Translations under genes and position numbers: made by a program
Shown here: positions 1-64,000 of the stretch, piece by piece
Layout: every line of letters begins with the position of its first letter
How positions within the stretch are numbered: the stretch's first letter is position 1
NCBI GenBank assembly: GCA_030285985.1
Contig: CP127384.1
Span: 1,662,501 to 1,726,500, forward strand
Length of the DNA stretch: 64,000 bases
Origin: Aquidulcibacter paucihalophilus
Lineage (GTDB): Bacteria; Pseudomonadota; Alphaproteobacteria; Caulobacterales; Caulobacteraceae
Reading direction: 5' to 3'
The notes under the pieces: model-generated
The model's database searches: none
Told to the model about the DNA's origin: nothing
The model's input: only the letters and a program-made list of their open reading frames with translations

Positions 1-1249
1 CGACACCGCCGGTAATGTTGCCGACGTTGATGAAGCGCGGCGTGGAGGCACCAACGCCGAAACGATAGGCCGTGGCGTTGGCCCCGTTGCCGAGGGCTGC
101 GACAGTGCCCTGGTTGCGCACGCCGCCGGCAATGACCACCGACTGGCCGGCGTTGCCGCCGAACAAGATCGCATTGGCCGTGATGCCCGCATAGATGCCC
201 TGGCCGGTGACCGTGCCGCGGTTGATGAAGCCGAAGTCGTTGTCTCCCGTGCCGACGACGCCAAGGGTGATGTTCTGGGTCGTCGAGGCGACGAGAATGG
301 CGGGCGCGGCACCGTAGCTGTTGATGTTGCCCGTGCCTTCGGTGCTGTCGGCGATCCCGTCGGCGTCCTCATCCGTATTGGCGGTGTCCGTATCGGTCGG
401 CGCGCGGTCGACGACGACGCCGCCGGCGACATTGCCCGCGATGATGACCGCGGGCCCGCCCTGCAGCCGGTCTTCGGCGTCGAGCCTCGACTCAAACGTG
501 TCATTGCCGAGGCTGGTGTAACGATAGCCGGTGGCGTTGATTTCACCCTGCAGCGTCAACCGGCCGCCGACGTCGCCACCGATCGAGACTGCCGATGTAT
601 TCTGGCCGCGCGCCGTCACGCTCCCCAGAAGGGCGATGTTGCCGGTCACGGCGCCCTGGGTCCGGATGGCGACGGAGTTGTCGCCGAAGACGCGGATGTT
701 GCCCTGGGACTGGATGTTGCCGATCAGGCCGGATTCGATCGAGATGGCGTAGGAGTTGTTCCCGTCAACGCCGATCGAGCCGAGGTTGCTGACGATCAGA
801 TTGCCCGTGACGGGCGCGCCGGCCGCATAGCGGACGCCGTAGCGACCCGTGCCCGTGGCCCAGGGTCCGTCGATATCGCCGTCATTGTCTGTGTCAGGAT
901 AGGTTTCGATCGTGTCGATGATCGAGATCGTCGACCCGATGGTCACGTTGGAGGTCACCCCCGCGTTGACCAGGATCGCCGTGGCCCCGTCCGCGGCCGG
1001 GGTCATCGTGATGGAACTGGTGCCTTCCATCGTGAAATCATGGTTGGAGTTCACCGTCACGGCCGTTCCCGACGTCAGGGAAATGCCGCCGCTGCCGGAG
1101 ATACGGATGCTGTCGGCCGTGCCGCCGTCCGTCGCGTTCAACGTCGTGATCGGCGCGGTGCGGACCGTCGTAATCACGACTTCGGCCATGGCCCCGGTGG
1201 CTGCCAGCAGGGGAGCGATCGCAACCGCGGTCGCGAGTAGAATACGCAT
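1..1249 (-). CDS. Autotransporter-like repeat protein, partial (C-terminus outside window)
   Basis: Reading on the minus strand from the ATG at 1249, the frame stays open to base 1, so about 416 residues are visible and the C-terminus is missing. The protein begins with a signal peptide (MRILLATAVAIAPLLAATGAMA). It continues as a low-complexity passenger rich in Gly, Asn, Thr and Val with recurring G-N-I/V-x-x-x-G-x-I/V units, as in beta-helical secreted autotransporter passengers. Two Asp-rich stretches (DTDNDGDIDG and DTDTANTDEDADG) resemble calcium-binding Asp repeats. No beta-barrel is visible, so autotransport is inferred from the passenger style and from the second such gene at 56-60 kb. 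It is divergent from the SPFH gene. Confidence 0.75.
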   Translation of the reverse strand, partial: MRILLATAVAIAPLLAATGAMAEVVITTVRTAPITTLNATDGGTADSIRISGSGGISLTSGTAVTVNSNHDFTMEGTSSITMTPAADGATAILVNAGVTSNVTIGSTISIIDTIETYPDTDNDGDIDGPWATGTGRYGVRYAAGAPVTGNLIVSNLGSIGVDGNNSYAISIESGLIGNIQSQGNIRVFGDNSVAIRTQGAVTGNIALLGSVTARGQNTSAVSIGGDVGGRLTLQGEINATGYRYTSLGNDTFESRLDAEDRLQGGPAVIIAGNVAGGVVVDRAPTDTDTANTDEDADGIADSTEGTGNINSYGAAPAILVASTTQNITLGVVGTGDNDFGFINRGTVTGQGIYAGITANAILFGGNAGQSVVIAGGVRNQGTVAALGNGANATAYRFGVGASTPRFINVGNITGGV

Positions 1250-1411
1250 TCGGTAGAAACCCCTGTGGACGACACACGCAGAGACGCCGACGATCCTCTA
1301 ACAGGGACCGTGTCAGCCTGCCTCAAGTTTCTCGAATTTGAGGCGAATGCAAGGCCGAACCCGCTGGCGGGGCGTGTTCGGCAAGCGCGGCTATTGCCAA
1401 TATCGCAATCA

Positions 1412-1425
1412 AAGTGATATCACTT
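1412..1425. promoter_or_regulatory. 14-bp perfect palindrome upstream of SPFH operon
   Basis: AAGTGATATCACTT is a perfect palindrome ending about 21 bases before the ATG of the SPFH gene. The next gene but one encodes a small Arc/ribbon-helix-helix-like protein, a class that binds such short palindromes. Autoregulation by that protein is an inference from position and symmetry. Confidence 0.45.
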
Positions 1426-1446
1426 ACATATCGACTTTGGGAGGGA

Positions 1447-2340
1447 ATGATGACCCACGAGCATTCAAGATCCACAGAACGCCCCGCCAACACCGCCAAC
1501 GGCATCCTGATGCTGCTGATCGGACTGCTGCTGCTCGTCGCCGGGCCGGCCGTCGTGGCGCAGGATCCGGACTCGGCCGTGCGCGTGGTCGCCGGGATCG
1601 CCGCGGCGACCGTCGGCCTGTTGCTGGTGTGCGGACTCTATTCGCTCCAGACCAACGAAGGCATGGCCATCATGCTGTTCGGGGACTACCGCGGCACGGA
1701 TCGCAAGACCGGCCTGCGCTGGGTCCTGCCCTGGTACAGCCGGAAGAAGATCTCCCTGCGGGTGCGCAACCTGACCAGCGACAAGCTCAAGGTGAACGAC
1801 CGGCGCGGCAGCCCCATCGAGATCGCCGCCAACGTCGTGTGGCGCGTCCAGGATTCGGCCCAGGCCCTGTTTGACGTGGATGACTACCAGGCGTTCGTGA
1901 ACATCCAGGTGGACACGGCCCTGCGCGATATCGCCTCCCACTACGCCTACGACCACGGCGATGAGACCGATGTGCCCGAACTGACCCTGCGCGCCGACGC
2001 GGAGGACGTCGCCGGCCGTCTGCGCGAGGAACTGGTCGGCCGGGTCAGCGTCGCCGGCGTTGCCATTGACGAGGCCCGTCTGGCGCACCTCGCCTACGCC
2101 CCGGAAATCGCCGGTGCCATGCTGAAGCGACAGCAGGCCGAGGCTGTGCTGTCCGCGCGCCGTCTGATCGTCAAGGGTGCCGTCGGCATGGTCGAGAGCG
2201 CCCTGGCTGATCTGAACGAGCGCGGCGTCGTCGATCTGGACGAGGACCGCAAGGCTGCCATGGTCTCGAACCTGCTGGTGGTGCTGTGCGCCGACCGCGA
2301 GGCCCAGCCCGTGGTCAATACGGGCACCCTGTACGGCTGA
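1447..2340 (+). CDS. SPFH/Band 7 domain membrane protein
   Basis: This 297-residue protein has two N-terminal membrane segments (about residues 20-40 and 48-68). They are followed by a Band 7/SPFH domain including RNLTSDKLKVNDRRGSPIEI, and a helical C-terminal part. SPFH proteins oligomerise at membranes and organise microdomains; the specific role of this one is unknown. An in-frame ATG lies at 1450, better spaced from the GGGAGG at 1438-1443, so the start is 1447 or 1450. The GTG at 1414 lies inside the palindrome and is unlikely. It is followed after one base by a small Arc-like gene, an arrangement suggesting an operon. Confidence 0.85.
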   Translation: MMTHEHSRSTERPANTANGILMLLIGLLLLVAGPAVVAQDPDSAVRVVAGIAAATVGLLLVCGLYSLQTNEGMAIMLFGDYRGTDRKTGLRWVLPWYSRKKISLRVRNLTSDKLKVNDRRGSPIEIAANVVWRVQDSAQALFDVDDYQAFVNIQVDTALRDIASHYAYDHGDETDVPELTLRADAEDVAGRLREELVGRVSVAGVAIDEARLAHLAYAPEIAGAMLKRQQAEAVLSARRLIVKGAVGMVESALADLNERGVVDLDEDRKAAMVSNLLVVLCADREAQPVVNTGTLYG

Positions 2341-2341
2341 C

Positions 2342-2524
2342 ATGGCCAGGCCCCGAAAGCCTTTCCTGATGCGCACCTCTCCCGGGGTGATGGCGGCGGT
2401 CGAGCGATTGGCCGCCGCCGAACTGCGCTCGGTCAATGCCCAGCTCGAATGCCTGCTCCGCGAAGCCCTCGCGCGGCGCGGTATTTCGCCCTCGGAAGAC
2501 GTTCCGCCGACGGACAGCGCTTGA
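2342..2524 (+). CDS. Small Arc/ribbon-helix-helix-like DNA-binding protein
   Basis: This 60-residue protein has the pattern RKPFLMRTSPGVMAAVERLAAAELRSVNAQLECLLREALARR. That is a short strand followed by two helices with an S-x-N-A-Q turn, typical of Arc/MetJ-type repressors and HicB-type antitoxin tails. It starts one base after the SPFH stop, so the two are almost certainly cotranscribed. It probably represses its own operon through the palindrome at 1412-1425; this is inference. No toxin gene is seen beside it. Confidence 0.7.
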   Translation: MARPRKPFLMRTSPGVMAAVERLAAAELRSVNAQLECLLREALARRGISPSEDVPPTDSA

Positions 2525-2555
2525 GCTTCGCCGTCGGCGGCGTTACGGGCCGGGC

Positions 2556-3905
2556 ATGGTGAAGTCGCATATGTCCAAGGTCCGCAAGGCGCGTCGCATC
2601 CAGCGGCGGGTCCGACGGGGCGGCGCGTCCAGTATCAGCGCCACCGAGCGGGAGCTCATGACCCTCGCCGGGCTTGAGGTCCAGGAAGGCGAGCTTCGCC
2701 TGTTCCCCGGCTGGGATGAGGAAGTCTCCGAGACGCTCGCGGCTACCAAGGCCGCCGGCGAGGATGTCCGTCCCCGGCTGGTCGACACCACAATGCTCTA
2801 TGCGCCCCGGTCCGGCGGGGTGAAGCGCTACCTGCTGTCGAAGAAGGCCTGGCTGGAAGCGAACCGGCCGGATGTCGCCCATTCGCTGGTGGTCCCCGGT
2901 GCGCACCACAAGGCCGGCGACGACGGCATCGTCCAGCTTCACGCTACCAAACTGCCCTTCGGCGACGGCTACCGCTGGCCCACCTCGGTGAGTCGCTGGG
3001 CCGCCTGGGTCGCGTCTCTGAACCCGTCAATCATCGAGGCGGGCGATCCCTACACGCCGGGGCAGGGGGCCCTGGCCGCCGGCCAGCGCGCCGGTTGCCC
3101 GGTTGTGGGGTTCTGCCACTCCGATCCCGCCGGTCTCGCCGCCCTGCATTTTGGCGAATGGGCCAAGAAGCCGGTCGAGAAGCGTTGGGCCCGCCTGTTC
3201 GGCCAGTTCGACCGCGTCGTCTCGCCCAGCCGCTACATCGCCCGTCGGCTTGAAGAGGCCGGCGTCGGCAATATCGTCATCCGGCCGCTGGGGGTCGAGA
3301 TCGACACCTTCCGGCCTGACCGCGGCGACCGCGACTGGCTGCTGAAGAAGCTGAACCTCCCGGCGTCTGCGCGGCTGCTGTGTTTCGCGGGCCGTCCGGC
3401 GCGGGAAAAGAACATCGATGTCCTGATCCAGGCCGTTCAGGCGCTGGGCGACCCCTATCACCTGATCCTCGTCGGTGCCGGCGCGGGCATGCCGGCGGAA
3501 GAGCGCGTCATCTCCCTGCCGTACGAAGCCAATCCCAAGGCGGTGGCGAAGATCATCGCCTCCTGCGATGCCTTCGTGCATGCCAATGACAAGGAGCCCT
3601 TCGGCCTGATCGTGCTGGAGGCCATGGCCTGCGGGCGCCCGGTCGTCGGGGTCAATGCCGGCGGGGTCAAGGAGACGGTTGACGACACCGTCGGCCAACT
3701 GGCGAAGAGCGCCGACCCTCGCCACTACGCGGCGGCCATCGAGGCCCTGTTCGCGCGCGATATCGAGGCCCTCGGCGTCGCCGCCCGCCTTCGTACGGTC
3801 GAGCGGTTCTCCTGGAACCGCGTCTTCGAGGATCTCAGCTCGGTGTATGCCGAGGTCAGCGGCGAACCGGCCTTCGCCCGGGTCCGCGACAGCCAGGCGA
3901 ACTGA
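2556..3905 (+). CDS. GT4-family glycosyltransferase
   Basis: This 449-residue protein belongs to glycosyltransferase family 4 (GT-B fold). The C-terminal Rossmann half has LLCFAGRPAREKN, a nucleotide-sugar binding region, and the family E-x7-E motif in EPFGLIVLEAMACGRPVVG. The N-terminal half carries the acceptor side, from TTMLYAPRSGGVKRYL onward. Such enzymes transfer sugar from NDP-sugar to lipid or polysaccharide acceptors; the acceptor here is unknown. The start is uncertain: ATG at 2556 and 2571 are in frame, and a later start near TTMLYAP would still leave a complete enzyme. The Arg-rich N-terminus before residue 25 may be untranslated. Confidence 0.85.
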   Translation: MVKSHMSKVRKARRIQRRVRRGGASSISATERELMTLAGLEVQEGELRLFPGWDEEVSETLAATKAAGEDVRPRLVDTTMLYAPRSGGVKRYLLSKKAWLEANRPDVAHSLVVPGAHHKAGDDGIVQLHATKLPFGDGYRWPTSVSRWAAWVASLNPSIIEAGDPYTPGQGALAAGQRAGCPVVGFCHSDPAGLAALHFGEWAKKPVEKRWARLFGQFDRVVSPSRYIARRLEEAGVGNIVIRPLGVEIDTFRPDRGDRDWLLKKLNLPASARLLCFAGRPAREKNIDVLIQAVQALGDPYHLILVGAGAGMPAEERVISLPYEANPKAVAKIIASCDAFVHANDKEPFGLIVLEAMACGRPVVGVNAGGVKETVDDTVGQLAKSADPRHYAAAIEALFARDIEALGVAARLRTVERFSWNRVFEDLSSVYAEVSGEPAFARVRDSQAN

Positions 3906-3962
3906 TCCCTCGACAGCTGCGGTCGCGCCATCCAGTCTGCCGGGAAACAGGGAACTGAGACG

Positions 3963-4481
3963 ATGAAACGCCTCCTGCTGGCGACCGGGCTGTCGCTTCT
4001 CACCGCCAGCTCGGCCATGGCCCAGACCGTGATCCTGGTGCGGCATGCAGAGAAGGTCGACGCCAGCGCAGATCCGCTGCTGTCCGAAGCGGGGCAGCGC
4101 CGGGCCATGGACCTAGCGGTCGCGCTCAGCGACGCCGACCTCACGCACGTCTTCACCTCTCCGCTTCAGCGCACCGTTCTGACGGCACGACCGGCCGCCG
4201 AGGCCCATGCCATCAACCCTGAAACCATCTCGTTCGAGGGCGGGACGGAGGCCCATATTCTCCGGATCGCCGAGCGGATTCGCGCCCTTCCGGATGACGC
4301 CGTTGTTCTCGTCGTCGGACACAGCAACACCGTGCCGCTGATCGCCCGGGCGTTGGGCGAGACCGGCCCCTCGGAGATGGCCGATTGCGAATATGACCGG
4401 TTGACGGTGATTTCGGTCGAGGATGACGGCGACTCGCCCGCCGTCATCGGCCGCTACGGCGAGCCTGCGAACTGCGGCTAA
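3963..4481 (+). CDS. Exported histidine phosphatase family protein
   Basis: This 172-residue protein has a signal peptide ending in AMAQ at residue 21. The histidine phosphatase motif RHAEK follows at 27-31, where the His is the phosphorylated nucleophile. The second catalytic His is in VVGHSNT. The enzyme should remove phosphate from an unknown substrate in the periplasm. A run of G and A residues just before the ATG (AACTGAGACG) is only a weak ribosome site. It lies between the glycosyltransferase and the MATE gene on the same strand, without obvious functional linkage. Confidence 0.85.
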   Translation: MKRLLLATGLSLLTASSAMAQTVILVRHAEKVDASADPLLSEAGQRRAMDLAVALSDADLTHVFTSPLQRTVLTARPAAEAHAINPETISFEGGTEAHILRIAERIRALPDDAVVLVVGHSNTVPLIARALGETGPSEMADCEYDRLTVISVEDDGDSPAVIGRYGEPANCG

Positions 4482-4576
4482 AATAATATCCGGGTAATAT
4501 AGACAAGCGGGTTTCGTCCGGGTAAATCCAGATCGATCGGCATGGGCAGTCCATGCGTGGAGACGGACGACTCGCG

Positions 4577-5950
4577 ATGCAGCAGGACCTGACCCAGGGC
4601 TCCATCAGCAAACAGCTGATCGGCATGGCGGCCTTCATCGGCCTCGGCCTGCTGTTCCAGACCCTGTATTTCCTGATCGACCTGTATTTCGTCGGCTCTG
4701 TGGGGCCCGACGCACTCGCCGGCGTCGGTTTGGCGGGGGTGGTCTTCTTCCTCGTCATGGCTGCGGCGCAGATGGTGAGCGTGGGCTCGCTTTCGCTGAT
4801 CGCGCGCGCCATCGGCGGCAAGGATTTCAGCAAGGTGGACGGGGTCTACCGCCAGTCGATGCTGCTGTCCGTCGGCCTCTTCCTTCTGACCCTTGTGCTT
4901 GGCTACGGGCTGGGTGGCCGGGCGATCGACGCCCTGGCGGCAGACGTCGCGACCGCTGAACAGGGCAAGGCCTATCTGTACGGCTTCCTGCCCGCCCTGG
5001 CTCTGATGTTCCCAACGGGAGCCATGGGTGCCGCCCTGCGCGCGGCCGGGGTCGTCCGTCCGACCATGCTCGTCCAGACCGGCACAGTGCTGCTGAATGC
5101 CGTCCTCGCCCCCATTCTCATCGCAGGCTGGGGGTCGGGCCTTCCGCTCGGTGCCTTCGGAGCGGGCCTCGCCAGTTCCATCGCTGCCGGGGCGGGCTTC
5201 CTCGGCTCGGTCTGGCTGTTCGGCCGGGTCCAGACCCTGATGCGCGCGCCCCTGCGCCTCGACCGGCCCAGCCCCGCCATCCTGACGCGGATTGTCGGCA
5301 TCGGCCTGCCCTCGGCGGTCGAGTTCCTGCTCATGTTCGTCACCATGGGCGTGGTCTATGCCGTGATCCGCAATTTCGGCAGCGAGGCCCAGGCCGGCTT
5401 CGGGGTCGGGTCGCGTGTGATGCAGGCGATCTTCCTGCCGGCGATGGCCATCTCCTTCGCGGTGGCCCCGGTCGCCGGCCAGAATTTCGGCGCGGGCCTG
5501 CCGGACCGGGTCCGCAGGACCGTCCGCGACGCCGCCCTGATGAGCTCGGCCCTGATGGCCTGCCTGACCCTGCTCTGCCTGTTCGAGTCGCGCTGGCTGG
5601 TCGCGCCCTTCGCACCCGACCCCGCCGTGGCGGAGGTGGCGGCGACCTATCTGCGCATCGTCTCGCTGAACTTTGTGGCTACGGGCCTGATCTTCACCGC
5701 CTCCGGCACCTTCCAGGCCCTGGGCGACACGCGGCCCGCCCTCGTCGGTGGCGTGCTGCGCCTGGTCTTCTTCACCTCGGCAGCCTTCTGGCTCTCGGCC
5801 CAGCCCTGGGCGCGGCTGGAACACCTCTGGTGGGCCTCCGCCGCCTCGGCCCTGCTGCAGGCCGGCGTGGCGCTTCTGTTCCTGAGAAGCCAGCTGAACC
5901 GGAAACTGGCGGGTCTGGTGCCGCGGGAGGCCGTCCCGGCAGGCGTCTGA
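4577..5950 (+). CDS. MATE family multidrug/cation antiporter
   Basis: This 457-residue integral membrane protein has twelve predicted hydrophobic segments and the two-fold MATE layout. It opens with the N-terminal MATE signature (QGSISKQLIGMAAFIGLGLL) and has the second-half counterpart starting near ILTRIVGIGLPSAVEFLL. MATE proteins expel organic cations or drugs in exchange for protons or sodium. ATG at 4577 is preferred because GGAGACGG lies upstream and the extra eight residues from 4553 look unlike a membrane protein start. The substrate cannot be told from sequence. Confidence 0.88.
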   Translation: MQQDLTQGSISKQLIGMAAFIGLGLLFQTLYFLIDLYFVGSVGPDALAGVGLAGVVFFLVMAAAQMVSVGSLSLIARAIGGKDFSKVDGVYRQSMLLSVGLFLLTLVLGYGLGGRAIDALAADVATAEQGKAYLYGFLPALALMFPTGAMGAALRAAGVVRPTMLVQTGTVLLNAVLAPILIAGWGSGLPLGAFGAGLASSIAAGAGFLGSVWLFGRVQTLMRAPLRLDRPSPAILTRIVGIGLPSAVEFLLMFVTMGVVYAVIRNFGSEAQAGFGVGSRVMQAIFLPAMAISFAVAPVAGQNFGAGLPDRVRRTVRDAALMSSALMACLTLLCLFESRWLVAPFAPDPAVAEVAATYLRIVSLNFVATGLIFTASGTFQALGDTRPALVGGVLRLVFFTSAAFWLSAQPWARLEHLWWASAASALLQAGVALLFLRSQLNRKLAGLVPREAVPAGV

Positions 5951-6034
5951 GCGCCTTGCTCTGTCCTCCGGAACGGTCGGCTTCGGGTCTGTTCGGCAAT
6001 GGCAAGCTACAGGATCGCCCGCCGAAGGGGCGGC

Positions 6035-6415
6035 TCAGTCGGGTTTCTGCGGAAGACCATCCGCGATGTCATAGTAGTCGCCCTTGTCCGCGACGAAGAT
6101 GTGCACCCCGAGCCGGGAGTTCGTCGGAGTGTCGAAGGCCCCCATGGCGACCCCGATCCAGTCCCGGAAAACCGGGTCCCAGAACAGGGAGGAGCCGCAC
6201 GTCGCGCAGAAGCCGCGGCGCACCTTCTCGGAGGATTGGTGCCAGGCCAGACGGTCTTCGCCCTCGACCCTGAGCGCGGACTTCGGCACGTCGGTTGATG
6301 CGAAGAAATGGCCCGAGTGCTTCCGGCATTTCCGACAATGGCAGGCGTCGGGAGCGGCGAGTGCGCCTGAAACCTCGAATGTGACCGCTCCGCAGAGGCA
6401 GGATCCCCGGTGCAT
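6035..6415 (-). CDS. GFA family zinc-binding protein
   Basis: This 126-residue protein matches the glutathione-dependent formaldehyde-activating (GFA/CENP-V) fold. The zinc ligands are visible as C6-x-C8, C25-x-C27-x-x-C30 and C70-x-x-C73. Family members bind zinc, and some catalyse formation of S-hydroxymethylglutathione or C-S lyase reactions. The precise reaction here is not known. It lies downstream of parE on the same strand with a 25-base gap. Confidence 0.85.
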
Positions 6416-6440
6416 CTTCGAACTCCCCGGTTGGCCGGCG

Positions 6441-8558
<2,118 letters not shown>

Positions 8559-9925
8559 AGGGATACTGTGAAACGATTCGGGGACCGGTCTGGTAGGCCC
8601 GGCGGCGCTTCTCCACAAGCGGCGCGGCCACCGGCGCCGGCGACGGCAACAGGGTGCGCGTCAGCACCGCCATGAACAACACCCAGGGCAGGCCCTGGTG
8701 CGCCATGAGAATGCTCTCCGACAGGCTCAGCACGAAGAAGGCGGCCAGGAAGCCGATACCCCACCACCCCTCGCGCAGGCCCGAACCCATGCAGCGCAGG
8801 ACGGCGATCAGGGCCGTCCCGGCCATCAGGGCACCGACCAGCACCGCCCCCGGCCAGCCCAGCTGGACCAGCAGATCGATCCAGCCGTTGTGCGCCGAGG
8901 GCACGATCCAGCCCGTCTCCTTGCGGACCCAGTCGGCGGGCGGCGACTCCCCGATCCGGCCCCAGAAGGCACCATAGCCGTAACCGGTCCATGGCCGGTC
9001 GGCGACCTTGCGCATCAGGCTGTCCCAGATCTCGGTCCGGCCGGTCAGCGACGGGTCCTTGCCCAGCGCCTCCAGCACCGCCACCGAATGGGTGTCCCAG
9101 ATCCAGATGCCCAGGCCCGCCAGCACGACCGCGCACCAGATGGCGATGACGGAGAAGGCCGCGCCGCCGCGTCTCAGGGCCCAGAAGCCGCCGATCAGGC
9201 CAAGGCCCACCACCAGACAGAGCAGGGAGGTCTTGGACTGGGTCGCCAGCACGAGGCCGCTGGACAGGACCAGGGCGGCAGCCGGCAGCAGGCGGCGCGG
9301 ATCGGGCGAGGCGAGGCAGGCGGCGGCGGCGGTCGCGCCGATCACCATCACCGCCCCCATCTGGTTCTTCTCGTACCAGAGGCCGCGCCACAGGCCGGCG
9401 TTGTCGAGCTGGTGCACCCCGATGGAAGGGAAGGCGAAGACCATCACCAGACTGCCCACCGCCATGACCAGCGCCGTATGCATCAGCAGTCGCGGCAGAT
9501 GCGGCCCCCGGAAGACGGCGCCGAGATAGAGGGCGAAGCCGCAACTGATCGCGAGGGCGATCACCCGGCGCATGGTGGTGGCGAAATCAAGCGACCAGTA
9601 GCGCGAGGCGAAGGCCAGCCCGACCAGCGCGACGATGGCGATCATCGCCGGCCAGGCCCGCCACAGCCGGTTGATCCGGAACAGCAGCAGGCCGACAATG
9701 GCCGCATAGGCCGGTAGCCAGACCAGCCGCAGCACCGGCGTCTCTTCCTGCATCGGCGCAAACACCGGCCCGATCAGGGCCCCGGTCAGCATGGCGATGA
9801 TCACGCCGCAGATCACCCGCTCCCACAGGCTGGGGGCTGGTTCGGTCAGGGCGTCGGCGGGACGGGATTCGTGCACCCTCGCAGGGTCGGCGAACGGGCT
9901 TAACGAAGGGTTGGCTTTCCCGCCG

Positions 9926-12262
9926 TCACGCCTTCTCCACGAACGTATCGATGACCTTCTTCTCGCCGGCCTTTTCGAATTCGATCAGCAGTTTGTTGCC
10001 TTCGATCGCCTTGACCGCGCCGTAGCCGAATTTCTGGTGGAACACGCGCTGGCCCAGCGACCAGTCGCCGCCCGCCTTCGGGTCCGCGGTCGCCAGCAAG
10101 CGTCCATCCCCCTCGATCAGCGTATGCCGTGCCGGCTTGGCCGCCGGAGCCCGGCCGGCGGTGAACGACTGCGCCCGTTTCCATCCCGGCGACGCATAGC
10201 CGGCCCCGAAGGTCGGCATCTCGTCCCAGCGGGACTTGGCGTCCTTCATGCCCGGGGTGACGCCGTAGTAGCCCGTGTCGCTCTCGGCCTCGACGTGGTC
10301 GATCGGCAGTTCATCGACGAACCGGCTGGGCAGTTGCGAGGTCCAGCGGCCGTAGACCAGCCGGTTGGCGGCGAACGAAATCCGCGCGTCCGACTTGGCC
10401 CGGGTCACGCCGACATAGGCCAGGCGGCGTTCCTCCTCGAGGCCCTTCTCGCCCTTCTCGTCGATGCTGCGCTGGCTCGGGAAGACGCCTTCCTCCCAGC
10501 CCGGCAGGAAGACCAGCGGGAACTCCAGCCCCTTGGCCCCGTGCAAGGTCATGATCTGCACCGCATCGTCCGAGCCGCCGCGGTCCAGATCCATGACCAG
10601 CGAGACGTGCTCCAGATAGGCGGGCAGGGTCTCGAACTGCTGCATCGACTGCGTCAGTTCCTTGAGGTTATCCAGCCGGGTCTGGCCGGTGGCCCGGTCG
10701 GCCTTCTGCATGTCGGTATAGCCGCTCTCCTCGAGCACGGTTTCGGTCAGCTCCCAGTGGGTCGTGGTCTGGGCGAAGGCGCGCCAGCGGTCGATGTCGC
10801 GCACGAAGTTCGACAGGGCCGTCCGCGTCCGCGCCTGCAGCTCGTCCGAGACGATCAGGTCGCGCACGGCGCTCATGGCCGAGACGCCGGACAGCCGGGC
10901 GATCTGCAGCACCTTCTGCACCGAGGTGTCGCCGAGGCCGCGCTTGGGCACATTGACGATCCGCTCGAAGGCCAGGTCGTCGTCTTCCGACAGGATCAGC
11001 CGCAGATAGGCATGGGCGTCGCGGATCTCGGCGCGTTCGAAGAAGCGCGGGCCACCGATCACCTTGTAGGGCACGGCCAGCAGGACGAACCGTTCCTCGA
11101 ACGCTCGCATCTGGAACGAGGCGCGGACCAGCACCGCCATGTCCTGATAGGGCGTGCCCGCCCGCCGCGCCGTCTCGATCTCGTCGGCGACCAGCCGCGC
11201 CTCGGCCTCGCCGTCCCAGACGCCGCGCACCCGGACCTTGTCGCCGCTGGAGTCCTCGGTCCACAGCGTCTTGCCCAGCCGGTCGCGGTTGGCCGCGATC
11301 AGGCCTGCGGCCGCGCCCAGAATATGCTGCGTTGACCGGTAGTTGCGCTCCAGTCTTACGACCTTGGCGCCGGGGAAATCCCGCTCGAAGCGCAGGATGT
11401 TGTCCACCTCGGCCCCGCGCCAGCCATAGATCGACTGATCGTCGTCCCCGACGCAGCAGACATTGCCGGTCGAGGATGTCAGCAGCCGCAGCCACAGGTA
11501 CTGGGCCACGTTGGTGTCCTGATATTCGTCGACGAGGATGTAGCGGAACCGGTGCCGGTATTCTTCCGCAATATCCGCGTGTTTGGCCAGAATCGTCAGA
11601 TTGTGCAGCAGCAGATCGCCGAAGTCACAGGCGTTCAGACTGACCAGCCGGGCCTGATAGGCGGCGTAGAGTGCGTGTCCCTTGCCGTTGGCGAAATCCT
11701 CGGACGGCGGCAGCTTCTCCGGCGTCCAGCCGCGGTTCTTCCAGTGGTCGATGAGGCCGTTCAGCGACTTGGGCGTCCAGCGTTTGGTGTCGAGCCCCTC
11801 AGCTTCCAGCACCTGTTTGCAGACCCGCTCCTGGTCGTCGGTGTCGAGGATGGTGAAGGTCGACTTCAGCCCGACCAGTTCCGCATGCCGCCGCAGGATC
11901 TGCGCGGCCACCGAGTGGAAGGTCCCCAGCCAGCGCAGGCCCTCGGATGACGGCCCGATCAGATGAGTGATCCGCTCGCGCATCTCGCGCGCGGCCTTGT
12001 TGGTGAAGGTGACGACCAGCAGCTCCCACGGCCGCGCCCGCCCGGTGGCGAGTATGTGCGCCAGCCGGGTGGTCAGCACCCGTGTCTTGCCCGTGCCCGC
12101 CCCGGCCAGCACCAGCACCGGTCCATCCACCGTCTCGACCGCCTCGCGCTGTTCAGGGTTCAACCCCGCCAGATAGTCGGCGGCGGGCGCGGCGACGCCG
12201 CCGGGTCCGCGCGAGCGGGCGAGGTCTGAGATGCGCGGGGCAGGGGTGTCGGGGAGACTCAT
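9926..12262 (-). CDS. uvrD: ATP-dependent 3'-5' DNA helicase UvrD/PcrA
   Basis: This 778-residue SF1A helicase has Walker A AGAGTGKTRVLTTR, the LGTFHSVAAQILR motif Ib region, Walker B ILVDEYQDTN, GDDDQSIYGWRGAE, LERNYRSTQHIL, and the C-terminal LMTLHGAKGLEFP and VTRAKSDARISF motifs. It also carries the C-terminal Tudor-like piece (QKFGYGAVKAIEGNKLLIEF) found in UvrD and PcrA, which in those proteins contacts RNA polymerase. It acts in nucleotide excision and mismatch repair and clears replication forks. Start ATG 12262 (MSLPDTPAPRIS) is chosen over the upstream extension, which is Arg-rich and non-homologous in style. Confidence 0.92.
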   Translation of the reverse strand: MSLPDTPAPRISDLARSRGPGGVAAPAADYLAGLNPEQREAVETVDGPVLVLAGAGTGKTRVLTTRLAHILATGRARPWELLVVTFTNKAAREMRERITHLIGPSSEGLRWLGTFHSVAAQILRRHAELVGLKSTFTILDTDDQERVCKQVLEAEGLDTKRWTPKSLNGLIDHWKNRGWTPEKLPPSEDFANGKGHALYAAYQARLVSLNACDFGDLLLHNLTILAKHADIAEEYRHRFRYILVDEYQDTNVAQYLWLRLLTSSTGNVCCVGDDDQSIYGWRGAEVDNILRFERDFPGAKVVRLERNYRSTQHILGAAAGLIAANRDRLGKTLWTEDSSGDKVRVRGVWDGEAEARLVADEIETARRAGTPYQDMAVLVRASFQMRAFEERFVLLAVPYKVIGGPRFFERAEIRDAHAYLRLILSEDDDLAFERIVNVPKRGLGDTSVQKVLQIARLSGVSAMSAVRDLIVSDELQARTRTALSNFVRDIDRWRAFAQTTTHWELTETVLEESGYTDMQKADRATGQTRLDNLKELTQSMQQFETLPAYLEHVSLVMDLDRGGSDDAVQIMTLHGAKGLEFPLVFLPGWEEGVFPSQRSIDEKGEKGLEEERRLAYVGVTRAKSDARISFAANRLVYGRWTSQLPSRFVDELPIDHVEAESDTGYYGVTPGMKDAKSRWDEMPTFGAGYASPGWKRAQSFTAGRAPAAKPARHTLIEGDGRLLATADPKAGGDWSLGQRVFHQKFGYGAVKAIEGNKLLIEFEKAGEKKVIDTFVEKA

Positions 12263-12381
12263 CGGGAGAACATAAGGGGCACGGAGCGTGATGTCAGCGG
12301 TCGCGTGTCGGCGGCCTCGCGGAACCGGCAAGCGGCGCCGTCGTTCCGGCAGCATCGACAGCCCGGGGAAGGGATCATTCC

Positions 12382-12585
12382 ATGACCGACAACAACACGA
12401 ACAACACCGGCAGCGGCGGCGGCAACGCAGGCCTGGCCTTCATCGTCGGCGGCATCGTCGTCGTCCTCGCGATCGTCGCATATTTCGTCTTCGCCCGCGG
12501 CGGGATGGCTCCGGAAAGCAAGGACATCAACGTCGATGTCAATCTGCCGGAAGTCTCCGCCCCCGCCGTGCCGACGGTGAACTGA
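12382..12585 (+). CDS. Small single-pass membrane protein, first of tandem pair
   Basis: This 67-residue protein has an Asn/Gly-rich N-terminus, one membrane helix (about residues 17-38) and a short acidic tail containing DINVDVNLPEV. It is followed after three bases by a longer protein with the same layout and an equivalent D-V-S-V-D-I-D-L-P motif, suggesting a tandem duplication. Start ATG 12382 follows AGGGATCATTCC. Function unknown. Confidence 0.7.
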   Translation: MTDNNTNNTGSGGGNAGLAFIVGGIVVVLAIVAYFVFARGGMAPESKDINVDVNLPEVSAPAVPTVN

Positions 12586-12588
12586 GCC

Positions 12589-12903
12589 ATGACCGATCCC
12601 AACCTTCCCCCGCCCGAGCGGCCGGAAGTCGTCCATCACACCACGATCAACAACCCGCCCCGCAGCGGCGGTGCCAGCTGGCTTGGCCTGCTGGTCGGCG
12701 GTCTGGTGGTGATCGTGATCATCATCGCGGTCGTGGTCTTCTCGAACCGCGGCGCAATCGAAGCGCCGGACGGCACGGATGTCTCGGTGGACATCGATCT
12801 GCCGCGCCCCGCACTGCCGGATGCGCCGAAGATGCCGGACCTGCCGGACGTTCCGTCCGTCAATCCGCCGACCCTGCCGCCCGAGCCGGCACCCGGGACC
12901 TGA
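12589..12903 (+). CDS. Small single-pass membrane protein, second of tandem pair
   Basis: This 104-residue protein has a Pro-rich cytoplasmic start, one strongly hydrophobic helix (about residues 30-50) and a tail with DVSVDIDLP. A Pro-rich stretch (LPDAPKMPDLPDVPSVNPPTLPPEP) may extend into the periplasm. Its start is three bases after the previous stop. It converges with the SIMPL gene, leaving three bases between them. Function unknown. Confidence 0.7.
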   Translation: MTDPNLPPPERPEVVHHTTINNPPRSGGASWLGLLVGGLVVIVIIIAVVVFSNRGAIEAPDGTDVSVDIDLPRPALPDAPKMPDLPDVPSVNPPTLPPEPAPGT

Positions 12904-12906
12904 GCC

Positions 12907-13629
12907 TCAGCGCAACTGGTAGCTGACCGTCGCGACGACGCGCACCCGCTTGTTCAGCGAGGTCGTTTCGCTGTCGATATCCTCGCGGGCGAGGATCTCG
13001 AACGAGCCCTGGGTCGCCTGGCGGATCGGGCCCAGTGGCGCGCCGGAGTCCTTGGCGAACTGTTCCGCGCCCGAGCGCGCCGACGCCGTCGCCTCGGCGA
13101 TCATCGACGGTCGCACCTCATTGAGCTTGGTGAAGACATAGGTCGGGGCGGCGAAGTCCAGTTGCACGCCCTCGCGCACCAGATCGTTCAGCGCCCGCTC
13201 GGTCTGGGCGACGCGCTGGACGTCCGTCGTGCGCACCGTCACGCCCTGGCTCAGGATGTAGCGCACCACATTGTCGGTCGAGCCGTATTCCCGCGCCCGC
13301 GTGTCAGTCACCTGCAGACGGCCGATGGTGATGTGCTCGGCCGGATAGCCCTGCCGCGTCAGGAAGGCCCGGACCAGCGCCAGATCCCGGTCGATCTGGG
13401 CCTGGGCGACGGGCAGGTCGTCATTCGCGGCCTTGAAGCTGAGCGTCAGGACGGCGAGGTCCGCGACCACATTGCGCTCGGCCACGCCGCGCACGGTCAC
13501 CTGCCGGTTGCCGACCTGGGCGTTGACCACGCCAGAGCCGATAAAGGCTCCGGCACCGATCAGTCCGATGGCGATCAGCCCCCCGAACAGGGCGGGCGGG
13601 ATCAGGGTCTTGTCGATCTTGTCGAACAC
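12907..13629 (-). CDS. SIMPL domain (DUF541) protein
   Basis: This 240-residue protein has an N-terminal membrane anchor (LIPPALFGGLIAIGLIGAGAFIGSGVV). The SIMPL/DUF541 region follows, including RQVTVRGVAERNVVADLAVLTLSF and the characteristic long repeats of short strands. Members sit in the periplasm and assemble into oligomers; their role is poorly known. GTG at 13629 is preferred because AGAAGGA stands nine bases upstream; the in-frame alternative at 13665 lies before that site. Confidence 0.82.
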   Translation of the reverse strand: MFDKIDKTLIPPALFGGLIAIGLIGAGAFIGSGVVNAQVGNRQVTVRGVAERNVVADLAVLTLSFKAANDDLPVAQAQIDRDLALVRAFLTRQGYPAEHITIGRLQVTDTRAREYGSTDNVVRYILSQGVTVRTTDVQRVAQTERALNDLVREGVQLDFAAPTYVFTKLNEVRPSMIAEATASARSGAEQFAKDSGAPLGPIRQATQGSFEILAREDIDSETTSLNKRVRVVATVSYQLR

Positions 13630-13677
13630 GGCAGTTTTCCTTCTGGGATACTGACCATGCGCCAACCCTGTCGGCTG

Positions 13678-13914
13678 TCAATCGGTCGAATCCTGTTCGA
13701 TGAAAGACCGATCGCCGCTCGCCCACGACAGCGCCAGAAGCCGGCAGGCCGAGGCCAGGGGCGTGCGCCCGCGGCGCTCGTCGATCCGCTTCATCAGCCC
13801 CGCCTGCGACAGCCCCCCGGCCGCCGCGACCGCATCCAGCACGGTCCAGAACTCGGCCTCCAGCGCCACCGAGGTGGCGTGGCCGGACAGGGAGACTGAG
13901 CGTTTTTTCAACAT
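13678..13914 (-). CDS. Ribbon-helix-helix (RHH_4) domain protein
   Basis: This 78-residue protein begins MLKKRSVSLSGHATSVALEAEFWTVLDAVA, the strand plus helix pattern of the RHH_4 family common in Alphaproteobacteria. It is basic at the start and should bind DNA as a dimer. In related genomes such genes occur near sspB, fumC and DUF4169 genes, all present here within 8 kb; that is from general knowledge. Start 13914 matches the family start. Confidence 0.78.
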   Translation of the reverse strand: MLKKRSVSLSGHATSVALEAEFWTVLDAVAAAGGLSQAGLMKRIDERRGRTPLASACRLLALSWASGDRSFIEQDSTD

Positions 13915-14027
13915 CGGCCGGACCCTAGCGCGGGCACCGGCACTGCCGCCATGGGGTGCGACGTGAACACCGTTCACTTGCGTTGCGCTTCAGGCTATTC
14001 TCCGGGGCGATCTCACAGGGCCTGTCC

Positions 14028-14783
14028 ATGACCGCCACCGCCGATTTCAACGAGTTCGACCGTCTGCGTCCCCAGCGTCTCGAGCCGCTGAAGGCATTCC
14101 GCGCCTTCCGCAGACTGGCCCGCAACAAGGAAGACACCAGCCAGGTGTTCGAGATCATGCGGGCCCTGTCCGGGCGCTCGATCGGTCGGGGCTACAATCG
14201 GATGCTGAAAACCTTCGAGGGCGGCCGTCAGGCCTTCCTGCGCGAGGAACTGGCACACAAGCTGGACGATCCGGTCTGGCTGGCGCGGTTCGGTCCGGGG
14301 ACCGTCGGCGCGGCCTATCGGGAGTTTCGCGAAGCCCGTGGCTTCACGGCCGAGGGTCTGGCCGACGAGGCCCGCAAGGTGGCACCGCTGGTCGACGCCC
14401 AGCACCCGGTGATCTGGTACTCCCGGCGAATCCGGGACGTCCACGACGTCTGGCATGTTCTCACGGGCTACGGCACCGATGCCCTGGGCGAGGCCTGCGT
14501 CGTCTCCTTCTCCTATGCCCAGACCCGCAACCTGGGCTTCGCCTTCATCGGCTGGGCCGCGGCCCGCGAGGTCCAGCGCGAGGTTCGCTCCGTGCCCGCG
14601 CGCCGGGCTGTCTGGCAGGCGTACCGCAACGGCAAGGCCGCCCGCTGGCTCCCGGCGCTGGACTATGAAGTCCTGTTCGAGCAACCGCTTGAGGCGGTCC
14701 GCGCTCGCCTCAACATCCGCCCGGCCGATGTCTACCAGGCCGTGCCGGCCGAGGTTCGCGCCGGGCTGAAGCTGCGAGGCTGA
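14028..14783 (+). CDS. Ubiquinone biosynthesis protein Coq4 family
   Basis: This 251-residue protein carries the Coq4 metal-binding signature HDVWHVLTGYGTDALGE and the upstream R-x-I-R-D-V-H context. Eukaryotic Coq4 scaffolds or catalyses late steps of ubiquinone synthesis, and recent work links it to C1 decarboxylation/hydroxylation of the ring. The bacterial protein is presumed to do the same at the membrane. ATG 14028 (MTATADFNEF) is chosen; the longer frame from 13956 overlaps the divergent promoter region of the RHH gene. Confidence 0.82.
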   Translation: MTATADFNEFDRLRPQRLEPLKAFRAFRRLARNKEDTSQVFEIMRALSGRSIGRGYNRMLKTFEGGRQAFLREELAHKLDDPVWLARFGPGTVGAAYREFREARGFTAEGLADEARKVAPLVDAQHPVIWYSRRIRDVHDVWHVLTGYGTDALGEACVVSFSYAQTRNLGFAFIGWAAAREVQREVRSVPARRAVWQAYRNGKAARWLPALDYEVLFEQPLEAVRARLNIRPADVYQAVPAEVRAGLKLRG

Positions 14784-14873
14784 CGGCGGCTTTCGGCCGC
14801 CATAAGCCCGCCTTGTGTCGCCCGGCCGAAAACCCTGCTTGCTCCGCCGGTCGCCATCCTCCACTTGCCGTGC

Positions 14874-15812
14874 GTGACCTCCCCCGATTCCCTTCCCCCC
14901 GCGGTCCGGCCGCCGCTCTCGCGGGCCACCCTGCTGGGGATCGGCGGGGTCCTGATCTGCGCCATGATCTGGGGCACGACCTGGTACGCTATCACCCTTC
15001 AGCTCGGGACCGTGCCGCCGCTGGCGTCGATCGTCTGGCGCTTCGGTCTCGCCTCGGCGCTGCTGTTCATCGGCTGCCTGATCGCCCGCCAGAACCTGCG
15101 GCTGACCCGGGCCCAGCATCTGGCCGCCCTGGGGCAGGGCGCCTTCGCCTTTTCGATCAGCTACAGCTTCACCTATGCCTCGGAGGCGCACGTCGCCTCG
15201 GCCATCGTCGCCGTCACCTTCGCCTCCCTGACCTTCATCAATCTGGTGCTGTTCCGGCTGGCCGCGGGTCAGAAGGCGGCGGCCGCCTCTTGGGGCGGAG
15301 CCATTCTCGGCGTGGTCGGGGTTGTGGTTCTGTCGGGCAGCGAGGTCCTCAGCGCGGGGTTTGACCGCGGCGCGGCGCTCGGCGTGGGCCTTGCCCTGGT
15401 CGCGGTCACCGCCTCGGCCTTCGGCAATTTCTTCGCCTGGAAGGGCCAGCAACACGGCTCGACGGCCATCCCCTCGACCGCCTGGGCCATGGCCTATGGC
15501 ACGGGCCTTCTGGCGCTCTACGGCCTCGCCACGGGTGTGGAGTTCACCCTCGATCCGACCTTCACCTATGTCGGATCCCTGCTCTATCTGTCGGTGTTCG
15601 GCTCGGTGATCGCCTTCGGCCTGTATTTCACCATCGCGCGGACGATCGGCTACGCCATGGCCAGCTACGTCTCGGCCCTGACACCGCCCGTCGCCATGCT
15701 CGTTTCGGTGCTGTTTGAGGGTGCCCATTTCGGCTGGTCAGCCCTGGCCGGCCTGCTGCTGGTGTTGTCGGGGCAGGCCCTGATGATCCGCGCCCCGAAG
15801 GTCTCGACCTAG
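14874..15812 (+). CDS. EamA/DMT superfamily transporter
   Basis: This 312-residue protein has ten hydrophobic helices in two EamA repeats. The first begins LLGIGGVLICAMIWGTTWYAI and the second GLALVAVTASAFGNFFAWKGQ. Such transporters export amino acids or other metabolites. Start is GTG 14874 or TTG 14865; neither has a convincing ribosome site. The stop codon overlaps the stop of the converging 53-residue gene by four bases. Confidence 0.85.
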   Translation: MTSPDSLPPAVRPPLSRATLLGIGGVLICAMIWGTTWYAITLQLGTVPPLASIVWRFGLASALLFIGCLIARQNLRLTRAQHLAALGQGAFAFSISYSFTYASEAHVASAIVAVTFASLTFINLVLFRLAAGQKAAAASWGGAILGVVGVVVLSGSEVLSAGFDRGAALGVGLALVAVTASAFGNFFAWKGQQHGSTAIPSTAWAMAYGTGLLALYGLATGVEFTLDPTFTYVGSLLYLSVFGSVIAFGLYFTIARTIGYAMASYVSALTPPVAMLVSVLFEGAHFGWSALAGLLLVLSGQALMIRAPKVST

Positions 15813-15970
15813 CCGAACCAGCCGCGCTTCTTCTTCGGCTTCTCCGGCGCGGCTCCGGCCTTCTTCGCCGCCTCGGCCTCCCGACGCTTCCGTTCGGCCG
15901 TGACCCGCATGGCGACGAGCACGGGGATGAGGCCGTGTTTGATGCGGGGGTCCTGACGCGGGTCAGCCAT
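15809..15970 (-). CDS. Small basic protein (53 aa), unknown
   Basis: On the minus strand an ATG at 15970 opens a 53-residue frame (MADPRQDPRIKHGLIPVLVA...) ending in a Lys/Arg-rich tail and KKRGWFG. It follows the DUF4169 gene by two bases, so both are probably one transcript. The composition (Ala, Glu, Lys helix plus aromatic tail) is protein-like rather than a chance frame. No family is recognised. Confidence 0.6.
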   Translation of the reverse strand: MADPRQDPRIKHGLIPVLVAMRVTAERKRREAEAAKKAGAAPEKPKKKRGWFG

Positions 15971-15972
15971 GT

Positions 15973-16149
15973 TCAGTCCTCCAGCTTCGATCCATCGAGA
16001 AGACGCGCGGCGCGCTCGCGCTCCGTCTCGGCCCGGGTCCGGTCGGCCTTCGTCCGCCCGTGGGCGGCGCGGTTGGCACTGGCCGTTGCCTTCGCCGCGG
16101 CCTTCGCCCGGTCCTTGCGCACCCGGTTCAGATTGACCACCTCGCCCAT
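15973..16149 (-). CDS. DUF4169 family protein
   Basis: This 58-residue very basic protein begins MGEVVNLNRVRKDRAKAAAK and continues with the Ala/Lys/Arg pattern and the TKADRTRAE segment typical of DUF4169. The family is small, widespread in Alphaproteobacteria and of unknown function. ATG 16149 matches the family start better than the upstream codon at 16170. It leads the two-gene unit with the 53-residue gene. Confidence 0.78.
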   Translation of the reverse strand: MGEVVNLNRVRKDRAKAAAKATASANRAAHGRTKADRTRAETERERAARLLDGSKLED

Positions 16150-16224
16150 GCCGACCTCCGCCGTATGCAACCTGACCCGCGGTCAGGCGGTTTTCCTCGC
16201 CCGTAGCAACCGGCAGGAGTCCGT

Positions 16225-16530
16225 ATGGTAGACCCGTCCCAAATCCGCGAACACCTTGAAATTGTCGGTTCCGACGGCGAGCATGTCGGTCGCGTCGACC
16301 ACGTCGTCGGCGACCAGATCGAACTGGCCAAGCTCGATCTCGCCGGCGGCTTCAAACACCACATGATCCCCGTCCGCTGGGTTCATCATGTTGACGAACA
16401 CGTCCATCTCAATGTGACGAAGGACGAGGCGAAGGCCCGCTGGACCGGGAAACCGCACCAGGCCCGTCGGCAGCTTACTGCGAATTCACGAAGGCCCCGC
16501 TGTCGCAGGCGGGGCCTTCGACCTATGTGA
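16225..16530 (+). CDS. DUF2171 family protein with run-on C-terminus
   Basis: The first 70 residues (MVDPSQIREHLEIVGSDGEHVGRVDHVVGDQIELAKLDL) match DUF2171, a small PRC-barrel-like family. After about residue 75 the sequence becomes basic and low in structure and reads straight through the GC hairpin at 16491-16518 before reaching TGA. The family normally ends earlier, so the tail may come from loss of the original stop. Function unknown. Confidence 0.75.
   Translation: MVDPSQIREHLEIVGSDGEHVGRVDHVVGDQIELAKLDLAGGFKHHMIPVRWVHHVDEHVHLNVTKDEAKARWTGKPHQARRQLTANSRRPRCRRRGLRPM
16491..16518 (+). terminator. GC-rich hairpin, terminator-like
   Basis: AAGGCCCCGC and GCGGGGCCTT form a perfect 10-bp stem around an 8-base loop. 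No T-run follows, so it may act as a weak or Rho-assisted terminator. It lies inside the last codons of the DUF2171 frame. Confidence 0.5.
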
Positions 16531-16559
16531 GTCCTGCGTCGGCTCGCGACGTGCACGGA

Positions 16560-16967
16560 ATGACGCCCTTGATCCGCCTGATCCTCAACCTGCTCTGGTT
16601 CGTTTTCGGCGGCTGGCTGTCCGGTCTGCTCTGGCTGTTCGGCGGCGCGATCCTGGCCCTGACCATCGTCGGCCTGCCCTGGACGTTCGCCGCCTGGCGG
16701 ATCGCCAGCTACTCCTTCTGGCCCTTTGGCCGTGAAGTGGTCTGGCGCGACGAAATGGGCCAGGTCGACGTCGGCACGGGCCCGCTGGGCCTCGTCCTGA
16801 ACATCATCTGGTTCATCTTCGCCGGCTGGTACATCGCCCTGTCGCACCTGCTGATCGCCGTCGCCGAGTTCGTCACCATCATCGGCATCCCCTTCGCCCT
16901 GAAGGATCTGGAACTGGCCAAGCTGGCCCTGGCACCGATCGGCCGGACAATCCGCGACAAGCCCTGA
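16560..16967 (+). CDS. YccF domain membrane protein
   Basis: This 135-residue protein has two related halves, each starting with a LI-x-x-W-F-x-F-x-G-W membrane segment (LNLLWFVFGGWLSGLLW and LNIIWFIFAGWYIALSH) and followed by G-x-P-W/F-A. This is the inner-membrane YccF family of unknown function. It converges on the ATPase gene with directly abutting stop codons. Confidence 0.85.
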   Translation: MTPLIRLILNLLWFVFGGWLSGLLWLFGGAILALTIVGLPWTFAAWRIASYSFWPFGREVVWRDEMGQVDVGTGPLGLVLNIIWFIFAGWYIALSHLLIAVAEFVTIIGIPFALKDLELAKLALAPIGRTIRDKP

Positions 16968-17699
16968 TCAGTCCTCGGACAGCAGGACGTCCAGCATCAT
17001 CTCGCGCCGGGTCAGGAAATTGCGCGTGACCTGATAGTGGTCCGTGTCCTCGTAGTCGACGCGGTCCACCCCGTGTTCGGACACCTGGTAAATCCACGCG
17101 TTCGGATAGCCGAGGATGATCGGTGAATGTGTGGCGATGATCAGCTGTGACCGCGCCAGAACCAGCTCGTGCATCTTGGCGAGGAAGGACAGCTGCCGGG
17201 ACGGCGACAGCGCCGCCTCGGGCTCGTCGAGAATATAGAGGCCGTCGCCGACGAACCGGTTCTCGAACAGGGCGAAGAAGCTCTCGCCATGCGACTGTTC
17301 GTGCAGGGATGCGCCTCCGTATCGACGGCCACCGACGGACTCCAGATAACTGGCCGTGGTGAAGAAGCTCTCGGCCCTGAGGAAGAAGCCGTCCTGCAGC
17401 CTCTGCGGCGATCTGATCGGCCGCACGAACCGGTGCAGCGGCGAATGCGAGGCGCGGGTCTCGAACCGGTGCTCCCGCCCGCCGCCCTCGGCGTTGAACC
17501 CCCAGGCCACCGCCAGCGCCTCTATCAGGGTCGACTTGCCCGAGCCGTTCTCTCCGACCAGGAAGGTCACATTGGGGTGGAACGCCAGACTGTGCAGCGT
17601 CCGCACCGCCGCCAGGTTGAACGGATAGACCGAGTCATCCCACCCCTCGCGCCGCTCGAACTGCGCCTCGATCCAGTAGGGACGGGTGAGGGCGGTCAT
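16968..17699 (-). CDS. ABC-type AAA ATPase (AAA_15/AAA_21-like)
   Basis: This 243-residue protein has Walker A GENGSGKSTLIEAL, an ABC-like signature SHGES, Walker B LYILDEPEAALSPSRQ and the H-loop THSPIIL. It is the short soluble ATPase form (like YbjD/RecF-type ATPases) without a nuclease domain. Its partner and role are unknown. It starts one base after the fumC stop, so it is cotranscribed with fumC. Confidence 0.85.
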   Translation of the reverse strand: MTALTRPYWIEAQFERREGWDDSVYPFNLAAVRTLHSLAFHPNVTFLVGENGSGKSTLIEALAVAWGFNAEGGGREHRFETRASHSPLHRFVRPIRSPQRLQDGFFLRAESFFTTASYLESVGGRRYGGASLHEQSHGESFFALFENRFVGDGLYILDEPEAALSPSRQLSFLAKMHELVLARSQLIIATHSPIILGYPNAWIYQVSEHGVDRVDYEDTDHYQVTRNFLTRREMMLDVLLSED

Positions 17700-17700
17700 G

Positions 17701-19092
<1,392 letters not shown>

Positions 19093-19183
19093 GGGTCTGG
19101 GCTCTTCGGCTTGGCTCTCGGTGCGCGCGGGGTGTAGCACGGGCTATGGGCCGAACAAGCGGTTGAACAGGGAGAGCAGGGGC

Positions 19184-19822
19184 ATGGCAACGTTGATCCG
19201 GCGGACGGGTGCGGTCCTCCTGTCGCTCACCCTGTTGATCGGCGCTACCGCGGCAGTGGCCCAGACTCCGCCGCCGCCAAATCCGATTCCTATGGTCGTC
19301 ATCCGCACCAGCCATGGCGACATCGGTCTGGGTTTGAATATCTATCAGGCGCCCGTCACGGTCTGCAATTTCCTCCGGTACGTTGAGGCGGGCCACTACG
19401 TCGGCGGCCGCTTCTTTCGCACCGTGGTGGCCCGGACCAATGACAACCCCAACCCGATTGATGTCATCCAGGCCGCGACCCCTGCAGGCAGCGACGACGC
19501 CGGTTTCGGCCCTATCCCGCTCGAGCGCACGCGGGACACAGGCCTGACTCACAGGGTCGGGACCATCTCCATGGCGCGCGACGCGCCCGACAGTGCGACC
19601 TCCAGCTTCTTCATTGTGGTAGACGACGCCCCGGCGCTGGATTTCGGCGGTGCCCGAAACCCGGATGGGCAGGGCTTCGCGGCCTTTGGATTTGTCGCCG
19701 GCGGTATGGCGGTCGTGCGCGCCATTCAGGCACTGCCCGCCACGGACGAGGTCATCGACACGCCGGTCATGATCCTCAAAGTCGAACTGACCACCCCGTT
19801 TCCAAACCTGTGCCGACCGTGA
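19184..19822 (+). CDS. Exported cyclophilin-type peptidyl-prolyl isomerase
   Basis: This 212-residue protein has a signal peptide (cut near AVAQ) and a cyclophilin fold. VVIRTSHGDIGLGL, FRTVV with the catalytic Arg, GTISMARDAPDSATSSFFI and FAAFGFVAGGMAVV are visible. It should speed proline isomerisation of envelope proteins. Some usual active-site residues around the Q-G-G-D segment differ, so activity is not certain. AGGGAGAGCAGG precedes ATG 19184. The end overlaps the next gene by 13 bases. Confidence 0.85.
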   Translation: MATLIRRTGAVLLSLTLLIGATAAVAQTPPPPNPIPMVVIRTSHGDIGLGLNIYQAPVTVCNFLRYVEAGHYVGGRFFRTVVARTNDNPNPIDVIQAATPAGSDDAGFGPIPLERTRDTGLTHRVGTISMARDAPDSATSSFFIVVDDAPALDFGGARNPDGQGFAAFGFVAGGMAVVRAIQALPATDEVIDTPVMILKVELTTPFPNLCRP

Positions 19823-20175
19823 CGCCCGGCTGGATCGGCACAGGCAAGGTCCGCGCCCGCGAGACCGGCGACACGGTCGAGCTGACCATCGACGGCCTGA
19901 CCACCCAGGCCAAATACTACAAGCCGCTCGTCTATGAGTTCATGCGCAAGGAGTGGTCCTCGCGCCCGTCATACGGCGACTACACCGTCGAGATCCTGAT
20001 GGAGCACGTGGGCGATCCGCCGTGGATGGACCTCGACAATCTGGCCAAGGCCCTGCTGGACGCCATCAAGGGCTATCTGTTCCACGACGACGCCCAGGTC
20101 GCCCGGCTGCTGGTCGAACGTCGCGAGGGCGAGCGCGAGCGGATCACCATCCGGGTGTTCCCGCGTCAGACCTAG
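19810..20175 (+). CDS. RusA-like Holliday junction resolvase
   Basis: This 121-residue protein resembles RusA: the basic KPLVYEFMRKEWSSRPSYGDYTVEILMEH segment precedes WMDLDNLAKALLDAIKGYLFHDDAQV, which contains the acidic D-x-D-N and D-D residues used for metal-dependent cleavage of Holliday junctions. It uses GTG and overlaps the cyclophilin gene by 13 bases, so the two are translationally linked. No prophage genes surround it. Confidence 0.78.
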   Translation: MPTVTPGWIGTGKVRARETGDTVELTIDGLTTQAKYYKPLVYEFMRKEWSSRPSYGDYTVEILMEHVGDPPWMDLDNLAKALLDAIKGYLFHDDAQVARLLVERREGERERITIRVFPRQT

Positions 20176-20936
20176 GACGGCGCAGGACGGTTGAAACGCA
20201 GTGTCGGCAGCCGCAACTGCATCTCCGCGCCGACAAACAGCTGCGGCTCTGAAGGCAGCCGCACGCCGCGCTCGGTCTCCTTGCGGGTCACACAGGCGCG
20301 GGCTCCCGCCGCCAGGGCCAGAAAGTCGGTCGCCGTCGGCAAGGTCTCAAGGATACAGCCGTCGAACCAGGGATAGGTCTCATCCGCGCCGCAGCCGAAC
20401 GACGTCCGCTCGCGGCTGGCGGCCGTCAGAACCATGCGGTTCGGCGCCGACAGGGCGTTGATGAAGATTCCGGAATAGCAGGCGGAGACGATCACCACCG
20501 TCGGCCGTGTCCCGCACGCCGAGCGCACGATATTGGCCATCATGTCAGGCGTCATGCGCGGCGCCTCACCAAACACCATCGCGTTCGGCACGCCGTGCGA
20601 GGTGAAATACAGCAGACAGCCCGAGGTCCCCCGCGCCGCCGCCGCATTGATCCCTTCCAGCACGGTCGAAGCAGACACCGGCTGCGGGACATCCGGGCGC
20701 AGGCTGTAGTCGACCATATTGCTGCGAGGAAATCCGGCGGCGAGGAAGCCCGTCACAAGATCCCGACGGGCGTTGTCGAAAGCCTGGATCGGCCGGTCGG
20801 CGCCGTCGCGCCAGTCCGCCGCAACGATCGCCGAGGTCCAGTTGGCGAACCGGCTGACAGGCGCGGCGGTCTGGGCGTGCGCGGATGCGGCAAGGCCCAG
20901 CACCATCGCCAGAACAATGATCAGACCCCGACCCAT
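20172..20936 (-). CDS. Exported C13-family (legumain-like) cysteine peptidase
   Basis: This 254-residue protein has a signal peptide ending in AHAQ and the peptidase C13 fold of clan CD. The catalytic His is in LLYFTSHGVPN and the Cys in VIVSACYSGIF. Bacterial members are periplasmic and largely uncharacterised; eukaryotic relatives cleave after Asn. ATG 20936 is preceded by GGGGGAG at good distance; the TTG at 20954 is not. Its stop shares bases with that of the RusA-like gene. Confidence 0.83.
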   Translation of the reverse strand: MGRGLIIVLAMVLGLAASAHAQTAAPVSRFANWTSAIVAADWRDGADRPIQAFDNARRDLVTGFLAAGFPRSNMVDYSLRPDVPQPVSASTVLEGINAAAARGTSGCLLYFTSHGVPNAMVFGEAPRMTPDMMANIVRSACGTRPTVVIVSACYSGIFINALSAPNRMVLTAASRERTSFGCGADETYPWFDGCILETLPTATDFLALAAGARACVTRKETERGVRLPSEPQLFVGAEMQLRLPTLRFNRPAPS

Positions 20937-20996
20937 GCGCTCCCCCAAGCTCAAGCCGGGGCTGAGACTAACCGAAGGCGCGGCGAGGGAAAGACC

Positions 20997-21488
20997 CTAC
21001 TTCTTCCGGAACTGGTCCAGCGACACGACCTTGGGGCCGTCGTCATCACAGGTGTGCACGGGTGCGCGGGCGGGCTCGGAAGCGGCCACCTCGGCGGCAA
21101 TTTCCTCGACCGTGGTCGGGGCCTCGAACTGCAGCAGGAACTGCACCGACGGATCATAGAAGCGGGTCACGGCGGTGTAGGGCATGGCCAGGACTTTCGG
21201 CATGCCGCCGAATTTCAGCATGACCGAGAATCGCGCCTGTTCGACCTTCAGGTCCCAGTACTGGTGCTGCAGGACGACCGTCATCTCGTCGGGGTATTTG
21301 GCCAGGATGTCGGGCGGCACGCTCACGCCCGGCGCGCGGGTCTTGAACGTGACATAGAAATGGTGCGCGCCCGGAATGCCGTCGGGCAGGGCGGCCCGTT
21401 CCAGCGCCGAGCGGATGACGCCTCGCAATGCATCCTGAGCCAGTTGCTCATAGTGCATCTCGTCGATCGGGGGCGTCTCTTCGGCCAT
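20997..21488 (-). CDS. sspB: ClpXP adaptor SspB (alpha type)
   Basis: This 163-residue protein matches alpha-proteobacterial SspB. The substrate-binding core (HFYVTFKTRAPGVSVPPDIL, MTVVLQHQYWDLKV, FSVMLKFGGMPKVLAMPYTAV) is followed by an acidic linker. The last residues KVVSLDQFRKK form the ClpX-binding tail. It delivers ssrA-tagged proteins to ClpXP. ATG 21488 is the family start. It lies directly downstream of the tmRNA gene on the same strand, an apt functional pairing. Confidence 0.92.
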   Translation of the reverse strand: MAEETPPIDEMHYEQLAQDALRGVIRSALERAALPDGIPGAHHFYVTFKTRAPGVSVPPDILAKYPDEMTVVLQHQYWDLKVEQARFSVMLKFGGMPKVLAMPYTAVTRFYDPSVQFLLQFEAPTTVEEIAAEVAASEPARAPVHTCDDDGPKVVSLDQFRKK

Positions 21489-21639
21489 GGGTCGCCTCGG
21501 TTGTTCGCGCGAACTGATAGCTGTGCGCGACGGCCGGCGAAAGGTGGCGACAGGGTGAAAACGACGGGATTCCGACGCCAGACCTGCTGATTTTCCGGAA
21601 AGTGCCAGGGGTTCTGTTGGCGGGCCCCCCACATCTTCC

Positions 21640-21999
21640 AAAAGCAACAGGAGGGCGCGTCACTGGAGGTAGGTGGAGGGCTTCTGTTGGCAGGCGCCCT
21701 CCGGGCCCCGCCCCAGGAACTGATCCCTGAGGACTTAAGTGTTCGAAATCACCCGAACCGCTTATGCGGCGAGAGCGACTTCTCCAGCGAAGTTATCGTT
21801 CGCAGTTAGAAAATGGCCCGATACGGTGGGCCAGGACGGGCGAAAGCAGTCTTCTTTACACGTCCGTCGATGCTAGTCGGCCCCATGCTCGCTCCGCCGA
21901 TAACGCGGGGAAGAAATGGTGGAGCCGCCGGGAATCGCACCCGGGTCCGGTCCGCTTATTACAAGCGCGTTTATCGCCATATCCGGAGCAAGCCCCGGC
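21640..21999 (-). ncRNA. ssrA: Two-piece (circularly permuted) tmRNA
   Basis: Read on the minus strand, the acceptor piece comes first. Its T arm (CCGGG, loop, CCCGG) and acceptor strand CGGCTCC are followed by A-CCA ending at 21917. A 32-base intervening segment (21916-21885) is followed by the coding piece, which begins GGGGCCG at 21884. That pairs with CGGCTCC and gives the G-U wobble at position 3 that marks alanine identity. The tag frame runs from 21803 to the TAA at 21762-21764 and encodes ANDNFAGEVALAA. A 9-bp stem (GGAGGGCGC with GCGCCCTCC at 21650) lies near the 3' end. The ends at 21640 and 21999 are estimates. Confidence 0.9.
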
Positions 22000-22005
22000 A
22001 AGACC

Positions 22006-22034
22006 AATATAGGGCCTGACCGGCCCCCTTCCAA
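22006..22034 (-). promoter_or_regulatory. Sigma-70-type promoter of ssrA
   Basis: On the minus strand TTGGAA (22034-22029) and TATATT (22011-22006) are separated by 17 bases. They lie just before the tmRNA acceptor piece, placing transcription start near 21999. Confidence 0.7.
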
Positions 22035-22058
22035 GGTCTGATGTATGCGGCGCGGATA

Positions 22059-22652
22059 TCAGTCCTTGCCCGCTTCGCGCAGCGCACGGCGAGACGCCTC
22101 CAGCGCCGCGCGATAGCCCTCGCCGTCGCCGAAATCGTCGAATCCGGCATAGCGACCATGCGCCCCCAGCAGCCGCCGGGTGTGTTTGATCGGGCACCAG
22201 AATTGTTCGGTGCGCGCCGCCACCTCGCGGACATAGGCGATGACGCCGTTCACATAGGAGCAGAAGGCGCAGTTCAGCTTCTCGACCGCGTTCAGATACG
22301 GCAGGCCCGTGCGGTCGAAGAGCATGTAGCGGCCCCTTGCCACCTGCGGGATGCCGTAGACCCGGAAGCAGCCCGCCTGGTAGATCGACACCCAAAGATC
22401 GACGACGACGAAGGGCAGGATCAGCGAATAGATGACCGGGGCCGAAAGCACATACAGCACCGGCGCGCCGAGAACGTATTTCAACAGATGGACGCGGCGT
22501 TCCTCCAGTCGGCGCACCGCCTCCTCCTCGAACCGGGCCCGGCCGTGCTCCAGCCCGAAGCGGAGGCCGGACCGCTGCCGCGAGAATTCGGCCGCCAGTT
22601 CATGCTCCAGCTCGCGGATCTGGTGGATGAGGGAATCGACCTGGCTGGTCAT
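22059..22652 (-). CDS. Conserved membrane-associated protein, unknown
   Basis: This 197-residue protein starts MTSQVDSLIHQIRELEHELAAEF, a coiled-coil region of about 60 residues. A hydrophobic hairpin (YVLGAPVLYVLSAPVIYSLILPFVVVDLW) follows, then a soluble part with LNCAFCSYVNG and EQFWCPIKH. The Cys residues in CAFC and WCPIKH suggest metal or redox chemistry, but no family is recognised with certainty. ATG 22652 was chosen since upstream sequence is Pro-rich and promoter-like. Confidence 0.68.
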   Translation of the reverse strand: MTSQVDSLIHQIRELEHELAAEFSRQRSGLRFGLEHGRARFEEEAVRRLEERRVHLLKYVLGAPVLYVLSAPVIYSLILPFVVVDLWVSIYQAGCFRVYGIPQVARGRYMLFDRTGLPYLNAVEKLNCAFCSYVNGVIAYVREVAARTEQFWCPIKHTRRLLGAHGRYAGFDDFGDGEGYRAALEASRRALREAGKD

Positions 22653-22786
22653 GGGCTCTCTCGAAACGTCGCGCGCGCCGGATCGGTCCGGTCGCGTCGC
22701 GGGCTGATGCGATCCCCGCACCCGCCCTTGCATAACACCCGTCCCGGCCGGCGTCCCAGCGGGTGGACGAGGGGGCGTTGGTCCGG

Positions 22787-23656
22787 TCAAACCCGGGCCC
22801 ATCCGGGCGTCTGGTTCCTGAACCAGGTCAGCTGCCGCTTGGCGTAGTTGCGCGTGGCCTGTCGCGTCGCCTCGACGGCGGCCGCCAGCGTCGTCTCGCC
22901 CGTCAGATGGGCCGCGAACTCACGCACCCCGACGGCCTTCATCGCGGGCAGGGCGGGGTCCAGCCCACGCGCCATCAGCGCCCTGACCTCGTCCAGCGCG
23001 CCTGCCTCGACCATATCCGCCACCCGCAGGTCGCAGTTGGCGTACAACGCCTCGCGCTCCGGCTCGATCACCAGGCCGGTCCAGGATCCCGGCGCCAGCA
23101 GGGGCGTCGTATCCGCCGTCCAGTCGCTGAGTGCCCGCCCGGTATGCTGTGCGACGGCCCAGGCCCGCGTGAGGCGCTGGCGGTCCCCCGCCTTGATGCG
23201 CGCCTCGGCCGCCGGATCGACCTCGGCCAGCCATCGCCGGAAGGCCGTCTCGCCATCGGCGTCAAAGGCCGCCGCGGCCGCGTCCCGCACCCCGACCGGC
23301 ACATCCGGAATGTCCGCCAGCCCCGTGGTCAGGGCCGTGAAATACAAGCCTGTCCCGCCCACCAGCAGGGCCGGCCGCCCCTCGGCCGCCAACTCCGCCA
23401 GCACCGGCATGACGGTCCGGGTCCAGCGCCCGACCGACCAGGCGTCGGCGGCGTCGGCCACGCCATACAGCCGGTGCTCCGCCAGTGCTTCTTCCCCGGC
23501 CGAAGGCCGGGCGCTCAGCACGCGCAGATCGGCGTAGAGTTGCTGGCTGTCGGCGTTGACGATCACGGCCCCGGTCCGCTGCGCCATGTCCAGCGCGCGC
23601 CGCGACTTGCCCGAGGCGGTCGGGCCGGCCAGCAGGGTGATCAGGGGCTCGGACAA
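22787..23656 (-). CDS. miaA: tRNA dimethylallyltransferase
   Basis: This 289-residue enzyme transfers a dimethylallyl group to A37 of tRNAs that read UNN codons. The P-loop is [11 protein letters not shown], followed by [31 protein letters not shown] and the C-terminal [12 protein letters not shown] and [15 protein letters not shown] motifs. TTG at 23656 ([11 protein letters not shown]) is the only start near the P-loop that fits. The gene is divergent from mrp with 87 bases between. The minus-strand frame runs open far upstream opposite mrp, which is a shadow. Confidence 0.92.
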
Positions 23657-23743
23657 GACGGGGACTCGGATTTTCGACCGGACAGGACGGTGCGTTCGGC
23701 GATAGAACGCGCCACCCGACCCCGCAACCCGCAGGATCCCTCC

Positions 23744-24808
23744 GTGCCAGACCGCGAAACCGTCCTCGCCGCCCTCGACTCCGTGATCGACCCGAAGAGC
23801 GGGCAGGGGCTGGTCGCAGCCGGTCTGGTGCAGGGGCTGGTCGTCGCGGATGATCGCGCCGGCTTCGCCCTTGAGGTCAAAGCCTCCGACGCCGCCCTCT
23901 ACGCCCCCGTCCGCGACGCCGCCGAGGCCGCGCTGAAAGCCTTGCCGGGCATGACCCGCGTCGCCGTGGTCCTGACCGCCGAGACCGTCGCCGCTGCCCC
24001 GCGCCGCGCGTCCCTTTCGCCCCAGGCGGTCGATCAGGGCCGCCCCAAGGCGCCCGTCGCCACCGCCCGGCCCGCTCACGTCCGTCGCGTCCTCGCCGTG
24101 GCCAGCGGCAAGGGCGGCGTCGGCAAGTCCACCGTCGCGGTCAATCTGGCCGCGGCGCTTGCCGCGCGCGGTCTGTCGGTCGGACTGCTCGATGCGGATG
24201 TCTACGGCCCGTCCCTGCCCACCATGCTCGGCATGTCCGGCAAGCCGGAATACCGGGACTCCATGATGGAGCCGCACGTCGTCCACGGCCTCAAGGCCAT
24301 GTCGGTCGGCCTGCTGACCAAGGCCGACGACGCCATGATCTGGCGGGGTCCCATGGCCTCCCAGGCCCTGACCCAGATGCTGACCCAGACCCGGTGGGGG
24401 ACAGAGGAGGCGCCGCTCGACATCCTCGTCGTCGACCTGCCGCCCGGCACGGGCGACGTCCAGCTGACCCTGGTGCAGAAGACCCCGCTGGACGGGGCCG
24501 TCATCGTCTCCACCCCGCAGGAGGTCGCGCTCGCCGACGCCCGCCGCGCCCACACCCTGTTCCAGAAGGTCGAGACGCCGACCCTCGGCCTGGTCGAGAA
24601 CATGTCGGGACCGGTCTTCGGACGCGGCGGGGCCGAGGCGGAGGCCCGTCGGCTGGGCGTGCCCTATCTCGGCGACCTGCCACTCGACGCCGCCTTGCGC
24701 GAGGGTGGCGACGCCGGCGTGCCGGTCGTGGTCAGCGACCCCGACGGCGAGATCGCGACCCGGTTTGCGGGGTTTGCGGCCGCGCTTGTGGAAAAACTCG
24801 GCCTTTAG
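23744..24808 (+). CDS. mrp: Iron-sulfur cluster carrier protein Mrp/ApbC
   Basis: This 354-residue P-loop ATPase has an N-terminal MIP18-like domain ([18 protein letters not shown]) followed by the deviant Walker [46 protein letters not shown] and VENMSGPV complete the Mrp pattern. It carries or loads Fe-S clusters. The usual C-x-x-C cluster ligand pair after ENMS is replaced here ([12 protein letters not shown]), so cluster binding may differ. GTG 23744 is the start. Confidence 0.88.
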
Positions 24809-24867
24809 GGTTTTCAAACGCAACCCTGATCGCCACCTTGTCGGTTCCAGTCACCCGAGAACCGCCC

Positions 24868-25965
24868 ATGTCCGTCGACGCCCTGTTCCGTCCCTTCCAG
24901 GTCAAGTCCCTGAAGATGCCCAACCGCATCGTCATGGCCCCGATGACGCGGTCCTTCTCGCCGGGCGGTATCCCGACCGAGGATGTGGCCGGCTACTATC
25001 GCCGCCGCGCCGAGGGTGACGTTGGCCTGATCATCACCGAGGGCACGGTCGTCGAACGCCCCGCCGCGCGCAATGACGCGAAGGTGCCGGTCTTCCACGG
25101 CGAGGCCCTGCCGGAATGGAAGAAGGTGGTGGAAGAGGTCCACGCCGCCGGTGGCCTGATCGCGTCCCAACTCTGGCATGTCGGCGCTGCACGGGGCCAG
25201 GGGGCCGACTGGGAGCCCCTGGGCAAGGTCGACAGCCCCTCGGGCCTGACCGGCCCGGGCAAGCAAAAATACGAGCCGATGACCGAAGAGGACATCGCCG
25301 ACACCATCGCCGCCTTCGGCGCGTCCGCCCGGGCTTCGCGTGAGCTGGGCTTTGACGCCGCCGAGATCCACTCGGCCCATGGCTATCTGATCGACCAGTT
25401 CTACTGGAACGGCCTCAACGCCCGCGGTGACCGCTGGGGCGGCCCCTCGATCGCGGAGCGGGCCCGGTTCGGGGTCGAGGTGGTCAAGGCCGTGCGCGAG
25501 GGACTCGGGCCCGACATTCCGCTGATCATCCGGCTTTCCCAGTGGAAGCAGCAGGATTTCGACGCCAAGATCGCCCTGAACCCCGACGAAATGGCCGAAT
25601 GGCTGCTGCCGCTGTCGGATGCCGGCGTCGACGTGTTCCACTGTTCCCAGCGCCGCTTCTGGGAGCCGGAGTTCGACGGATCGGACCTGAATTTCGCGGG
25701 CTGGGCCAAGGTCATCACCGGCAAGCCGACCATCAGTGTCGGCTCGGTCGGCCTTGATGGCGAGTTCATCGCGGCCTTTGGCGGGGCCGGGTCCCGCCCG
25801 GCCTCACTGGATGGCCTGATCCAGCGCATGGAGCGCGACGAGTTCGACCTCATCGCCGTCGGCCGCGCCCTTCTGGCCGATCCCAACTGGGTGGTGAAGG
25901 TCCGGGACGGCCGTCAGGACGAGCTGAAGGATTTCGAGCGGTCCGCGATGATGACGCTCAGCTGA
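24868..25965 (+). CDS. Old Yellow Enzyme family NADH:flavin oxidoreductase
   Basis: This 365-residue FMN-dependent TIM-barrel enzyme has the OYE layout: LFRPFQVKSLKMPNRIVMAPMTRSF, SQLWHVGA, IHSAHGYLIDQFYWNGLNARGDRWGG, and the C-terminal FDLIAVGRALLADPNWV. The substrate-binding pair is H-S-A-H rather than H-G-A-H/N. Such enzymes reduce activated alkenes with NAD(P)H. The gap of 59 bases after mrp leaves cotranscription open. Confidence 0.88.
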   Translation: MSVDALFRPFQVKSLKMPNRIVMAPMTRSFSPGGIPTEDVAGYYRRRAEGDVGLIITEGTVVERPAARNDAKVPVFHGEALPEWKKVVEEVHAAGGLIASQLWHVGAARGQGADWEPLGKVDSPSGLTGPGKQKYEPMTEEDIADTIAAFGASARASRELGFDAAEIHSAHGYLIDQFYWNGLNARGDRWGGPSIAERARFGVEVVKAVREGLGPDIPLIIRLSQWKQQDFDAKIALNPDEMAEWLLPLSDAGVDVFHCSQRRFWEPEFDGSDLNFAGWAKVITGKPTISVGSVGLDGEFIAAFGGAGSRPASLDGLIQRMERDEFDLIAVGRALLADPNWVVKVRDGRQDELKDFERSAMMTLS

Positions 25966-25970
25966 AGCGG

Positions 25971-26065
25971 GTGATTGGTGATTGGTGGTTTTGCGCATCA
26001 CCGGCGCGGGCCGTTCATCACCGGCAGGTGAGCCGGCAATCACCAATCACGAACCACCAATCACC
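25971..26065. repeat. Interrupted inverted repeat of GTGATTGGT units
   Basis: The left arm GTGATTGGTGATTGGTGGTT (25971-25990) is mirrored by ATCACCAATCAC and AACCACCAATCAC at 26040-26064. Between them CATCACCGGC occurs twice as a direct repeat. It could form a strong cruciform or bidirectional terminator between the converging OYE and YbjQ genes; the YbjQ stop codon lies in the right arm. Confidence 0.7.
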
Positions 26066-26378
26066 CTTCCACCACCACCGCCGTGCCATAGGCCAGCACC
26101 TCGGTGACGCCTTCCATGATCTCATTGGCCTCATAGCGCATGCCGATCACGGCGTTGGCGCCCATGGCCTGCGCGTGTTCGACCATCTCCTGCAGGGCCT
26201 CCGCGCGCGAGGCCTCGGCCAGTTTGACATAGGTCTCGACCCGGCCGCCCAGCATCGACTGCAGCCCGCCGACCATGTCGCTGATGGCGTTGCGGGAACG
26301 CACCGTGATGCCCCGCACCAGGCCCAGGGTCTTCACCACCCGATAGCCGGGCGCGTCATTGGTGGTCACGATCAGCAT
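26061..26378 (-). CDS. YbjQ/UPF0145 heavy-metal-binding-like protein
   Basis: This 105-residue protein matches the YbjQ (UPF0145) family: MLIVTTNDAPGYRVVKTLGLVRGITVRSRN, then a helical middle and GANAVIGMRYEANEIMEGVTEVLAYGTAVVVE. Proteins form pentamers; their function is unknown. ATG 26378 is favoured because AAAGGAA lies at proper distance; an ATG at 26384 touches that site. The gene follows folA, whose stop sits three bases upstream. Confidence 0.88.
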   Translation of the reverse strand: MLIVTTNDAPGYRVVKTLGLVRGITVRSRNAISDMVGGLQSMLGGRVETYVKLAEASRAEALQEMVEHAQAMGANAVIGMRYEANEIMEGVTEVLAYGTAVVVEG

Positions 26379-26380
26379 GG

Positions 26381-26896
<516 letters not shown>

Positions 26897-26905
26897 GCGG
26901 ACCTC

Positions 26906-26940
26906 GGAAAAAACAGGCGACGGCCCGATCGGCCGCCGCC
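26906..26940 (-). terminator. Rho-independent terminator after aqpZ
   Basis: On the minus strand GGCGGCGGCC and GGCCGTCGCC form a 10-bp stem (one mismatch) around a 5-base loop, followed by TG and six T residues (26913-26908). It ends the aqpZ transcript just before folA. Confidence 0.75.
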
Positions 26941-26953
26941 CGTTCTTACAGCG

Positions 26954-27622
26954 TCAGGCGTCGGGTTCCAGCACCTTGAACCGGAACAGCAGCGCCCCGA
27001 GCACGGCACCGACGGCGGGTGCGACGAAGAACAGCCAGACCTGGCTCAGCGCCTCGCCGCCCTGCAGCACGGCCGGACCGAAGCTGCGGGCCGGATTGGC
27101 CGACACCCCGGTCACCTGGATGCCGACGATATGGATCACCGCCAGCGTCAGGCCGATGGCCAGACCCGCGAAGGCACCCTGGCCCTTGGGCCCCGTCACC
27201 CCCAGGATGACGATGACGAAGATGGCCGTTGCCACGACCTCGAAGACCAGGGCCGCATGCAGGCCGTAGCCGCCCGGCGATCCGGTGTCGAAGCCGTTGG
27301 CCCCCAGGTTCGTAAAGCCCGTCTGGGCGATCTGGCCGAGGATGGCCGCGCCCGCGACGGCACCGAGAATCTGCGCCACCCAGTACAGCCCCATGTCCTT
27401 CAGCGACATCCGCCCGGCCACGAAGGCCGCCAGACTGACCGCCGGATTGACGTGGCATCCCGAAACCGGCCCGATGCCATAGGCCATGGCCACGATGGCC
27501 AGGCCGAAGGCCATCGACACCGCCAGCTGGTCAAACGGGGCCGGCCCCAGCACCGCCGCCCCGCACCCGAACAGAACCAGCACCATTGTGCCGATGAACT
27601 CGGCTGAAAGCTTCTTCACCAT
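26954..27622 (-). CDS. aqpZ: Aquaporin Z
   Basis: This 222-residue membrane channel has six helices and the two NPA boxes, HVNPAVSLAAF and SANPARSFGPAV. The selectivity filter residues are those of water channels (Phe in AEFIG..F, His in VIHIVG, Arg after the second NPA). It moves water across the inner membrane. GGGGAGG stands ahead of ATG 27622. It lies between the thyA/MazG pair and folA. Confidence 0.92.
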   Translation of the reverse strand: MVKKLSAEFIGTMVLVLFGCGAAVLGPAPFDQLAVSMAFGLAIVAMAYGIGPVSGCHVNPAVSLAAFVAGRMSLKDMGLYWVAQILGAVAGAAILGQIAQTGFTNLGANGFDTGSPGGYGLHAALVFEVVATAIFVIVILGVTGPKGQGAFAGLAIGLTLAVIHIVGIQVTGVSANPARSFGPAVLQGGEALSQVWLFFVAPAVGAVLGALLFRFKVLEPDA

Positions 27623-27696
27623 GGCAACCTCCCCGTTGCTACGGCCCCGCCTTGCGCGGGGTCGAGCCGGAGCGTGGGCCGAGTCTTCAGGTGAGG

Positions 27697-28017
27697 CTAG
27701 GTTGGCGGAACGGCGGTTTCCGACGCCAGCCAGTGCAGCCATTTCCGCTGCATCGCCGCCTCGATGTCGATGCCCGCACGGTCGCAATAGATCAGCAGCA
27801 TCCCCAGCACATCCGCCGCCTCGTCGCCCAGCTTGCCGGCGTCAGCGACACCGCGCGCCCGCCCGCTCATGCGCAGATGCTCGGCCGTCAGCTCGCCCAG
27901 CTCCTCCTGCACCTTCAGCAGGGCCCAGTCGCCGGAGCGGTCGATGTTGTGCTCGCGCGCATAGATGTCGGAGATGCGCAGGACGTCGGCCTGCAGACCC
28001 TTCAGGTCGAGGCCCAT
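27697..28017 (-). CDS. MazG-like nucleotide pyrophosphohydrolase
   Basis: This 106-residue protein is a single MazG-type domain: WALLKVQEELGELTAEHLRM carries the E-x-x-E metal ligands and KLGDEAADVLGMLLIYCDR the E-x-x-D pair. Such enzymes hydrolyse (d)NTPs to monophosphates. Its ATG overlaps the thyA stop (TGATG), so it is coupled to thymidylate synthesis and may act on dUTP or aberrant nucleotides; substrate is inference. Confidence 0.85.
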   Translation of the reverse strand: MGLDLKGLQADVLRISDIYAREHNIDRSGDWALLKVQEELGELTAEHLRMSGRARGVADAGKLGDEAADVLGMLLIYCDRAGIDIEAAMQRKWLHWLASETAVPPT

Positions 28018-28874
28018 CAGACCGCGACCGGCGCCTTGATATGCGGCCAGGGCTCATAGCCCTCGAGCACGAAGTCCTCGAGCGTATAGGCGAACAGGTC
28101 GTCGCGCGGGGTGATGGTCATGGTCGGGGCGGGCAGGGGGGCGCGGGCCAGCTGGGTCTCGGCCTGTTCGACGTGGTTCAGATACAGGTGGGCGTCACCG
28201 AAGGTGTGGACGAACTCGCCCGGCTTCAGCCCGCAGACCTGGGCCACCATCATGGTCAGCAGCGCATAGGAGGCGATGTTGAACGGCACGCCGAGGAAGA
28301 CGTCGGCCGACCGCTGGTACAGCTGGCAGCTCAGCTTGCCGTCGGCGACGAAGAACTGGAACAGGCAGTGGCAGGGCGGCAGGGCCATGTCGTCGACATC
28401 GGCCGGGTTCCAGGCCGAGACGATGTGGCGGCGGCTGTTGGGATTGGTTTTCAGCCCCTCGACCAGTCTGGTGATCTGGTCGATCATCCGGCCGTCCGGC
28501 GCGGCCCACGACCGCCACTGTTTGCCATAGACCGGCCCCAGCTCGCCCTCGGCATCGGCCCATTCGTTCCAGATGCTGACGCCGTTGTCCTTCAGCCAGC
28601 CGATATTGGTCTCGCCGCGCAGGAACCACAGCAGTTCGACGATGATTGAGCGGAGGTGCAGCTTCTTGGTCGTCAGGACCGGAAAGCCCCTGGACAGGTC
28701 GAACCGCATCTGCCGACCGAACACGCCGAGCGTCCCCGTGCCGGTCCGGTCGTCGCGCCGGCTCCCGTTGTCGAGAATGTCGCGCAGCAGGTTGAGGTAC
28801 TGCCACTCCGGATGATCGGCCGCGACGGCGCCGGTGCGGGCGTGGAGATCAGCGAGCGAGGCGACGGCGTTCAT
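28017..28874 (-). CDS. thyA: Thymidylate synthase
   Basis: This 285-residue enzyme methylates dUMP to dTMP using methylene-tetrahydrofolate. [39 protein letters not shown], the active-site Cys in [14 protein letters not shown], and [23 protein letters not shown] are intact. The N-terminus is about 20 residues longer than E. coli ThyA. ATG 28874 is the chosen start. It heads a unit with the MazG-like gene. Confidence 0.94.
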
Positions 28875-28956
28875 CCGGCCACAGTGCGTCTGATTCGCTC
28901 GCCTTGGCAGGCGTGACCTCGGCTTGCTCACAGAAACGTGCCGGCCTGTGGGCGGA

Positions 28957-29217
28957 TCAATCGCGCATTCTGTCCCGGCGCGCCTGGGCAAGTTTGGCGC
29001 GGTTCTTCACGGCCCAGTCCCGCTTGACCGTGATGGGCTTGGCCGCGCCCGCGGCGAGCGGCTTGCGCCGTTTCACCCCGGGCTGGATCAGGCCATAGCG
29101 CCGCCGCGAATAGGCGCGCGCGCAGTCCATGCAGTGGCGGTAGGTCCGCGCCGCATAGGAGGCGTGCCAGTTGCGTCCCTCCTGCAGGACCGTTTCGCAT
29201 TCACGGCAGCGGTGCAT
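28957..29217 (-). CDS. Small zinc-ribbon-like basic protein
   Basis: This 86-residue protein starts [15 protein letters not shown] and contains C-x-x-C (residues 4-7) and HC-x-x-C (about 28-32), a spacing suggestive of a zinc ribbon. A strongly basic tail follows. It starts three bases after the DUF924 stop, in the same transcription unit. No family is recognised. Confidence 0.65.
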
Positions 29218-29220
29218 GAG

Positions 29221-29772
29221 TCAGCCGCGGAACCCGTCTTCATCCAGAAAGGCCCGCTCCTCCGGCGTCGTCTCCCGGCCCAGGGCTGCGTTCCGGTGCG
29301 GGAAGCGGCCGAAGCGGGCGATGACGGCGTGGTGGTGCCCGGCCCAGTGGTCGTCCGGCTTGCGGTCCATCCGGGTCTGGAACAGTTCGACCTGGCGGTC
29401 CTGATCGGCGAGATCCTCGGAATGCTGGAACGGCAGGTAGAAGAACCGGCGGATATCACCCTCGACCTGCCGGTCGTGCCCGGCTTCCAGCGCGCGGCGG
29501 GCGACCATCCGCGCCAGCGGATCGGTGGCGAAGGCATGCCCCGAGCCCCGGAACACATTGCGCGGAAACTGGTCCAGCAGGATGAGCAGGGCCAGCGAAC
29601 CCTCCGGCGTCTCTGCCCATCGGTCCAGCTCGCGACGGGCGGCGGCGAAATGCGCGTCCCCGAAACCGCGCCGGAAGCGGGAGTCGAAGGCGTCATCCTT
29701 GGCGAACCATTTGCCGGGGCCGGCCTCTTTCCAGAAGGCGACGACGGCGGAAGGCGTTATGTCTGTGGTCAT
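29221..29772 (-). CDS. DUF924 family protein
   Basis: This 183-residue protein matches DUF924, an all-helical TPR-like family: VVAFWKEAGPGKWFAKDDAFDSRFRRGF, LALLILLDQFPRNVFRGSGHAFATDPLAR, and a C-terminal HRNAALGRETTPEERAFLDE. Function unknown. ATG 29772 fits the family start, though it lies within the 5' end of the divergent ilvC gene. Confidence 0.85.
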   Translation of the reverse strand: MTTDITPSAVVAFWKEAGPGKWFAKDDAFDSRFRRGFGDAHFAAARRELDRWAETPEGSLALLILLDQFPRNVFRGSGHAFATDPLARMVARRALEAGHDRQVEGDIRRFFYLPFQHSEDLADQDRQVELFQTRMDRKPDDHWAGHHHAVIARFGRFPHRNAALGRETTPEERAFLDEDGFRG

Positions 29773-30787
29773 GACCGATCCAATAGCCGCGCCGCTCCCC
29801 GTCTTCCATGACCGCGACTGCGATCTTTCGATCATTCGAGGCAAGCGGGTCGCCGTCATCGGCTACGGCAGCCAGGGCCGGACCCACGCGCTGAACCTGC
29901 GCGATTCGGGCGTGACCGACATCGTCGTGGGCCTGAAGGCCGGCTCGGCGACCCGCGCGAAGGCCGAGGCCGACGGCTTTAACGTCCTGACCGCGGGCGA
30001 GGCCGCCGCCTCGGCCGATGTCGTCGCCGTCATGGTCTCGGACGAGGCCCACCGCGACCTGTGGCGAGACGAACTGGCCCCGGCGATGAAGCCCGGCGCG
30101 GCGCTGATCTTCGCCCATGGCCTGTCGGTTCGATTCGGCCTGGTCGAGCCGCGCCCCGATCTCGACGTCATTCTTGCCTCGCCCAAGGGCATCGGACCGC
30201 GCATCCGCGACCTCTATGAGGAAGGGCAGGGCGTCTTCTGCCTGTTCGGCGTTCATCAGGACGCCTCGGGCGGAGCCCATGGGCTGGGCCTGTCCTATGC
30301 GGCGGCGCTGGGTTGCGGCCGCAAGGGGATTCTCGAGACCACCTTCGCCGCCGAATGCGAGAGCGACCTGTTCGGCGAACAGGTGGTGCTGTGCGGCGGG
30401 GTGGCTGAACTGGTCGACGCCGCCTTCATGAAACTGGTCAAGGCCGGCTATCCGCCCGAGGTGGCGTGGTTCGAGTGCTTCTATGAGGTCAAGCTGGTCA
30501 CCGACCTGATGTACGAGCGCGGCGTTGCCGGGGCCTTCACCCGCATCTCCAACACCGCCGAATACGGGGCCTATCTGACCGGCCCGCGCATCATCGGCGA
30601 ACCGTCGCGGGCGGCGATGGACACGGTGCTGGCGGAGGTCCAGTCCGGCGATTTCGTGCGTCGCCTGATGGCCGACTATGACGCCGGCTCGCCCGATCTT
30701 CTGGCCCGGCGCAAGGCGCTGGCCGGCCGCACGATCGAGGCCGTGGGCACGCATCTGAAGGCGGTGGCGGAGAAGGCGGGGGATTGA
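29759..30787 (+). CDS. ilvC: Ketol-acid reductoisomerase
   Basis: This 342-residue class I enzyme isomerises and reduces acetolactate in valine, leucine and isoleucine synthesis. The NADPH site is VAVIGYGSQGRTHALNLRDSG. The catalytic domain has ETTFAAECESDLFGEQVVLCGG with the Mg2+ acids, FECFYEVKLVTDLMYE, and ISNTAEYGAYLTGPRI. AAGG upstream supports ATG 29759; ATG 29771 also fits. Some positions (ASPKGIGPRIRDLYEEGQGVFCL) differ from the usual P-K-G-P/T pattern. Confidence 0.9.
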   Translation: MSVVMTDPIAAPLPVFHDRDCDLSIIRGKRVAVIGYGSQGRTHALNLRDSGVTDIVVGLKAGSATRAKAEADGFNVLTAGEAAASADVVAVMVSDEAHRDLWRDELAPAMKPGAALIFAHGLSVRFGLVEPRPDLDVILASPKGIGPRIRDLYEEGQGVFCLFGVHQDASGGAHGLGLSYAAALGCGRKGILETTFAAECESDLFGEQVVLCGGVAELVDAAFMKLVKAGYPPEVAWFECFYEVKLVTDLMYERGVAGAFTRISNTAEYGAYLTGPRIIGEPSRAAMDTVLAEVQSGDFVRRLMADYDAGSPDLLARRKALAGRTIEAVGTHLKAVAEKAGD

Positions 30788-30838
30788 GGCCGGGAAACCT
30801 CGGGCCCCGAAGGGCTGTCTCTTCTTTCCGGAGAAAGA

Positions 30839-30915
30839 TGGTCGGAGTGAGAGGATTCGAACCTCCGACCCCTGCGTCCCGAACGCAGTGCTCTACCAGG
30901 CTGAGCCACACTCCG
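30839..30915 (-). tRNA. tRNA-Pro (anticodon CGG)
   Basis: On the minus strand a 77-base cloverleaf is visible: acceptor CGGAGTG paired with CACTCCG, the D arm GCTCAGCCTGGTAGAGC, anticodon stem CTGCG/CGCAG around TTCGGGA, the T arm with GGTTCGAATCC, and encoded CCA. The anticodon CGG reads proline CCG. Confidence 0.95.
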
Positions 30916-31000
30916 ACTTGAGGAGGGGGCTTATAGCCACGGCCTTTCCCGCCCGCAAGCGCCGTTTTGCGGTGCGGTGAAATAGTCTCGAAAGCGGTTC

Positions 31001-31029
31001 TTGCATCGCCCGCGGCCTTCGCGTATCTC
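31001..31029 (+). promoter_or_regulatory. Probable promoter of tRNA-Gln
   Basis: TTGCAT and TATCTC are 17 bases apart and lie 43 bases before the tRNA 5' end, consistent with a housekeeping promoter and a short leader. Confidence 0.5.
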
Positions 31030-31071
31030 GACCGCCTTCCGGCGCTTCGGCCCCGGATGCGCCGGACCTGC

Positions 31072-31145
31072 TGGGGAATGGTGTAATGGTAACACTCCGG
31101 TTTTTGGTACCGTCATTCTAGGTTCGAGTCCTAGTTCCCCAGCCA
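31072..31145 (+). tRNA. tRNA-Gln (anticodon TTG)
   Basis: This 74-base cloverleaf has acceptor TGGGGAA/TTCCCCA, the D arm around GGTGTAATGGTAAC, an anticodon loop with TTG, the T arm AGGTTCGAGTCCT, discriminator G and encoded CCA ending at 31145. An integrase gene begins 87 bases further on, so its 3' end is the likely integration site of the island. Confidence 0.95.
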
Positions 31146-31231
31146 TCGTCCGCTGAAACCCTGACAGAGCAAAGGATGCCCGCCTCGTAAGGGTTTGAGG
31201 GCCATGTCACCGATGCACATAGGTGATACAC

Positions 31232-32890
31232 ATGGCCGTTATGGAAAATGTCGTCAGGGTTGGCAAAACCTACAAGGTCAGGAAGCGAATTCCGGCTGAT
31301 TGCCGAGCCGCGTTCGGCGTCAGTGGTGAGTTCAAGACGGTCTCCCTAAACACCACGAACAAGCGCGAGGCGCAGGAAAGGGCCGTGCCTATCCTGGCTG
31401 AGATCGATGCGAGGATTGCCGAAACACGGGGCAGGGCCTTACCCCCTGCTCTGGATCAGCGCCTGAATCCGGGGAGGGTAGAGGAACTGATCCGGGACTG
31501 GCGCTTCCGTGAGATCGATCGTGCCTATCATGACACCTACAACGGTCAGCGAGACAATCGCGACCCCATCGCCACGTCGCAGCAGCGCTACGCTCTCCAG
31601 CATTACTCCACCATCGACCGGATCGCCGACTTCAGCGCCCGCATGGCATCCGTCCTTGGCGTCACGCCACTGCACCCCGTCATCAGTCGCACCGACGAAC
31701 GCGAGCGGTTCCGGATGGCCTGGAACGACGTCGAGACTTTCACGGCCCGATTCCCGACTGACCTAACGGGTTGGCCAGAGGAACAGGATGCGCCGCTCAT
31801 CCCGGCGCCTGGGCCGTCCACGCCGGCCACCCTGGCCGGGATGAAATTGTCCGAGTTGCGCGATGCATGGGACGGCGTGAAGCCACTCGAGGCCCGGCAG
31901 AAGGGCTATATCCGCCGCCTGATCGAATTCCTTGGCGACGTGGACATCGCCACCGTTCAGCCGCTCGACATGGACCGGTTCTTGATGGAGTTGAAGCGGT
32001 TCCCACTGACTAGGAAACCGTCAGACGAACAAGTTCCCTTCGCTGCTTTGATCGCGGCCTACGAGGGGACCGATCAAGCTCGGCTCCACACCAAGACGAT
32101 CTGGAATTGGACTGTAGTCTTCAAGGGTATGTTCGCCTTCGCCGTATCGCGCCGACTCCTCGCCCATAGCCCCGCCGCCTACATGATGAAGAAGCCGTCG
32201 GGCGAGGAAGCCAACAACCGAAACCCCTATGCGGAAGTCCACCTCGACTACATCTTCACCCGGCCGCTTTTCGTGGGGTTTTCTGGTCCGGCCGACAAAG
32301 GATACCGCGACGAGCCGGGCGAGAACGTGGTTGAGGATGCGAAATACTGGCTCCCGATAGTGGCCCTCCACACCGGGATGCGACTCGAAGAGTTGGCCTC
32401 CCTCAAGACGTCGGAGATCATCGGCGACCGCGATGTACTGGCGTTCGATCTCCGCCAGCGCCCGCTCAAGGGAGCCGAAAGCGTCAAGAACGCGTCCGCC
32501 CGGCGTGTCATCCCTGTTCACAAAGGACTGTATGGCTTGGGCTTCGTCGATTGGATGCTGGCCCGCGCCGATCAACAGACACATGTTTTCGCTGACCTGA
32601 CGACAGATGGCCAGGGCAAACGAGGGTCGCAGTTCAGCAAGTGGTGGGGGCTGTGGTGCCGTGCGAATGCCGAGACGGCGAGAGAGGGGATCGATGACCC
32701 CTCGCTGACCTTCCACTCCTTCCGGCACTCCTTCAAACGCGCCGCCCGCCAGAGCCCGGTCAAAGAGGAGGTCCATGACCTTCTGACCGGCCATCAACAA
32801 GGCAACAGCGTCGCGCGAGCATACGGGGCCGGGGTGGATCTGGTGACCCTGAAGACCGCCATGGATCAGATCAAAATCCCCTGGCCGTGA
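31232..32890 (+). CDS. Tyrosine-type site-specific integrase
   Basis: This 552-residue recombinase has an N-terminal arm- and core-binding part (VGKTYKVRKRIPADCRAAFG, as in DUF6538-type starts). The catalytic domain shows the first Arg in LHTGMRLEELASL, H-x-x-R in FHSFRHSFKRAAR, the third His in LLTGHQQGN and the nucleophile Tyr in VARAYGAG. It should integrate the island at tRNA-Gln. ATG 31232 follows AGGTG; GTG 31223 is also in frame. Confidence 0.9.
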   Translation: MAVMENVVRVGKTYKVRKRIPADCRAAFGVSGEFKTVSLNTTNKREAQERAVPILAEIDARIAETRGRALPPALDQRLNPGRVEELIRDWRFREIDRAYHDTYNGQRDNRDPIATSQQRYALQHYSTIDRIADFSARMASVLGVTPLHPVISRTDERERFRMAWNDVETFTARFPTDLTGWPEEQDAPLIPAPGPSTPATLAGMKLSELRDAWDGVKPLEARQKGYIRRLIEFLGDVDIATVQPLDMDRFLMELKRFPLTRKPSDEQVPFAALIAAYEGTDQARLHTKTIWNWTVVFKGMFAFAVSRRLLAHSPAAYMMKKPSGEEANNRNPYAEVHLDYIFTRPLFVGFSGPADKGYRDEPGENVVEDAKYWLPIVALHTGMRLEELASLKTSEIIGDRDVLAFDLRQRPLKGAESVKNASARRVIPVHKGLYGLGFVDWMLARADQQTHVFADLTTDGQGKRGSQFSKWWGLWCRANAETAREGIDDPSLTFHSFRHSFKRAARQSPVKEEVHDLLTGHQQGNSVARAYGAGVDLVTLKTAMDQIKIPWP

Positions 32891-33017
32891 AGAAACCGGC
32901 TTTGATTGATCCCCGTCTTTCCAAACGGACGTTCTCGGCTTTTGCAACGACTATCCGCGCGGCCTGATCGCCTAATGTTAAGGTGTAGGTGGCCTTAGCT
33001 GACTGGGGAACAACGAC

Positions 33018-33536
33018 ATGTGGATTTCGCTTCCGAGCCTCGGACGGGTCGCGGTCGCCGCATCTTTGGTCGGCTTGGCGAGTCCCGTCCAAGCTCAAGA
33101 AGCCAGTCGGATAGAGAGCCGCTTCTCGTCGATCTGGCCGCACGACTGCACCTACACGGACGACGGGGCGGCCGAGGGGCAGGACTGGGTGAGCTACCGG
33201 TGCGAGGGTGAGGGCGGAATCGCAATCTTCCTTGGCTACAGTGACGGCGTAAGATTGAGCCTCGGGTTCGGTGCGGAAAATCCCATGATCGGCTTCTTCT
33301 CTGCAGACCGTGAGCCAATCTGGCCCGTCGAATGGCGAGGCCGGGTCATCAATGGACGGTTCGTTCCCCACGGCGCGATAGCTCGCATGAAGACCCGTCG
33401 TGAGGACGATACGGTGACCTGGAATTCCGAACTCGTCGTGTTCGGATTGTCGGGTCGAGCCTGCGTCTTGGGGGAGGTCCATGGGGCTCGCGAAAATGAG
33501 CGAGCCCGCCAACTGGCCGATACCGGAAGCTGCTGA
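33018..33536 (+). CDS. Exported protein of unknown function
   Basis: This 172-residue protein has a signal peptide (cut after PVQAQ, about residue 27) and a mature part with three or four Cys residues (HDCTYTDD, YRCEGEGG, RACVLG, final C). Disulfides are likely in the periplasm. No family is recognised. It lies downstream of the integrase on the same strand with 127 bases between. Confidence 0.65.
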   Translation: MWISLPSLGRVAVAASLVGLASPVQAQEASRIESRFSSIWPHDCTYTDDGAAEGQDWVSYRCEGEGGIAIFLGYSDGVRLSLGFGAENPMIGFFSADREPIWPVEWRGRVINGRFVPHGAIARMKTRREDDTVTWNSELVVFGLSGRACVLGEVHGARENERARQLADTGSC

Positions 33537-33569
33537 CTGCGGACTCTGCCAGGTGCCCGCGATTGGGCG

Positions 33570-34700
33570 TCAACCGAATTCGTCCATTCCTTCCCACCTG
33601 AACTCAAGATCATCGACCCGCGAGAACGCCCCCGACACCAGTGCGATGTCACCCTTGGGGCGCGCCGGAATAATGCAAAGGACACCCAGTTGAGTCAGCG
33701 ACTCCTTGACCGCCTGTAGGACTTCTCGCGACACCCGGCCGTTGGCGTGGGTATAGACGCCATTGAGCATCCAGCCCACATCTGTGAGCCGCAGGACTAC
33801 GATCACCGCCAAGCTCTCAATCACGAAGAACGCCAAGGCCCCGGCCGCCATCTCGTGAGAGTATCCTGATAGGCAGTTCCTATAGCGACGACCCCATTTT
33901 TCGGCTTGCTCCGGACTTATCCGAATGATGCCCGGTGCATGGTCAATCGGCAGTCCCAACGGTTCGAGCCGGTCCGCCTTGCCGAGCCACGAGCGAACGA
34001 ACTGACCTGCATTGAACCGGGTCCCCAACGCGTGGGCGGATTCTTTAAGGGCCGCGTCACTGGCCGTGCTGCACATCTTTCGGATCAGGCCCAGTCTGGC
34101 GTTGAGACGGTGACATTCTGCAGTGCTGCTGATTTGGCTGACGACGGTCGGGCTGAGAATGGCGAGGTCCAGAATCTGCACAGTTTGGAGCACGGGGTCG
34201 TCGGTCAAGCGGCAGTCGTTGATCTGCTCCAGCACTCGACGACGAGTCCGTCCCTCGGCAGTCTTGGAGCCCAGCATTTCGATCAGACGGCGGTATCCAT
34301 CGGGCGTCGAAAGAGGCTCCCAGCCGATCTTCCTCAACGATCCACAAAGAGACGGCGGCACCTCATCGAGAGCGGCCTCAACGATCTGCTGAGGCTTCAT
34401 CTTCTGGATTGCCAAGGCGAACTGAGCACGGTCAGACTCAGCCCGGTCCTCATCGAGATTGCCGTAGGCCCTGAGCAAGAAAGTATTGGGGTGGTCGAGG
34501 GCTCCAGTTGCCAGTGCGACTGCCACGGCGTTCCGCCACAGACTTTTGGATTTAGTTGCGAACAGCAGGGTGCCAGGCGCGTCTTCGTCAAGACTCACCA
34601 AGGCACTGAGCAGCCACCCCGACAACGGATAGAACCAGTCGCGACCGGGCACGCCCTCAGTAGGGTGCGGCCGGAAATGCGGATGGGGAATCTGGGTCAT
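33570..34700 (-). CDS. Unrecognised island protein with N-C-x-x-G-Y motif
   Basis: This 376-residue protein is mostly helical. Near residue 280-350 it has KWGRRYRNCLSGYSHEMAAGALAFFVIE, then VIVVLRLTDVGWMLNGVYTHANGRVSREV. The pattern of N-C, G-Y, a nearby G and then two strands recalls the core of PcfJ-type proteins of mobile elements, but the match is by eye and weak. No catalytic set is certain. It lies alone on the minus strand inside the island. Confidence 0.55.
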   Translation of the reverse strand: MTQIPHPHFRPHPTEGVPGRDWFYPLSGWLLSALVSLDEDAPGTLLFATKSKSLWRNAVAVALATGALDHPNTFLLRAYGNLDEDRAESDRAQFALAIQKMKPQQIVEAALDEVPPSLCGSLRKIGWEPLSTPDGYRRLIEMLGSKTAEGRTRRRVLEQINDCRLTDDPVLQTVQILDLAILSPTVVSQISSTAECHRLNARLGLIRKMCSTASDAALKESAHALGTRFNAGQFVRSWLGKADRLEPLGLPIDHAPGIIRISPEQAEKWGRRYRNCLSGYSHEMAAGALAFFVIESLAVIVVLRLTDVGWMLNGVYTHANGRVSREVLQAVKESLTQLGVLCIIPARPKGDIALVSGAFSRVDDLEFRWEGMDEFG

Positions 34701-34937
34701 GTCGCCTCAGGCTCGAGAGAGGCGGTGGCACGATGCTCAGCCGCCGGATCGGCTCTCGGGTAAGGGCTGGGCGACCATTCACGAGCTAATACCTGACTCG
34801 GATTCGTGAACTCAAGGAAAATCGACTGGCTGTTTCTAACCGCACCGAAAGCAGACTCTCTGGATGTCGGCAAAGGGTGGTGGCCTCAACCGGTGACCGC
34901 AACACGCTAACCATTCTTCGGAGATGGAGCGTGGGTC

Positions 34938-35276
34938 ATGAAGCAGCGGCGGCGGATCAATTATTCGGCGGCCCAGCGGCTGAGGTATGGGATCGCTGGA
35001 AGGCCGACGAAAACCCTCTGGAGATTGCAGCAAAAGAGAGAAATGGTGCGGCGTCTTCCGGGAGATCCACCTTGGCTAGAAGCCTGGCGGCGCGACTATA
35101 ACGAAGCCCAGCCGCACTCGAAGCTTAGCTGGCTGACCCCGGAGGCCTACGCCCGGGCGCTCACCGCGCAGATCGGCCGGTCTGCTGCGCCGGTTAATGG
35201 CAGCGCAGGCCGGCCTCTTGCCAACCCCACCAATCTTGGCTCAGATCAACCAAGGACACTCGTTATGGCTGGATGA
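34938..35276 (+). pseudogene. Chimeric transposase remnant (IS30-like head, IS3-like tail)
   Basis: The first part encodes KQRRRINYSAAQR, and after a frame change AEVWDRWKADENPLEIA, which is the start of an IS30-type transposase. From about 35080 the frame reads LEAWRRDYNEAQPHSKLSWLTPEAYA, the C-terminal tail of an IS3-family OrfB. Both are truncated and joined, so this is scar sequence from two elements. Confidence 0.7.
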
Positions 35277-35294
35277 GAAACGGGGTCACTTCAC

Positions 35295-35798
35295 CTAGTC
35301 GAGATCTTTTCGAGCAGCAGCGCGCCTTCCCTTGGACACTCTTGGTCGACGTCCAAACCCATTTTGCTTAGCTATCTGGGACCGTTTCGCGCTGTATGAA
35401 GGGTGCAGGGTGGGATAATCCGGCGGCAAATTCCATTTCTCTCGATACTGTTCTGGGGTCATCCCATGCGCGTCAAGATGGCGTTTTAGATTCTTGTAGT
35501 GTCGACCATTCTCAAAGCTTATGAGTGTGTCCGCGCCAATCGAATTTTGGATATCGAGCCACGTCAGTGATCGAACCGGCTGCCCCTCGGGCGGCAGATT
35601 AGCGGGCGACTGACGTAGACTCAGCAAGGTCCCGAAAATATCCCGGATCCGACTATTCAGGTCTTCGCCGCTCAACTGCGTAGCGGAGTTCGAGAGAAGA
35701 GCACTGACGAGTGCAATAGTTCCATCCCACGCTTGGTCTTCCAGTGCGGTCCAAGCTTTGTCGGTCCGTTCTTCAACATTCTCCATCTTACTCTCCAT
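35295..35798 (-). CDS. MucR/Ros family regulator, zinc-ligand Cys replaced
   Basis: This 167-residue protein has the Ros/MucR core: ISFENGRHYKNLKRHLDAHGMTPEQYREKWNLPPDYPTLHPSYSAKRSQIAKQNGFGR. Usual members have Cys where this one has Ser in LISFENG, so the zinc site is changed. Some rhizobial homologues fold without zinc, so it may still bind DNA. The N-terminal half (ALVSALLSNSATQLS) is the oligomerisation part. It starts within the end of the preceding gene (11-base overlap). Confidence 0.82.
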   Translation of the reverse strand: MESKMENVEERTDKAWTALEDQAWDGTIALVSALLSNSATQLSGEDLNSRIRDIFGTLLSLRQSPANLPPEGQPVRSLTWLDIQNSIGADTLISFENGRHYKNLKRHLDAHGMTPEQYREKWNLPPDYPTLHPSYSAKRSQIAKQNGFGRRPRVSKGRRAAARKDLD

Positions 35799-36210
35799 CA
35801 GGGGTACAAGCGGCCGTAGGACCGCTATGGTCGGGGGGCGGACAAGCCTGCAAATAGTCCGCGACGGCTGGTTTCTGGCCATAGTAGGCGAGCGCCCTCG
35901 CGAGTGCCGCAGTGGTGTCGGCCTCATCGAGGTCATCGCCTTGGTCATGCCCTTCTAAAGCTGCCTGCTCGGGCGATCCGCAGTTCCAAACCTGCACTAA
36001 GCCGTAGCAGCCGCCCTTGAAGCCGGTGTGTTCGCCAAAGCGCGTTGGCTGTGGGTATGCAACAATCATTCGCCCGGCTCCGTCGACCAGGTTCATCTCA
36101 TCGCGGGGCTGTTCGGGGTCCCGAGCGGCGCGGCTCCAGCCTTGAGATTCGGCGAGTGCGAGAAACTCGCGCATGAGCATAGGCTCGCGACTAGTGTCGT
36201 AGCTGGACAT
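35788..36210 (-). CDS. Hypothetical protein upstream of MucR
   Basis: This 140-residue acidic protein (MSSYDTSREPMLMREFLALAESQGWSRAARD...) includes GCYGLVQVWNCGSPEQAALEGHDQGDDLDE. It overlaps the MucR-like gene by 11 bases, so the two are cotranscribed. The start ATG follows AAGGAGACCACA, a strong ribosome site. No family is recognised. Confidence 0.6.
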   Translation of the reverse strand: MSSYDTSREPMLMREFLALAESQGWSRAARDPEQPRDEMNLVDGAGRMIVAYPQPTRFGEHTGFKGGCYGLVQVWNCGSPEQAALEGHDQGDDLDEADTTAALARALAYYGQKPAVADYLQACPPPDHSGPTAACTPDGE

Positions 36211-36691
36211 TGTGGTCTCCTTGCCGCGTAGCGCTGGCGATGTGGATGGAAATTATGTGAGGGAGCAGCCCCAGCTCGGGCTGTGCTCTCCGTTGGGCGT
36301 GGCGACACGCGGTTGGAGGGGGAGGCCTGCAAGGGCCAAAATATACCGACCTTCGTGTTCTAGGCCTGCCGCTCGTCGGGGAGACGCGAGACCCGGCTTA
36401 GCGGCTCGCTGGTTAGTGTAGTCCTGATCTCCCGGTAGCCCCTGAGGACGTAGGGCTGTACGGTCCGAACATCCGCCCGACTAACCACTGAGCGATAGGG
36501 CAGCGGCATCTACGAAATTGGAGCACCACAAAGGCCAGACGTCGAATCTGGATGGTCGTAATCACGACCAAGCGGCGCTCAAATTAGGCTCGGTCGGCGT
36601 AGTTCTTGGGATGTTGGGGGCCGCATGACGACGCACACAGCGCGTCCTCGGACGGCCTGCGAACACCGAGATCCATCAGCGCCAGTGAGCG
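36211..36691. other. Gene-free stretch in island
   Basis: No credible coding frame was found on either strand. A tRNA-like T-arm string (CCAGACGTCGAATCTGG) occurs near 36535 but no cloverleaf can be drawn. It may hold promoters for the flanking genes. Confidence 0.5.
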
Positions 36692-39175
36692 TCAACTCAA
36701 TCGACGGACGATTCGTGTTATGTCTCTCCGCCGCTCGCTCGCATTTTCGGCGTACACTGCCTCATCGTAGAGAGTGTCCACTAAGGCCCGGCCGTTTAGG
36801 CCTGCTCGTTTGAGAGCGACCGCTAGGCTGTAGAATGCTCGGTTACCGGCGCCGATGCCTTGGCCGGCCGACCGCCAACCGTTGATGGCCGCGGCCCTCT
36901 TGGACTCGCTTACCCCAGCATTCGCACTCGCCGGTCGTACAACACGCAGCTTGTCGGAGCCACCGCCGCAACTCAACGCACTGCTTTCATTGGGATCAGC
37001 GACTGGACGATCAGGAGCTTCTCCGATGCCGTGCTCAACCGCCCATTTAATCCAGTTCGCGGGCTCAAGCGGGCTACGCTCATCTCCAGTGAAGTCGCAG
37101 AAAAACGAACCTTTGGGATGGGCGGCCTGAGACGGGAGATAGAAGAGGCTGGACGCAGTGAGTTTTGAAAGATCGAAGCCGTGAGTAAGCCTTTTCATTA
37201 CCCTCGGCCGCGCCGCCAGTTCATCCGGGGTCCAGTAGCCAGCCCTGTTTAACCGATAGAGTATTTCCCCCAAAACCAGTCCATAGGCCTCCTTCGACAT
37301 CGCCTCAGTGGTCGGAATGAAGGCTCTCCACCGGGGGCGATCTGGCGTAGACGAGAAGGTGTTCCAGACCACGACCCTCTGGCGCGGCATCAGTAGGGCG
37401 AACTCCTCGGGAGTGAGATCGCCGCCGTCGTTGTCTAACCAGATTCCCCTCAAGTGACGGACATTTTTAAGTCCACGGGACGTTCTTTCGTCCATCTCGG
37501 GATCAAAATGGGCGGGGCTAATTAGACCCGCCTCTTCCTTCCTATCGAGCCGTGTCTGATGAATGGCGCGGAGGCCCTGGATGAAGGAATCCGCATCCGT
37601 GTAATCGATGTGGGCCAACGGTTCGGATTCGTAGATCGAGGCAAATGCAGTCCCACCAGATTGAGACACGGTACTGCCCCCACCTGCCAGGCTGCGGACT
37701 TCAGCCGCAAGATCAGGGTAGTCCGCCGCCAGCACGTCGTTGCCGTTGAGCACCCCTTGTTGGATCAGGAGGTCGATTCCGCGTTTGCGGCGACTGGCCT
37801 TCTGCCGTTCCACCTGATTGTCATGGAGCTTGGGTCGGCCCGGCTTGCCTTTTCTGGTCGCGAGCGGGGTGCCCGTCAGCGGTGCGACCGTGGCACCAGG
37901 GAACTTTGCGGCCAACCAATGGGCGGTGTCGGAATCCATAACGATGACGCGCTTTGGCTCACGGCAGCTGGGGTCCCGGATCGATGACCGCATCACCGCC
38001 TGATAGACGGCTGACCAGTAGTGGTTGGTCCTGACCGCCGTGCCGTCGATGCCCCGTTCTTCCAAGAAGGCGAACTGGCAGCTTCGGGGATTAAGGGCCG
38101 AGAGAACTACGGTCGTGTGGACGTGCTGAAACTGGTTCAGCCCGTGGGTCGAGTTGGGCAGTCGCGTCGCGCGGGAAGCGGGGAAGAAATCGTCATCGAG
38201 ATCGTTGTTGCCCAGCCAGAGGAATGCCTCGTCACCCACGACTTGCTCGACACAGCGGCGTACGTGATCGAGCACAGTTCCATCGCCGCCGTTCTCATCG
38301 ACGGCACGGCTGCGGAAGCGCTTCGACCACGGCTCGTCGCTCACGTAGTTGATGGTAATTAAGCCCCCGCCATCGTGGGTTTGGTATCGAAGTGGGAGGT
38401 TCTTCATCGGCTGGAAATCGACGCCTTGGTCCTTCCACAGCCGGTACAGGAGCGACTCCTCGAAGCACGCGCCCGCCATGATGACCTTCCCGAATCCTTC
38501 GAAGATCGACGGGCGCAGCAGTGAGAACGCCTGGAGGCGTTGGCGATCACGGGCGCCGGCCCGCATCTCTTGGAACTGTGTGTCGAGCACCCAAGTGTCC
38601 CAATGGGGCGAGATCACGCGCTGACAGAAGGATTGGAAGACCCTCCAGATGTCATCGCCGTGCTTGTTCTCCGCCATCGCCGCCAGCGTCATCCTGGCCG
38701 CCTCGTCTACGGGCCTAATCAGCGCGTAGCGCCCATCGTCCACGCAGTCGGCCGTGACCAAGGGGAAGAGGCATCTAGCCGTCTCAGGGAGGGCGAATTC
38801 GTCGAACGCATCTACGTGCGGGATTTCATCGACGATGAGAGTCCAGTCCTGCTTGCGCTCGAAATACGGCAGGCGGAGCAACGCCTGCTGGGTCACCAGG
38901 AGTACCTCGCCGCGATCCCCCGCATGCTCCGAATGCGCGATGATCGACGCGACGGGTGAATCGCAGTTTCCGCCATGGATGGGCCGCAGGGGAATCTCGG
39001 GCAGGGTGCCGAACTCATCCGCGACAGTGTTGTCGATCAGGAGTTTGGATGGCTGGGCGATGACGATCTTGGCACCCTGCATGGCGCCTTTATGGGCGTA
39101 ACGGCTTAGCCGATAGGTCTTCCCAGCCCCCGCTAAGGCACCGAGGTAGTCGATGATCTTGTGTTCTGGCTGCAT
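36692..39175 (-). CDS. P-loop helicase plus primase-like replication protein
   Basis: This 827-residue protein has an N-terminal helicase-type part: Walker A in LGALAGAGKTYRL (about 11-23) and a DEIP box in TLIVDEIPHVD (about 112-122). A Lys/Arg-rich hinge near 430-480 (RKGKPGRPKLHDNQVERQKASRRKRG) precedes a C-terminal region with IWLDNDGGDLTPEEFALLMP and VVWNTFSSTPDRPRWRAFIP. The latter resembles the D-x-D and S-x-S...R-W-R motifs of archaeo-eukaryotic-type primases in plasmids and phages. It probably starts replication of the island; this is inference. Its ribosome site region (CATCAAGGGGCATC) fits ATG 39175. Confidence 0.7.
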   Translation of the reverse strand: MQPEHKIIDYLGALAGAGKTYRLSRYAHKGAMQGAKIVIAQPSKLLIDNTVADEFGTLPEIPLRPIHGGNCDSPVASIIAHSEHAGDRGEVLLVTQQALLRLPYFERKQDWTLIVDEIPHVDAFDEFALPETARCLFPLVTADCVDDGRYALIRPVDEAARMTLAAMAENKHGDDIWRVFQSFCQRVISPHWDTWVLDTQFQEMRAGARDRQRLQAFSLLRPSIFEGFGKVIMAGACFEESLLYRLWKDQGVDFQPMKNLPLRYQTHDGGGLITINYVSDEPWSKRFRSRAVDENGGDGTVLDHVRRCVEQVVGDEAFLWLGNNDLDDDFFPASRATRLPNSTHGLNQFQHVHTTVVLSALNPRSCQFAFLEERGIDGTAVRTNHYWSAVYQAVMRSSIRDPSCREPKRVIVMDSDTAHWLAAKFPGATVAPLTGTPLATRKGKPGRPKLHDNQVERQKASRRKRGIDLLIQQGVLNGNDVLAADYPDLAAEVRSLAGGGSTVSQSGGTAFASIYESEPLAHIDYTDADSFIQGLRAIHQTRLDRKEEAGLISPAHFDPEMDERTSRGLKNVRHLRGIWLDNDGGDLTPEEFALLMPRQRVVVWNTFSSTPDRPRWRAFIPTTEAMSKEAYGLVLGEILYRLNRAGYWTPDELAARPRVMKRLTHGFDLSKLTASSLFYLPSQAAHPKGSFFCDFTGDERSPLEPANWIKWAVEHGIGEAPDRPVADPNESSALSCGGGSDKLRVVRPASANAGVSESKRAAAINGWRSAGQGIGAGNRAFYSLAVALKRAGLNGRALVDTLYDEAVYAENASERRRDITRIVRRLS

Positions 39176-39377
39176 GATGCCCCTTGATGAAAAATACCCG
39201 CCAAGGGATGGTGGTGCTGACGGGCATTCTCAGAAGATTCATGCGTTTTAGTAGACGCAGTTGGTCGCGATAACTTCCTTGCCAGACACTGAACCATCCG
39301 AGTCCGCGTCAGGTTCTAACCACAACTTGGCCTCAGTAGTATTTATATCATCCCGGCTATGTCAGGACCTAAATGTT

Positions 39378-39974
39378 TTATATGATTAGATGGGATACTT
39401 GATTAGCGTCCAGGGATGCGATCACCTCGGCCCAGGCGAGCTTGAACATCACCGCGTCCAAGTGATCGGGGATCAGGATGAGGACGTTGCTGTGTGAATT
39501 ATCGACGGCCACAAGTGCCCGCTCGCTCGGCAGGTTGTCGGTGAGCCGGTCATCAATCTGGTCCAACAGGTCTCGCTTCCACTTATGGAAGGTGCCGGGA
39601 GTCTGGTCGTTCCGGTAGCCACGGATGGTGAAGACGGACGATCCCGGCACCGCGACCAGAGCGGCCCAGGGGCGGCTGCGCGACACTGACATCATGAGAC
39701 ATGATCCGGGGCGTGGGTGCTGCAAGGTGACCTCGCGAAGCGGTCTGCCCGGCCATACGAACAGGCACGGCTCAAGCGCAGCCTTGAGAACGGGTTGTAG
39801 AGTATTTACGATTTCAACGTCCCACCGTCTTGTGTGGGCTGAGGTAGGGCAGCGTATGAACTCACGGAATCCGACCGTCAACAGGTTTTTTGAGAACGCG
39901 GAATTGCGCGTCAAGCAATAAGTCCTACAGTTATCTGTTCTGCGAGTGCCCGTTTGCAGAAACGCGCGATCCAA
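39378..39974 (-). CDS. Hypothetical island protein
   Basis: Up to 198 residues are open from a TTG at 39974; the true start may lie further in. The C-terminal half (KWKRDLLDQIDDRLTDNLPSERALVAVDNSHSNVLILIPDHLDAVMFKLAWAEVIASLD) has alternating strand and helix character like a real folded domain. No family is recognised. It reads toward the helicase-primase gene. Confidence 0.45.
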   Translation of the reverse strand: MDRAFLQTGTRRTDNCRTYCLTRNSAFSKNLLTVGFREFIRCPTSAHTRRWDVEIVNTLQPVLKAALEPCLFVWPGRPLREVTLQHPRPGSCLMMSVSRSRPWAALVAVPGSSVFTIRGYRNDQTPGTFHKWKRDLLDQIDDRLTDNLPSERALVAVDNSHSNVLILIPDHLDAVMFKLAWAEVIASLDANQVSHLII

Positions 39975-40643
39975 CGTCTCAAGACGACTGACATTCTGTG
40001 TAGGCTAAGCGGCTTCCCCGGTCCGCCGGGTCTCTGCCACCAGTTGCGACCACATCGAAATTACCCTCGAACCCTTCCAGCGGCAGGAACGTGTTCACCA
40101 GCCCTTGGCTGTGAGTCGGTTGTTTGCTGACCTCGGATTTGGAGACGTGTGATGTTGAAATTTCGGTCACGAAATCCCTCTCTATAAGGGGATTACGTCG
40201 CAAGAATTTGGGGTTCGTTTGGTCGGAGCGACGACCTCAACTACGTCTTGGCCGCCACGCTGTTTCTGAGAACGCGGCGATGTCTCGGCAGGGCGAGGAC
40301 CGCAGCGCAGCGAGGACCGCAGGCCGTCCGCCGGGGCGTCGAGGCAGGTGGGCGCGCGAACCGGACGGCATGCCGTCCGGTGCAAGCGAACGCCTTGAGA
40401 TGATCTGGCACCATTCGACGACCCGGCTTCGGCACCATGTCGGGCAGCCTAATCGTCCGCCGGCACTGTCGCCGGTGCCGTCGTCGCCGCCTTCGTCGCC
40501 AGCCGACCCGCGGCAAGTCTAAAGGGGTGTTCTTCCAAACCCCCCGAAAACGCGCCCCGCAAACCCAGTCGTGGCGGGACCGCCTTACCCCCGTTTTTCT
40601 CGTTCTCGACTTCATCCGTTTGCAGGGACAGGTTAATCGCGCC
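39975..40643. other. Stretch without a convincing gene
   Basis: Open frames here are Arg/Pro-rich and look like chance. The stretch holds a 20-bp perfect palindrome at 40361-40380 and short GC repeats such as GCCGTCGTCGCCGCC near 40480. Confidence 0.5.
40361..40380. repeat. 20-bp perfect palindrome
   Basis: CCGGACGGCATGCCGTCCGG reads the same on both strands. It has no T-run, so a protein-binding or recombination site is as likely as a terminator. Confidence 0.6.
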
Positions 40644-41123
40644 TCAGCCGAGGTAGGCGATGGGATCGAACTCCGGTCCTCTGAACGAGATCGAGTTCAG
40701 GTAGGCGTGGCCCGGAGTGATCCAGCGCGCGTTCGCGCCCATCGACGTGATGGTCCCGGCCGCCATAGCCGTGCCCACCTGCCAACACACCTCGGGCGGC
40801 AAGAAGCCGCCGACCTCGAACCTGCTCTTGGTGGCCTGGATGCTGCCCACGGCCAAGACGGGCTCGGGTGGCTTCCGACAACGCGCGTCACTGCCCGCCG
40901 CCAGGCTGTCACGCGCGAAGAACATGGCCTCGGCCTCCCGACCCTTGAAGAGATCCGGCGATATGCATTCGACCAGGAAGCTAAGCGACTGGTGCTCGTC
41001 GTAGGGATCTTCGATCCGCCGATCATGCTGGAGGCTGAACGTGTAGGTGGCCGAAGGACGGCGCACCCAGAAGACGAACTCGTCGTAGCGAACCGTGGGT
41101 GCGCGGGACCGGCCAGCCATCAT
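40644..41123 (-). CDS. Hypothetical island protein divergent from resolvase
   Basis: From ATG 41123 (GGAGAGG just upstream) this encodes 159 residues: MMAGRSRAPTVRYDEFVFWVRRPSATYTFSLQHDRRIEDPY, then SLSFLVECISPDLFKGREAEAMFFARDSL and a Gly-rich end with SRFEVGGFLPPEVCWQVGTAMAAGTI. An alternative TTG start at 41213 adds 30 residues. It is divergent from the resolvase gene. No family is recognised. Confidence 0.55.
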   Translation of the reverse strand: MMAGRSRAPTVRYDEFVFWVRRPSATYTFSLQHDRRIEDPYDEHQSLSFLVECISPDLFKGREAEAMFFARDSLAAGSDARCRKPPEPVLAVGSIQATKSRFEVGGFLPPEVCWQVGTAMAAGTITSMGANARWITPGHAYLNSISFRGPEFDPIAYLG

Positions 41124-41217
41124 CACCTCTCCATGCCAGTTCTCGTTGACGCCCTGCCGAACTGTGAGAGTCTGGCGTTCTTCCAACAGCCAATAGGAGA
41201 ACGCTCTGACCAAGCGG

Positions 41218-41832
41218 GTGGCAATCTATGCTCGTGTCTCGACGGCCGACAAGAACCAGACCGTCGAGAACCAACTCCGCGATCTCTTGGCCGTGGCTGC
41301 GCGCCAAGACTGGGAAATCGTCGCCACCTTCACCGACGAGGGCATCTCGGGTTCGAAGGGCCGGGACAAGCGCCCTGCGTTCGATGCGCTGTTGAAGGGC
41401 GTGGCTCGGCGCGACTTCGATCAGATCTTGACGTGGAGCGTGGACCGCCTCGGCCGGAGCTTGCCTGACCTTGTGACCTTCCTGAACGACATTCAGTCCA
41501 AGAATGTGGACTTGTATCTGCACCAGCAGGGGGTCGACACTTCGACCCCCAGCGGCCGCATGATGTTCCAGATGCTTAGCGTCTTCGCCGAGTTCGAGCG
41601 AGCCATCATCCGTGAGCGAATCTTGGCTGGGCTTCGCAGGACCAACCGAAAGAGCGGTCGCAGACCGATGTCGGACGACCGTGTCAAGGCGATTAAGGCC
41701 TCGCTGCTCAGCGGCCAGGGCATTCGCGCCACCGCTCGGCAACACAGCGCGTCGACGACAACCGTCACGTCGATTAAGCGCACAATTTGTTCCTTTGATG
41801 TACAGCAAGTTGCCGCTGATGTCTTCGGCTAG
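41218..41832 (+). CDS. Serine recombinase (resolvase/invertase family)
   Basis: This 204-residue protein has the catalytic Ser in AIYARVSTADKNQTVENQL, then LTWSVDRLGRSLPDLV, QGVDTSTPSGRMMFQMLSVFAEFERAIIRERI with the E helix, and a C-terminal helix-turn-helix (GIRATARQHSASTTTVTSIKR). It resembles Tn3-type resolvases or DNA invertases. Start GTG 41218. No res sites could be located by eye. Confidence 0.9.
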   Translation: MAIYARVSTADKNQTVENQLRDLLAVAARQDWEIVATFTDEGISGSKGRDKRPAFDALLKGVARRDFDQILTWSVDRLGRSLPDLVTFLNDIQSKNVDLYLHQQGVDTSTPSGRMMFQMLSVFAEFERAIIRERILAGLRRTNRKSGRRPMSDDRVKAIKASLLSGQGIRATARQHSASTTTVTSIKRTICSFDVQQVAADVFG

Positions 41833-42022
41833 GCCTCAAACGACAAGAGTGCCTCTGGACCGCTGGGAGCGGGCATGATCGTCCGTAATTGACTCATAGC
41901 GGCGGTTGGGAACGTCCGCTCTCAGGCATCTGCCGTGGGTGGTCCGGCCGAACCTCTATTGGCGCATTCCGGTCTCGGGAGATGTAGAGTGGATAGCGGG
42001 GCCTCTTTCGTGGGAGGTGGCC

Positions 42023-42649
42023 ATGGGCCAGCCCGATCTATTCCGAATGCCCCGCAAACCTTGGAACGCTGGCCGCATGACTGGAGCGAAAGCTCCCCTC
42101 AAGCCGAAGCATATTTGGGCGATCCGCCAGCATTTGAAGTCGCTCGGGTCGGTCCGGGACCTGGCGATGTTCAACACCGCTCTGGACGCAAAACTCAGGG
42201 GCTGCGACCTCGTCAAGCTGCGGCTCGCCGATATCGCCCACGGCGGCGTCATTCGTCAGCGCTCCACAATCGTCCAGCAGAAGACCGGTCGACCCGTACC
42301 GTTTGAGATCACAGAGCCAGCGAGGGAAGCGCTGACGCAATGGCTCGACCTCCGGGGTCGGCGGCCGGACGAGTGGCTGTTCCCAAGCCGCAGCCACGCC
42401 GGCCGACATATCGGAACGCGCCAGTACGCGCGCCTCGTCGATCGCTAGGTTCGCATGATCGACCTCAACCCGAGTGGGTACGGCACGCACAGTCTGCGAC
42501 GAACCAAAGTGGCGCTGATTTACAAGAAGACCGGAAACCTCCGCGCCTGCCAGCTGCTCCTAGGTCACGGCAAGCTGGAAAGCACAGTCAGATACCTCGG
42601 CATCGAGGTCGACGACGCTCTGGAGATTTCCGAGCAGATCGATCTGTAG
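42023..42649 (+). pseudogene. Tyrosine recombinase split by an in-frame amber codon
   Basis: The frame from ATG 42023 (after GGGAGGTGG) encodes a compact integrase (KPKHIWAIRQHLKSLGSVRDLAMFNTALDAKLRGCDLVKLRL). It meets TAG at 42446-42448 and then continues in the same frame with MIDLNPSGYGTHSLRRTKVALIYKKTGNLRACQLLLGHGKLESTVRYLGIEV. In homologues of this style the position is usually Trp, so TGG to TAG is the simplest change. All catalytic residues lie beyond the first half, so the truncated product would be inactive unless TAG is read through. Confidence 0.85.
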
Positions 42650-42763
42650 GCCGCGGTGGGTCCGTCAGAAAGCGGACCCACCAAGGGTCTCTTTCGGGGG
42701 GGAAGCCGACATTCGGCCTGCTACTCCTTTGGGGTGCACTGTGCGCTTGGGAGGACTGACGGG

Positions 42764-43126
42764 ATGCTTGTCGTTTCGGTTGTGCCGTTCAGTCCGGGCG
42801 ATGAATCTGCGGTCGTGACGGTGACCGACGGAATCCACACCTGCAGAGCTTTTTGTTGGCCCTGCGACCTTCAATCAGGGTCGGAGGTGGTTGAGCCACT
42901 CCAGTTTTTTGATGAGAGCGGGCTGATGTTCACGTGGGAAACGGAACCTCGGCTGGAAAGCACGAGCGGCGAAGGCTTCGCTCACCGAGGCGTCGCTCAG
43001 GTTGTTGATGCGCGCGCGGGGCTATTGGCGGTGGGCAACTTGGCTCTGCAGACCGATCATCTCCCCGCAGGTATTTCGTCCGGAGATATGGTCGAGTTTG
43101 AGTGCGTGCGTATTGACCTGCGCTGA
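42764..43126 (+). CDS. Hypothetical protein at island edge
   Basis: This 120-residue acidic protein (MLVVSVVPFSPGDESAVVTVTDG...) is rich in strands and contains CRAFCWPCDL. Start ATG 42764 follows GACGGG. It lies between copies of the short interspersed repeat and has no recognised family. Confidence 0.5.
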   Translation: MLVVSVVPFSPGDESAVVTVTDGIHTCRAFCWPCDLQSGSEVVEPLQFFDESGLMFTWETEPRLESTSGEGFAHRGVAQVVDARAGLLAVGNLALQTDHLPAGISSGDMVEFECVRIDLR

Positions 43127-43146
43127 TCGACGGCCGCGCGACCGAA

Positions 43147-43169
43147 TGTCCGCAATGGGTCGGGAGCCG
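43147..43169 (+). repeat. Short interspersed repeat, copy 1
   Basis: TGTCCGCAATGGGTCGGGAG followed by CCG. It belongs to the family also seen at 60818, 61341, 61890 and 62258, built on GTCCGCNNTGGGTCGGRAGC. Confidence 0.7.
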
Positions 43170-43201
43170 CCGGTCGGCTGAAGGTGGTTAGCGGACGTCC
43201 T

Positions 43202-43462
43202 CTACTGGGTCAGTCGTGACGCCAAACCTGCCAGCAAGATCATGAGCAGTGGAATGACCAACTGCAAAACGAGGGTCCAGCCTTGGCGGGCCTCCCCCGT
43301 CGCCTCGTGGCGCAGTGAGGGCGTTTCCCAAGTTGCGCGCGTTAACGTGGGAAACGCGGAAATATTGACCTGCGCCATACCTGCAAACCCGCTGCAGGAG
43401 CGCTGCAGCAACCCTCTCGTTGCAGCCGTTTGTCGGGTCAATTCCCGAAACGCCACCATCAC
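43202..43462 (-). CDS. Possible small membrane protein
   Basis: This 86-residue frame ends in a hydrophobic helix (GWTLVLQLVIPLLMILLAGLASRLTQ), consistent with a tail-anchored protein, but the first 50 residues look unstructured and the start is unsupported. It may be a remnant. Confidence 0.35.
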   Translation of the reverse strand: MMVAFRELTRQTAATRGLLQRSCSGFAGMAQVNISAFPTLTRATWETPSLRHEATGEARQGWTLVLQLVIPLLMILLAGLASRLTQ

Positions 43463-43489
43463 TTCGAATTCCGCGCGCGCTGGCAGAAC

Positions 43490-43873
43490 TCAGACCTCGT
43501 CAACGGCCGCTCGAAGATGCTCACCCACCCTTCGCGCGTGGCCCAGCAATTCGGCATTGTCGATCGCGCTCATCGAAGCCGCGGGATCAACGGCGAAAAC
43601 CTCGACGCCGCCTTCGGTCTGCTGGACGACCACATTGCAGGGCAGCATGACTCCGACATGGGGCTCCATCTTCAGGGCCTCATGCGCCATGACCGGGTTG
43701 CAGGCACCAAGGATCCGGTAGGGGCGGAAGTCCTCTCCGATCTTCGCCTTCAGCGTGGCATGGATATCGATCTCTGTGAGGACTCCGAAGCCGTGCTTCT
43801 GAAGCGCTGCGCGGGTGCGCTCCACGATGGTCTCGAAGTCGCCAGAAATCAGGCGGGCATGGAAATAGCTCAT
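43490..43873 (-). CDS. DUF302 family protein
   Basis: This 127-residue protein matches DUF302: SGDFETIVERTRAALQKHGFGVLTEIDIHATLKAKIGEDFRPYRILGACNPVMAHEAL and MLPCNVVVQQTEGGVEVFAVDP. The Cys in GACNP and LPCNV are typical. Members accompany sulfur and metal resistance genes; the reaction is unknown. It overlaps the ArsR gene by four bases and ends the operon. Confidence 0.88.
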   Translation of the reverse strand: MSYFHARLISGDFETIVERTRAALQKHGFGVLTEIDIHATLKAKIGEDFRPYRILGACNPVMAHEALKMEPHVGVMLPCNVVVQQTEGGVEVFAVDPAASMSAIDNAELLGHARRVGEHLRAAVDEV

Positions 43874-44214
43874 GATGTCCGGTCCTCGGGCTTGTCGCGG
43901 TAGATGTCGCAGAGCAGGGCGATAATGCGGGCCGCCGCCGGATCGGAGATGCCGTAGTAGATCGTCTGGGCGTCACGCCGCGGGGCAATGACACCGGCGT
44001 CACGCAGGCGGGCGAGATGCTGTGAACAGGCCGACTGCGACAGGCCCGCATAGGCGGCCAAATCTCCGACCGCGCACCCGCCCTCGCTGAGCCGGCACAT
44101 CAGCATCAACCTCTGTTCGTTGGCGAACAGCCGCAGGAGCCGGGCGGCCGGAGCCGCGCTGGCCTCGAGTTCGGCCAGGGCGGCGGCGTCCGGCGTGGGG
44201 AGGGCATCGCTCAT
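43870..44214 (-). CDS. ArsR-family repressor of BigR/SqrR type
   Basis: This 114-residue winged-helix regulator has LLRLFANEQRLMLMCRLSEGGCAVGDLAAYAGLSQSACSQHLARLRDAGVIAPRRDAQTIYYGI. Cys40 and Cys102 sit where SqrR (Cys41, Cys107) and BigR form a tetrasulfide bridge on sulfane sulfur, so it probably senses sulfide. Cys47 and Cys63 are extra. It should bind the inverted repeat at 48501-48520 and repress both divergent units. It overlaps neighbours by four bases on each side. Confidence 0.85.
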   Translation of the reverse strand: MSDALPTPDAAALAELEASAAPAARLLRLFANEQRLMLMCRLSEGGCAVGDLAAYAGLSQSACSQHLARLRDAGVIAPRRDAQTIYYGISDPAAARIIALLCDIYRDKPEDRTS

Positions 44215-47200
44215 GGCGTCTCTTCCGCAGGTCCGGGCACGGCCAGGGGGCGGCCGTCGTCCTTCAATGCGATATAGATGGCCGGGATCACCAGCACCGT
44301 GAGAATCGTCGAGGAAATCAGGCCGAACAGCAGGGAGAGCGCCAGCCCCTGGAAGATCGGGTCGAACAGGATCACCGCCGCCCCGATCATGGCCGCCAGC
44401 GCCGTCAGCAGGATCGGCTTGAAGCGGATGGCACCGGCCTCCAGCAGGACCTCACGAAGGGGCCGTCCGGGCGTTCGGGCGTGGCGGATGAAGTCGACCA
44501 GCAGGATCGAATTCCGGACGATGATCCCCGCCAGGGCAATGAAGCCGATCATCGAGGTGGCGGTGAAGGGCGCGCCGAACAGCATATGGCCGATGACGAT
44601 GCCGATCAGGGTGAGAGGGATGGGCGTCAGGATCACCAGCGGTATACGGAAGTCCTTGAACTGGGCGACGACCAGAACATAGATCCCCAGAAGGGCCACG
44701 CCGAACGCGGCACCCATGTCGCGGAAGGTCACCCAGGTGATCTCCCATTCGCCGTCCCACAGGACGGTGGGGACGGTCTCGTCCGTCGGCTGACCGTTGA
44801 GCCGGACCTCGGGGCGCGGCAGCCCTTTCCAGTCGTGGGCCTTGATGGCCGCGTCGATGGCGAGAATGCCGTAGATCGGGGCCTCGAACTGGCCGGCCAG
44901 TTCGGCGGTGACCATTTCAGCGGCGCGGCCGTCGCGGCGGTAGACGGGCCAGCTGGCCAGTTCATGACGGACCTCGACGATCTCGCCCAGTTCGACCAGC
45001 CGCCGGCCGCCGTCGAGCGTTGTCACGGCCACAGGCATGACAGCCATCTGTTCGCTCCAGGTCCGGGCCGACTGGGGCAGGCGTACGGCGATCTCCAGCG
45101 GAGTCCGCTCATCATCGCGCGCGGCATAGCCGAGAATCTGGCCACCCATGACGGCGGCGATGGAGTCGTGCACCTCGCGCTCGGAAAGGCCAAACCGCTC
45201 GATCTTTTCGCGGTCCGGGATCAAGCGCAGGACCGGGCGGCGGACGCCGTAGCTGTTGTCCACGTCGACGACCGAGGATTCGGCCCGGAACAGGGTCTCC
45301 AGCTCGGCGGCCACCGCGCGACGGGTGGCGGGATCGGGGCCGTAGACCTCGGCCAGCAGGGTCGCCAGCACGGGTGGTCCCGGGGGGGCCTCGACCACCT
45401 TGATCGACGACCCCGCCGGCAGCGGCAGATCGGCCAGGCGGCGGCGCAGGTCGAGGGCGATGGCGTGACTGCTGCGCCTGCGCTCACCCTTGGGGGCGAG
45501 CATGACCGTCAGATCGCCCTGTTCCGCGCCCGCGCGCAGGAAGTAGTGGCGCACCAGACCGTTGAAATTGAACGGCGCCGCGGTCCCGGCGTAGCTTTCC
45601 AGTGACTCCACCTCGCGCAGCGTTCCGGCCACGGCCGCAGCCCCGGCCAGGGTGCGCTCGGTGACCTCGAGACTGGTTCCCTCGGGCATGTCCAGCACGA
45701 CCTGGAGCTCGGACTTGTTGTCGAACGGGAGCAGTTTCACCGGCACGGCCCGGAAGGCGAACATCGACATCGACAGCAGGGTGGCGAGGCCGACGACGAT
45801 CAGGAAGATCCAGGCGCTCCGGCGCGAGCGGACGACTGGCGTAGCGACCTTGCGATAGAGGCGGCCCAGCTTTCCCTCGCCGTGCTCGTGACCGCGGCCA
45901 GCGACAAGGGTCTTTCGCGCGAACCGGATCATCAGCCACGGCGCGATGACCACGGCCACGAAGAACGAGAAGATCATGGCGGCGGAAGCGTTGATCGGGA
46001 TCGGCGCCATATAGGGCCCCATCAGGCCCGAAACGAACAGCATGGGCAGCAAGGCGGCGACCACGGTCAGGGTGGCGACCACGGTCGGGTTGCCGACCTC
46101 GGCCACCGCCTCGACGGTGGCCTGGGCGCGGCTGCGGTCGTCGTTCATGGCCCAGTGGCGGGCGATATTCTCGATCATCACGATGGCGTCGTCGACGAGG
46201 ATGCCGATCGAGAAAATCAGCGCGAACAGGCTGACACGGTTGATGGTGTAGCCCATCAGGTTGGAGGCGAAGAGGGTGAGCAGGATGGTCGTGGGGATCA
46301 CCACCGCCGTCACCCCGGCCTCGCGCCAGCCGATGGCGAAACCGATCAGGATGACGATGGAGACCGTGGCGAGGCCGAGGTGCATGAGCAGCTCATTGGC
46401 CTTTTCATTGGCGGTCTCGCCGTAGTCGCGGGTCACGACGACCTCGAGTCCATCGGGGATCAGCGTCCCCTCCAGAGCCTCGACGCGCTGCATCACCCCG
46501 TGGGAGACGAGCACGGCATTGGCTCCCTGGCGCTTGGCTACCGCCAGGCTGACGGCCGGCGTGCGGCTCCAGCCGTCGCCGACGCGGGCGTAGTGGGCGG
46601 CGCGGGCCTGATCCTCCCGCGGGGCCTGAACGATGGTCGCCACGTCGCGCAGATAGACGGGCTCGCCGGCCATCGAGCGGACGGTCAGCAGGGCGGCGTC
46701 GTCCGGCGCGGCCAGCCGCTCGCCCGAGCGCAGGGCCACGGCCTGGCCCTGGTCGCGGAAGGTACCGGCCGGGAAGCTGCGGTTGGCATGGGCGACGCCT
46801 TCCAGCTCGGCAGACAGGGCCACGCCGCGCGCGGCCATGCGGGCGGGATCGGGCTCAACCCGAATCTCGGACGGGCGGCCGCCGACGATGAAGGTCAGGC
46901 CGACGTCCTCGACCTTGCTGATCTCGGTGCGCAGGCGGGCGGCGACATCGTACAGGGCCTGGTCGCTCCAGCGCCCGGCCGCGTCGGCGCGCGGCGTCAG
47001 GGTCAGGACCATGGCGGGGACGTCATTGATGCCCCGGGTGACGATCTGCGGCTCCGACACCCCGACGGGAATGGAATCGTAGTTGGCGCGTACCTTCTCG
47101 TGCACTCGAACCGCCGCATCGTCGGGGTCCGAGCCGACCAGGAACCGGGCCGTGACCATGACCTGGTCGTCCTGCACCTGGGTGTAGACGTACTCCACCC

Positions 47201-47441
47201 CGTCGATGCTGCGGACAATGGCCTCCAGAGGCTTGGCCGCCAGTTCTGTGGCGTCGGAGGCGCTCATGCCGGGCGCGGCGACCATGATGTCAACCATAGG
47301 CACGCTGATCTGTGGCTCTTCCTCGCGGGGGATCGACAGCACGGCCATCAGGCCCACGGCGATCGCCGCCAGCAGCATCAGGGGAGTCAGGGGCGAATTG
47401 AGCGTAGCTTTCGTCAGCCGTCCGGACAGGCCGAGGTTCAT
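44211..47441 (-). CDS. RND efflux transporter, inner-membrane permease
   Basis: This 1076-residue proton-driven pump subunit has twelve membrane helices, two large periplasmic loops and the TM4 proton relay in SIGILVDDAIVMIENIARH. The opening (LMAVLSIPREEEPQISVPMVDIMV) is typical of the branch found with sulfide genes. No outer-membrane factor gene lies nearby. It overlaps the adaptor gene and the repressor gene by four bases each, so one transcript is expected. Substrate unknown. Confidence 0.92.
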   Translation of the reverse strand: MNLGLSGRLTKATLNSPLTPLMLLAAIAVGLMAVLSIPREEEPQISVPMVDIMVAAPGMSASDATELAAKPLEAIVRSIDGVEYVYTQVQDDQVMVTARFLVGSDPDDAAVRVHEKVRANYDSIPVGVSEPQIVTRGINDVPAMVLTLTPRADAAGRWSDQALYDVAARLRTEISKVEDVGLTFIVGGRPSEIRVEPDPARMAARGVALSAELEGVAHANRSFPAGTFRDQGQAVALRSGERLAAPDDAALLTVRSMAGEPVYLRDVATIVQAPREDQARAAHYARVGDGWSRTPAVSLAVAKRQGANAVLVSHGVMQRVEALEGTLIPDGLEVVVTRDYGETANEKANELLMHLGLATVSIVILIGFAIGWREAGVTAVVIPTTILLTLFASNLMGYTINRVSLFALIFSIGILVDDAIVMIENIARHWAMNDDRSRAQATVEAVAEVGNPTVVATLTVVAALLPMLFVSGLMGPYMAPIPINASAAMIFSFFVAVVIAPWLMIRFARKTLVAGRGHEHGEGKLGRLYRKVATPVVRSRRSAWIFLIVVGLATLLSMSMFAFRAVPVKLLPFDNKSELQVVLDMPEGTSLEVTERTLAGAAAVAGTLREVESLESYAGTAAPFNFNGLVRHYFLRAGAEQGDLTVMLAPKGERRRSSHAIALDLRRRLADLPLPAGSSIKVVEAPPGPPVLATLLAEVYGPDPATRRAVAAELETLFRAESSVVDVDNSYGVRRPVLRLIPDREKIERFGLSEREVHDSIAAVMGGQILGYAARDDERTPLEIAVRLPQSARTWSEQMAVMPVAVTTLDGGRRLVELGEIVEVRHELASWPVYRRDGRAAEMVTAELAGQFEAPIYGILAIDAAIKAHDWKGLPRPEVRLNGQPTDETVPTVLWDGEWEITWVTFRDMGAAFGVALLGIYVLVVAQFKDFRIPLVILTPIPLTLIGIVIGHMLFGAPFTATSMIGFIALAGIIVRNSILLVDFIRHARTPGRPLREVLLEAGAIRFKPILLTALAAMIGAAVILFDPIFQGLALSLLFGLISSTILTVLVIPAIYIALKDDGRPLAVPGPAEETP

Positions 47442-48472
47442 CGGGCGCGCTCCGGAGCCAGGACGACATCGCCGACGGCGAGCCCCGACAAGACCTCGAC
47501 ACGATCCGTGCCGACAGGACCCGCCAGCTGGACCGGTGCCTCGCTGACGCGACCGGCGCGGTCGACGGTCCGGACGAAATCGATGCCGTAGCGGGTGGAG
47601 ACGAAGCGGCGCGGCACGACCAGCGCGCGCCGCTGGCCCACGGGAACCTGCACGGTCACGCGCTGGCCCACCCGCTCGCTGGTCAGGCCGGCGACGGAGA
47701 TGTCCGCCGTGGTCCGCCCGGCGATGGACGCGGGATAGACTTGGGTGATGGTCCCGACGCCGGCACCGGGCAAATCCCCGGGGGAGGCCACGACAGTCTG
47801 GCCGACCCGCAGGTTCCGACCCTGGGCCTCCGGCAGTTCGAGGCGCAGGACGAGGGGGCCCGCGGTGATGGTCGCGACCGACTGACCGGCGCTGACCACC
47901 GAGCCGGAAGGCACATCGGCGGTCAGGACCCGCCCTGAGGTGGGCGCGAGGATACTTCCCTGGGCGCCGGTTTCGGCGCTGGCCGAACGCTGGGCCCGCG
48001 CGGCACGGACCTGGGCGTCGGCGGCCTGGGACGCGGCCTGGGCCTGATCGAGCCTGGCTTGGGCGTAGAAGCCGCGATCAAAAAGGCTCTGCACGCGCGA
48101 CAGGTCCCCCCTCGCCCGCACCGCCTCGGCCTCGGCCACCGCCACCTGGGCCCCGAGGGCGGCGGTCTCCAACCCCACGCGGGCATCGACGACGACACCG
48201 ATGACCTGCCCCTGACGGACCATGTCGCCCTCGCGCACATTCAGCCGCACGAGCGTGCCGGGGATGCGCGCCCGGGCCTCGCCGAGATCGCGGGAGGCGA
48301 CCACGGCCGAGGCCGGCTTGACCGCATCGATCGTCTGTTCAGCGACCGTCAGACGTTCTCCCCGCGCGGGCGCGGTCGGCGCGACCTCGGGCTCGCCGCC
48401 GCAGGCCGACAGTCCACCGACCAACAGGGTGGCGGAAGCGAAAGCGGCGAACAGGGCCTTGGGCGTCTTCAT
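47438..48472 (-). CDS. RND efflux periplasmic adaptor lipoprotein
   Basis: This 344-residue membrane fusion protein has a lipobox (GGLSAC, Cys24) and the biotin-like/lipoyl hairpin (IPGTLVRLNVREGDMVRQGQVIGVV paired with GSILAPTSGRVLTADVPSGSVVSAGQ), with a coiled hairpin between. It links the permease to an outer-membrane channel. It is the first gene of the four-gene operon and lies 28 bases from the operator. Confidence 0.9.
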   Translation of the reverse strand: MKTPKALFAAFASATLLVGGLSACGGEPEVAPTAPARGERLTVAEQTIDAVKPASAVVASRDLGEARARIPGTLVRLNVREGDMVRQGQVIGVVVDARVGLETAALGAQVAVAEAEAVRARGDLSRVQSLFDRGFYAQARLDQAQAASQAADAQVRAARAQRSASAETGAQGSILAPTSGRVLTADVPSGSVVSAGQSVATITAGPLVLRLELPEAQGRNLRVGQTVVASPGDLPGAGVGTITQVYPASIAGRTTADISVAGLTSERVGQRVTVQVPVGQRRALVVPRRFVSTRYGIDFVRTVDRAGRVSEAPVQLAGPVGTDRVEVLSGLAVGDVVLAPERAR

Positions 48473-48500
48473 CAGAGAAACCTTATGTAAGACTGCTCTA

Positions 48501-48520
48501 ATATTAGTTCATGCTAATAT
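48501..48520. promoter_or_regulatory. Inverted-repeat operator for the ArsR-type repressor
   Basis: ATATTAGTTCATGCTAATAT has 7-bp arms around a 6-base centre. It stands in the divergent intergenic region between the RND adaptor and the SQR gene, is AT-rich in GC-rich surroundings, and overlaps TAATAT promoter-like sequence. Binding by the BigR-like protein is inferred. Confidence 0.75.
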
Positions 48521-48564
48521 GATTGCAAGCCTTGGAACTGTGCTCCCGGTGCCGGCCTCCAGCC

Positions 48565-48578
48565 TTGATCCCGATCAA
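48565..48578. promoter_or_regulatory. FNR/FixK box upstream of SQR
   Basis: TTGATCCCGATCAA is a perfect match to the TTGAT-N4-ATCAA consensus for FNR/FixK-type regulators. It lies 60 bases before the SQR start codon, and a fixK-like gene is 2 kb downstream. Confidence 0.75.
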
Positions 48579-48637
48579 GGCGCGGTCGCCCCGGCGGCGC
48601 AGGATCAGATCTTCACGACGGCTCAAGGAGATCGCGC

Positions 48638-49951
48638 ATGGATCGGCCCACCATCGTCATTCTGGGCGCAGGCCTCGGCGGCACCATCGCCGCCTATGAG
48701 CTGCGCCACGTCCTCGGCGACCGCGCGCGGATCGTCATGGTGTCGAAAGGCGACATCTTTCATTTCACGCCCTCCAACCCCTGGGTGGCGGTGAGCTGGC
48801 GCAAGCGCGAAGCCATTGAGGTCAGCCTGCCGGAGGTGATGAAGCGCAAGGGCGTGGAGTTCATCAACGTCGCAGCCACCGGCATCCGCCCCGCTGAAAA
48901 GGACGTCGACCTAGCCGATGGCCGGTCGCTTCACTACGACTACCTGGTCATCGCTACCGGGCCTGACCTGGCCTTCGACGAAATCCCGGGCCTCGGCCCC
49001 GACGGACATACCGTCTCGATTTGCCATGTCGACCATGCCGTGAAGGCGGCCGAGGCCTTCGACGAATTTGTCAGGAACCCCGGCCCGATTGTGGTCGGGG
49101 CGGTCCAGGGTGCCTCCTGCTTCGGTCCCGCCTATGAGTTCGCCATGATCCTCGATACCGAGCTGCGCCGCCGGAAGGTGCGCGACAAGGTGCCGATGAC
49201 CTTTGTCACCTCGGAACCCTACATCGGCCACCTCGGCCTCGACGGGGTCGGCGACACCAAGGGGCTGCTGGAAAGCGAAATGCGCCAGCGCCACATCAAA
49301 TGGGTCACCAACGCCCGGGTGAAGAGTGTCGAGGCCTGCCTGATGCACGTCGAGGAGATCGGCGAGGACGGCGCGGTCAAGGCAAACCATGACCTGCCCT
49401 TCGCCTACTCCATGATGCTGCCGGCCTTCCGCGGGATCGAGGCCGTGCGTGGGATCGAGGGACTCACCAATCCGCGCGGCTTCATCCTCGTCGACAAGCA
49501 CCAGCGCAATCCGACCTGGCCGGACATCTTCGCCCTCGGCGTCGGCATCGCCATTCCGCCGACCGGCCCCACGCCGGTGCCCGTCGGCGTGCCCAAGACT
49601 GGCTTCATGATCGAGAGCATGGTCTCGGCCATCTCGGCCAATCTGAAGCAAATTCTCGACGGTCGGGAGCCGACGTTCGAGGCCAGCTGGAACGCCATCT
49701 GCCTGGCCGATTTCGGCGACGGCGGCGTCGCCTTCATGGCCCAGCCGCAGATCCCGCCCCGCAACATCAACTGGTCCGCTAGCGGCCGCTGGGTGCACGC
49801 CGCCAAGGTCGCCTTCGAGGGCTACTTCCTGCACAAGGTCCGAAAGGGCCAGGCCGAGCCGCTCTACGAGAAGCTGGCCCTCGATCTGATCGGCGCCCAC
49901 AAGCTGCGCCCGACCACCCGGTCCACCCCCGCAAAGGAGCCCAGGGCATGA
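48638..49951 (+). CDS. sqr: Sulfide:quinone oxidoreductase
   Basis: This 437-residue FAD enzyme oxidises sulfide and passes electrons to quinone at the membrane. The FAD motif is TIVILGAGLGGTIAAYEL. The three Cys used in catalysis are present at 129 (VSICHVDH), 161 (QGASCFGPAYEF) and 355 (NAICLADFGD), close to Cys128, Cys160 and Cys356 of the Acidithiobacillus enzyme. TPVPVGVPKTGFMIESM and the membrane-binding C-terminus (GRWVHAAKVAFEGYFLHK) complete the pattern. AAGGAGATC precedes the ATG. It overlaps the DUF2892 gene by four bases. Confidence 0.92.
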   Translation: MDRPTIVILGAGLGGTIAAYELRHVLGDRARIVMVSKGDIFHFTPSNPWVAVSWRKREAIEVSLPEVMKRKGVEFINVAATGIRPAEKDVDLADGRSLHYDYLVIATGPDLAFDEIPGLGPDGHTVSICHVDHAVKAAEAFDEFVRNPGPIVVGAVQGASCFGPAYEFAMILDTELRRRKVRDKVPMTFVTSEPYIGHLGLDGVGDTKGLLESEMRQRHIKWVTNARVKSVEACLMHVEEIGEDGAVKANHDLPFAYSMMLPAFRGIEAVRGIEGLTNPRGFILVDKHQRNPTWPDIFALGVGIAIPPTGPTPVPVGVPKTGFMIESMVSAISANLKQILDGREPTFEASWNAICLADFGDGGVAFMAQPQIPPRNINWSASGRWVHAAKVAFEGYFLHKVRKGQAEPLYEKLALDLIGAHKLRPTTRSTPAKEPRA

Positions 49952-50151
49952 GCCTCGATCGCGCCGTCATGATGTTCGCCGGCTTTATGGTGCTGGTCAG
50001 CGTGGCGCTGACCCTTTGGGTTCATCCGGCCTGGATGTGGCTGACGGTGTTCGTCGGCCTCAACCTGCTGCAGGCTTCGATCACCCGGTTCTGCCCGGCC
50101 GCCATGCTGTTCCGGAAGCTGGGCGTGCGGCCGGGCACGGCCTTCCGGTAA
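49948..50151 (+). CDS. DUF2892 (YgaP-tail-like) membrane protein
   Basis: This 67-residue protein has two membrane helices with the DUF2892 pattern DRAVMMFAGFMVLVSVAL and WLTVFVGLNLLQASITRFCPAAMLFRKLG. Its conserved F-C-P near the second helix is seen in the family, often fused to rhodanese domains. It may aid sulfur handling at the membrane. Its ATG overlaps the sqr stop. Confidence 0.88.
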   Translation: MSLDRAVMMFAGFMVLVSVALTLWVHPAWMWLTVFVGLNLLQASITRFCPAAMLFRKLGVRPGTAFR

Positions 50152-50619
50152 GCCGGCCATCGCAAGTGGGGTTTGAACGGCCGCTGCTGGCGTTCTCGTT
50201 GTCGGATCGGCAGGCGGGAGTCCTCAGACGTCACGGAAACCCAGCCTGAACCGCAAGTATAGTCACGCGGCATGACGGATCACGTCCGCCGGAAACTGGT
50301 GGCGCTTGAACGAAATCGGCGTCACGAAAAATCATCCCCATCAGCGGAATAGGCCGCCCTAAGTGGAGACAAGTTAGTGTTAGACTGACAGCATCTACTG
50401 CTCAAAAATCCGGTCGAGGCGTCCTGCTAACAGGGGAAATTACCAGATGTTCGCTGCGGGTGGAGGCTTTCGCATTGGAGACGGATTGTTGAATGACTGA
50501 CAGCACCCTCCATTGCATCCGTATCCGTACTTAGTGGCACGTCCTTAGGGACCGAACCTGAATGATCGGGGCCGGCGGCCCGGCCTATGTTTCGCTCCGT
50601 CCACTGATGGGGTTTGGCC
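50152..50619. other. Gene-free region before fixK
   Basis: No credible gene was found. It presumably carries the fixK promoter; no clear FNR/FixK half-sites were seen, in keeping with control by phospho-FixJ, whose site is too loose to assign by eye. Confidence 0.5.
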
Positions 50620-51258
50620 ATGACTCAGCTTACGTCCATTGTTCCTGCCGGCCCGGCAACCTTCGCCGGGGACTGGGCTGGTGCCGTGCGCCTGACCTTT
50701 CGTCCGGGCGAGGAAATCTACGCGCAGGATGAGGATGCGGATCTGGTCTATCGCGTGATCCGCGGCTCGGTGCGGACCATCCACCTACAGTCGGATGGCC
50801 GTCGCCAAGTGGGTGATTTCTACTATGAGGGCGACATGATCGGCGTTGATGTCGGCGCTTCGCATCGATTCTCGGCCGAGGCGCTGACTAACTGCGAGGT
50901 TCTGGCGCTTCGTCGATCCGGTTCGGCGGCCTATGAAAAAGGCCATGTTGAGCGCGTGATGTGGGCGGCTACGATCAGCGAATTGCAGCGGACCCAATCC
51001 CATTTGCTCCTGCTGGGTCGGGCGACAGCCTGTGAGAAGGTGGCCCGGTTCCTGATGGACATTGCCAACCGATACACAGGTGAATTCGTCATACTGCCGA
51101 TGAGCCGGCAGGATATGGCCGACTATCTGGGCCTGACGATCGAGACCATCTCTCGCATGCTGAGTCGTCTGCAGGCCGCTGGCGTGATCGAGTTTTCGGG
51201 CGCGCGCAAATATCGGATCCGGAGTCCAGGTTGCCTCTCGGGCATGGCTGCCACCTAA
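50620..51258 (+). CDS. fixK: Crp/Fnr family regulator, FixK type
   Basis: This 212-residue protein has a cyclic-nucleotide-like beta roll (RLTFRPGEEIYAQDEDADLVYRVIRGSVRTIHLQSDGRRQVGDFYYEGDMIGVD) and a C-terminal helix-turn-helix ILPMSRQDMADYLGLTIETISRMLSRLQAAGVIEF. The N-terminus lacks the Cys cluster of oxygen-sensing FNR, so it is FixK-like. The recognition helix residues E-x-x-S-R are those that read TTGAT-N4-ATCAA. fixL and fixJ follow on the same strand. Confidence 0.88.
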   Translation: MTQLTSIVPAGPATFAGDWAGAVRLTFRPGEEIYAQDEDADLVYRVIRGSVRTIHLQSDGRRQVGDFYYEGDMIGVDVGASHRFSAEALTNCEVLALRRSGSAAYEKGHVERVMWAATISELQRTQSHLLLLGRATACEKVARFLMDIANRYTGEFVILPMSRQDMADYLGLTIETISRMLSRLQAAGVIEFSGARKYRIRSPGCLSGMAAT

Positions 51259-51280
51259 AGTAGCTTCGGCTCGGGCTGCT

Positions 51281-52792
51281 ATGCTAAGCTTGTCTCGTGA
51301 TCGCTACCCGCGGTCGAGCCGAGAGGTGCCGGTGTATCTGCGATCTTCCGTTCTGGAACCGATGTCGCGCCGCAGGGGCTATATCGCCGTGGGCGTCGGA
51401 ACCCTGGTCGCAGTCTTCGTGAGGCTCGGCCTGAGCCTGCAGTTCGACGATCGCACCTTTTTCGTCATTTATGCCCCGTTCGTTCTGGTAGCGGCCTGGC
51501 TGGGCGGTCGAGGGCCCGCGCTCCTGGCGACGATGATCGGTCTCGGGATCAGCGCGGCGACGCTTCAGGAGAAGCTCTGGCTCAGCCCGGCCAATATGGT
51601 CGACGCTGCCGCCTTTGTAATCCTCGGCACCTTCATTTCAGTCGCCGGCGAACGTCTGTGGCGCAACAGCATGGAGGTTGAAACCCGGCAGGCTCACCTG
51701 CACTCCATCCTAGAGACGGTACCCGAAGCCATGATCGTGATCGACGCCGAGGGAAAGATGCAGTCGTTCAGCGCGGCCGCCGCCCGCCTTTTCGGATGGA
51801 CTCCCGAGGAAGCCATCGGATCGAATGTCAGCATCCTGATGCCCGAGCCGTACAGGTCGGCGCATGGCCGCCATCTGGCCCGCTATCTCAACACAGACGA
51901 GCGGCGGATCATCGGCGTCGGACGGGTTGTGGTCGGCGAGCGGAAGGACGGTTCGACCTTTCCCATGGAGCTGGCGGTGGGCGAAGCCCGCGCACAGGGC
52001 GGCCGCCACTTCACCGGATTCGTCCGCGATCTGACCGAACGGCGCGACCAGGAGCGCCGGATTCAGGAGTTGCAGTCGGAACTGATGCATATGTCGCGCC
52101 TGACCGCCATGGGGGAGATGGCGTCATCGCTGGCCCATGAGCTGAACCAGCCCTTGTCCGCCATCGCCAGCTATATGAAGGGGTCCGTCACCCTGCTGGA
52201 GTCCGAGCAGCCTGATCTGCCCAAGCTTCAGGTGGCGCTTGATCGCGCGGGTGATCAGGCCCTGCGCGCCGGTGACATCATCAAACACCTGCGCGAGTTC
52301 GTCGCCAAGGGCGAGACCGAGCACACGCTCGAGGATCCCGCCAAACTGATCGAGGAAGCCAGCGCCCTGGCGCTGGTGGGCGCCAGGGACAAGGGCGTCC
52401 GGATCGATCTCCGGCTGGACCGGAACCTCGGCCAGGTGGTCGTGGACAAGGTCCAGATCCACCAGGTCGCCGTGAATCTCATACGCAACGCAATCGACGC
52501 AATGGCAGATGCACCCGACCGGGAGCTCGAGATCGCGGCCCGGTTGGATGACCCACGTACCATAAAGGTCAGCGTCGCCGACAGCGGACCTGGCCTTGAA
52601 CCCTCGGTCCGGGAGCGTCTGTTCCAGCCTTTCGTAACCACAAAGGCCCAGGGGATGGGGATCGGATTGTCTATTTGCCGGACCATCGTCGAGGCTCATG
52701 GTGGGCGGATATGGGCAGAAGATAGACCCGGCGGTGGTACGATCTTCAACTTCACCTTACCTCGGGCCGATGGGGAGATCGCCAATGACTGA
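51281..52792 (+). CDS. fixL: Oxygen-sensing histidine kinase FixL
   Basis: This protein of up to 503 residues has four N-terminal membrane helices (about 34-125) and a heme-binding PAS domain (about 140-255). His195 in YRSAHGRHLARY is the expected heme ligand, followed by ERRIIGVGRVVVGERKDGSTFPMEL. The H-box has His286 in SSLAHELNQPLSAI, then the ATPase N, G1 and G2 boxes (NLIRNAIDAM, DSGPGL, GMGIGLSIC). Low oxygen should activate it to phosphorylate FixJ. The start may be 51281 or the ATG at 51362. It overlaps fixJ by eight bases. Confidence 0.92.
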   Translation: MLSLSRDRYPRSSREVPVYLRSSVLEPMSRRRGYIAVGVGTLVAVFVRLGLSLQFDDRTFFVIYAPFVLVAAWLGGRGPALLATMIGLGISAATLQEKLWLSPANMVDAAAFVILGTFISVAGERLWRNSMEVETRQAHLHSILETVPEAMIVIDAEGKMQSFSAAAARLFGWTPEEAIGSNVSILMPEPYRSAHGRHLARYLNTDERRIIGVGRVVVGERKDGSTFPMELAVGEARAQGGRHFTGFVRDLTERRDQERRIQELQSELMHMSRLTAMGEMASSLAHELNQPLSAIASYMKGSVTLLESEQPDLPKLQVALDRAGDQALRAGDIIKHLREFVAKGETEHTLEDPAKLIEEASALALVGARDKGVRIDLRLDRNLGQVVVDKVQIHQVAVNLIRNAIDAMADAPDRELEIAARLDDPRTIKVSVADSGPGLEPSVRERLFQPFVTTKAQGMGIGLSICRTIVEAHGGRIWAEDRPGGGTIFNFTLPRADGEIAND

Positions 52793-53384
52793 ATGCCTTC
52801 ATGTCATCGATGACGATGCCAGGTTGCGCGAGGCGCTCGCCTTTCTGCTTGAGGTCAATGGGATCAAGGCGCGCTTCTATGAAACGGGCAATGCCTTTCT
52901 CGACGCCCTGCCCGTCGAGGAAGGATGTCTGCTGACGGACGTCCGGATGCCGGGCATCACCGGGCTTGAGCTTGTTCGGGAGTTGAAAAGGCGCAGCATC
53001 GACCTGCCCGTTATCGTCATGACGGGCCATGGAGACATTTCCCTGGCCGTGGAGGCGATGAAGGCCGGCGTGAGCGACTTCATTGAGAAGCCCTTCAACG
53101 ACGAGGTTCTGATATCCGCTCTTCATGCGGCCTGTGAGCGCCGGAAGGATAAGACGGGGCCAGACGCCGCCCGGCAGGCGGCGGAGTTGCGGTTGGCCTC
53201 GCTGTCGCCCCGCGAACGTGAGGTCCTGACGGGCGTCGTCGAGGGAAAACTCAACAAGATCATCGCGTTCGAACTCGACATAAGTCCGCGCACCGTCGAG
53301 ATTTACCGCGCAAACCTGATGTCGAAGACCGGCGCTCGAAACATCTCCGAACTGATGCGGATCGCGCTGGCGGCCGGCTACTGA
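52785..53384 (+). CDS. fixJ: Response regulator FixJ
   Basis: This 199-residue protein has a receiver domain (VIDDDARLREA, phospho-acceptor Asp52 in LLTDVRMPG, Thr80 in VIVMTGHGD, Lys102 in IEKPF). A LuxR-type DNA-binding domain follows (SLSPREREVLTGVVEGKLNKIIAFELDISPRTVEIYRANLMSKT). Phosphorylated by FixL, it should activate fixK and related genes. The start ATG lies inside the end of fixL. Confidence 0.93.
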   Translation: MTECLHVIDDDARLREALAFLLEVNGIKARFYETGNAFLDALPVEEGCLLTDVRMPGITGLELVRELKRRSIDLPVIVMTGHGDISLAVEAMKAGVSDFIEKPFNDEVLISALHAACERRKDKTGPDAARQAAELRLASLSPREREVLTGVVEGKLNKIIAFELDISPRTVEIYRANLMSKTGARNISELMRIALAAGY

Positions 53385-53464
53385 ATTGTCCTGGATCAAT
53401 GCGCGATACCGCAGCGCCTCCAGAGTCGCGACGCTGTGTTAGTTTAGCCTCCGATTTGTGTCAC

Positions 53465-53842
53465 ATGGCCCCTTCACATAGTTTCCTTCCTGTCCTGCTG
53501 ATCGTGGACGACGACAAGGAGGTGTTGCGCTCTCTCGCCTTCATGGCGGGGACGCGCGGCTATGAAGTGATCAGCTGCGCCACCGCCGCCGAGGCGCTGG
53601 TCGCACTGGACGGTTCCATCGCATGTTTCATCATCGACCAGAACCTGCCTGATGTCCCGGGCATCCGCCTGCTCAAACAGATTCGCGACGCCGGAAATCA
53701 GGCCCCGGCCTTGCTGATGACAAGCAGCCCATCCTCGCTACTTCGGGGGCAGGCGGCTGCCGCAGGCGCGCCTATCGTGGAGAAGCCCCTCCTCGACGAG
53801 AGTCTGTTCGAGCAGATCGAAAAACTCATCGTCCGCCCCTGA
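53465..53842 (+). CDS. Single-domain response regulator
   Basis: This 125-residue protein is a receiver domain alone: LLIVDDDKEVLRSL, Asp58 in CFIIDQNLPDVPG, LLMTSSPS and the Lys in VEKPLLD. Without an output domain it may act in a phosphorelay or as a FixT/FixL antagonist; that is inference. It starts 81 bases after fixJ on the same strand. Confidence 0.85.
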   Translation: MAPSHSFLPVLLIVDDDKEVLRSLAFMAGTRGYEVISCATAAEALVALDGSIACFIIDQNLPDVPGIRLLKQIRDAGNQAPALLMTSSPSSLLRGQAAAAGAPIVEKPLLDESLFEQIEKLIVRP

Positions 53843-53903
53843 CCGGGGTAGCCCCATGGGCGTCGCCAAACGTTCCGGAAAGCCGGATTGGCTCAAGCAG
53901 CCT

Positions 53904-53917
53904 ATGACATAAGTCAA
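53904..53917. promoter_or_regulatory. Near-consensus FixK box before kinase gene
   Basis: ATGACATAAGTCAA resembles TTGAC-N4-GTCAA with one mismatch and lies 52 bases before the histidine kinase start. Confidence 0.5.
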
Positions 53918-53968
53918 GGACAGGCGCTGTCCCGGACCTAATCTTGACTGCGGTCCAGGGAATTCCTC

Positions 53969-54673
53969 ATGTCTCAGATGTCGAACGAAGGTCGGGACGC
54001 CGTCCGGGCCGTTCACCACCAGATCGGCAACAGCCTTCAGTCGGTCGCCAGTCTCCTGAACCTCGAAAGCCGGTCGGCACCTCCGGAAGCTGCGACTGTC
54101 CTGAGCGAGGCCGGCCGCCGTGTCAGTGCGGTGATGCGGCTGCACCAGCGCCTGCAGGAAACCGACGGCGACTTTGTTCGGCTGGACGATCTGCTCGCCG
54201 ACATCTGCCGCGATATCGCCGAGCTGGACGCCGTGGACCGCGAGGCCGAGATCCGGGTCGATCTCCAGCCCTATTGCGCCACACCCAGACTCGCCGCCGC
54301 CATGGCCATGATCACCGCCGAGCTGGTCGGCAATTCGCTTGAGCATGGCCTGGCTCGCCGGGCTGGAACCGTCGAGGTCCGTCTCGCGCCTACGGACGAC
54401 GGCACCTGCCTCGTCGTCCAGGACGATGGCGAAGGCATTCCCGATGGAAGGCTTGGCCCGGGATTCGGCCTCACGCTCGTGACCCGTCTGGCGCGCCAGC
54501 TCGGCGCCAAGGTCGAAAAATCGTCAGGCCCCGCCGGGACGTGTTTCGAAATGACATGCCCGGGCCTGTGGCTGGATCCGACAGGGTCGGCGCAGCCCAC
54601 GAAGGTGCCGGCACGGGTTTCGACATGCTCGCCCTTCTCGACGCAGAATCGGCGGATAGATGACCCTTCTTGA
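53969..54673 (+). CDS. Small soluble histidine kinase (HisKA_2 type)
   Basis: This 234-residue protein has a HisKA_2 phospho-acceptor helix (RAVHHQIGNSLQSVASLLNLES) and an ATPase domain (ELVGNSLEHGL, VVQDDGEGIPDG, GPGFGLTLV). It lacks any sensor domain, so it may be fed by a partner. AGGGAATTCCTC precedes the ATG. It overlaps the next gene by 14 bases. The lone receiver upstream is a natural partner, by inference. Confidence 0.85.
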   Translation: MSQMSNEGRDAVRAVHHQIGNSLQSVASLLNLESRSAPPEAATVLSEAGRRVSAVMRLHQRLQETDGDFVRLDDLLADICRDIAELDAVDREAEIRVDLQPYCATPRLAAAMAMITAELVGNSLEHGLARRAGTVEVRLAPTDDGTCLVVQDDGEGIPDGRLGPGFGLTLVTRLARQLGAKVEKSSGPAGTCFEMTCPGLWLDPTGSAQPTKVPARVSTCSPFSTQNRRIDDPS

Positions 54674-55004
54674 ATCCGCGTACTACAGCGTTGAAAATCG
54701 GCTAAAATTGCGATGCCTATCTACAGAGTATGAAATACTGCTGTTATTGTACGAACTAGGCTACAGTAAACCGACCGTATTATTGACGATGCAGAAATCC
54801 TCTAGCAGTACATTTTACAACTGTGTTGGTAAACTTCATCACAACGGCCTGATCAATATCGATGTGGACGGTAATGATCGCCGTCAGTCCCTATACTCTC
54901 TGACCGCCTTCGCGCGGGGCGTCCTGGATGAGAATTGGGACAAGATCCAGGCCTGGACGAGAGGACGAGGAGCAGGCGAGTCCGGGACGCTGTCGGAACC
55001 CTGA
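54660..55004 (+). CDS. Winged-helix DNA-binding protein (MarR-like)
   Basis: This 114-residue protein has a helical start and a winged-helix core: YEILLLLYELGYSKPTVLLTMQKSSSSTFYNCVGKLHHNGLINIDVDGNDRRQSLYSLT. The first 150 bases are clearly AT-richer than the neighbours, suggesting acquisition or recent change. It overlaps the kinase gene and ends before a strong terminator. Target unknown. Confidence 0.72.
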   Translation: MTLLESAYYSVENRLKLRCLSTEYEILLLLYELGYSKPTVLLTMQKSSSSTFYNCVGKLHHNGLINIDVDGNDRRQSLYSLTAFARGVLDENWDKIQAWTRGRGAGESGTLSEP

Positions 55005-55036
55005 AGTCTTAGGGTTGAGGGAGGCGATCAAAAGCA

Positions 55037-55067
55037 GGGGGCGGGCGTCAAACGCCCGCCCCCTTTT
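55037..55067. terminator. Strong bidirectional terminator
   Basis: GGGGGCGGGCGT and ACGCCCGCCCCC form a perfect 12-bp stem with a three-base loop, followed by TTTT. On the minus strand the stem is followed by TGCTTTT, so it can end the lipoprotein transcript too. Confidence 0.9.
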
Positions 55068-55118
55068 GAATCATCGTATTCGGCATCGCGTGAAGTCGAC
55101 GGGCGTCGCTGAACCCGC

Positions 55119-55748
55119 CTAGCCCGGACGTCGGACGGTCGGGCCGAGGCGTTCGACCACCTGGCGGGCGTTGAACACGCCCCTCTCATCTTGCGGCATG
55201 GGCAGGCGTCCCATGACAATTTCTGCGGTGGCTTCGAAATGCTCAACGGTTTGCATGTCGGCCCTTGATGCCCAGAAGGGGTCGCTGCTCCAGGGGTACC
55301 AGGACTGCCAACCGGTTCGGCTGCCATAGTAGCGCCAGGACGGACGCCAGTGGGGGTATTCCGGTCCGTACCACGGGCGGTAGAAGGGGTCCGGAACGAG
55401 ATCGCGCCGGATTTCGCGTTCCGTTTCGCGCTCGATCACCCGGAACCAGTCGTAGCCTTGCTGCAGGGTCAGTTCGGCCGATCTGTAGAGCAGGTAGCCT
55501 TCAACCGTGTCGCGGGAGGTAAATGCATCGCCGGCAAAGGTGACTCGGTAGCGATCGGCCGCCAGCAGCCTCTCCGAATAGCCCTCCAGACCATGCACGC
55601 CAGGCTGGACGGGATGATAGGGGGCGTCGACTGTGGCGCAACTGGCGAGAACCATGACCACTCCGGTGCAGATGGACGCGCCGAAGGACCGTCTTGCGGC
55701 GGTGGCCCCTCCGGAGGTCCTGTTATTCAATATTCCGGTTTGGTTCAC
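55119..55748 (-). CDS. CC0125/CC1285 family lipoprotein
   Basis: This 209-residue protein has a long N-terminal signal with lipobox LASC, then GLEGYSERLLAADRYRVTFAGDAFTSRDTVEGYLLYRSAELTLQQGYDWFRVIERETE, the hallmark of the Caulobacter CC0125/CC1285 lipoprotein family. A Trp/Tyr/Pro-rich middle (DPFYRPWYGPEYPHWRPSWRYYG) is typical. Function unknown; the FixK-like box upstream suggests low-oxygen expression. Confidence 0.85.
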   Translation of the reverse strand: MNQTGILNNRTSGGATAARRSFGASICTGVVMVLASCATVDAPYHPVQPGVHGLEGYSERLLAADRYRVTFAGDAFTSRDTVEGYLLYRSAELTLQQGYDWFRVIERETEREIRRDLVPDPFYRPWYGPEYPHWRPSWRYYGSRTGWQSWYPWSSDPFWASRADMQTVEHFEATAEIVMGRLPMPQDERGVFNARQVVERLGPTVRRPG

Positions 55749-55809
55749 GACATCTCTCCTATTCCAATATTTGCATATTAAATTCTAACATATTGCTCCC
55801 GCACCCCAG

Positions 55810-55823
55810 TTGATATTCGTCAA
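55810..55823. promoter_or_regulatory. Near-consensus FixK box before lipoprotein gene
   Basis: TTGATATTCGTCAA differs from TTGAT-N4-ATCAA at one base and lies 62 bases upstream of the lipoprotein ATG on the minus strand. Confidence 0.6.
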
Positions 55824-56024
55824 GTGATTGTTGTTATAGACCAATTCTGTTCATCGGAATATATCGTCAGGATATGGTCGTCGATCGAATATCGCCGTGA
55901 ACGCGCATGGGCCCAGAACGTCCTGATCAGAAGTCTCGATCTGCTATCAAGCGGGGTTCGCAAATTTGACCCTAAGGATGGCTCGCCACGACGTCCGGCA
56001 CCATGTCCATGCGGCATACGGTGA

Positions 56025-56052
56025 AAGGGGCAGGCATCGCTGCCGGCCCCTT
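56025..56052 (-). terminator. Hairpin after autotransporter gene
   Basis: AAGGGGC pairs with GCCCCTT, and GGCA with TGCC inside, just beyond the autotransporter stop on the minus strand. The T-run is short (TTTC). Confidence 0.55.
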
Positions 56053-56078
56053 CCGCTTTTGAGTTCAGGAGCTCGGGA

Positions 56079-59000
56079 TTATTGAGCGCCGGCGCCGAAC
56101 CTGATGGTCACGCTGCCGTAGACAGCCTGGTCATCAATGCCGTCGCCGAAGCGACCCGAGTAGCCGATCCTCCCGGTCACCCGGTCCGAGAAGGCGCCCG
56201 TCAGACTGAGACCCGCCAGGAACGAGCCGCGCTCAACGGTCGGCGACTGAACGGTGAAGTCGCTGCCCGCTGGAGCATCCGCGAACCGGGCCATCACATC
56301 GAACTCCGCGTCGCCCAGGTCACTGCGGTAGGCGATGCGGGCCTCGGGGATGATCGACCCCATGCGGCCCGTCCACTTCACACCGGCCAGAAACGACGTC
56401 TGGGACGCCGACTGGTCTGCGTAGGCGAGATTGGCTCCGGGCACGCCGGTTTCGGTGAATGCGCCCAACTCGGTGTCGGAGTAGTCCAGGGCAACGAACG
56501 GCGTCAGCCATGTGCCCTGCACCGGTATGCGGGCACCGGCTTCGGCGTAGAGTGAAAGGGTGTCGGTGTCCGGCGTGCCCGCTGCTGTTCCGACCGTGCT
56601 CAGGATGCCGATGGACCGGATGCTGGCACCGCTCAGCTGCGTGAAGTTGCCGATGCCACGCAGATAGTAGGCACCATTATCATATGACGCCCGCAATCCG
56701 AGCAGCCAGCCGTCAGCTTCGATCCGGCCATTCTGGCGGTCAAAGTCGACCTCCAGGTCACGATAGCCGACGTATCCGCCGACCCTGGTGTCGTTCATGA
56801 CATGGTCCAAGCCGACAATCGCGAACTGTTGCTTGGCATCGGACCCCGGCGCGTTGGCGTCGCCATCAAGGTTGGCGCTGTTGAGGCCGCCAACCGTCCA
56901 AAGTCGGAACCCGGCTTCCGGATTGCGGCAGCCATCGATACCTTCAGGGCTGTTCAGGCAGTCCGACTGATCGGCGATGGCGGTGTTCAGTTGCTGGCTG
57001 CCGTTCCGCAGTGACTGGAGATATCCCGCCGTCTGGGCGCCGGTGAGCTGGTCCAGCGCCAAGGGGTAGTCCGTGGCATCCAGCAGGAACAGGTTTGCGA
57101 GCATGCCGGCGAACGGGCCCGTCAGCGCCGGGTTGTAGACTGCCTCGATACCGCCGCCGACCGCGGCCTGATTGCCCGTCAGGCCCGATACGGCGCCGAA
57201 CCCGATACGCGTGATGGTCAGGTCGACGTTGGCTCCGCTGTCATAGACGGCTACCGGAACCAGCAGGGGGCTGCCCGTGTTGGTGACGACGCTCGAGAAG
57301 GTTCCGTTGAGCACGTTGGCATCGATGATGTTGTCGAAGCTGTAGAAATTCCCGAACAGGCCGTTTGATGTCGACAGGTTGAGCTGCAGCGTTCCAGCCA
57401 AGGTGACCGTATTGGCCGCAATCACCTGGATGGGCGACGGGATGGCCAGGGCGCCGAGCAATCCCGAGGGTGCCCCGGAGCCGCCGAACGACAACGGCAT
57501 GTCCAGCACAAGCGTGCCACCCGACGCGACGGTGAAGGTATTTACGTAACCACCGGCAGGACCGTCATAGGATGGGTTGGTGATGCGTGGATTCACAAGG
57601 CGCAGCGAGCCGCCGCTGGCGATGGTCAGCGAACCCTCATACTCCCCGTTCGGATTGATCACACCGTCGAGAATGGTCGTGCCGCCTGCGATGGTGATGC
57701 TGTCATCGGCCGAGATATCGATGTTTCCGTAGATGGAGCCGCTGCCGAGGAGGCGGATGTCGACCGCGTTCGGGGCGAGGGTCGTGTCGATCGCCAGCCC
57801 GTGTGTCCAGGTCAGGCCGCCGTCTGTGCTCTCGCGGGCGGTGATGGAGCCGCCATTGTTGATGATGGTGAAGACTGCGCCCGGCGGCGGCACGATGGGG
57901 GAAGCGTCGAAGTCCCGCACCAGGATGCCCGTGGCCGAGGCGGCGCCGACATTCGTACGCGCCGACACGGTGATTGAACCGGTGTTGGTCAGGGTGGCGG
58001 TGTTAACGGCCGACATAAAGTCCATGCCGACCGCCGTGGCGCCCAGGGGCAGTTCGTCGAGCGAGCCAGGAATGGCCAGGCTGGCCGCGGAGGCGTCCAT
58101 CAGGATTGAGCCCGTGGCGCTTGCTGTGACGGTCAGGCTGCCGGAGTTGGTCACAGCGCCGGACAGGCTGTTGGCGGCCTCCTCTTCCCAGACGACCGGA
58201 CCTTCTTCATCCGAGCCATGGCCGCCGTTAGTGGGGCCGCCGTGACCTTCGGTGCCGCCATGGCCGCCGCCTTCATCGCCCTCGACCACTGCGGTCGGAT
58301 CGTAGGTGCCGTAGAAGCCAAAGCCGAGCGCCCCGGCTGTCGCCGGGCCGGCGACCTGGGCGTCAGCACTGACAACCACGGTCCCGCTATTGGTCACCGC
58401 CAGCGTCAGCGGATCGCCAAACGCTGTGTAGCCGATCGAACCGGCCGATGCTGAGCCGCTGGTCTCGCCGAACATGCCGGCGGTCGATTGGACCCTGAAG
58501 GAACCCGTATTGGCGAACGTCGCCAGGGCGGTATTGCCGGTGACCTCCTGCTCGACGCCAATCGCGCCAGCCTCCACCGTTCCCGAAAGTCCGGTCGCAG
58601 ACGCGCTGCTGCTGGCCAGGAAAGAGCCGGCGTTGGTGAAGGTGGCGCTGGCGGCGCCTGTGGTCGTGGCCTGCTGCAGCACAGCCGGATGCAGATCCGA
58701 GCTGGCGTTGGCGAGCTCGCCGGTCGCCGAGGCGGACCCGATGACATTGATCACGCCGCTGGCGCCGTTGGTGAGGGTCACGCCTGCGATGCGGTCCTCG
58801 ATCTGGGGAGAGCCTTCAGCCTCGGCCACCTGCAGAATGGCGGATTCTATGGTTGCGATGGCTCCGGACTGGGAGCCTTCGCCCTGGGAACTCGCCACGC
58901 TCGTGGCGCCGAAATCAATCCGGCCGTTGTTGGTGGCGGTGGCGATCGAGATGCCGCCGTCCGAACCGTTGGACTGGACCTTGGTGACGAGCAGGCTGCT

Positions 59001-60191
59001 GGCGACCGCATTGCTGTTGGCGAGGGTCGTGCCGTTGGCGGTCGCGATGGACGTCCCGGTGATGCGGCCGGCAGCGGCGTTGGTGAAGATCACGGTGGAG
59101 CTGTCGTCCCCCGAACCATTGGACGCGGTCCGCAGGTGGAACAGGCCATGTTCGCCGCCGCCCAGTGTGGACTCGGCGGTCGCCGCACCCGCGCTGGACG
59201 AGGCCAGGGCCGTCGCGCCAGCCGTCAGCGTTCCGCTGTTGGAGAAGGTGGTGCTGGTGACGCCGTCGCCGCCGCCATTGGCCTGGGCCCGCATGAACAG
59301 GGCTTCGCCGGCCGTAGCGCGCGCGAGCGCGTCTCCGACCGAATTGGCCGTGGCGGTGCCGTTGAACAGGATGGTTCCGCTATTGGTGATGGACGTGCTG
59401 GCGGACCCGCCGCCGCCGCCTTCGACGGTGGCTTCCTGATGCAGACCGCCGACGGCGCTCGCCGTGGCCCGCGCGGCGATGTCGCCGTGGAAGTCCGTTC
59501 CCGTCGCGCTTGCGCTCGCGCCGAGATCAAACAGACCGGTATTGATCAGCGAGGCCGAGACGGTTGCATTTGGTGCCGTCGCAATCTGTGTGACCGCGTC
59601 CAGAAGATCGGCGTTCGCGATCGCCTGCCCTTCGTCGTTGGTGGCCGTGGCCAGGGCCCTGATCGACACCGAGCCGGCATTTGCGATGGAAATGATGGCG
59701 TCAACGTCGCCCGGCGCGGCGCTTGGGTCCAGAATCGACAGCGGCGACGTCTCCACTTCACCCACGCTCAAGCGTTGCACGATGGTGCCGCTCGCGGTCG
59801 ATGCGACGCTGGCGGTGGCGGCCGGCGTCCCGGCGTCCGTGACGCCGAGTGTGAGCACCTGGCCGGCGTTGATGACGTACACCGGATCGACGTCCAGTCC
59901 GGGGCTGACGACCGGTTGGGCCAGAATCGACAGCGGCGTCGTCGCCATTTCGCCAACGCTCAGACGTTTCGCGATCTCTCCTTGCTCGGTCGTTGCGACA
60001 GCGGCTGTAGAGGCCAGCGTCCCACCGTCGGTGACGCCCGTCAGGGAAACCGGGTCAGCGGCGGCGACGAATTCCGGGTCGAAATTGAGTCCGGGGCTCA
60101 CGATCGCCTGGGCCAGGGCTGGCGAGGCGATGATCAGCGCCAAGGCCGACACGCCGACGGACAGGCGAAGGTATCTTGAATGCTTGGGCAT
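56079..60191 (-). CDS. Large autotransporter with C-terminal beta-barrel
   Basis: This 1370-residue protein has a signal peptide (MPKHSRYLRLSVGVSALALIIASPALAQ in outline), a long passenger of N-x-G-T/S-I-x-x-x-A-x-A repeats, and a C-terminal autotransporter barrel from about residue 1095. The barrel has alternating strands and the final VYGSVTIRFGAGAQ. Two near-identical 60-residue units occur at the N-terminus. A Gly/His/Glu-rich insert (near 58190-58300) may bind metal. It should be anchored in or released from the outer membrane; the role is probably adhesion. ATG 60191 follows AGAGGGGG. Confidence 0.9.
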   Translation of the reverse strand: MPKHSRYLRLSVGVSALALIIASPALAQAIVSPGLNFDPEFVAAADPVSLTGVTDGGTLASTAAVATTEQGEIAKRLSVGEMATTPLSILAQPVVSPGLDVDPVYVINAGQVLTLGVTDAGTPAATASVASTASGTIVQRLSVGEVETSPLSILDPSAAPGDVDAIISIANAGSVSIRALATATNDEGQAIANADLLDAVTQIATAPNATVSASLINTGLFDLGASASATGTDFHGDIAARATASAVGGLHQEATVEGGGGGSASTSITNSGTILFNGTATANSVGDALARATAGEALFMRAQANGGGDGVTSTTFSNSGTLTAGATALASSSAGAATAESTLGGGEHGLFHLRTASNGSGDDSSTVIFTNAAAGRITGTSIATANGTTLANSNAVASSLLVTKVQSNGSDGGISIATATNNGRIDFGATSVASSQGEGSQSGAIATIESAILQVAEAEGSPQIEDRIAGVTLTNGASGVINVIGSASATGELANASSDLHPAVLQQATTTGAASATFTNAGSFLASSSASATGLSGTVEAGAIGVEQEVTGNTALATFANTGSFRVQSTAGMFGETSGSASAGSIGYTAFGDPLTLAVTNSGTVVVSADAQVAGPATAGALGFGFYGTYDPTAVVEGDEGGGHGGTEGHGGPTNGGHGSDEEGPVVWEEEAANSLSGAVTNSGSLTVTASATGSILMDASAASLAIPGSLDELPLGATAVGMDFMSAVNTATLTNTGSITVSARTNVGAASATGILVRDFDASPIVPPPGAVFTIINNGGSITARESTDGGLTWTHGLAIDTTLAPNAVDIRLLGSGSIYGNIDISADDSITIAGGTTILDGVINPNGEYEGSLTIASGGSLRLVNPRITNPSYDGPAGGYVNTFTVASGGTLVLDMPLSFGGSGAPSGLLGALAIPSPIQVIAANTVTLAGTLQLNLSTSNGLFGNFYSFDNIIDANVLNGTFSSVVTNTGSPLLVPVAVYDSGANVDLTITRIGFGAVSGLTGNQAAVGGGIEAVYNPALTGPFAGMLANLFLLDATDYPLALDQLTGAQTAGYLQSLRNGSQQLNTAIADQSDCLNSPEGIDGCRNPEAGFRLWTVGGLNSANLDGDANAPGSDAKQQFAIVGLDHVMNDTRVGGYVGYRDLEVDFDRQNGRIEADGWLLGLRASYDNGAYYLRGIGNFTQLSGASIRSIGILSTVGTAAGTPDTDTLSLYAEAGARIPVQGTWLTPFVALDYSDTELGAFTETGVPGANLAYADQSASQTSFLAGVKWTGRMGSIIPEARIAYRSDLGDAEFDVMARFADAPAGSDFTVQSPTVERGSFLAGLSLTGAFSDRVTGRIGYSGRFGDGIDDQAVYGSVTIRFGAGAQ

Positions 60192-60922
60192 CTTGTTGTT
60201 CCCCCTCTTTCGAGATTGATGGCGCGACACTGTCGCGGACCCCGCCAACCACTTAAGGTGTTGACCGGTCGATCAGCCGTTACGAGTCGGCGAGGTCGAG
60301 CTCGTTGATTTTGGTCAAGACCTCCGGAATTCGGAGTTATCTGGCACAGCCATGAGTTTTCCCGGCCGTGCGTCCTGTGCCTCTGCCAGCTCGCACTCAT
60401 GCCGCTGACCAGCCAGGTGCCCAGCCTCGCGCCTGTCGCGAAATCGACCAACTTGTTCCGGTAGATTCCACAGCCTCACGCCATGCCGGATAGGCACGAT
60501 TTCGCCGCACCTTCATCTTCGCTCGGCTGCCCCCGTGTGAATCACCACGGGCTTGTTGGGGGCTCGAGTTTCAATGCCGAGGCCTACTTCTGCGATCCTC
60601 GGTCACCGTGGCAGCGCGCCTCTAATGAGAACACCAGCCCGCTGCTGCGCCAGTACCGGCACCCTGGAACCGACCTTCCGCTGCAAAGCCAAGCCCGACT
60701 CAGCGGCATCGCCCATCAGCTCAACCCATGCCCGATAAAGACCTCGCTTACGGCACGCCAGCGGGAGCTTGCCGAGCTGTTGCGGCGAATGAGACGCCGA
60801 AAGCGGACTCGCCGGACGTCCGCTATGGGTCGGAAGCGGACTTTCGGCTGAATTTGGGAAGCGGACATCCTGAGGCCATGAGCGGTATGAGAATGCCACC
60901 AGCGCGCTCAAGGGAGGTGCCC
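60192..60922. other. Non-coding or decayed region
   Basis: Open frames here are poor in structure. The frame ending in MGRKRTFG near 60850 comes from reading through a copy of the interspersed repeat and is not a gene. A decayed element is possible. Confidence 0.5.
60818..60846 (+). repeat. Short interspersed repeat, copy 2
   Basis: CGTCCGCTATGGGTCGGAAG followed by CGGACTTTCG. This copy can fold, as GTCCGC and GCGGAC are complementary. Confidence 0.75.
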
Positions 60923-61315
60923 GTGAAGCCCAAACGCATCAATGTCCTGGAAATTTCGGAAGGCCTGCCGCCGGGTGCCGCGACGCTACTCGATCTTCGC
61001 TATGGCGCGGAGAGCGACTGGAACTTGATCGCCCACTTCAGCAATGGAGACGAGGCAATCTCTGTCTCAGTGGAACGCCCGACTGCATTCAGGGTGACTG
61101 ACGAAGGCAATCTGCGTTGGTATTGGTCGATGCTCGGTGCGCAAGGCGGTCCATGGGGGTTTGTCTACGAACTGGAGGGTAGCGCGTGGCTGGCGGAGTA
61201 TGAAAGCTCGGCCGCCGGACCCGATCCGGAAGTGAAGCACTATCTCGTCGCGGGTTCAGACGAATGTCTCGAAGTTCTCTCATGGGCAAAACCGATCGTG
61301 CAGCGAAACCCCTGA
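60923..61315 (+). CDS. Hypothetical small acidic protein
   Basis: This 130-residue protein (VKPKRINVLEISEGLPPGAATLLDLRYGAESDWNLIAHFSNGDEAISVS) ends in EVKHYLVAGSDECLEVLSWAKP. Acidic, Trp-rich make-up and lack of a signal peptide recall immunity or barstar-like proteins, but that is only a style resemblance. GTG 60923 has GGGAGGT six bases upstream; ATG 60878 is also in frame. Confidence 0.6.
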   Translation: MKPKRINVLEISEGLPPGAATLLDLRYGAESDWNLIAHFSNGDEAISVSVERPTAFRVTDEGNLRWYWSMLGAQGGPWGFVYELEGSAWLAEYESSAAGPDPEVKHYLVAGSDECLEVLSWAKPIVQRNP

Positions 61316-61340
61316 TCTCCATTTTTTCGAGCAGTCCGAA

Positions 61341-61370
61341 CGTCCGCTTTGGGTCGGGAGCCGACTTTCG
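61341..61370 (+). repeat. Short interspersed repeat, copy 3
   Basis: CGTCCGCTTTGGGTCGGGAG followed by CCGACTTTCG, located between two small genes. Confidence 0.75.
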
Positions 61371-61412
61371 TCGAAGGTGGACAGTCAGCGCGGAAGCAGC
61401 AACCCTTTAGGT

Positions 61413-61880
61413 ATGACAGAGGGCAGACAACGCCGGGCCGCAGTCCTTGGGGGCATTGGCCTGTTCATGATGGCCGGTGCCATCTGGTTCAGGGTCGCGC
61501 CATCCGACTCAAACGCGTCCGCGCCCCTCTGGGCAGACGTGCTCCCGGTGATGATATTCTTGATCGGGCTGGTTCTGTTCCTCCAGTCCGGCTTCATCGA
61601 ACTGCTTAAGATCGTCAAAGAAGGGCGGAAGAGCGCGACGGAGATGCAAGAGGCTCAACTCAGACGGCTGAACCGTCTTGGAGTTGGGCTCCTGGCCTTG
61701 ATCGTGCTGGCAGGCGTCTTTGTCTTCTCTGCCCGTATGGCGGACGGGCGACTTGGCTGGGGAAGCACCGGACTTGCTTGGGCGGTTTACCTCACCGGGT
61801 TCGTGCTTTTGGCTACTGCTTCGCTGCTCGGCACATGGGCTCGATTTCGGGAAATCGAAATCCTATCCGACCGGAATTAA
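61413..61880 (+). CDS. Small polytopic membrane protein, unknown
   Basis: This 155-residue protein has four hydrophobic helices (AVLGGIGLFMMAGAIWF, VLPVMIFLIGLVLFLQSGFIELL, VGLLALIVLAGVFVFSA, TGLAWAVYLTGFVLLATASLL) and a basic middle loop (KEGRKSATEMQEAQLRRLNR). ATG 61413 follows AACCCTTTAGGT. No family is recognised. Confidence 0.65.
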   Translation: MTEGRQRRAAVLGGIGLFMMAGAIWFRVAPSDSNASAPLWADVLPVMIFLIGLVLFLQSGFIELLKIVKEGRKSATEMQEAQLRRLNRLGVGLLALIVLAGVFVFSARMADGRLGWGSTGLAWAVYLTGFVLLATASLLGTWARFREIEILSDRN

Positions 61881-61889
61881 CGTCTGCAG

Positions 61890-61920
61890 TGTCCGCTATG
61901 GGGCGGGAACCGACTGTCGC
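61890..61920 (+). repeat. Short interspersed repeat, copy 4
   Basis: TGTCCGCTATGGGGCGGGAA followed by CCGACTGTCGC, just after the stop of the membrane protein gene. Confidence 0.7.
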
Positions 61921-61933
61921 CTGAGGGGGGGGG

Positions 61934-62206
61934 TTAGCTGTAGTTCCCGGTCAGCACCCCAACGCCAAAGGCGGCAGCGAGGACTGCGAGCACAATCCCT
62001 CCCCACTTCAAGCCCGTTCGGTAGCCGCCATTGGCATACCCTGCGCCGAAGGCACCAACCCCGAACCAGCCCACAAATCCAAGAAAAGCGGGATCAAGGC
62101 TGAACCGCCTTCCCCACGTGTCGAATAGGAAGCCCCACCAAAAGAAGAGGGCAGCGGCAGCAAGTAGAATGCCGTAGCCGACAATCTGTCTCTTCCCTGC
62201 GTGCAT
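61934..62206 (-). CDS. Small membrane protein, unknown
   Basis: This 90-residue protein (MHAGKRQIVGYGILLAAAALFFWWGFLF) has three hydrophobic helices with GWFGVGAFGAGYANGGYRTG between the second and third. GTG 62233 and ATG 62215 are alternative starts. It lies between two repeat copies. No family is recognised. Confidence 0.6.
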   Translation of the reverse strand: MHAGKRQIVGYGILLAAAALFFWWGFLFDTWGRRFSLDPAFLGFVGWFGVGAFGAGYANGGYRTGLKWGGIVLAVLAAAFGVGVLTGNYS

Positions 62207-62257
62207 TGCCCTCATCCAATCCAGCCAACCCACTCGACGTTATGACGCCCGTCGCAA

Positions 62258-62280
62258 TGTCCGCAATGGGTCGGGAGCTG
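62258..62280 (+). repeat. Short interspersed repeat, copy 5
   Basis: ATGTCCGCAATGGGTCGGGA followed by GCTG; a further AAAAAGCGGACTTTCC lies at about 62297-62312, as if the second half of the unit had been displaced. Confidence 0.7.
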
Positions 62281-62612
62281 CCAAAGGCATCGGACCAAAA
62301 AGCGGACTTTCCCAGGCTCAGACGGCATGCCTGAATGTCGTGTTTCCGGCGCTCAGTGAATGACCGGTTCTGGCGCTGACCGGAAGTTCGCGTGAATCAA
62401 GGGCAGAAGCAGATTTCAGCGGACTTACCGTTTGCTGCCCAAGGAGTTGGGTCTTGGTGAAGGCCCCACATCGGGGAGTGGCTCCCGGACGTTATCTCTC
62501 GAATCGGTCGGAGCTGGAGTTGAACTTCATGGCCCCGCTCTCGCCTACGCTCTGGGGACCAAGTCGAGCGGTGCGGCTTCGTCGATGGTCTCCAAGGATC
62601 CTCAATCATGTC
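62281..62612. other. Gene-free stretch before KAP-like gene end
   Basis: Frames here are short and unsupported. It begins with the displaced repeat half and shows no clear terminator. Confidence 0.45.
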
Positions 62613-64000
62613 TCAGATCGCTCCAGGAAAGACGACGCGCCTTGCTTTTGCCAGCCGGACCTCAGCGAGCGGCGCGCTGATCTCCAAGGCCTGACGAACT
62701 CGCGCGACCTCGTCGGCCAGACCTCGGGACGAAAGGTCATCCCAGCCCGCACGAGACTCCAGACCGCGCGCGACAATCCGGATCAGAATGACGATCTCGT
62801 AGTGCACGGCCATTTCGCGGGCGAAGCGAGCGAGCGTTCGGCCGTCTTCCGTGGCGTTAAGTCCCGACAAGGCGTCGATCGTTCCCCTGAAGCGGCCGAG
62901 GGCACCCCGGGCTGCCGCCAGCGTGGCCTCTGCAGGCAGGACCGCCAAGGCCGCGAGAAGATCGTTGGTCTCGACGGTTTCCTTAGCGTTCCGCACCGCG
63001 ATACCGGTCGCTCGCAGGCGGGTAGCGAGATCAGCTTCCGCCATAGCGTCGACCGCCTGTTTGAGGGTGATCATCCCCTTTTCGGACGTCTCCGCGACGT
63101 CAAGCAGGGTGCGCCCTTGCCGTATGAGGTCGCGCGGCAGTCCGCCCGAGAACATGTGGCAGACCTGAAGGAATGGGTCCGGGAGCCGGAGAATCCTGCG
63201 AGCGAGGAGAGCGCGCGACTGCTCCAAGGACAGGAAGTCGAGTTGAATGATGTCGTCGAGGGCACTGTCGAACGCGTCCCGGAACCCGAGACCGCGGCGC
63301 TCGAACGCCGCCAAGGCGTGTTCGGAGACGCTGACCAGATAGAAGCAGCGGTTGATTCCGAAGATGGACTTGACGCCGTTCAGGAAGGCTTCGGCCTGCT
63401 GCGCGGTCTTGAGCTTGTCGAGTTCATCGATGCCGATGATGACCACGTTTTGGTAGTGGTCGGCGACGCCTTCCACGAAGGACCGAAAGCGTACAACAAG
63501 GTCTGGCAGGCTCTCCGTCCGCTCCGCTACCGTGACGCCGCCGGTTCGCGACGTCTCCAGCCCGACCCCGAGCTTCAATCCGCCGCCCCAGCCAGAGGTG
63601 TAGGTGCGCTGAAAGGCGATGTGCCGGAGCTCGACCTTGGCGCGGGCGGCGAGGGGAGCGCCGGCGAACTCGGGCGGCGTCGGGAATCGGTCGCGGCCGA
63701 GCAGAAGGCGCTGAAATGGTGAGCGCGACCCCAAGAGCATCATCATCGCAAACAGGCTGAGGGCAATGCCGCCCGTGAACAGCGGCGAACTTGCCAGAAG
63801 TTGTTCCACCGTCGGCACGGTTCGCGGGGCCACGGGCAGGCCCCCTCCGGTCGGACCTCCGGTGGCGGCGACGGTCTGCGCCGGTGGTGTCTGCTGGCTT
63901 GTGGGCCGGATCTCCGGCGCCGCCGTCGCCAGTTCCGCAACTTGGGCGGTCGCCGTCGGGCGAGCGGGGACATTTGCCGTCGAGGCGACGACGGCCGTGG
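62613..64000 (-). CDS. KAP-like P-loop NTPase, partial (N-terminus outside window)
   Basis: The minus-strand frame is open through base 64000, so only the C-terminal 461 or so residues are seen. A Thr/Ala/Pro-rich linker (about 60 residues) leads to a membrane helix (FTGGIALSLFAMMML). Next is the second part of a KAP-type NTPase with Walker B NVVIIGIDELDKLK, then a helical tail with FSGGLPRDLIRQGRTL. The Walker A should lie beyond the window. KAP NTPases are membrane-linked and often found in variable regions, some with defence roles. Confidence 0.72.
   Translation of the reverse strand, partial: TAVVASTANVPARPTATAQVAELATAAPEIRPTSQQTPPAQTVAATGGPTGGGLPVAPRTVPTVEQLLASSPLFTGGIALSLFAMMMLLGSRSPFQRLLLGRDRFPTPPEFAGAPLAARAKVELRHIAFQRTYTSGWGGGLKLGVGLETSRTGGVTVAERTESLPDLVVRFRSFVEGVADHYQNVVIIGIDELDKLKTAQQAEAFLNGVKSIFGINRCFYLVSVSEHALAAFERRGLGFRDAFDSALDDIIQLDFLSLEQSRALLARRILRLPDPFLQVCHMFSGGLPRDLIRQGRTLLDVAETSEKGMITLKQAVDAMAEADLATRLRATGIAVRNAKETVETNDLLAALAVLPAEATLAAARGALGRFRGTIDALSGLNATEDGRTLARFAREMAVHYEIVILIRIVARGLESRAGWDDLSSRGLADEVARVRQALEISAPLAEVRLAKARRVVFPGAI

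Follow-up and report, generated by a model that had tools for sequence, protein, structure and literature searches.

Which signals govern a locus in which an RND efflux operon, carrying its own ArsR-family repressor, diverges from the gene for sulfide:quinone oxidoreductase (sqr), and do these signals act through one switch? The locus lies in a 64,000-nucleotide stretch of Aquidulcibacter paucihalophilus (contig CP127384.1, positions 1,662,501 to 1,726,500; hereafter the window), whose genome is 3.10 Mb in a single contig; at this locus, its closest named relatives belong to Brevundimonas. An initial annotation of the sequence had proposed that a SqrR/BigR-like repressor and a FixK protein, acting on the region between the two operons, would join sulfide sensing, efflux and low-oxygen control in one switch.

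Layout of the locus and the link between pump and sqr

Genes and sites are given below in window coordinates.

43490..43873, minus strand: DUF302 protein, 127 aa, last in the pump operon (PF03625, 91.3 bits)
43870..44214, minus strand: ArsR-family repressor, 114 aa, with Cys40 and Cys102 (PF01022, 48.3 bits)
44211..47441, minus strand: RND permease, 1076 aa (PF00873, 473 bits)
47438..48472, minus strand: RND periplasmic adaptor (MFP), first in the pump operon (TIGR01730, 122.7 bits, cut-off 94.9)
48485..48520, no strand: candidate tandem ArsR operator, a repeat plus an overlapping degenerate copy, period 16 bp
48565..48578, no strand: FNR/FixK box TTGATCCCGATCAA, centred 66.5 nt ahead of the sqr ATG
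48600..48605, plus strand: candidate -10 element CAGGAT (a weak match) of a putative FixK-dependent sqr promoter
48638..49951, plus strand: sulfide:quinone oxidoreductase (sqr), 437 aa (SQR chain 3sz0, E=2e-144)
49948..50151, plus strand: YgaP-like transmembrane protein, 67 aa, in one operon with sqr (PF11127, 51.8 bits)
50614..51258, plus strand: FixK-type Crp/Fnr regulator, TTG start, alternative ATG at 50620 (NF050806, 196.4 bits, cut-off 300)
51281..52792, plus strand: FixL-like PAS histidine kinase (NF041777, 531.1 bits, cut-off 850)
52698..53384, plus strand: FixJ response regulator (NF006900, 272 bits, cut-off 255)

The proposed RND operon, containing the ArsR gene and diverging from sqr, was borne out by the gene calls: on the minus strand the MFP, RND, ArsR and DUF302 genes form a four-gene operon, on the plus strand sqr and the YgaP-like gene run divergently from it, and adjacent genes within either operon overlap by 4 bp each. 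That sqr heads a two-gene operon is an addition to the earlier gene list. The FixK-, FixL- and FixJ-like genes follow on the plus strand; FixJ exceeds its NCBIfam cut-off, while FixK and FixL score below theirs, each with that family as the best among those listed. The recognition helix of the FixK-type regulator reads ..IETISR.., which we take to resemble that of FNR. SQR is homologous over its full length to 3sz0, presumably the A. ferrooxidans enzyme, and aligns with three of its cysteines, which we take to be those of the active site.

The permease found its best full-length PDB match in 6vej (211.5 bits) and fell short of the cut-off for each of the NCBIfam models listed (best 396.7 vs 1250 bits; CusA/CzcA 254 vs 701), including those of the HAE-1 multidrug and HME metal RND subfamilies. 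Its proton-relay arginine was considered as an oddity (79 of 80 related loci match the motif, all with Arg) and dropped, as MexK has the same residue.

These 80 loci are the best 80 of 585 ranked by permease similarity. In 73 of them sqr lies upstream of MFP-RND on the opposite strand; in six of the other seven a contig ends less than 1.6 kb from the pump genes (L062, L074, L075, L081, L095 and L097), and in the seventh (L067) a YgaP-like gene takes the place of sqr. Because the loci had been chosen by permease similarity, a separate sample of 385 alphaproteobacterial genomes was drawn (thresholds: SQR E <=1e-100, RND E <=1e-200). SQR was present in 14 genomes and the RND permease in 30, with both in 11, of which eight have the two genes divergent within 2 kb; three of the 14 SQR carriers had SQR only and 19 of the 30 RND carriers RND only (Fisher p 2.9e-11 for co-occurrence, and 3.1e-8 without Caulobacteraceae). 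Among 20 RND loci without an adjacent sqr, 14 had a YgaP-like membrane gene or a BigR-like ArsR, and six had no clear sulfur partner (L140 only a 22%-identity SQR match). The linkage of sqr to the pump is supported by conservation and context, and the pump would most likely export a toxic product of sulfide oxidation. The DUF302 gene stands behind ArsR in nine of the 80 loci, each belonging to the Brevundimonas clade; elsewhere it occurs beside persulfide dioxygenase (PDO) or SQR genes (L064, L162 and L154).

Pump-SQR linkage is not new, since passages of PMC5358917 and PMC12423496 already contain it. In the former, Dsui_3440-3443 of Azospira suillum PS (an unknown protein, an RND pump, SQR and MFP) form one operon that is strongly expressed when H2S is being oxidised and that Bar-seq implicates, and whose deletion left the rate of H2S oxidation unchanged. 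The likeness is by gene content only: SQR and an RND pump are shared, but in a single operon there and divergently here, and the main text of PMC5358917 nowhere uses the word ArsR.

Two conserved sites in the shared spacer

The 20-bp inverted repeat of the initial annotation is present in the shared 165-bp spacer as ATATTAG-N6-CTAATAT (48501-48520), but it is not a perfect palindrome, since its 7-bp arms flank six unmatched bases. A second, degenerate copy with two mismatches (48485-48504) overlaps the first, 16 bp leftward. The exact repeat arose in none of 5000 dinucleotide shuffles of the spacer, while any repeat with 7-bp arms and a loop of 3-10 nt arose in 70 of 1000, so that the repeat would be weak without its conservation.

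That conservation is extensive. The genome has one exact copy of the repeat, and the sole one-mismatch match (at 142315) lies between a gene of the metallo-beta-lactamase fold, probably PDO, and a second ArsR (L007:1546-1872; genome 142360-142686) with the canonical cysteine pair Cys36 and Cys102, followed by a YgaP-like rhodanese. With near-identical operators, the two repressors would probably share sites. Allowing one mismatch, the pattern has 39 forward sites in 35 of 121 Brevundimonas genomes, against three in the backward control; all 39 (37 loci) are at sulfur genes and none elsewhere, comprising 16 sqr/MFP-RND loci and 21 PDO/ArsR/rhodanese loci, and both locus types are present in the genome of the window. 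Furthermore, of 70 loci (the 80 minus seven without sqr and L057, L122 and L124, whose sqr start is incomplete), 56 have ATAT-N12-ATAT in the 260 bp ahead of sqr: 23/29 in Caulobacterales, 26/34 in Sphingomonadales and 7/7 in others (shuffle means 0.06, 0.13 and 0.00), with order labels taken from record titles and the lineage of each locus. Two or three ATAT units exactly 16 bp apart (e.g., L113 and L119) point to adjacent repressor dimers, and we infer from these patterns that ArsR would bind the tandem ATAT operator. Its skeleton, ATTN-N8-NAAT, is like that of the SqrR operator, given as ATTC-N8-GAAT in the covered part of PMC9774250.

The perfect TTGAT-N4-ATCAA box was found as claimed, as TTGATCCCGATCAA at 48565-48578, and appeared in two of 5000 dinucleotide shuffles of the spacer. 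Adjacent FixL-, FixJ- and FixK-like genes and TTGAT-N4-ATCAA boxes are features of the FixLJ-FixK systems of Caulobacter and rhizobia; unlike in those systems, the target here would be sqr. The exact pattern occurs five times in the genome (backward control 0) and the relaxed form TTGAY-N4-RTCAA 13 times (backward control 3), with 11 of the 13 relaxed boxes inside 36.6 kb (1711065-1747646) that start at the sqr box; among the genes of this stretch are those for a universal stress protein and an alcohol dehydrogenase. When one mismatch is tolerated, a box precedes sqr in 21 of 29 Caulobacterales loci (shuffle mean 0.17), the other eight upstream regions being without one, but in only 2 of 34 Sphingomonadales (0.31) and none of seven others (0.11). 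In 17 of the 21 its centre lies 59-78 nt before the ATG, and in the remaining four 40, 40, 41 and 163 nt before it; in an alignment of the Brevundimonas clade, 12 of 14 rows keep the box within one mismatch. The FixK-box claim is therefore supported by conservation as well as context, and operator and box are both conserved far beyond chance. As the box is found in Caulobacterales but hardly in Sphingomonadales, the ArsR operator appears to be the more ancient layer, to which FixK would have been added in Caulobacterales.

The two sites appear to face different promoters. The operator lies 13-48 bp ahead of the pump-side start codon and overlaps a pump-side TTGCAA-N16-TAATAT that matches eight of 12 consensus bases, while the spacing of the FixK box is of class II for sqr alone: adding 41.5 to its centre (48571.5) gives a predicted sqr start at ~48613, and the candidate -10 element CAGGAT recurs in nine of 14 aligned rows. 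A scan of 48400-48700 for consensus sigma-70 promoters found none. Moreover, the sites are lost independently: L046 keeps the operator (one mismatch) beside a 291-bp sqr remnant without a box, L049 keeps operator and sqr without a box, and L080 keeps box and sqr without an operator, so that they behave as separate modules.

These observations bear on the proposal of a single switch, in which ArsR and FixK would act on the same sqr promoter and sqr would need both sulfide and low oxygen. A weak sqr-directed TTGCGC-N16-TAATAT does overlap the operator in some relatives (alignment, by eye), and with both sites in the same 165 bp ArsR might act by looping. However, the window no longer has the left -35-like motif, the operator centre (48510.5) stands 61 bp away from that of the box and ~100 bp away from where the FixK-dependent start is predicted, and L046, L049 and L080 separate the two sites; we therefore regard such integration as unlikely. 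The components proposed for sulfide sensing, efflux and low-oxygen control are thus supported by conservation and context, while site placement and independent loss speak against their union in one switch. Two neighbouring promoters, with the repressor acting on the pump side and FixK on the sqr side, are suggested as the better fit.

The second cysteine of the pump-linked repressor

Persulfide-sensing ArsR proteins form a cluster that includes SqrR (Rhodobacter capsulatus), BigR (Xylella/Agrobacterium), YgaV (E. coli) and HlyU (Vibrio). The repressor of the window is like them in fold, in its helix-2 cysteine and in its linkage to sqr, rhodanese or persulfide dioxygenase genes. It has cysteines at 40, 47, 63 and 102, and its model (pLDDT 90.4) fits reduced SqrR (6o8l) without gaps, at 0.9 A for 92 superposed residues (model 17-108 on 18-109). 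By sequence and structure alike, Cys40 pairs with SqrR residue 41, Cys102 with 103 and Arg106 with 107; these residues of the SqrR chain are Cys, Tyr and Cys, and Cys41 and Cys107 are what we take to be the named sensing cysteines. Of the two cysteines put forward for a SqrR/BigR-like repressor, Cys40 thus aligns as expected, whereas Cys102 falls on Tyr103, four residues or a single helix turn before Cys107, and a canonical SqrR/BigR pair is ruled out by alignment and superposition. With Cys102 off that position, the known sensing mechanism is not simply transferable.

As to membership in the SqrR/BigR class, the ArsR winged-helix fold and the linkage to sulfide/persulfide genes are present; a second cysteine at the site of SqrR Cys107 / BigR Cys108 is absent, with Arg106 there (often Gly in relatives), and the BigR equivalog NF040642 gives 71.3 bits against a cut-off of 155. 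In the wider sense of a SqrR/BigR-like sulfane-sulfur repressor, the assignment is supported by conservation and context. The BigR chain in the PDB has Tyr at 104, a residue called Trp in a passage of PMC5823870.

The shifted pair is the rule among the relatives. In the 80 loci, 68 ArsRs immediately follow the pump; 63 of them combine C40 with C102 and carry no cysteine at the canonical site, the exceptions being three with Ser102, one canonical (L091) and one with neither (L125); two L117 rows with masked residues are omitted from this count. Helix-2 Cys40 itself is found in 67 of the 68 rows. Among 120 protein-database homologs listed of 216, the shifted pair occurs in 118 and the canonical in two, with Cys47 in 114 and Cys63 in 86; Cys47 and Cys63 could offer alternative pairings to the proposed C40-C102 bridge. 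On the other hand, all 16 ArsRs near the same pump at 15 loci of the class outside the order of the window are canonical, with a spacing of 66 vs 62; at L148, of the same order as the window, the spacing is 63. A midpoint-rooted tree of 109 ArsRs, with long branches and built on 114 columns that include the cysteine columns themselves (leaving aside duplicates, eight distant ArsRs and rows whose length falls outside 85-135 aa), has a 99/93 branch that separates all 68 rows labelled shifted, along with five others, from SqrR, BigR, HlyU and YgaV. Set against the label table, the tree needs at least four label changes and is compatible with one gain and later losses; a single origin of the shifted pair appears likely from these sequences.

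A different signal would be sensed if ArsR responded through Cys40, Cys47 and Cys102 to metal(loid) or metal-sulfide stress, the pump exporting metals or metal sulfides and the sqr linkage reflecting metal-sulfide toxicity. The frequency of Cys47 (114 of the 120 homologs listed, of 216 matches) fits this, same-fold metal sensors are among the PDB matches, and the authors of PMC5358917 propose, in the part covered, metal-sulfide export by sulfide-induced RND pumps. We nevertheless consider it improbable: the sphingomonad pump-linked ArsRs retain C40 and C102, mostly without Cys47, the permease reaches 254 bits against the CusA/CzcA cut-off of 701, and the operator lies genus-wide at sulfur genes (39/39 sites). 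Furthermore, the sequence is without a CxC metal motif.

That Cys102 has no sensing role, with a response through Cys40 alone or Cys40-Cys47 or with the sulfane-sulfur response gone, is equally doubtful: Ser102 does replace it in L066, L070 and L087, each locus with a second, canonical ArsR, but C102 is kept in 64 of 67 pump-side rows (tied twelfth of 114 positions, the rows having been picked for C40 and no Cys at 106, so that C40 is 100% by choice), the other helix-5 positions, Leu101 apart, reach 25-70%, and sphingomonads retain C102, mostly not C47.

A proposed two-layer control of sulfide detoxification

We favour the reading that the locus is a sulfide/sulfane-sulfur detoxification module with two control layers, which is probable on the evidence above and would work as follows: i) the pump-encoded ArsR would bind the 16-bp-phased tandem ATAT operator and repress MFP-RND-ArsR-DUF302; ii) per- or polysulfide would link Cys40 (helix 2) to Cys102 (helix 5), upon which the repressor would leave the DNA; iii) derepression would allow the pump, DUF302 and the repressor to be made, ArsR thereby being autoregulated; iv) the neighbouring FixLJ-FixK would activate sqr and the YgaP-like gene from a class-II promoter, the box centre lying ~41 bp before the predicted start; and v) SQR would yield sulfane sulfur, the inducer of ArsR. 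In addition, ArsR may damp sqr via the shared operator.

More speculatively, the pump-linked ArsRs of Sphingomonadales and Caulobacterales might be a separate class of reactive-sulfur sensor, in which the earlier second cysteine alters the reach of the bridge and hence the inducer, and paralogues with near-identical operators read different sulfur species. No description of the shifted pair was found in the passages covered of PMC9995734, PMC9774250, PMC5823870, PMC10509353, PMC8960804, PMC5358917 and PMC12423496. In its covered part, the last of these, on Hyphomicrobium denitrificans with two related repressors as here, surveys RND pumps, sqr, pdo and rhodanese genes beside sulfane-sulfur ArsRs; that survey demanded both conserved cysteines, so that the shifted class would be left out. 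A literature search for FixK with sulfide quinone, over mainly freely available texts, found no paper; neither the shifted sensor nor the FixK layer is described in the literature passages covered.

Screens that use a fixed cysteine pair to find persulfide sensors would miss a conserved group with the shifted pair, and this group is a natural test of what determines inducer choice. In Caulobacterales, though apparently not in Sphingomonadales, the proposed module would bring a low-oxygen regulator to bear on sulfide detoxification, and it couples an RND pump to sulfide oxidation across a wide evolutionary distance.

ArsR cysteines and operator units in related loci

Serine replaces the shifted second cysteine, Cys102, of the pump-linked ArsR in three related loci (L066, L070 and L087), in each of which a second ArsR, with the canonical cysteine pair, adjoins sqr; Cys102 is kept in the pump-linked ArsR of seven other loci that also have such a second, canonical ArsR. 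Upstream (5') of sqr in L113, L119, L121 and L123, three ATAT-N12-ATAT units follow one another in strict 16-bp phase and form a predicted operator array.

Surroundings of the sulfide/pump module

Two coding features lie 1-2 kb from the module end:

within window 41218-42448, resolvase-domain gene (PF00239, 153 bits)
within window 41218-42448, short phage-integrase-like ORF (PF00589, 30.5 bits)

Their proximity, together with the patchy occurrence of the predicted ArsR operator across the genus (35 of the 121 Brevundimonas genomes sampled), suggests a mobile past for the module. DUF302 genes repeatedly adjoin persulfide-dioxygenase-like, SQR or pump genes (window 43490-43873; L064, L154 and L162).

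A cluster of relaxed FixK boxes

window 48565 to past the window end (G000:C1:1711065-1747646, genome positions), FixK-box-rich stretch, 11 relaxed boxes
window 56079-60230, 1383-aa ORF with autotransporter domain (PF03797)

A relaxed FixK box stands at window 60305, 75 bp upstream of the first GTG of the autotransporter-domain ORF. Overall, 11 of the 13 relaxed FixK boxes (TTGAY-N4-RTCAA) of the genome fall inside this one 37-kb stretch, which includes genes for UspA, an alcohol dehydrogenase, an E1 dehydrogenase and a cation ATPase and is a candidate low-oxygen regulon island.
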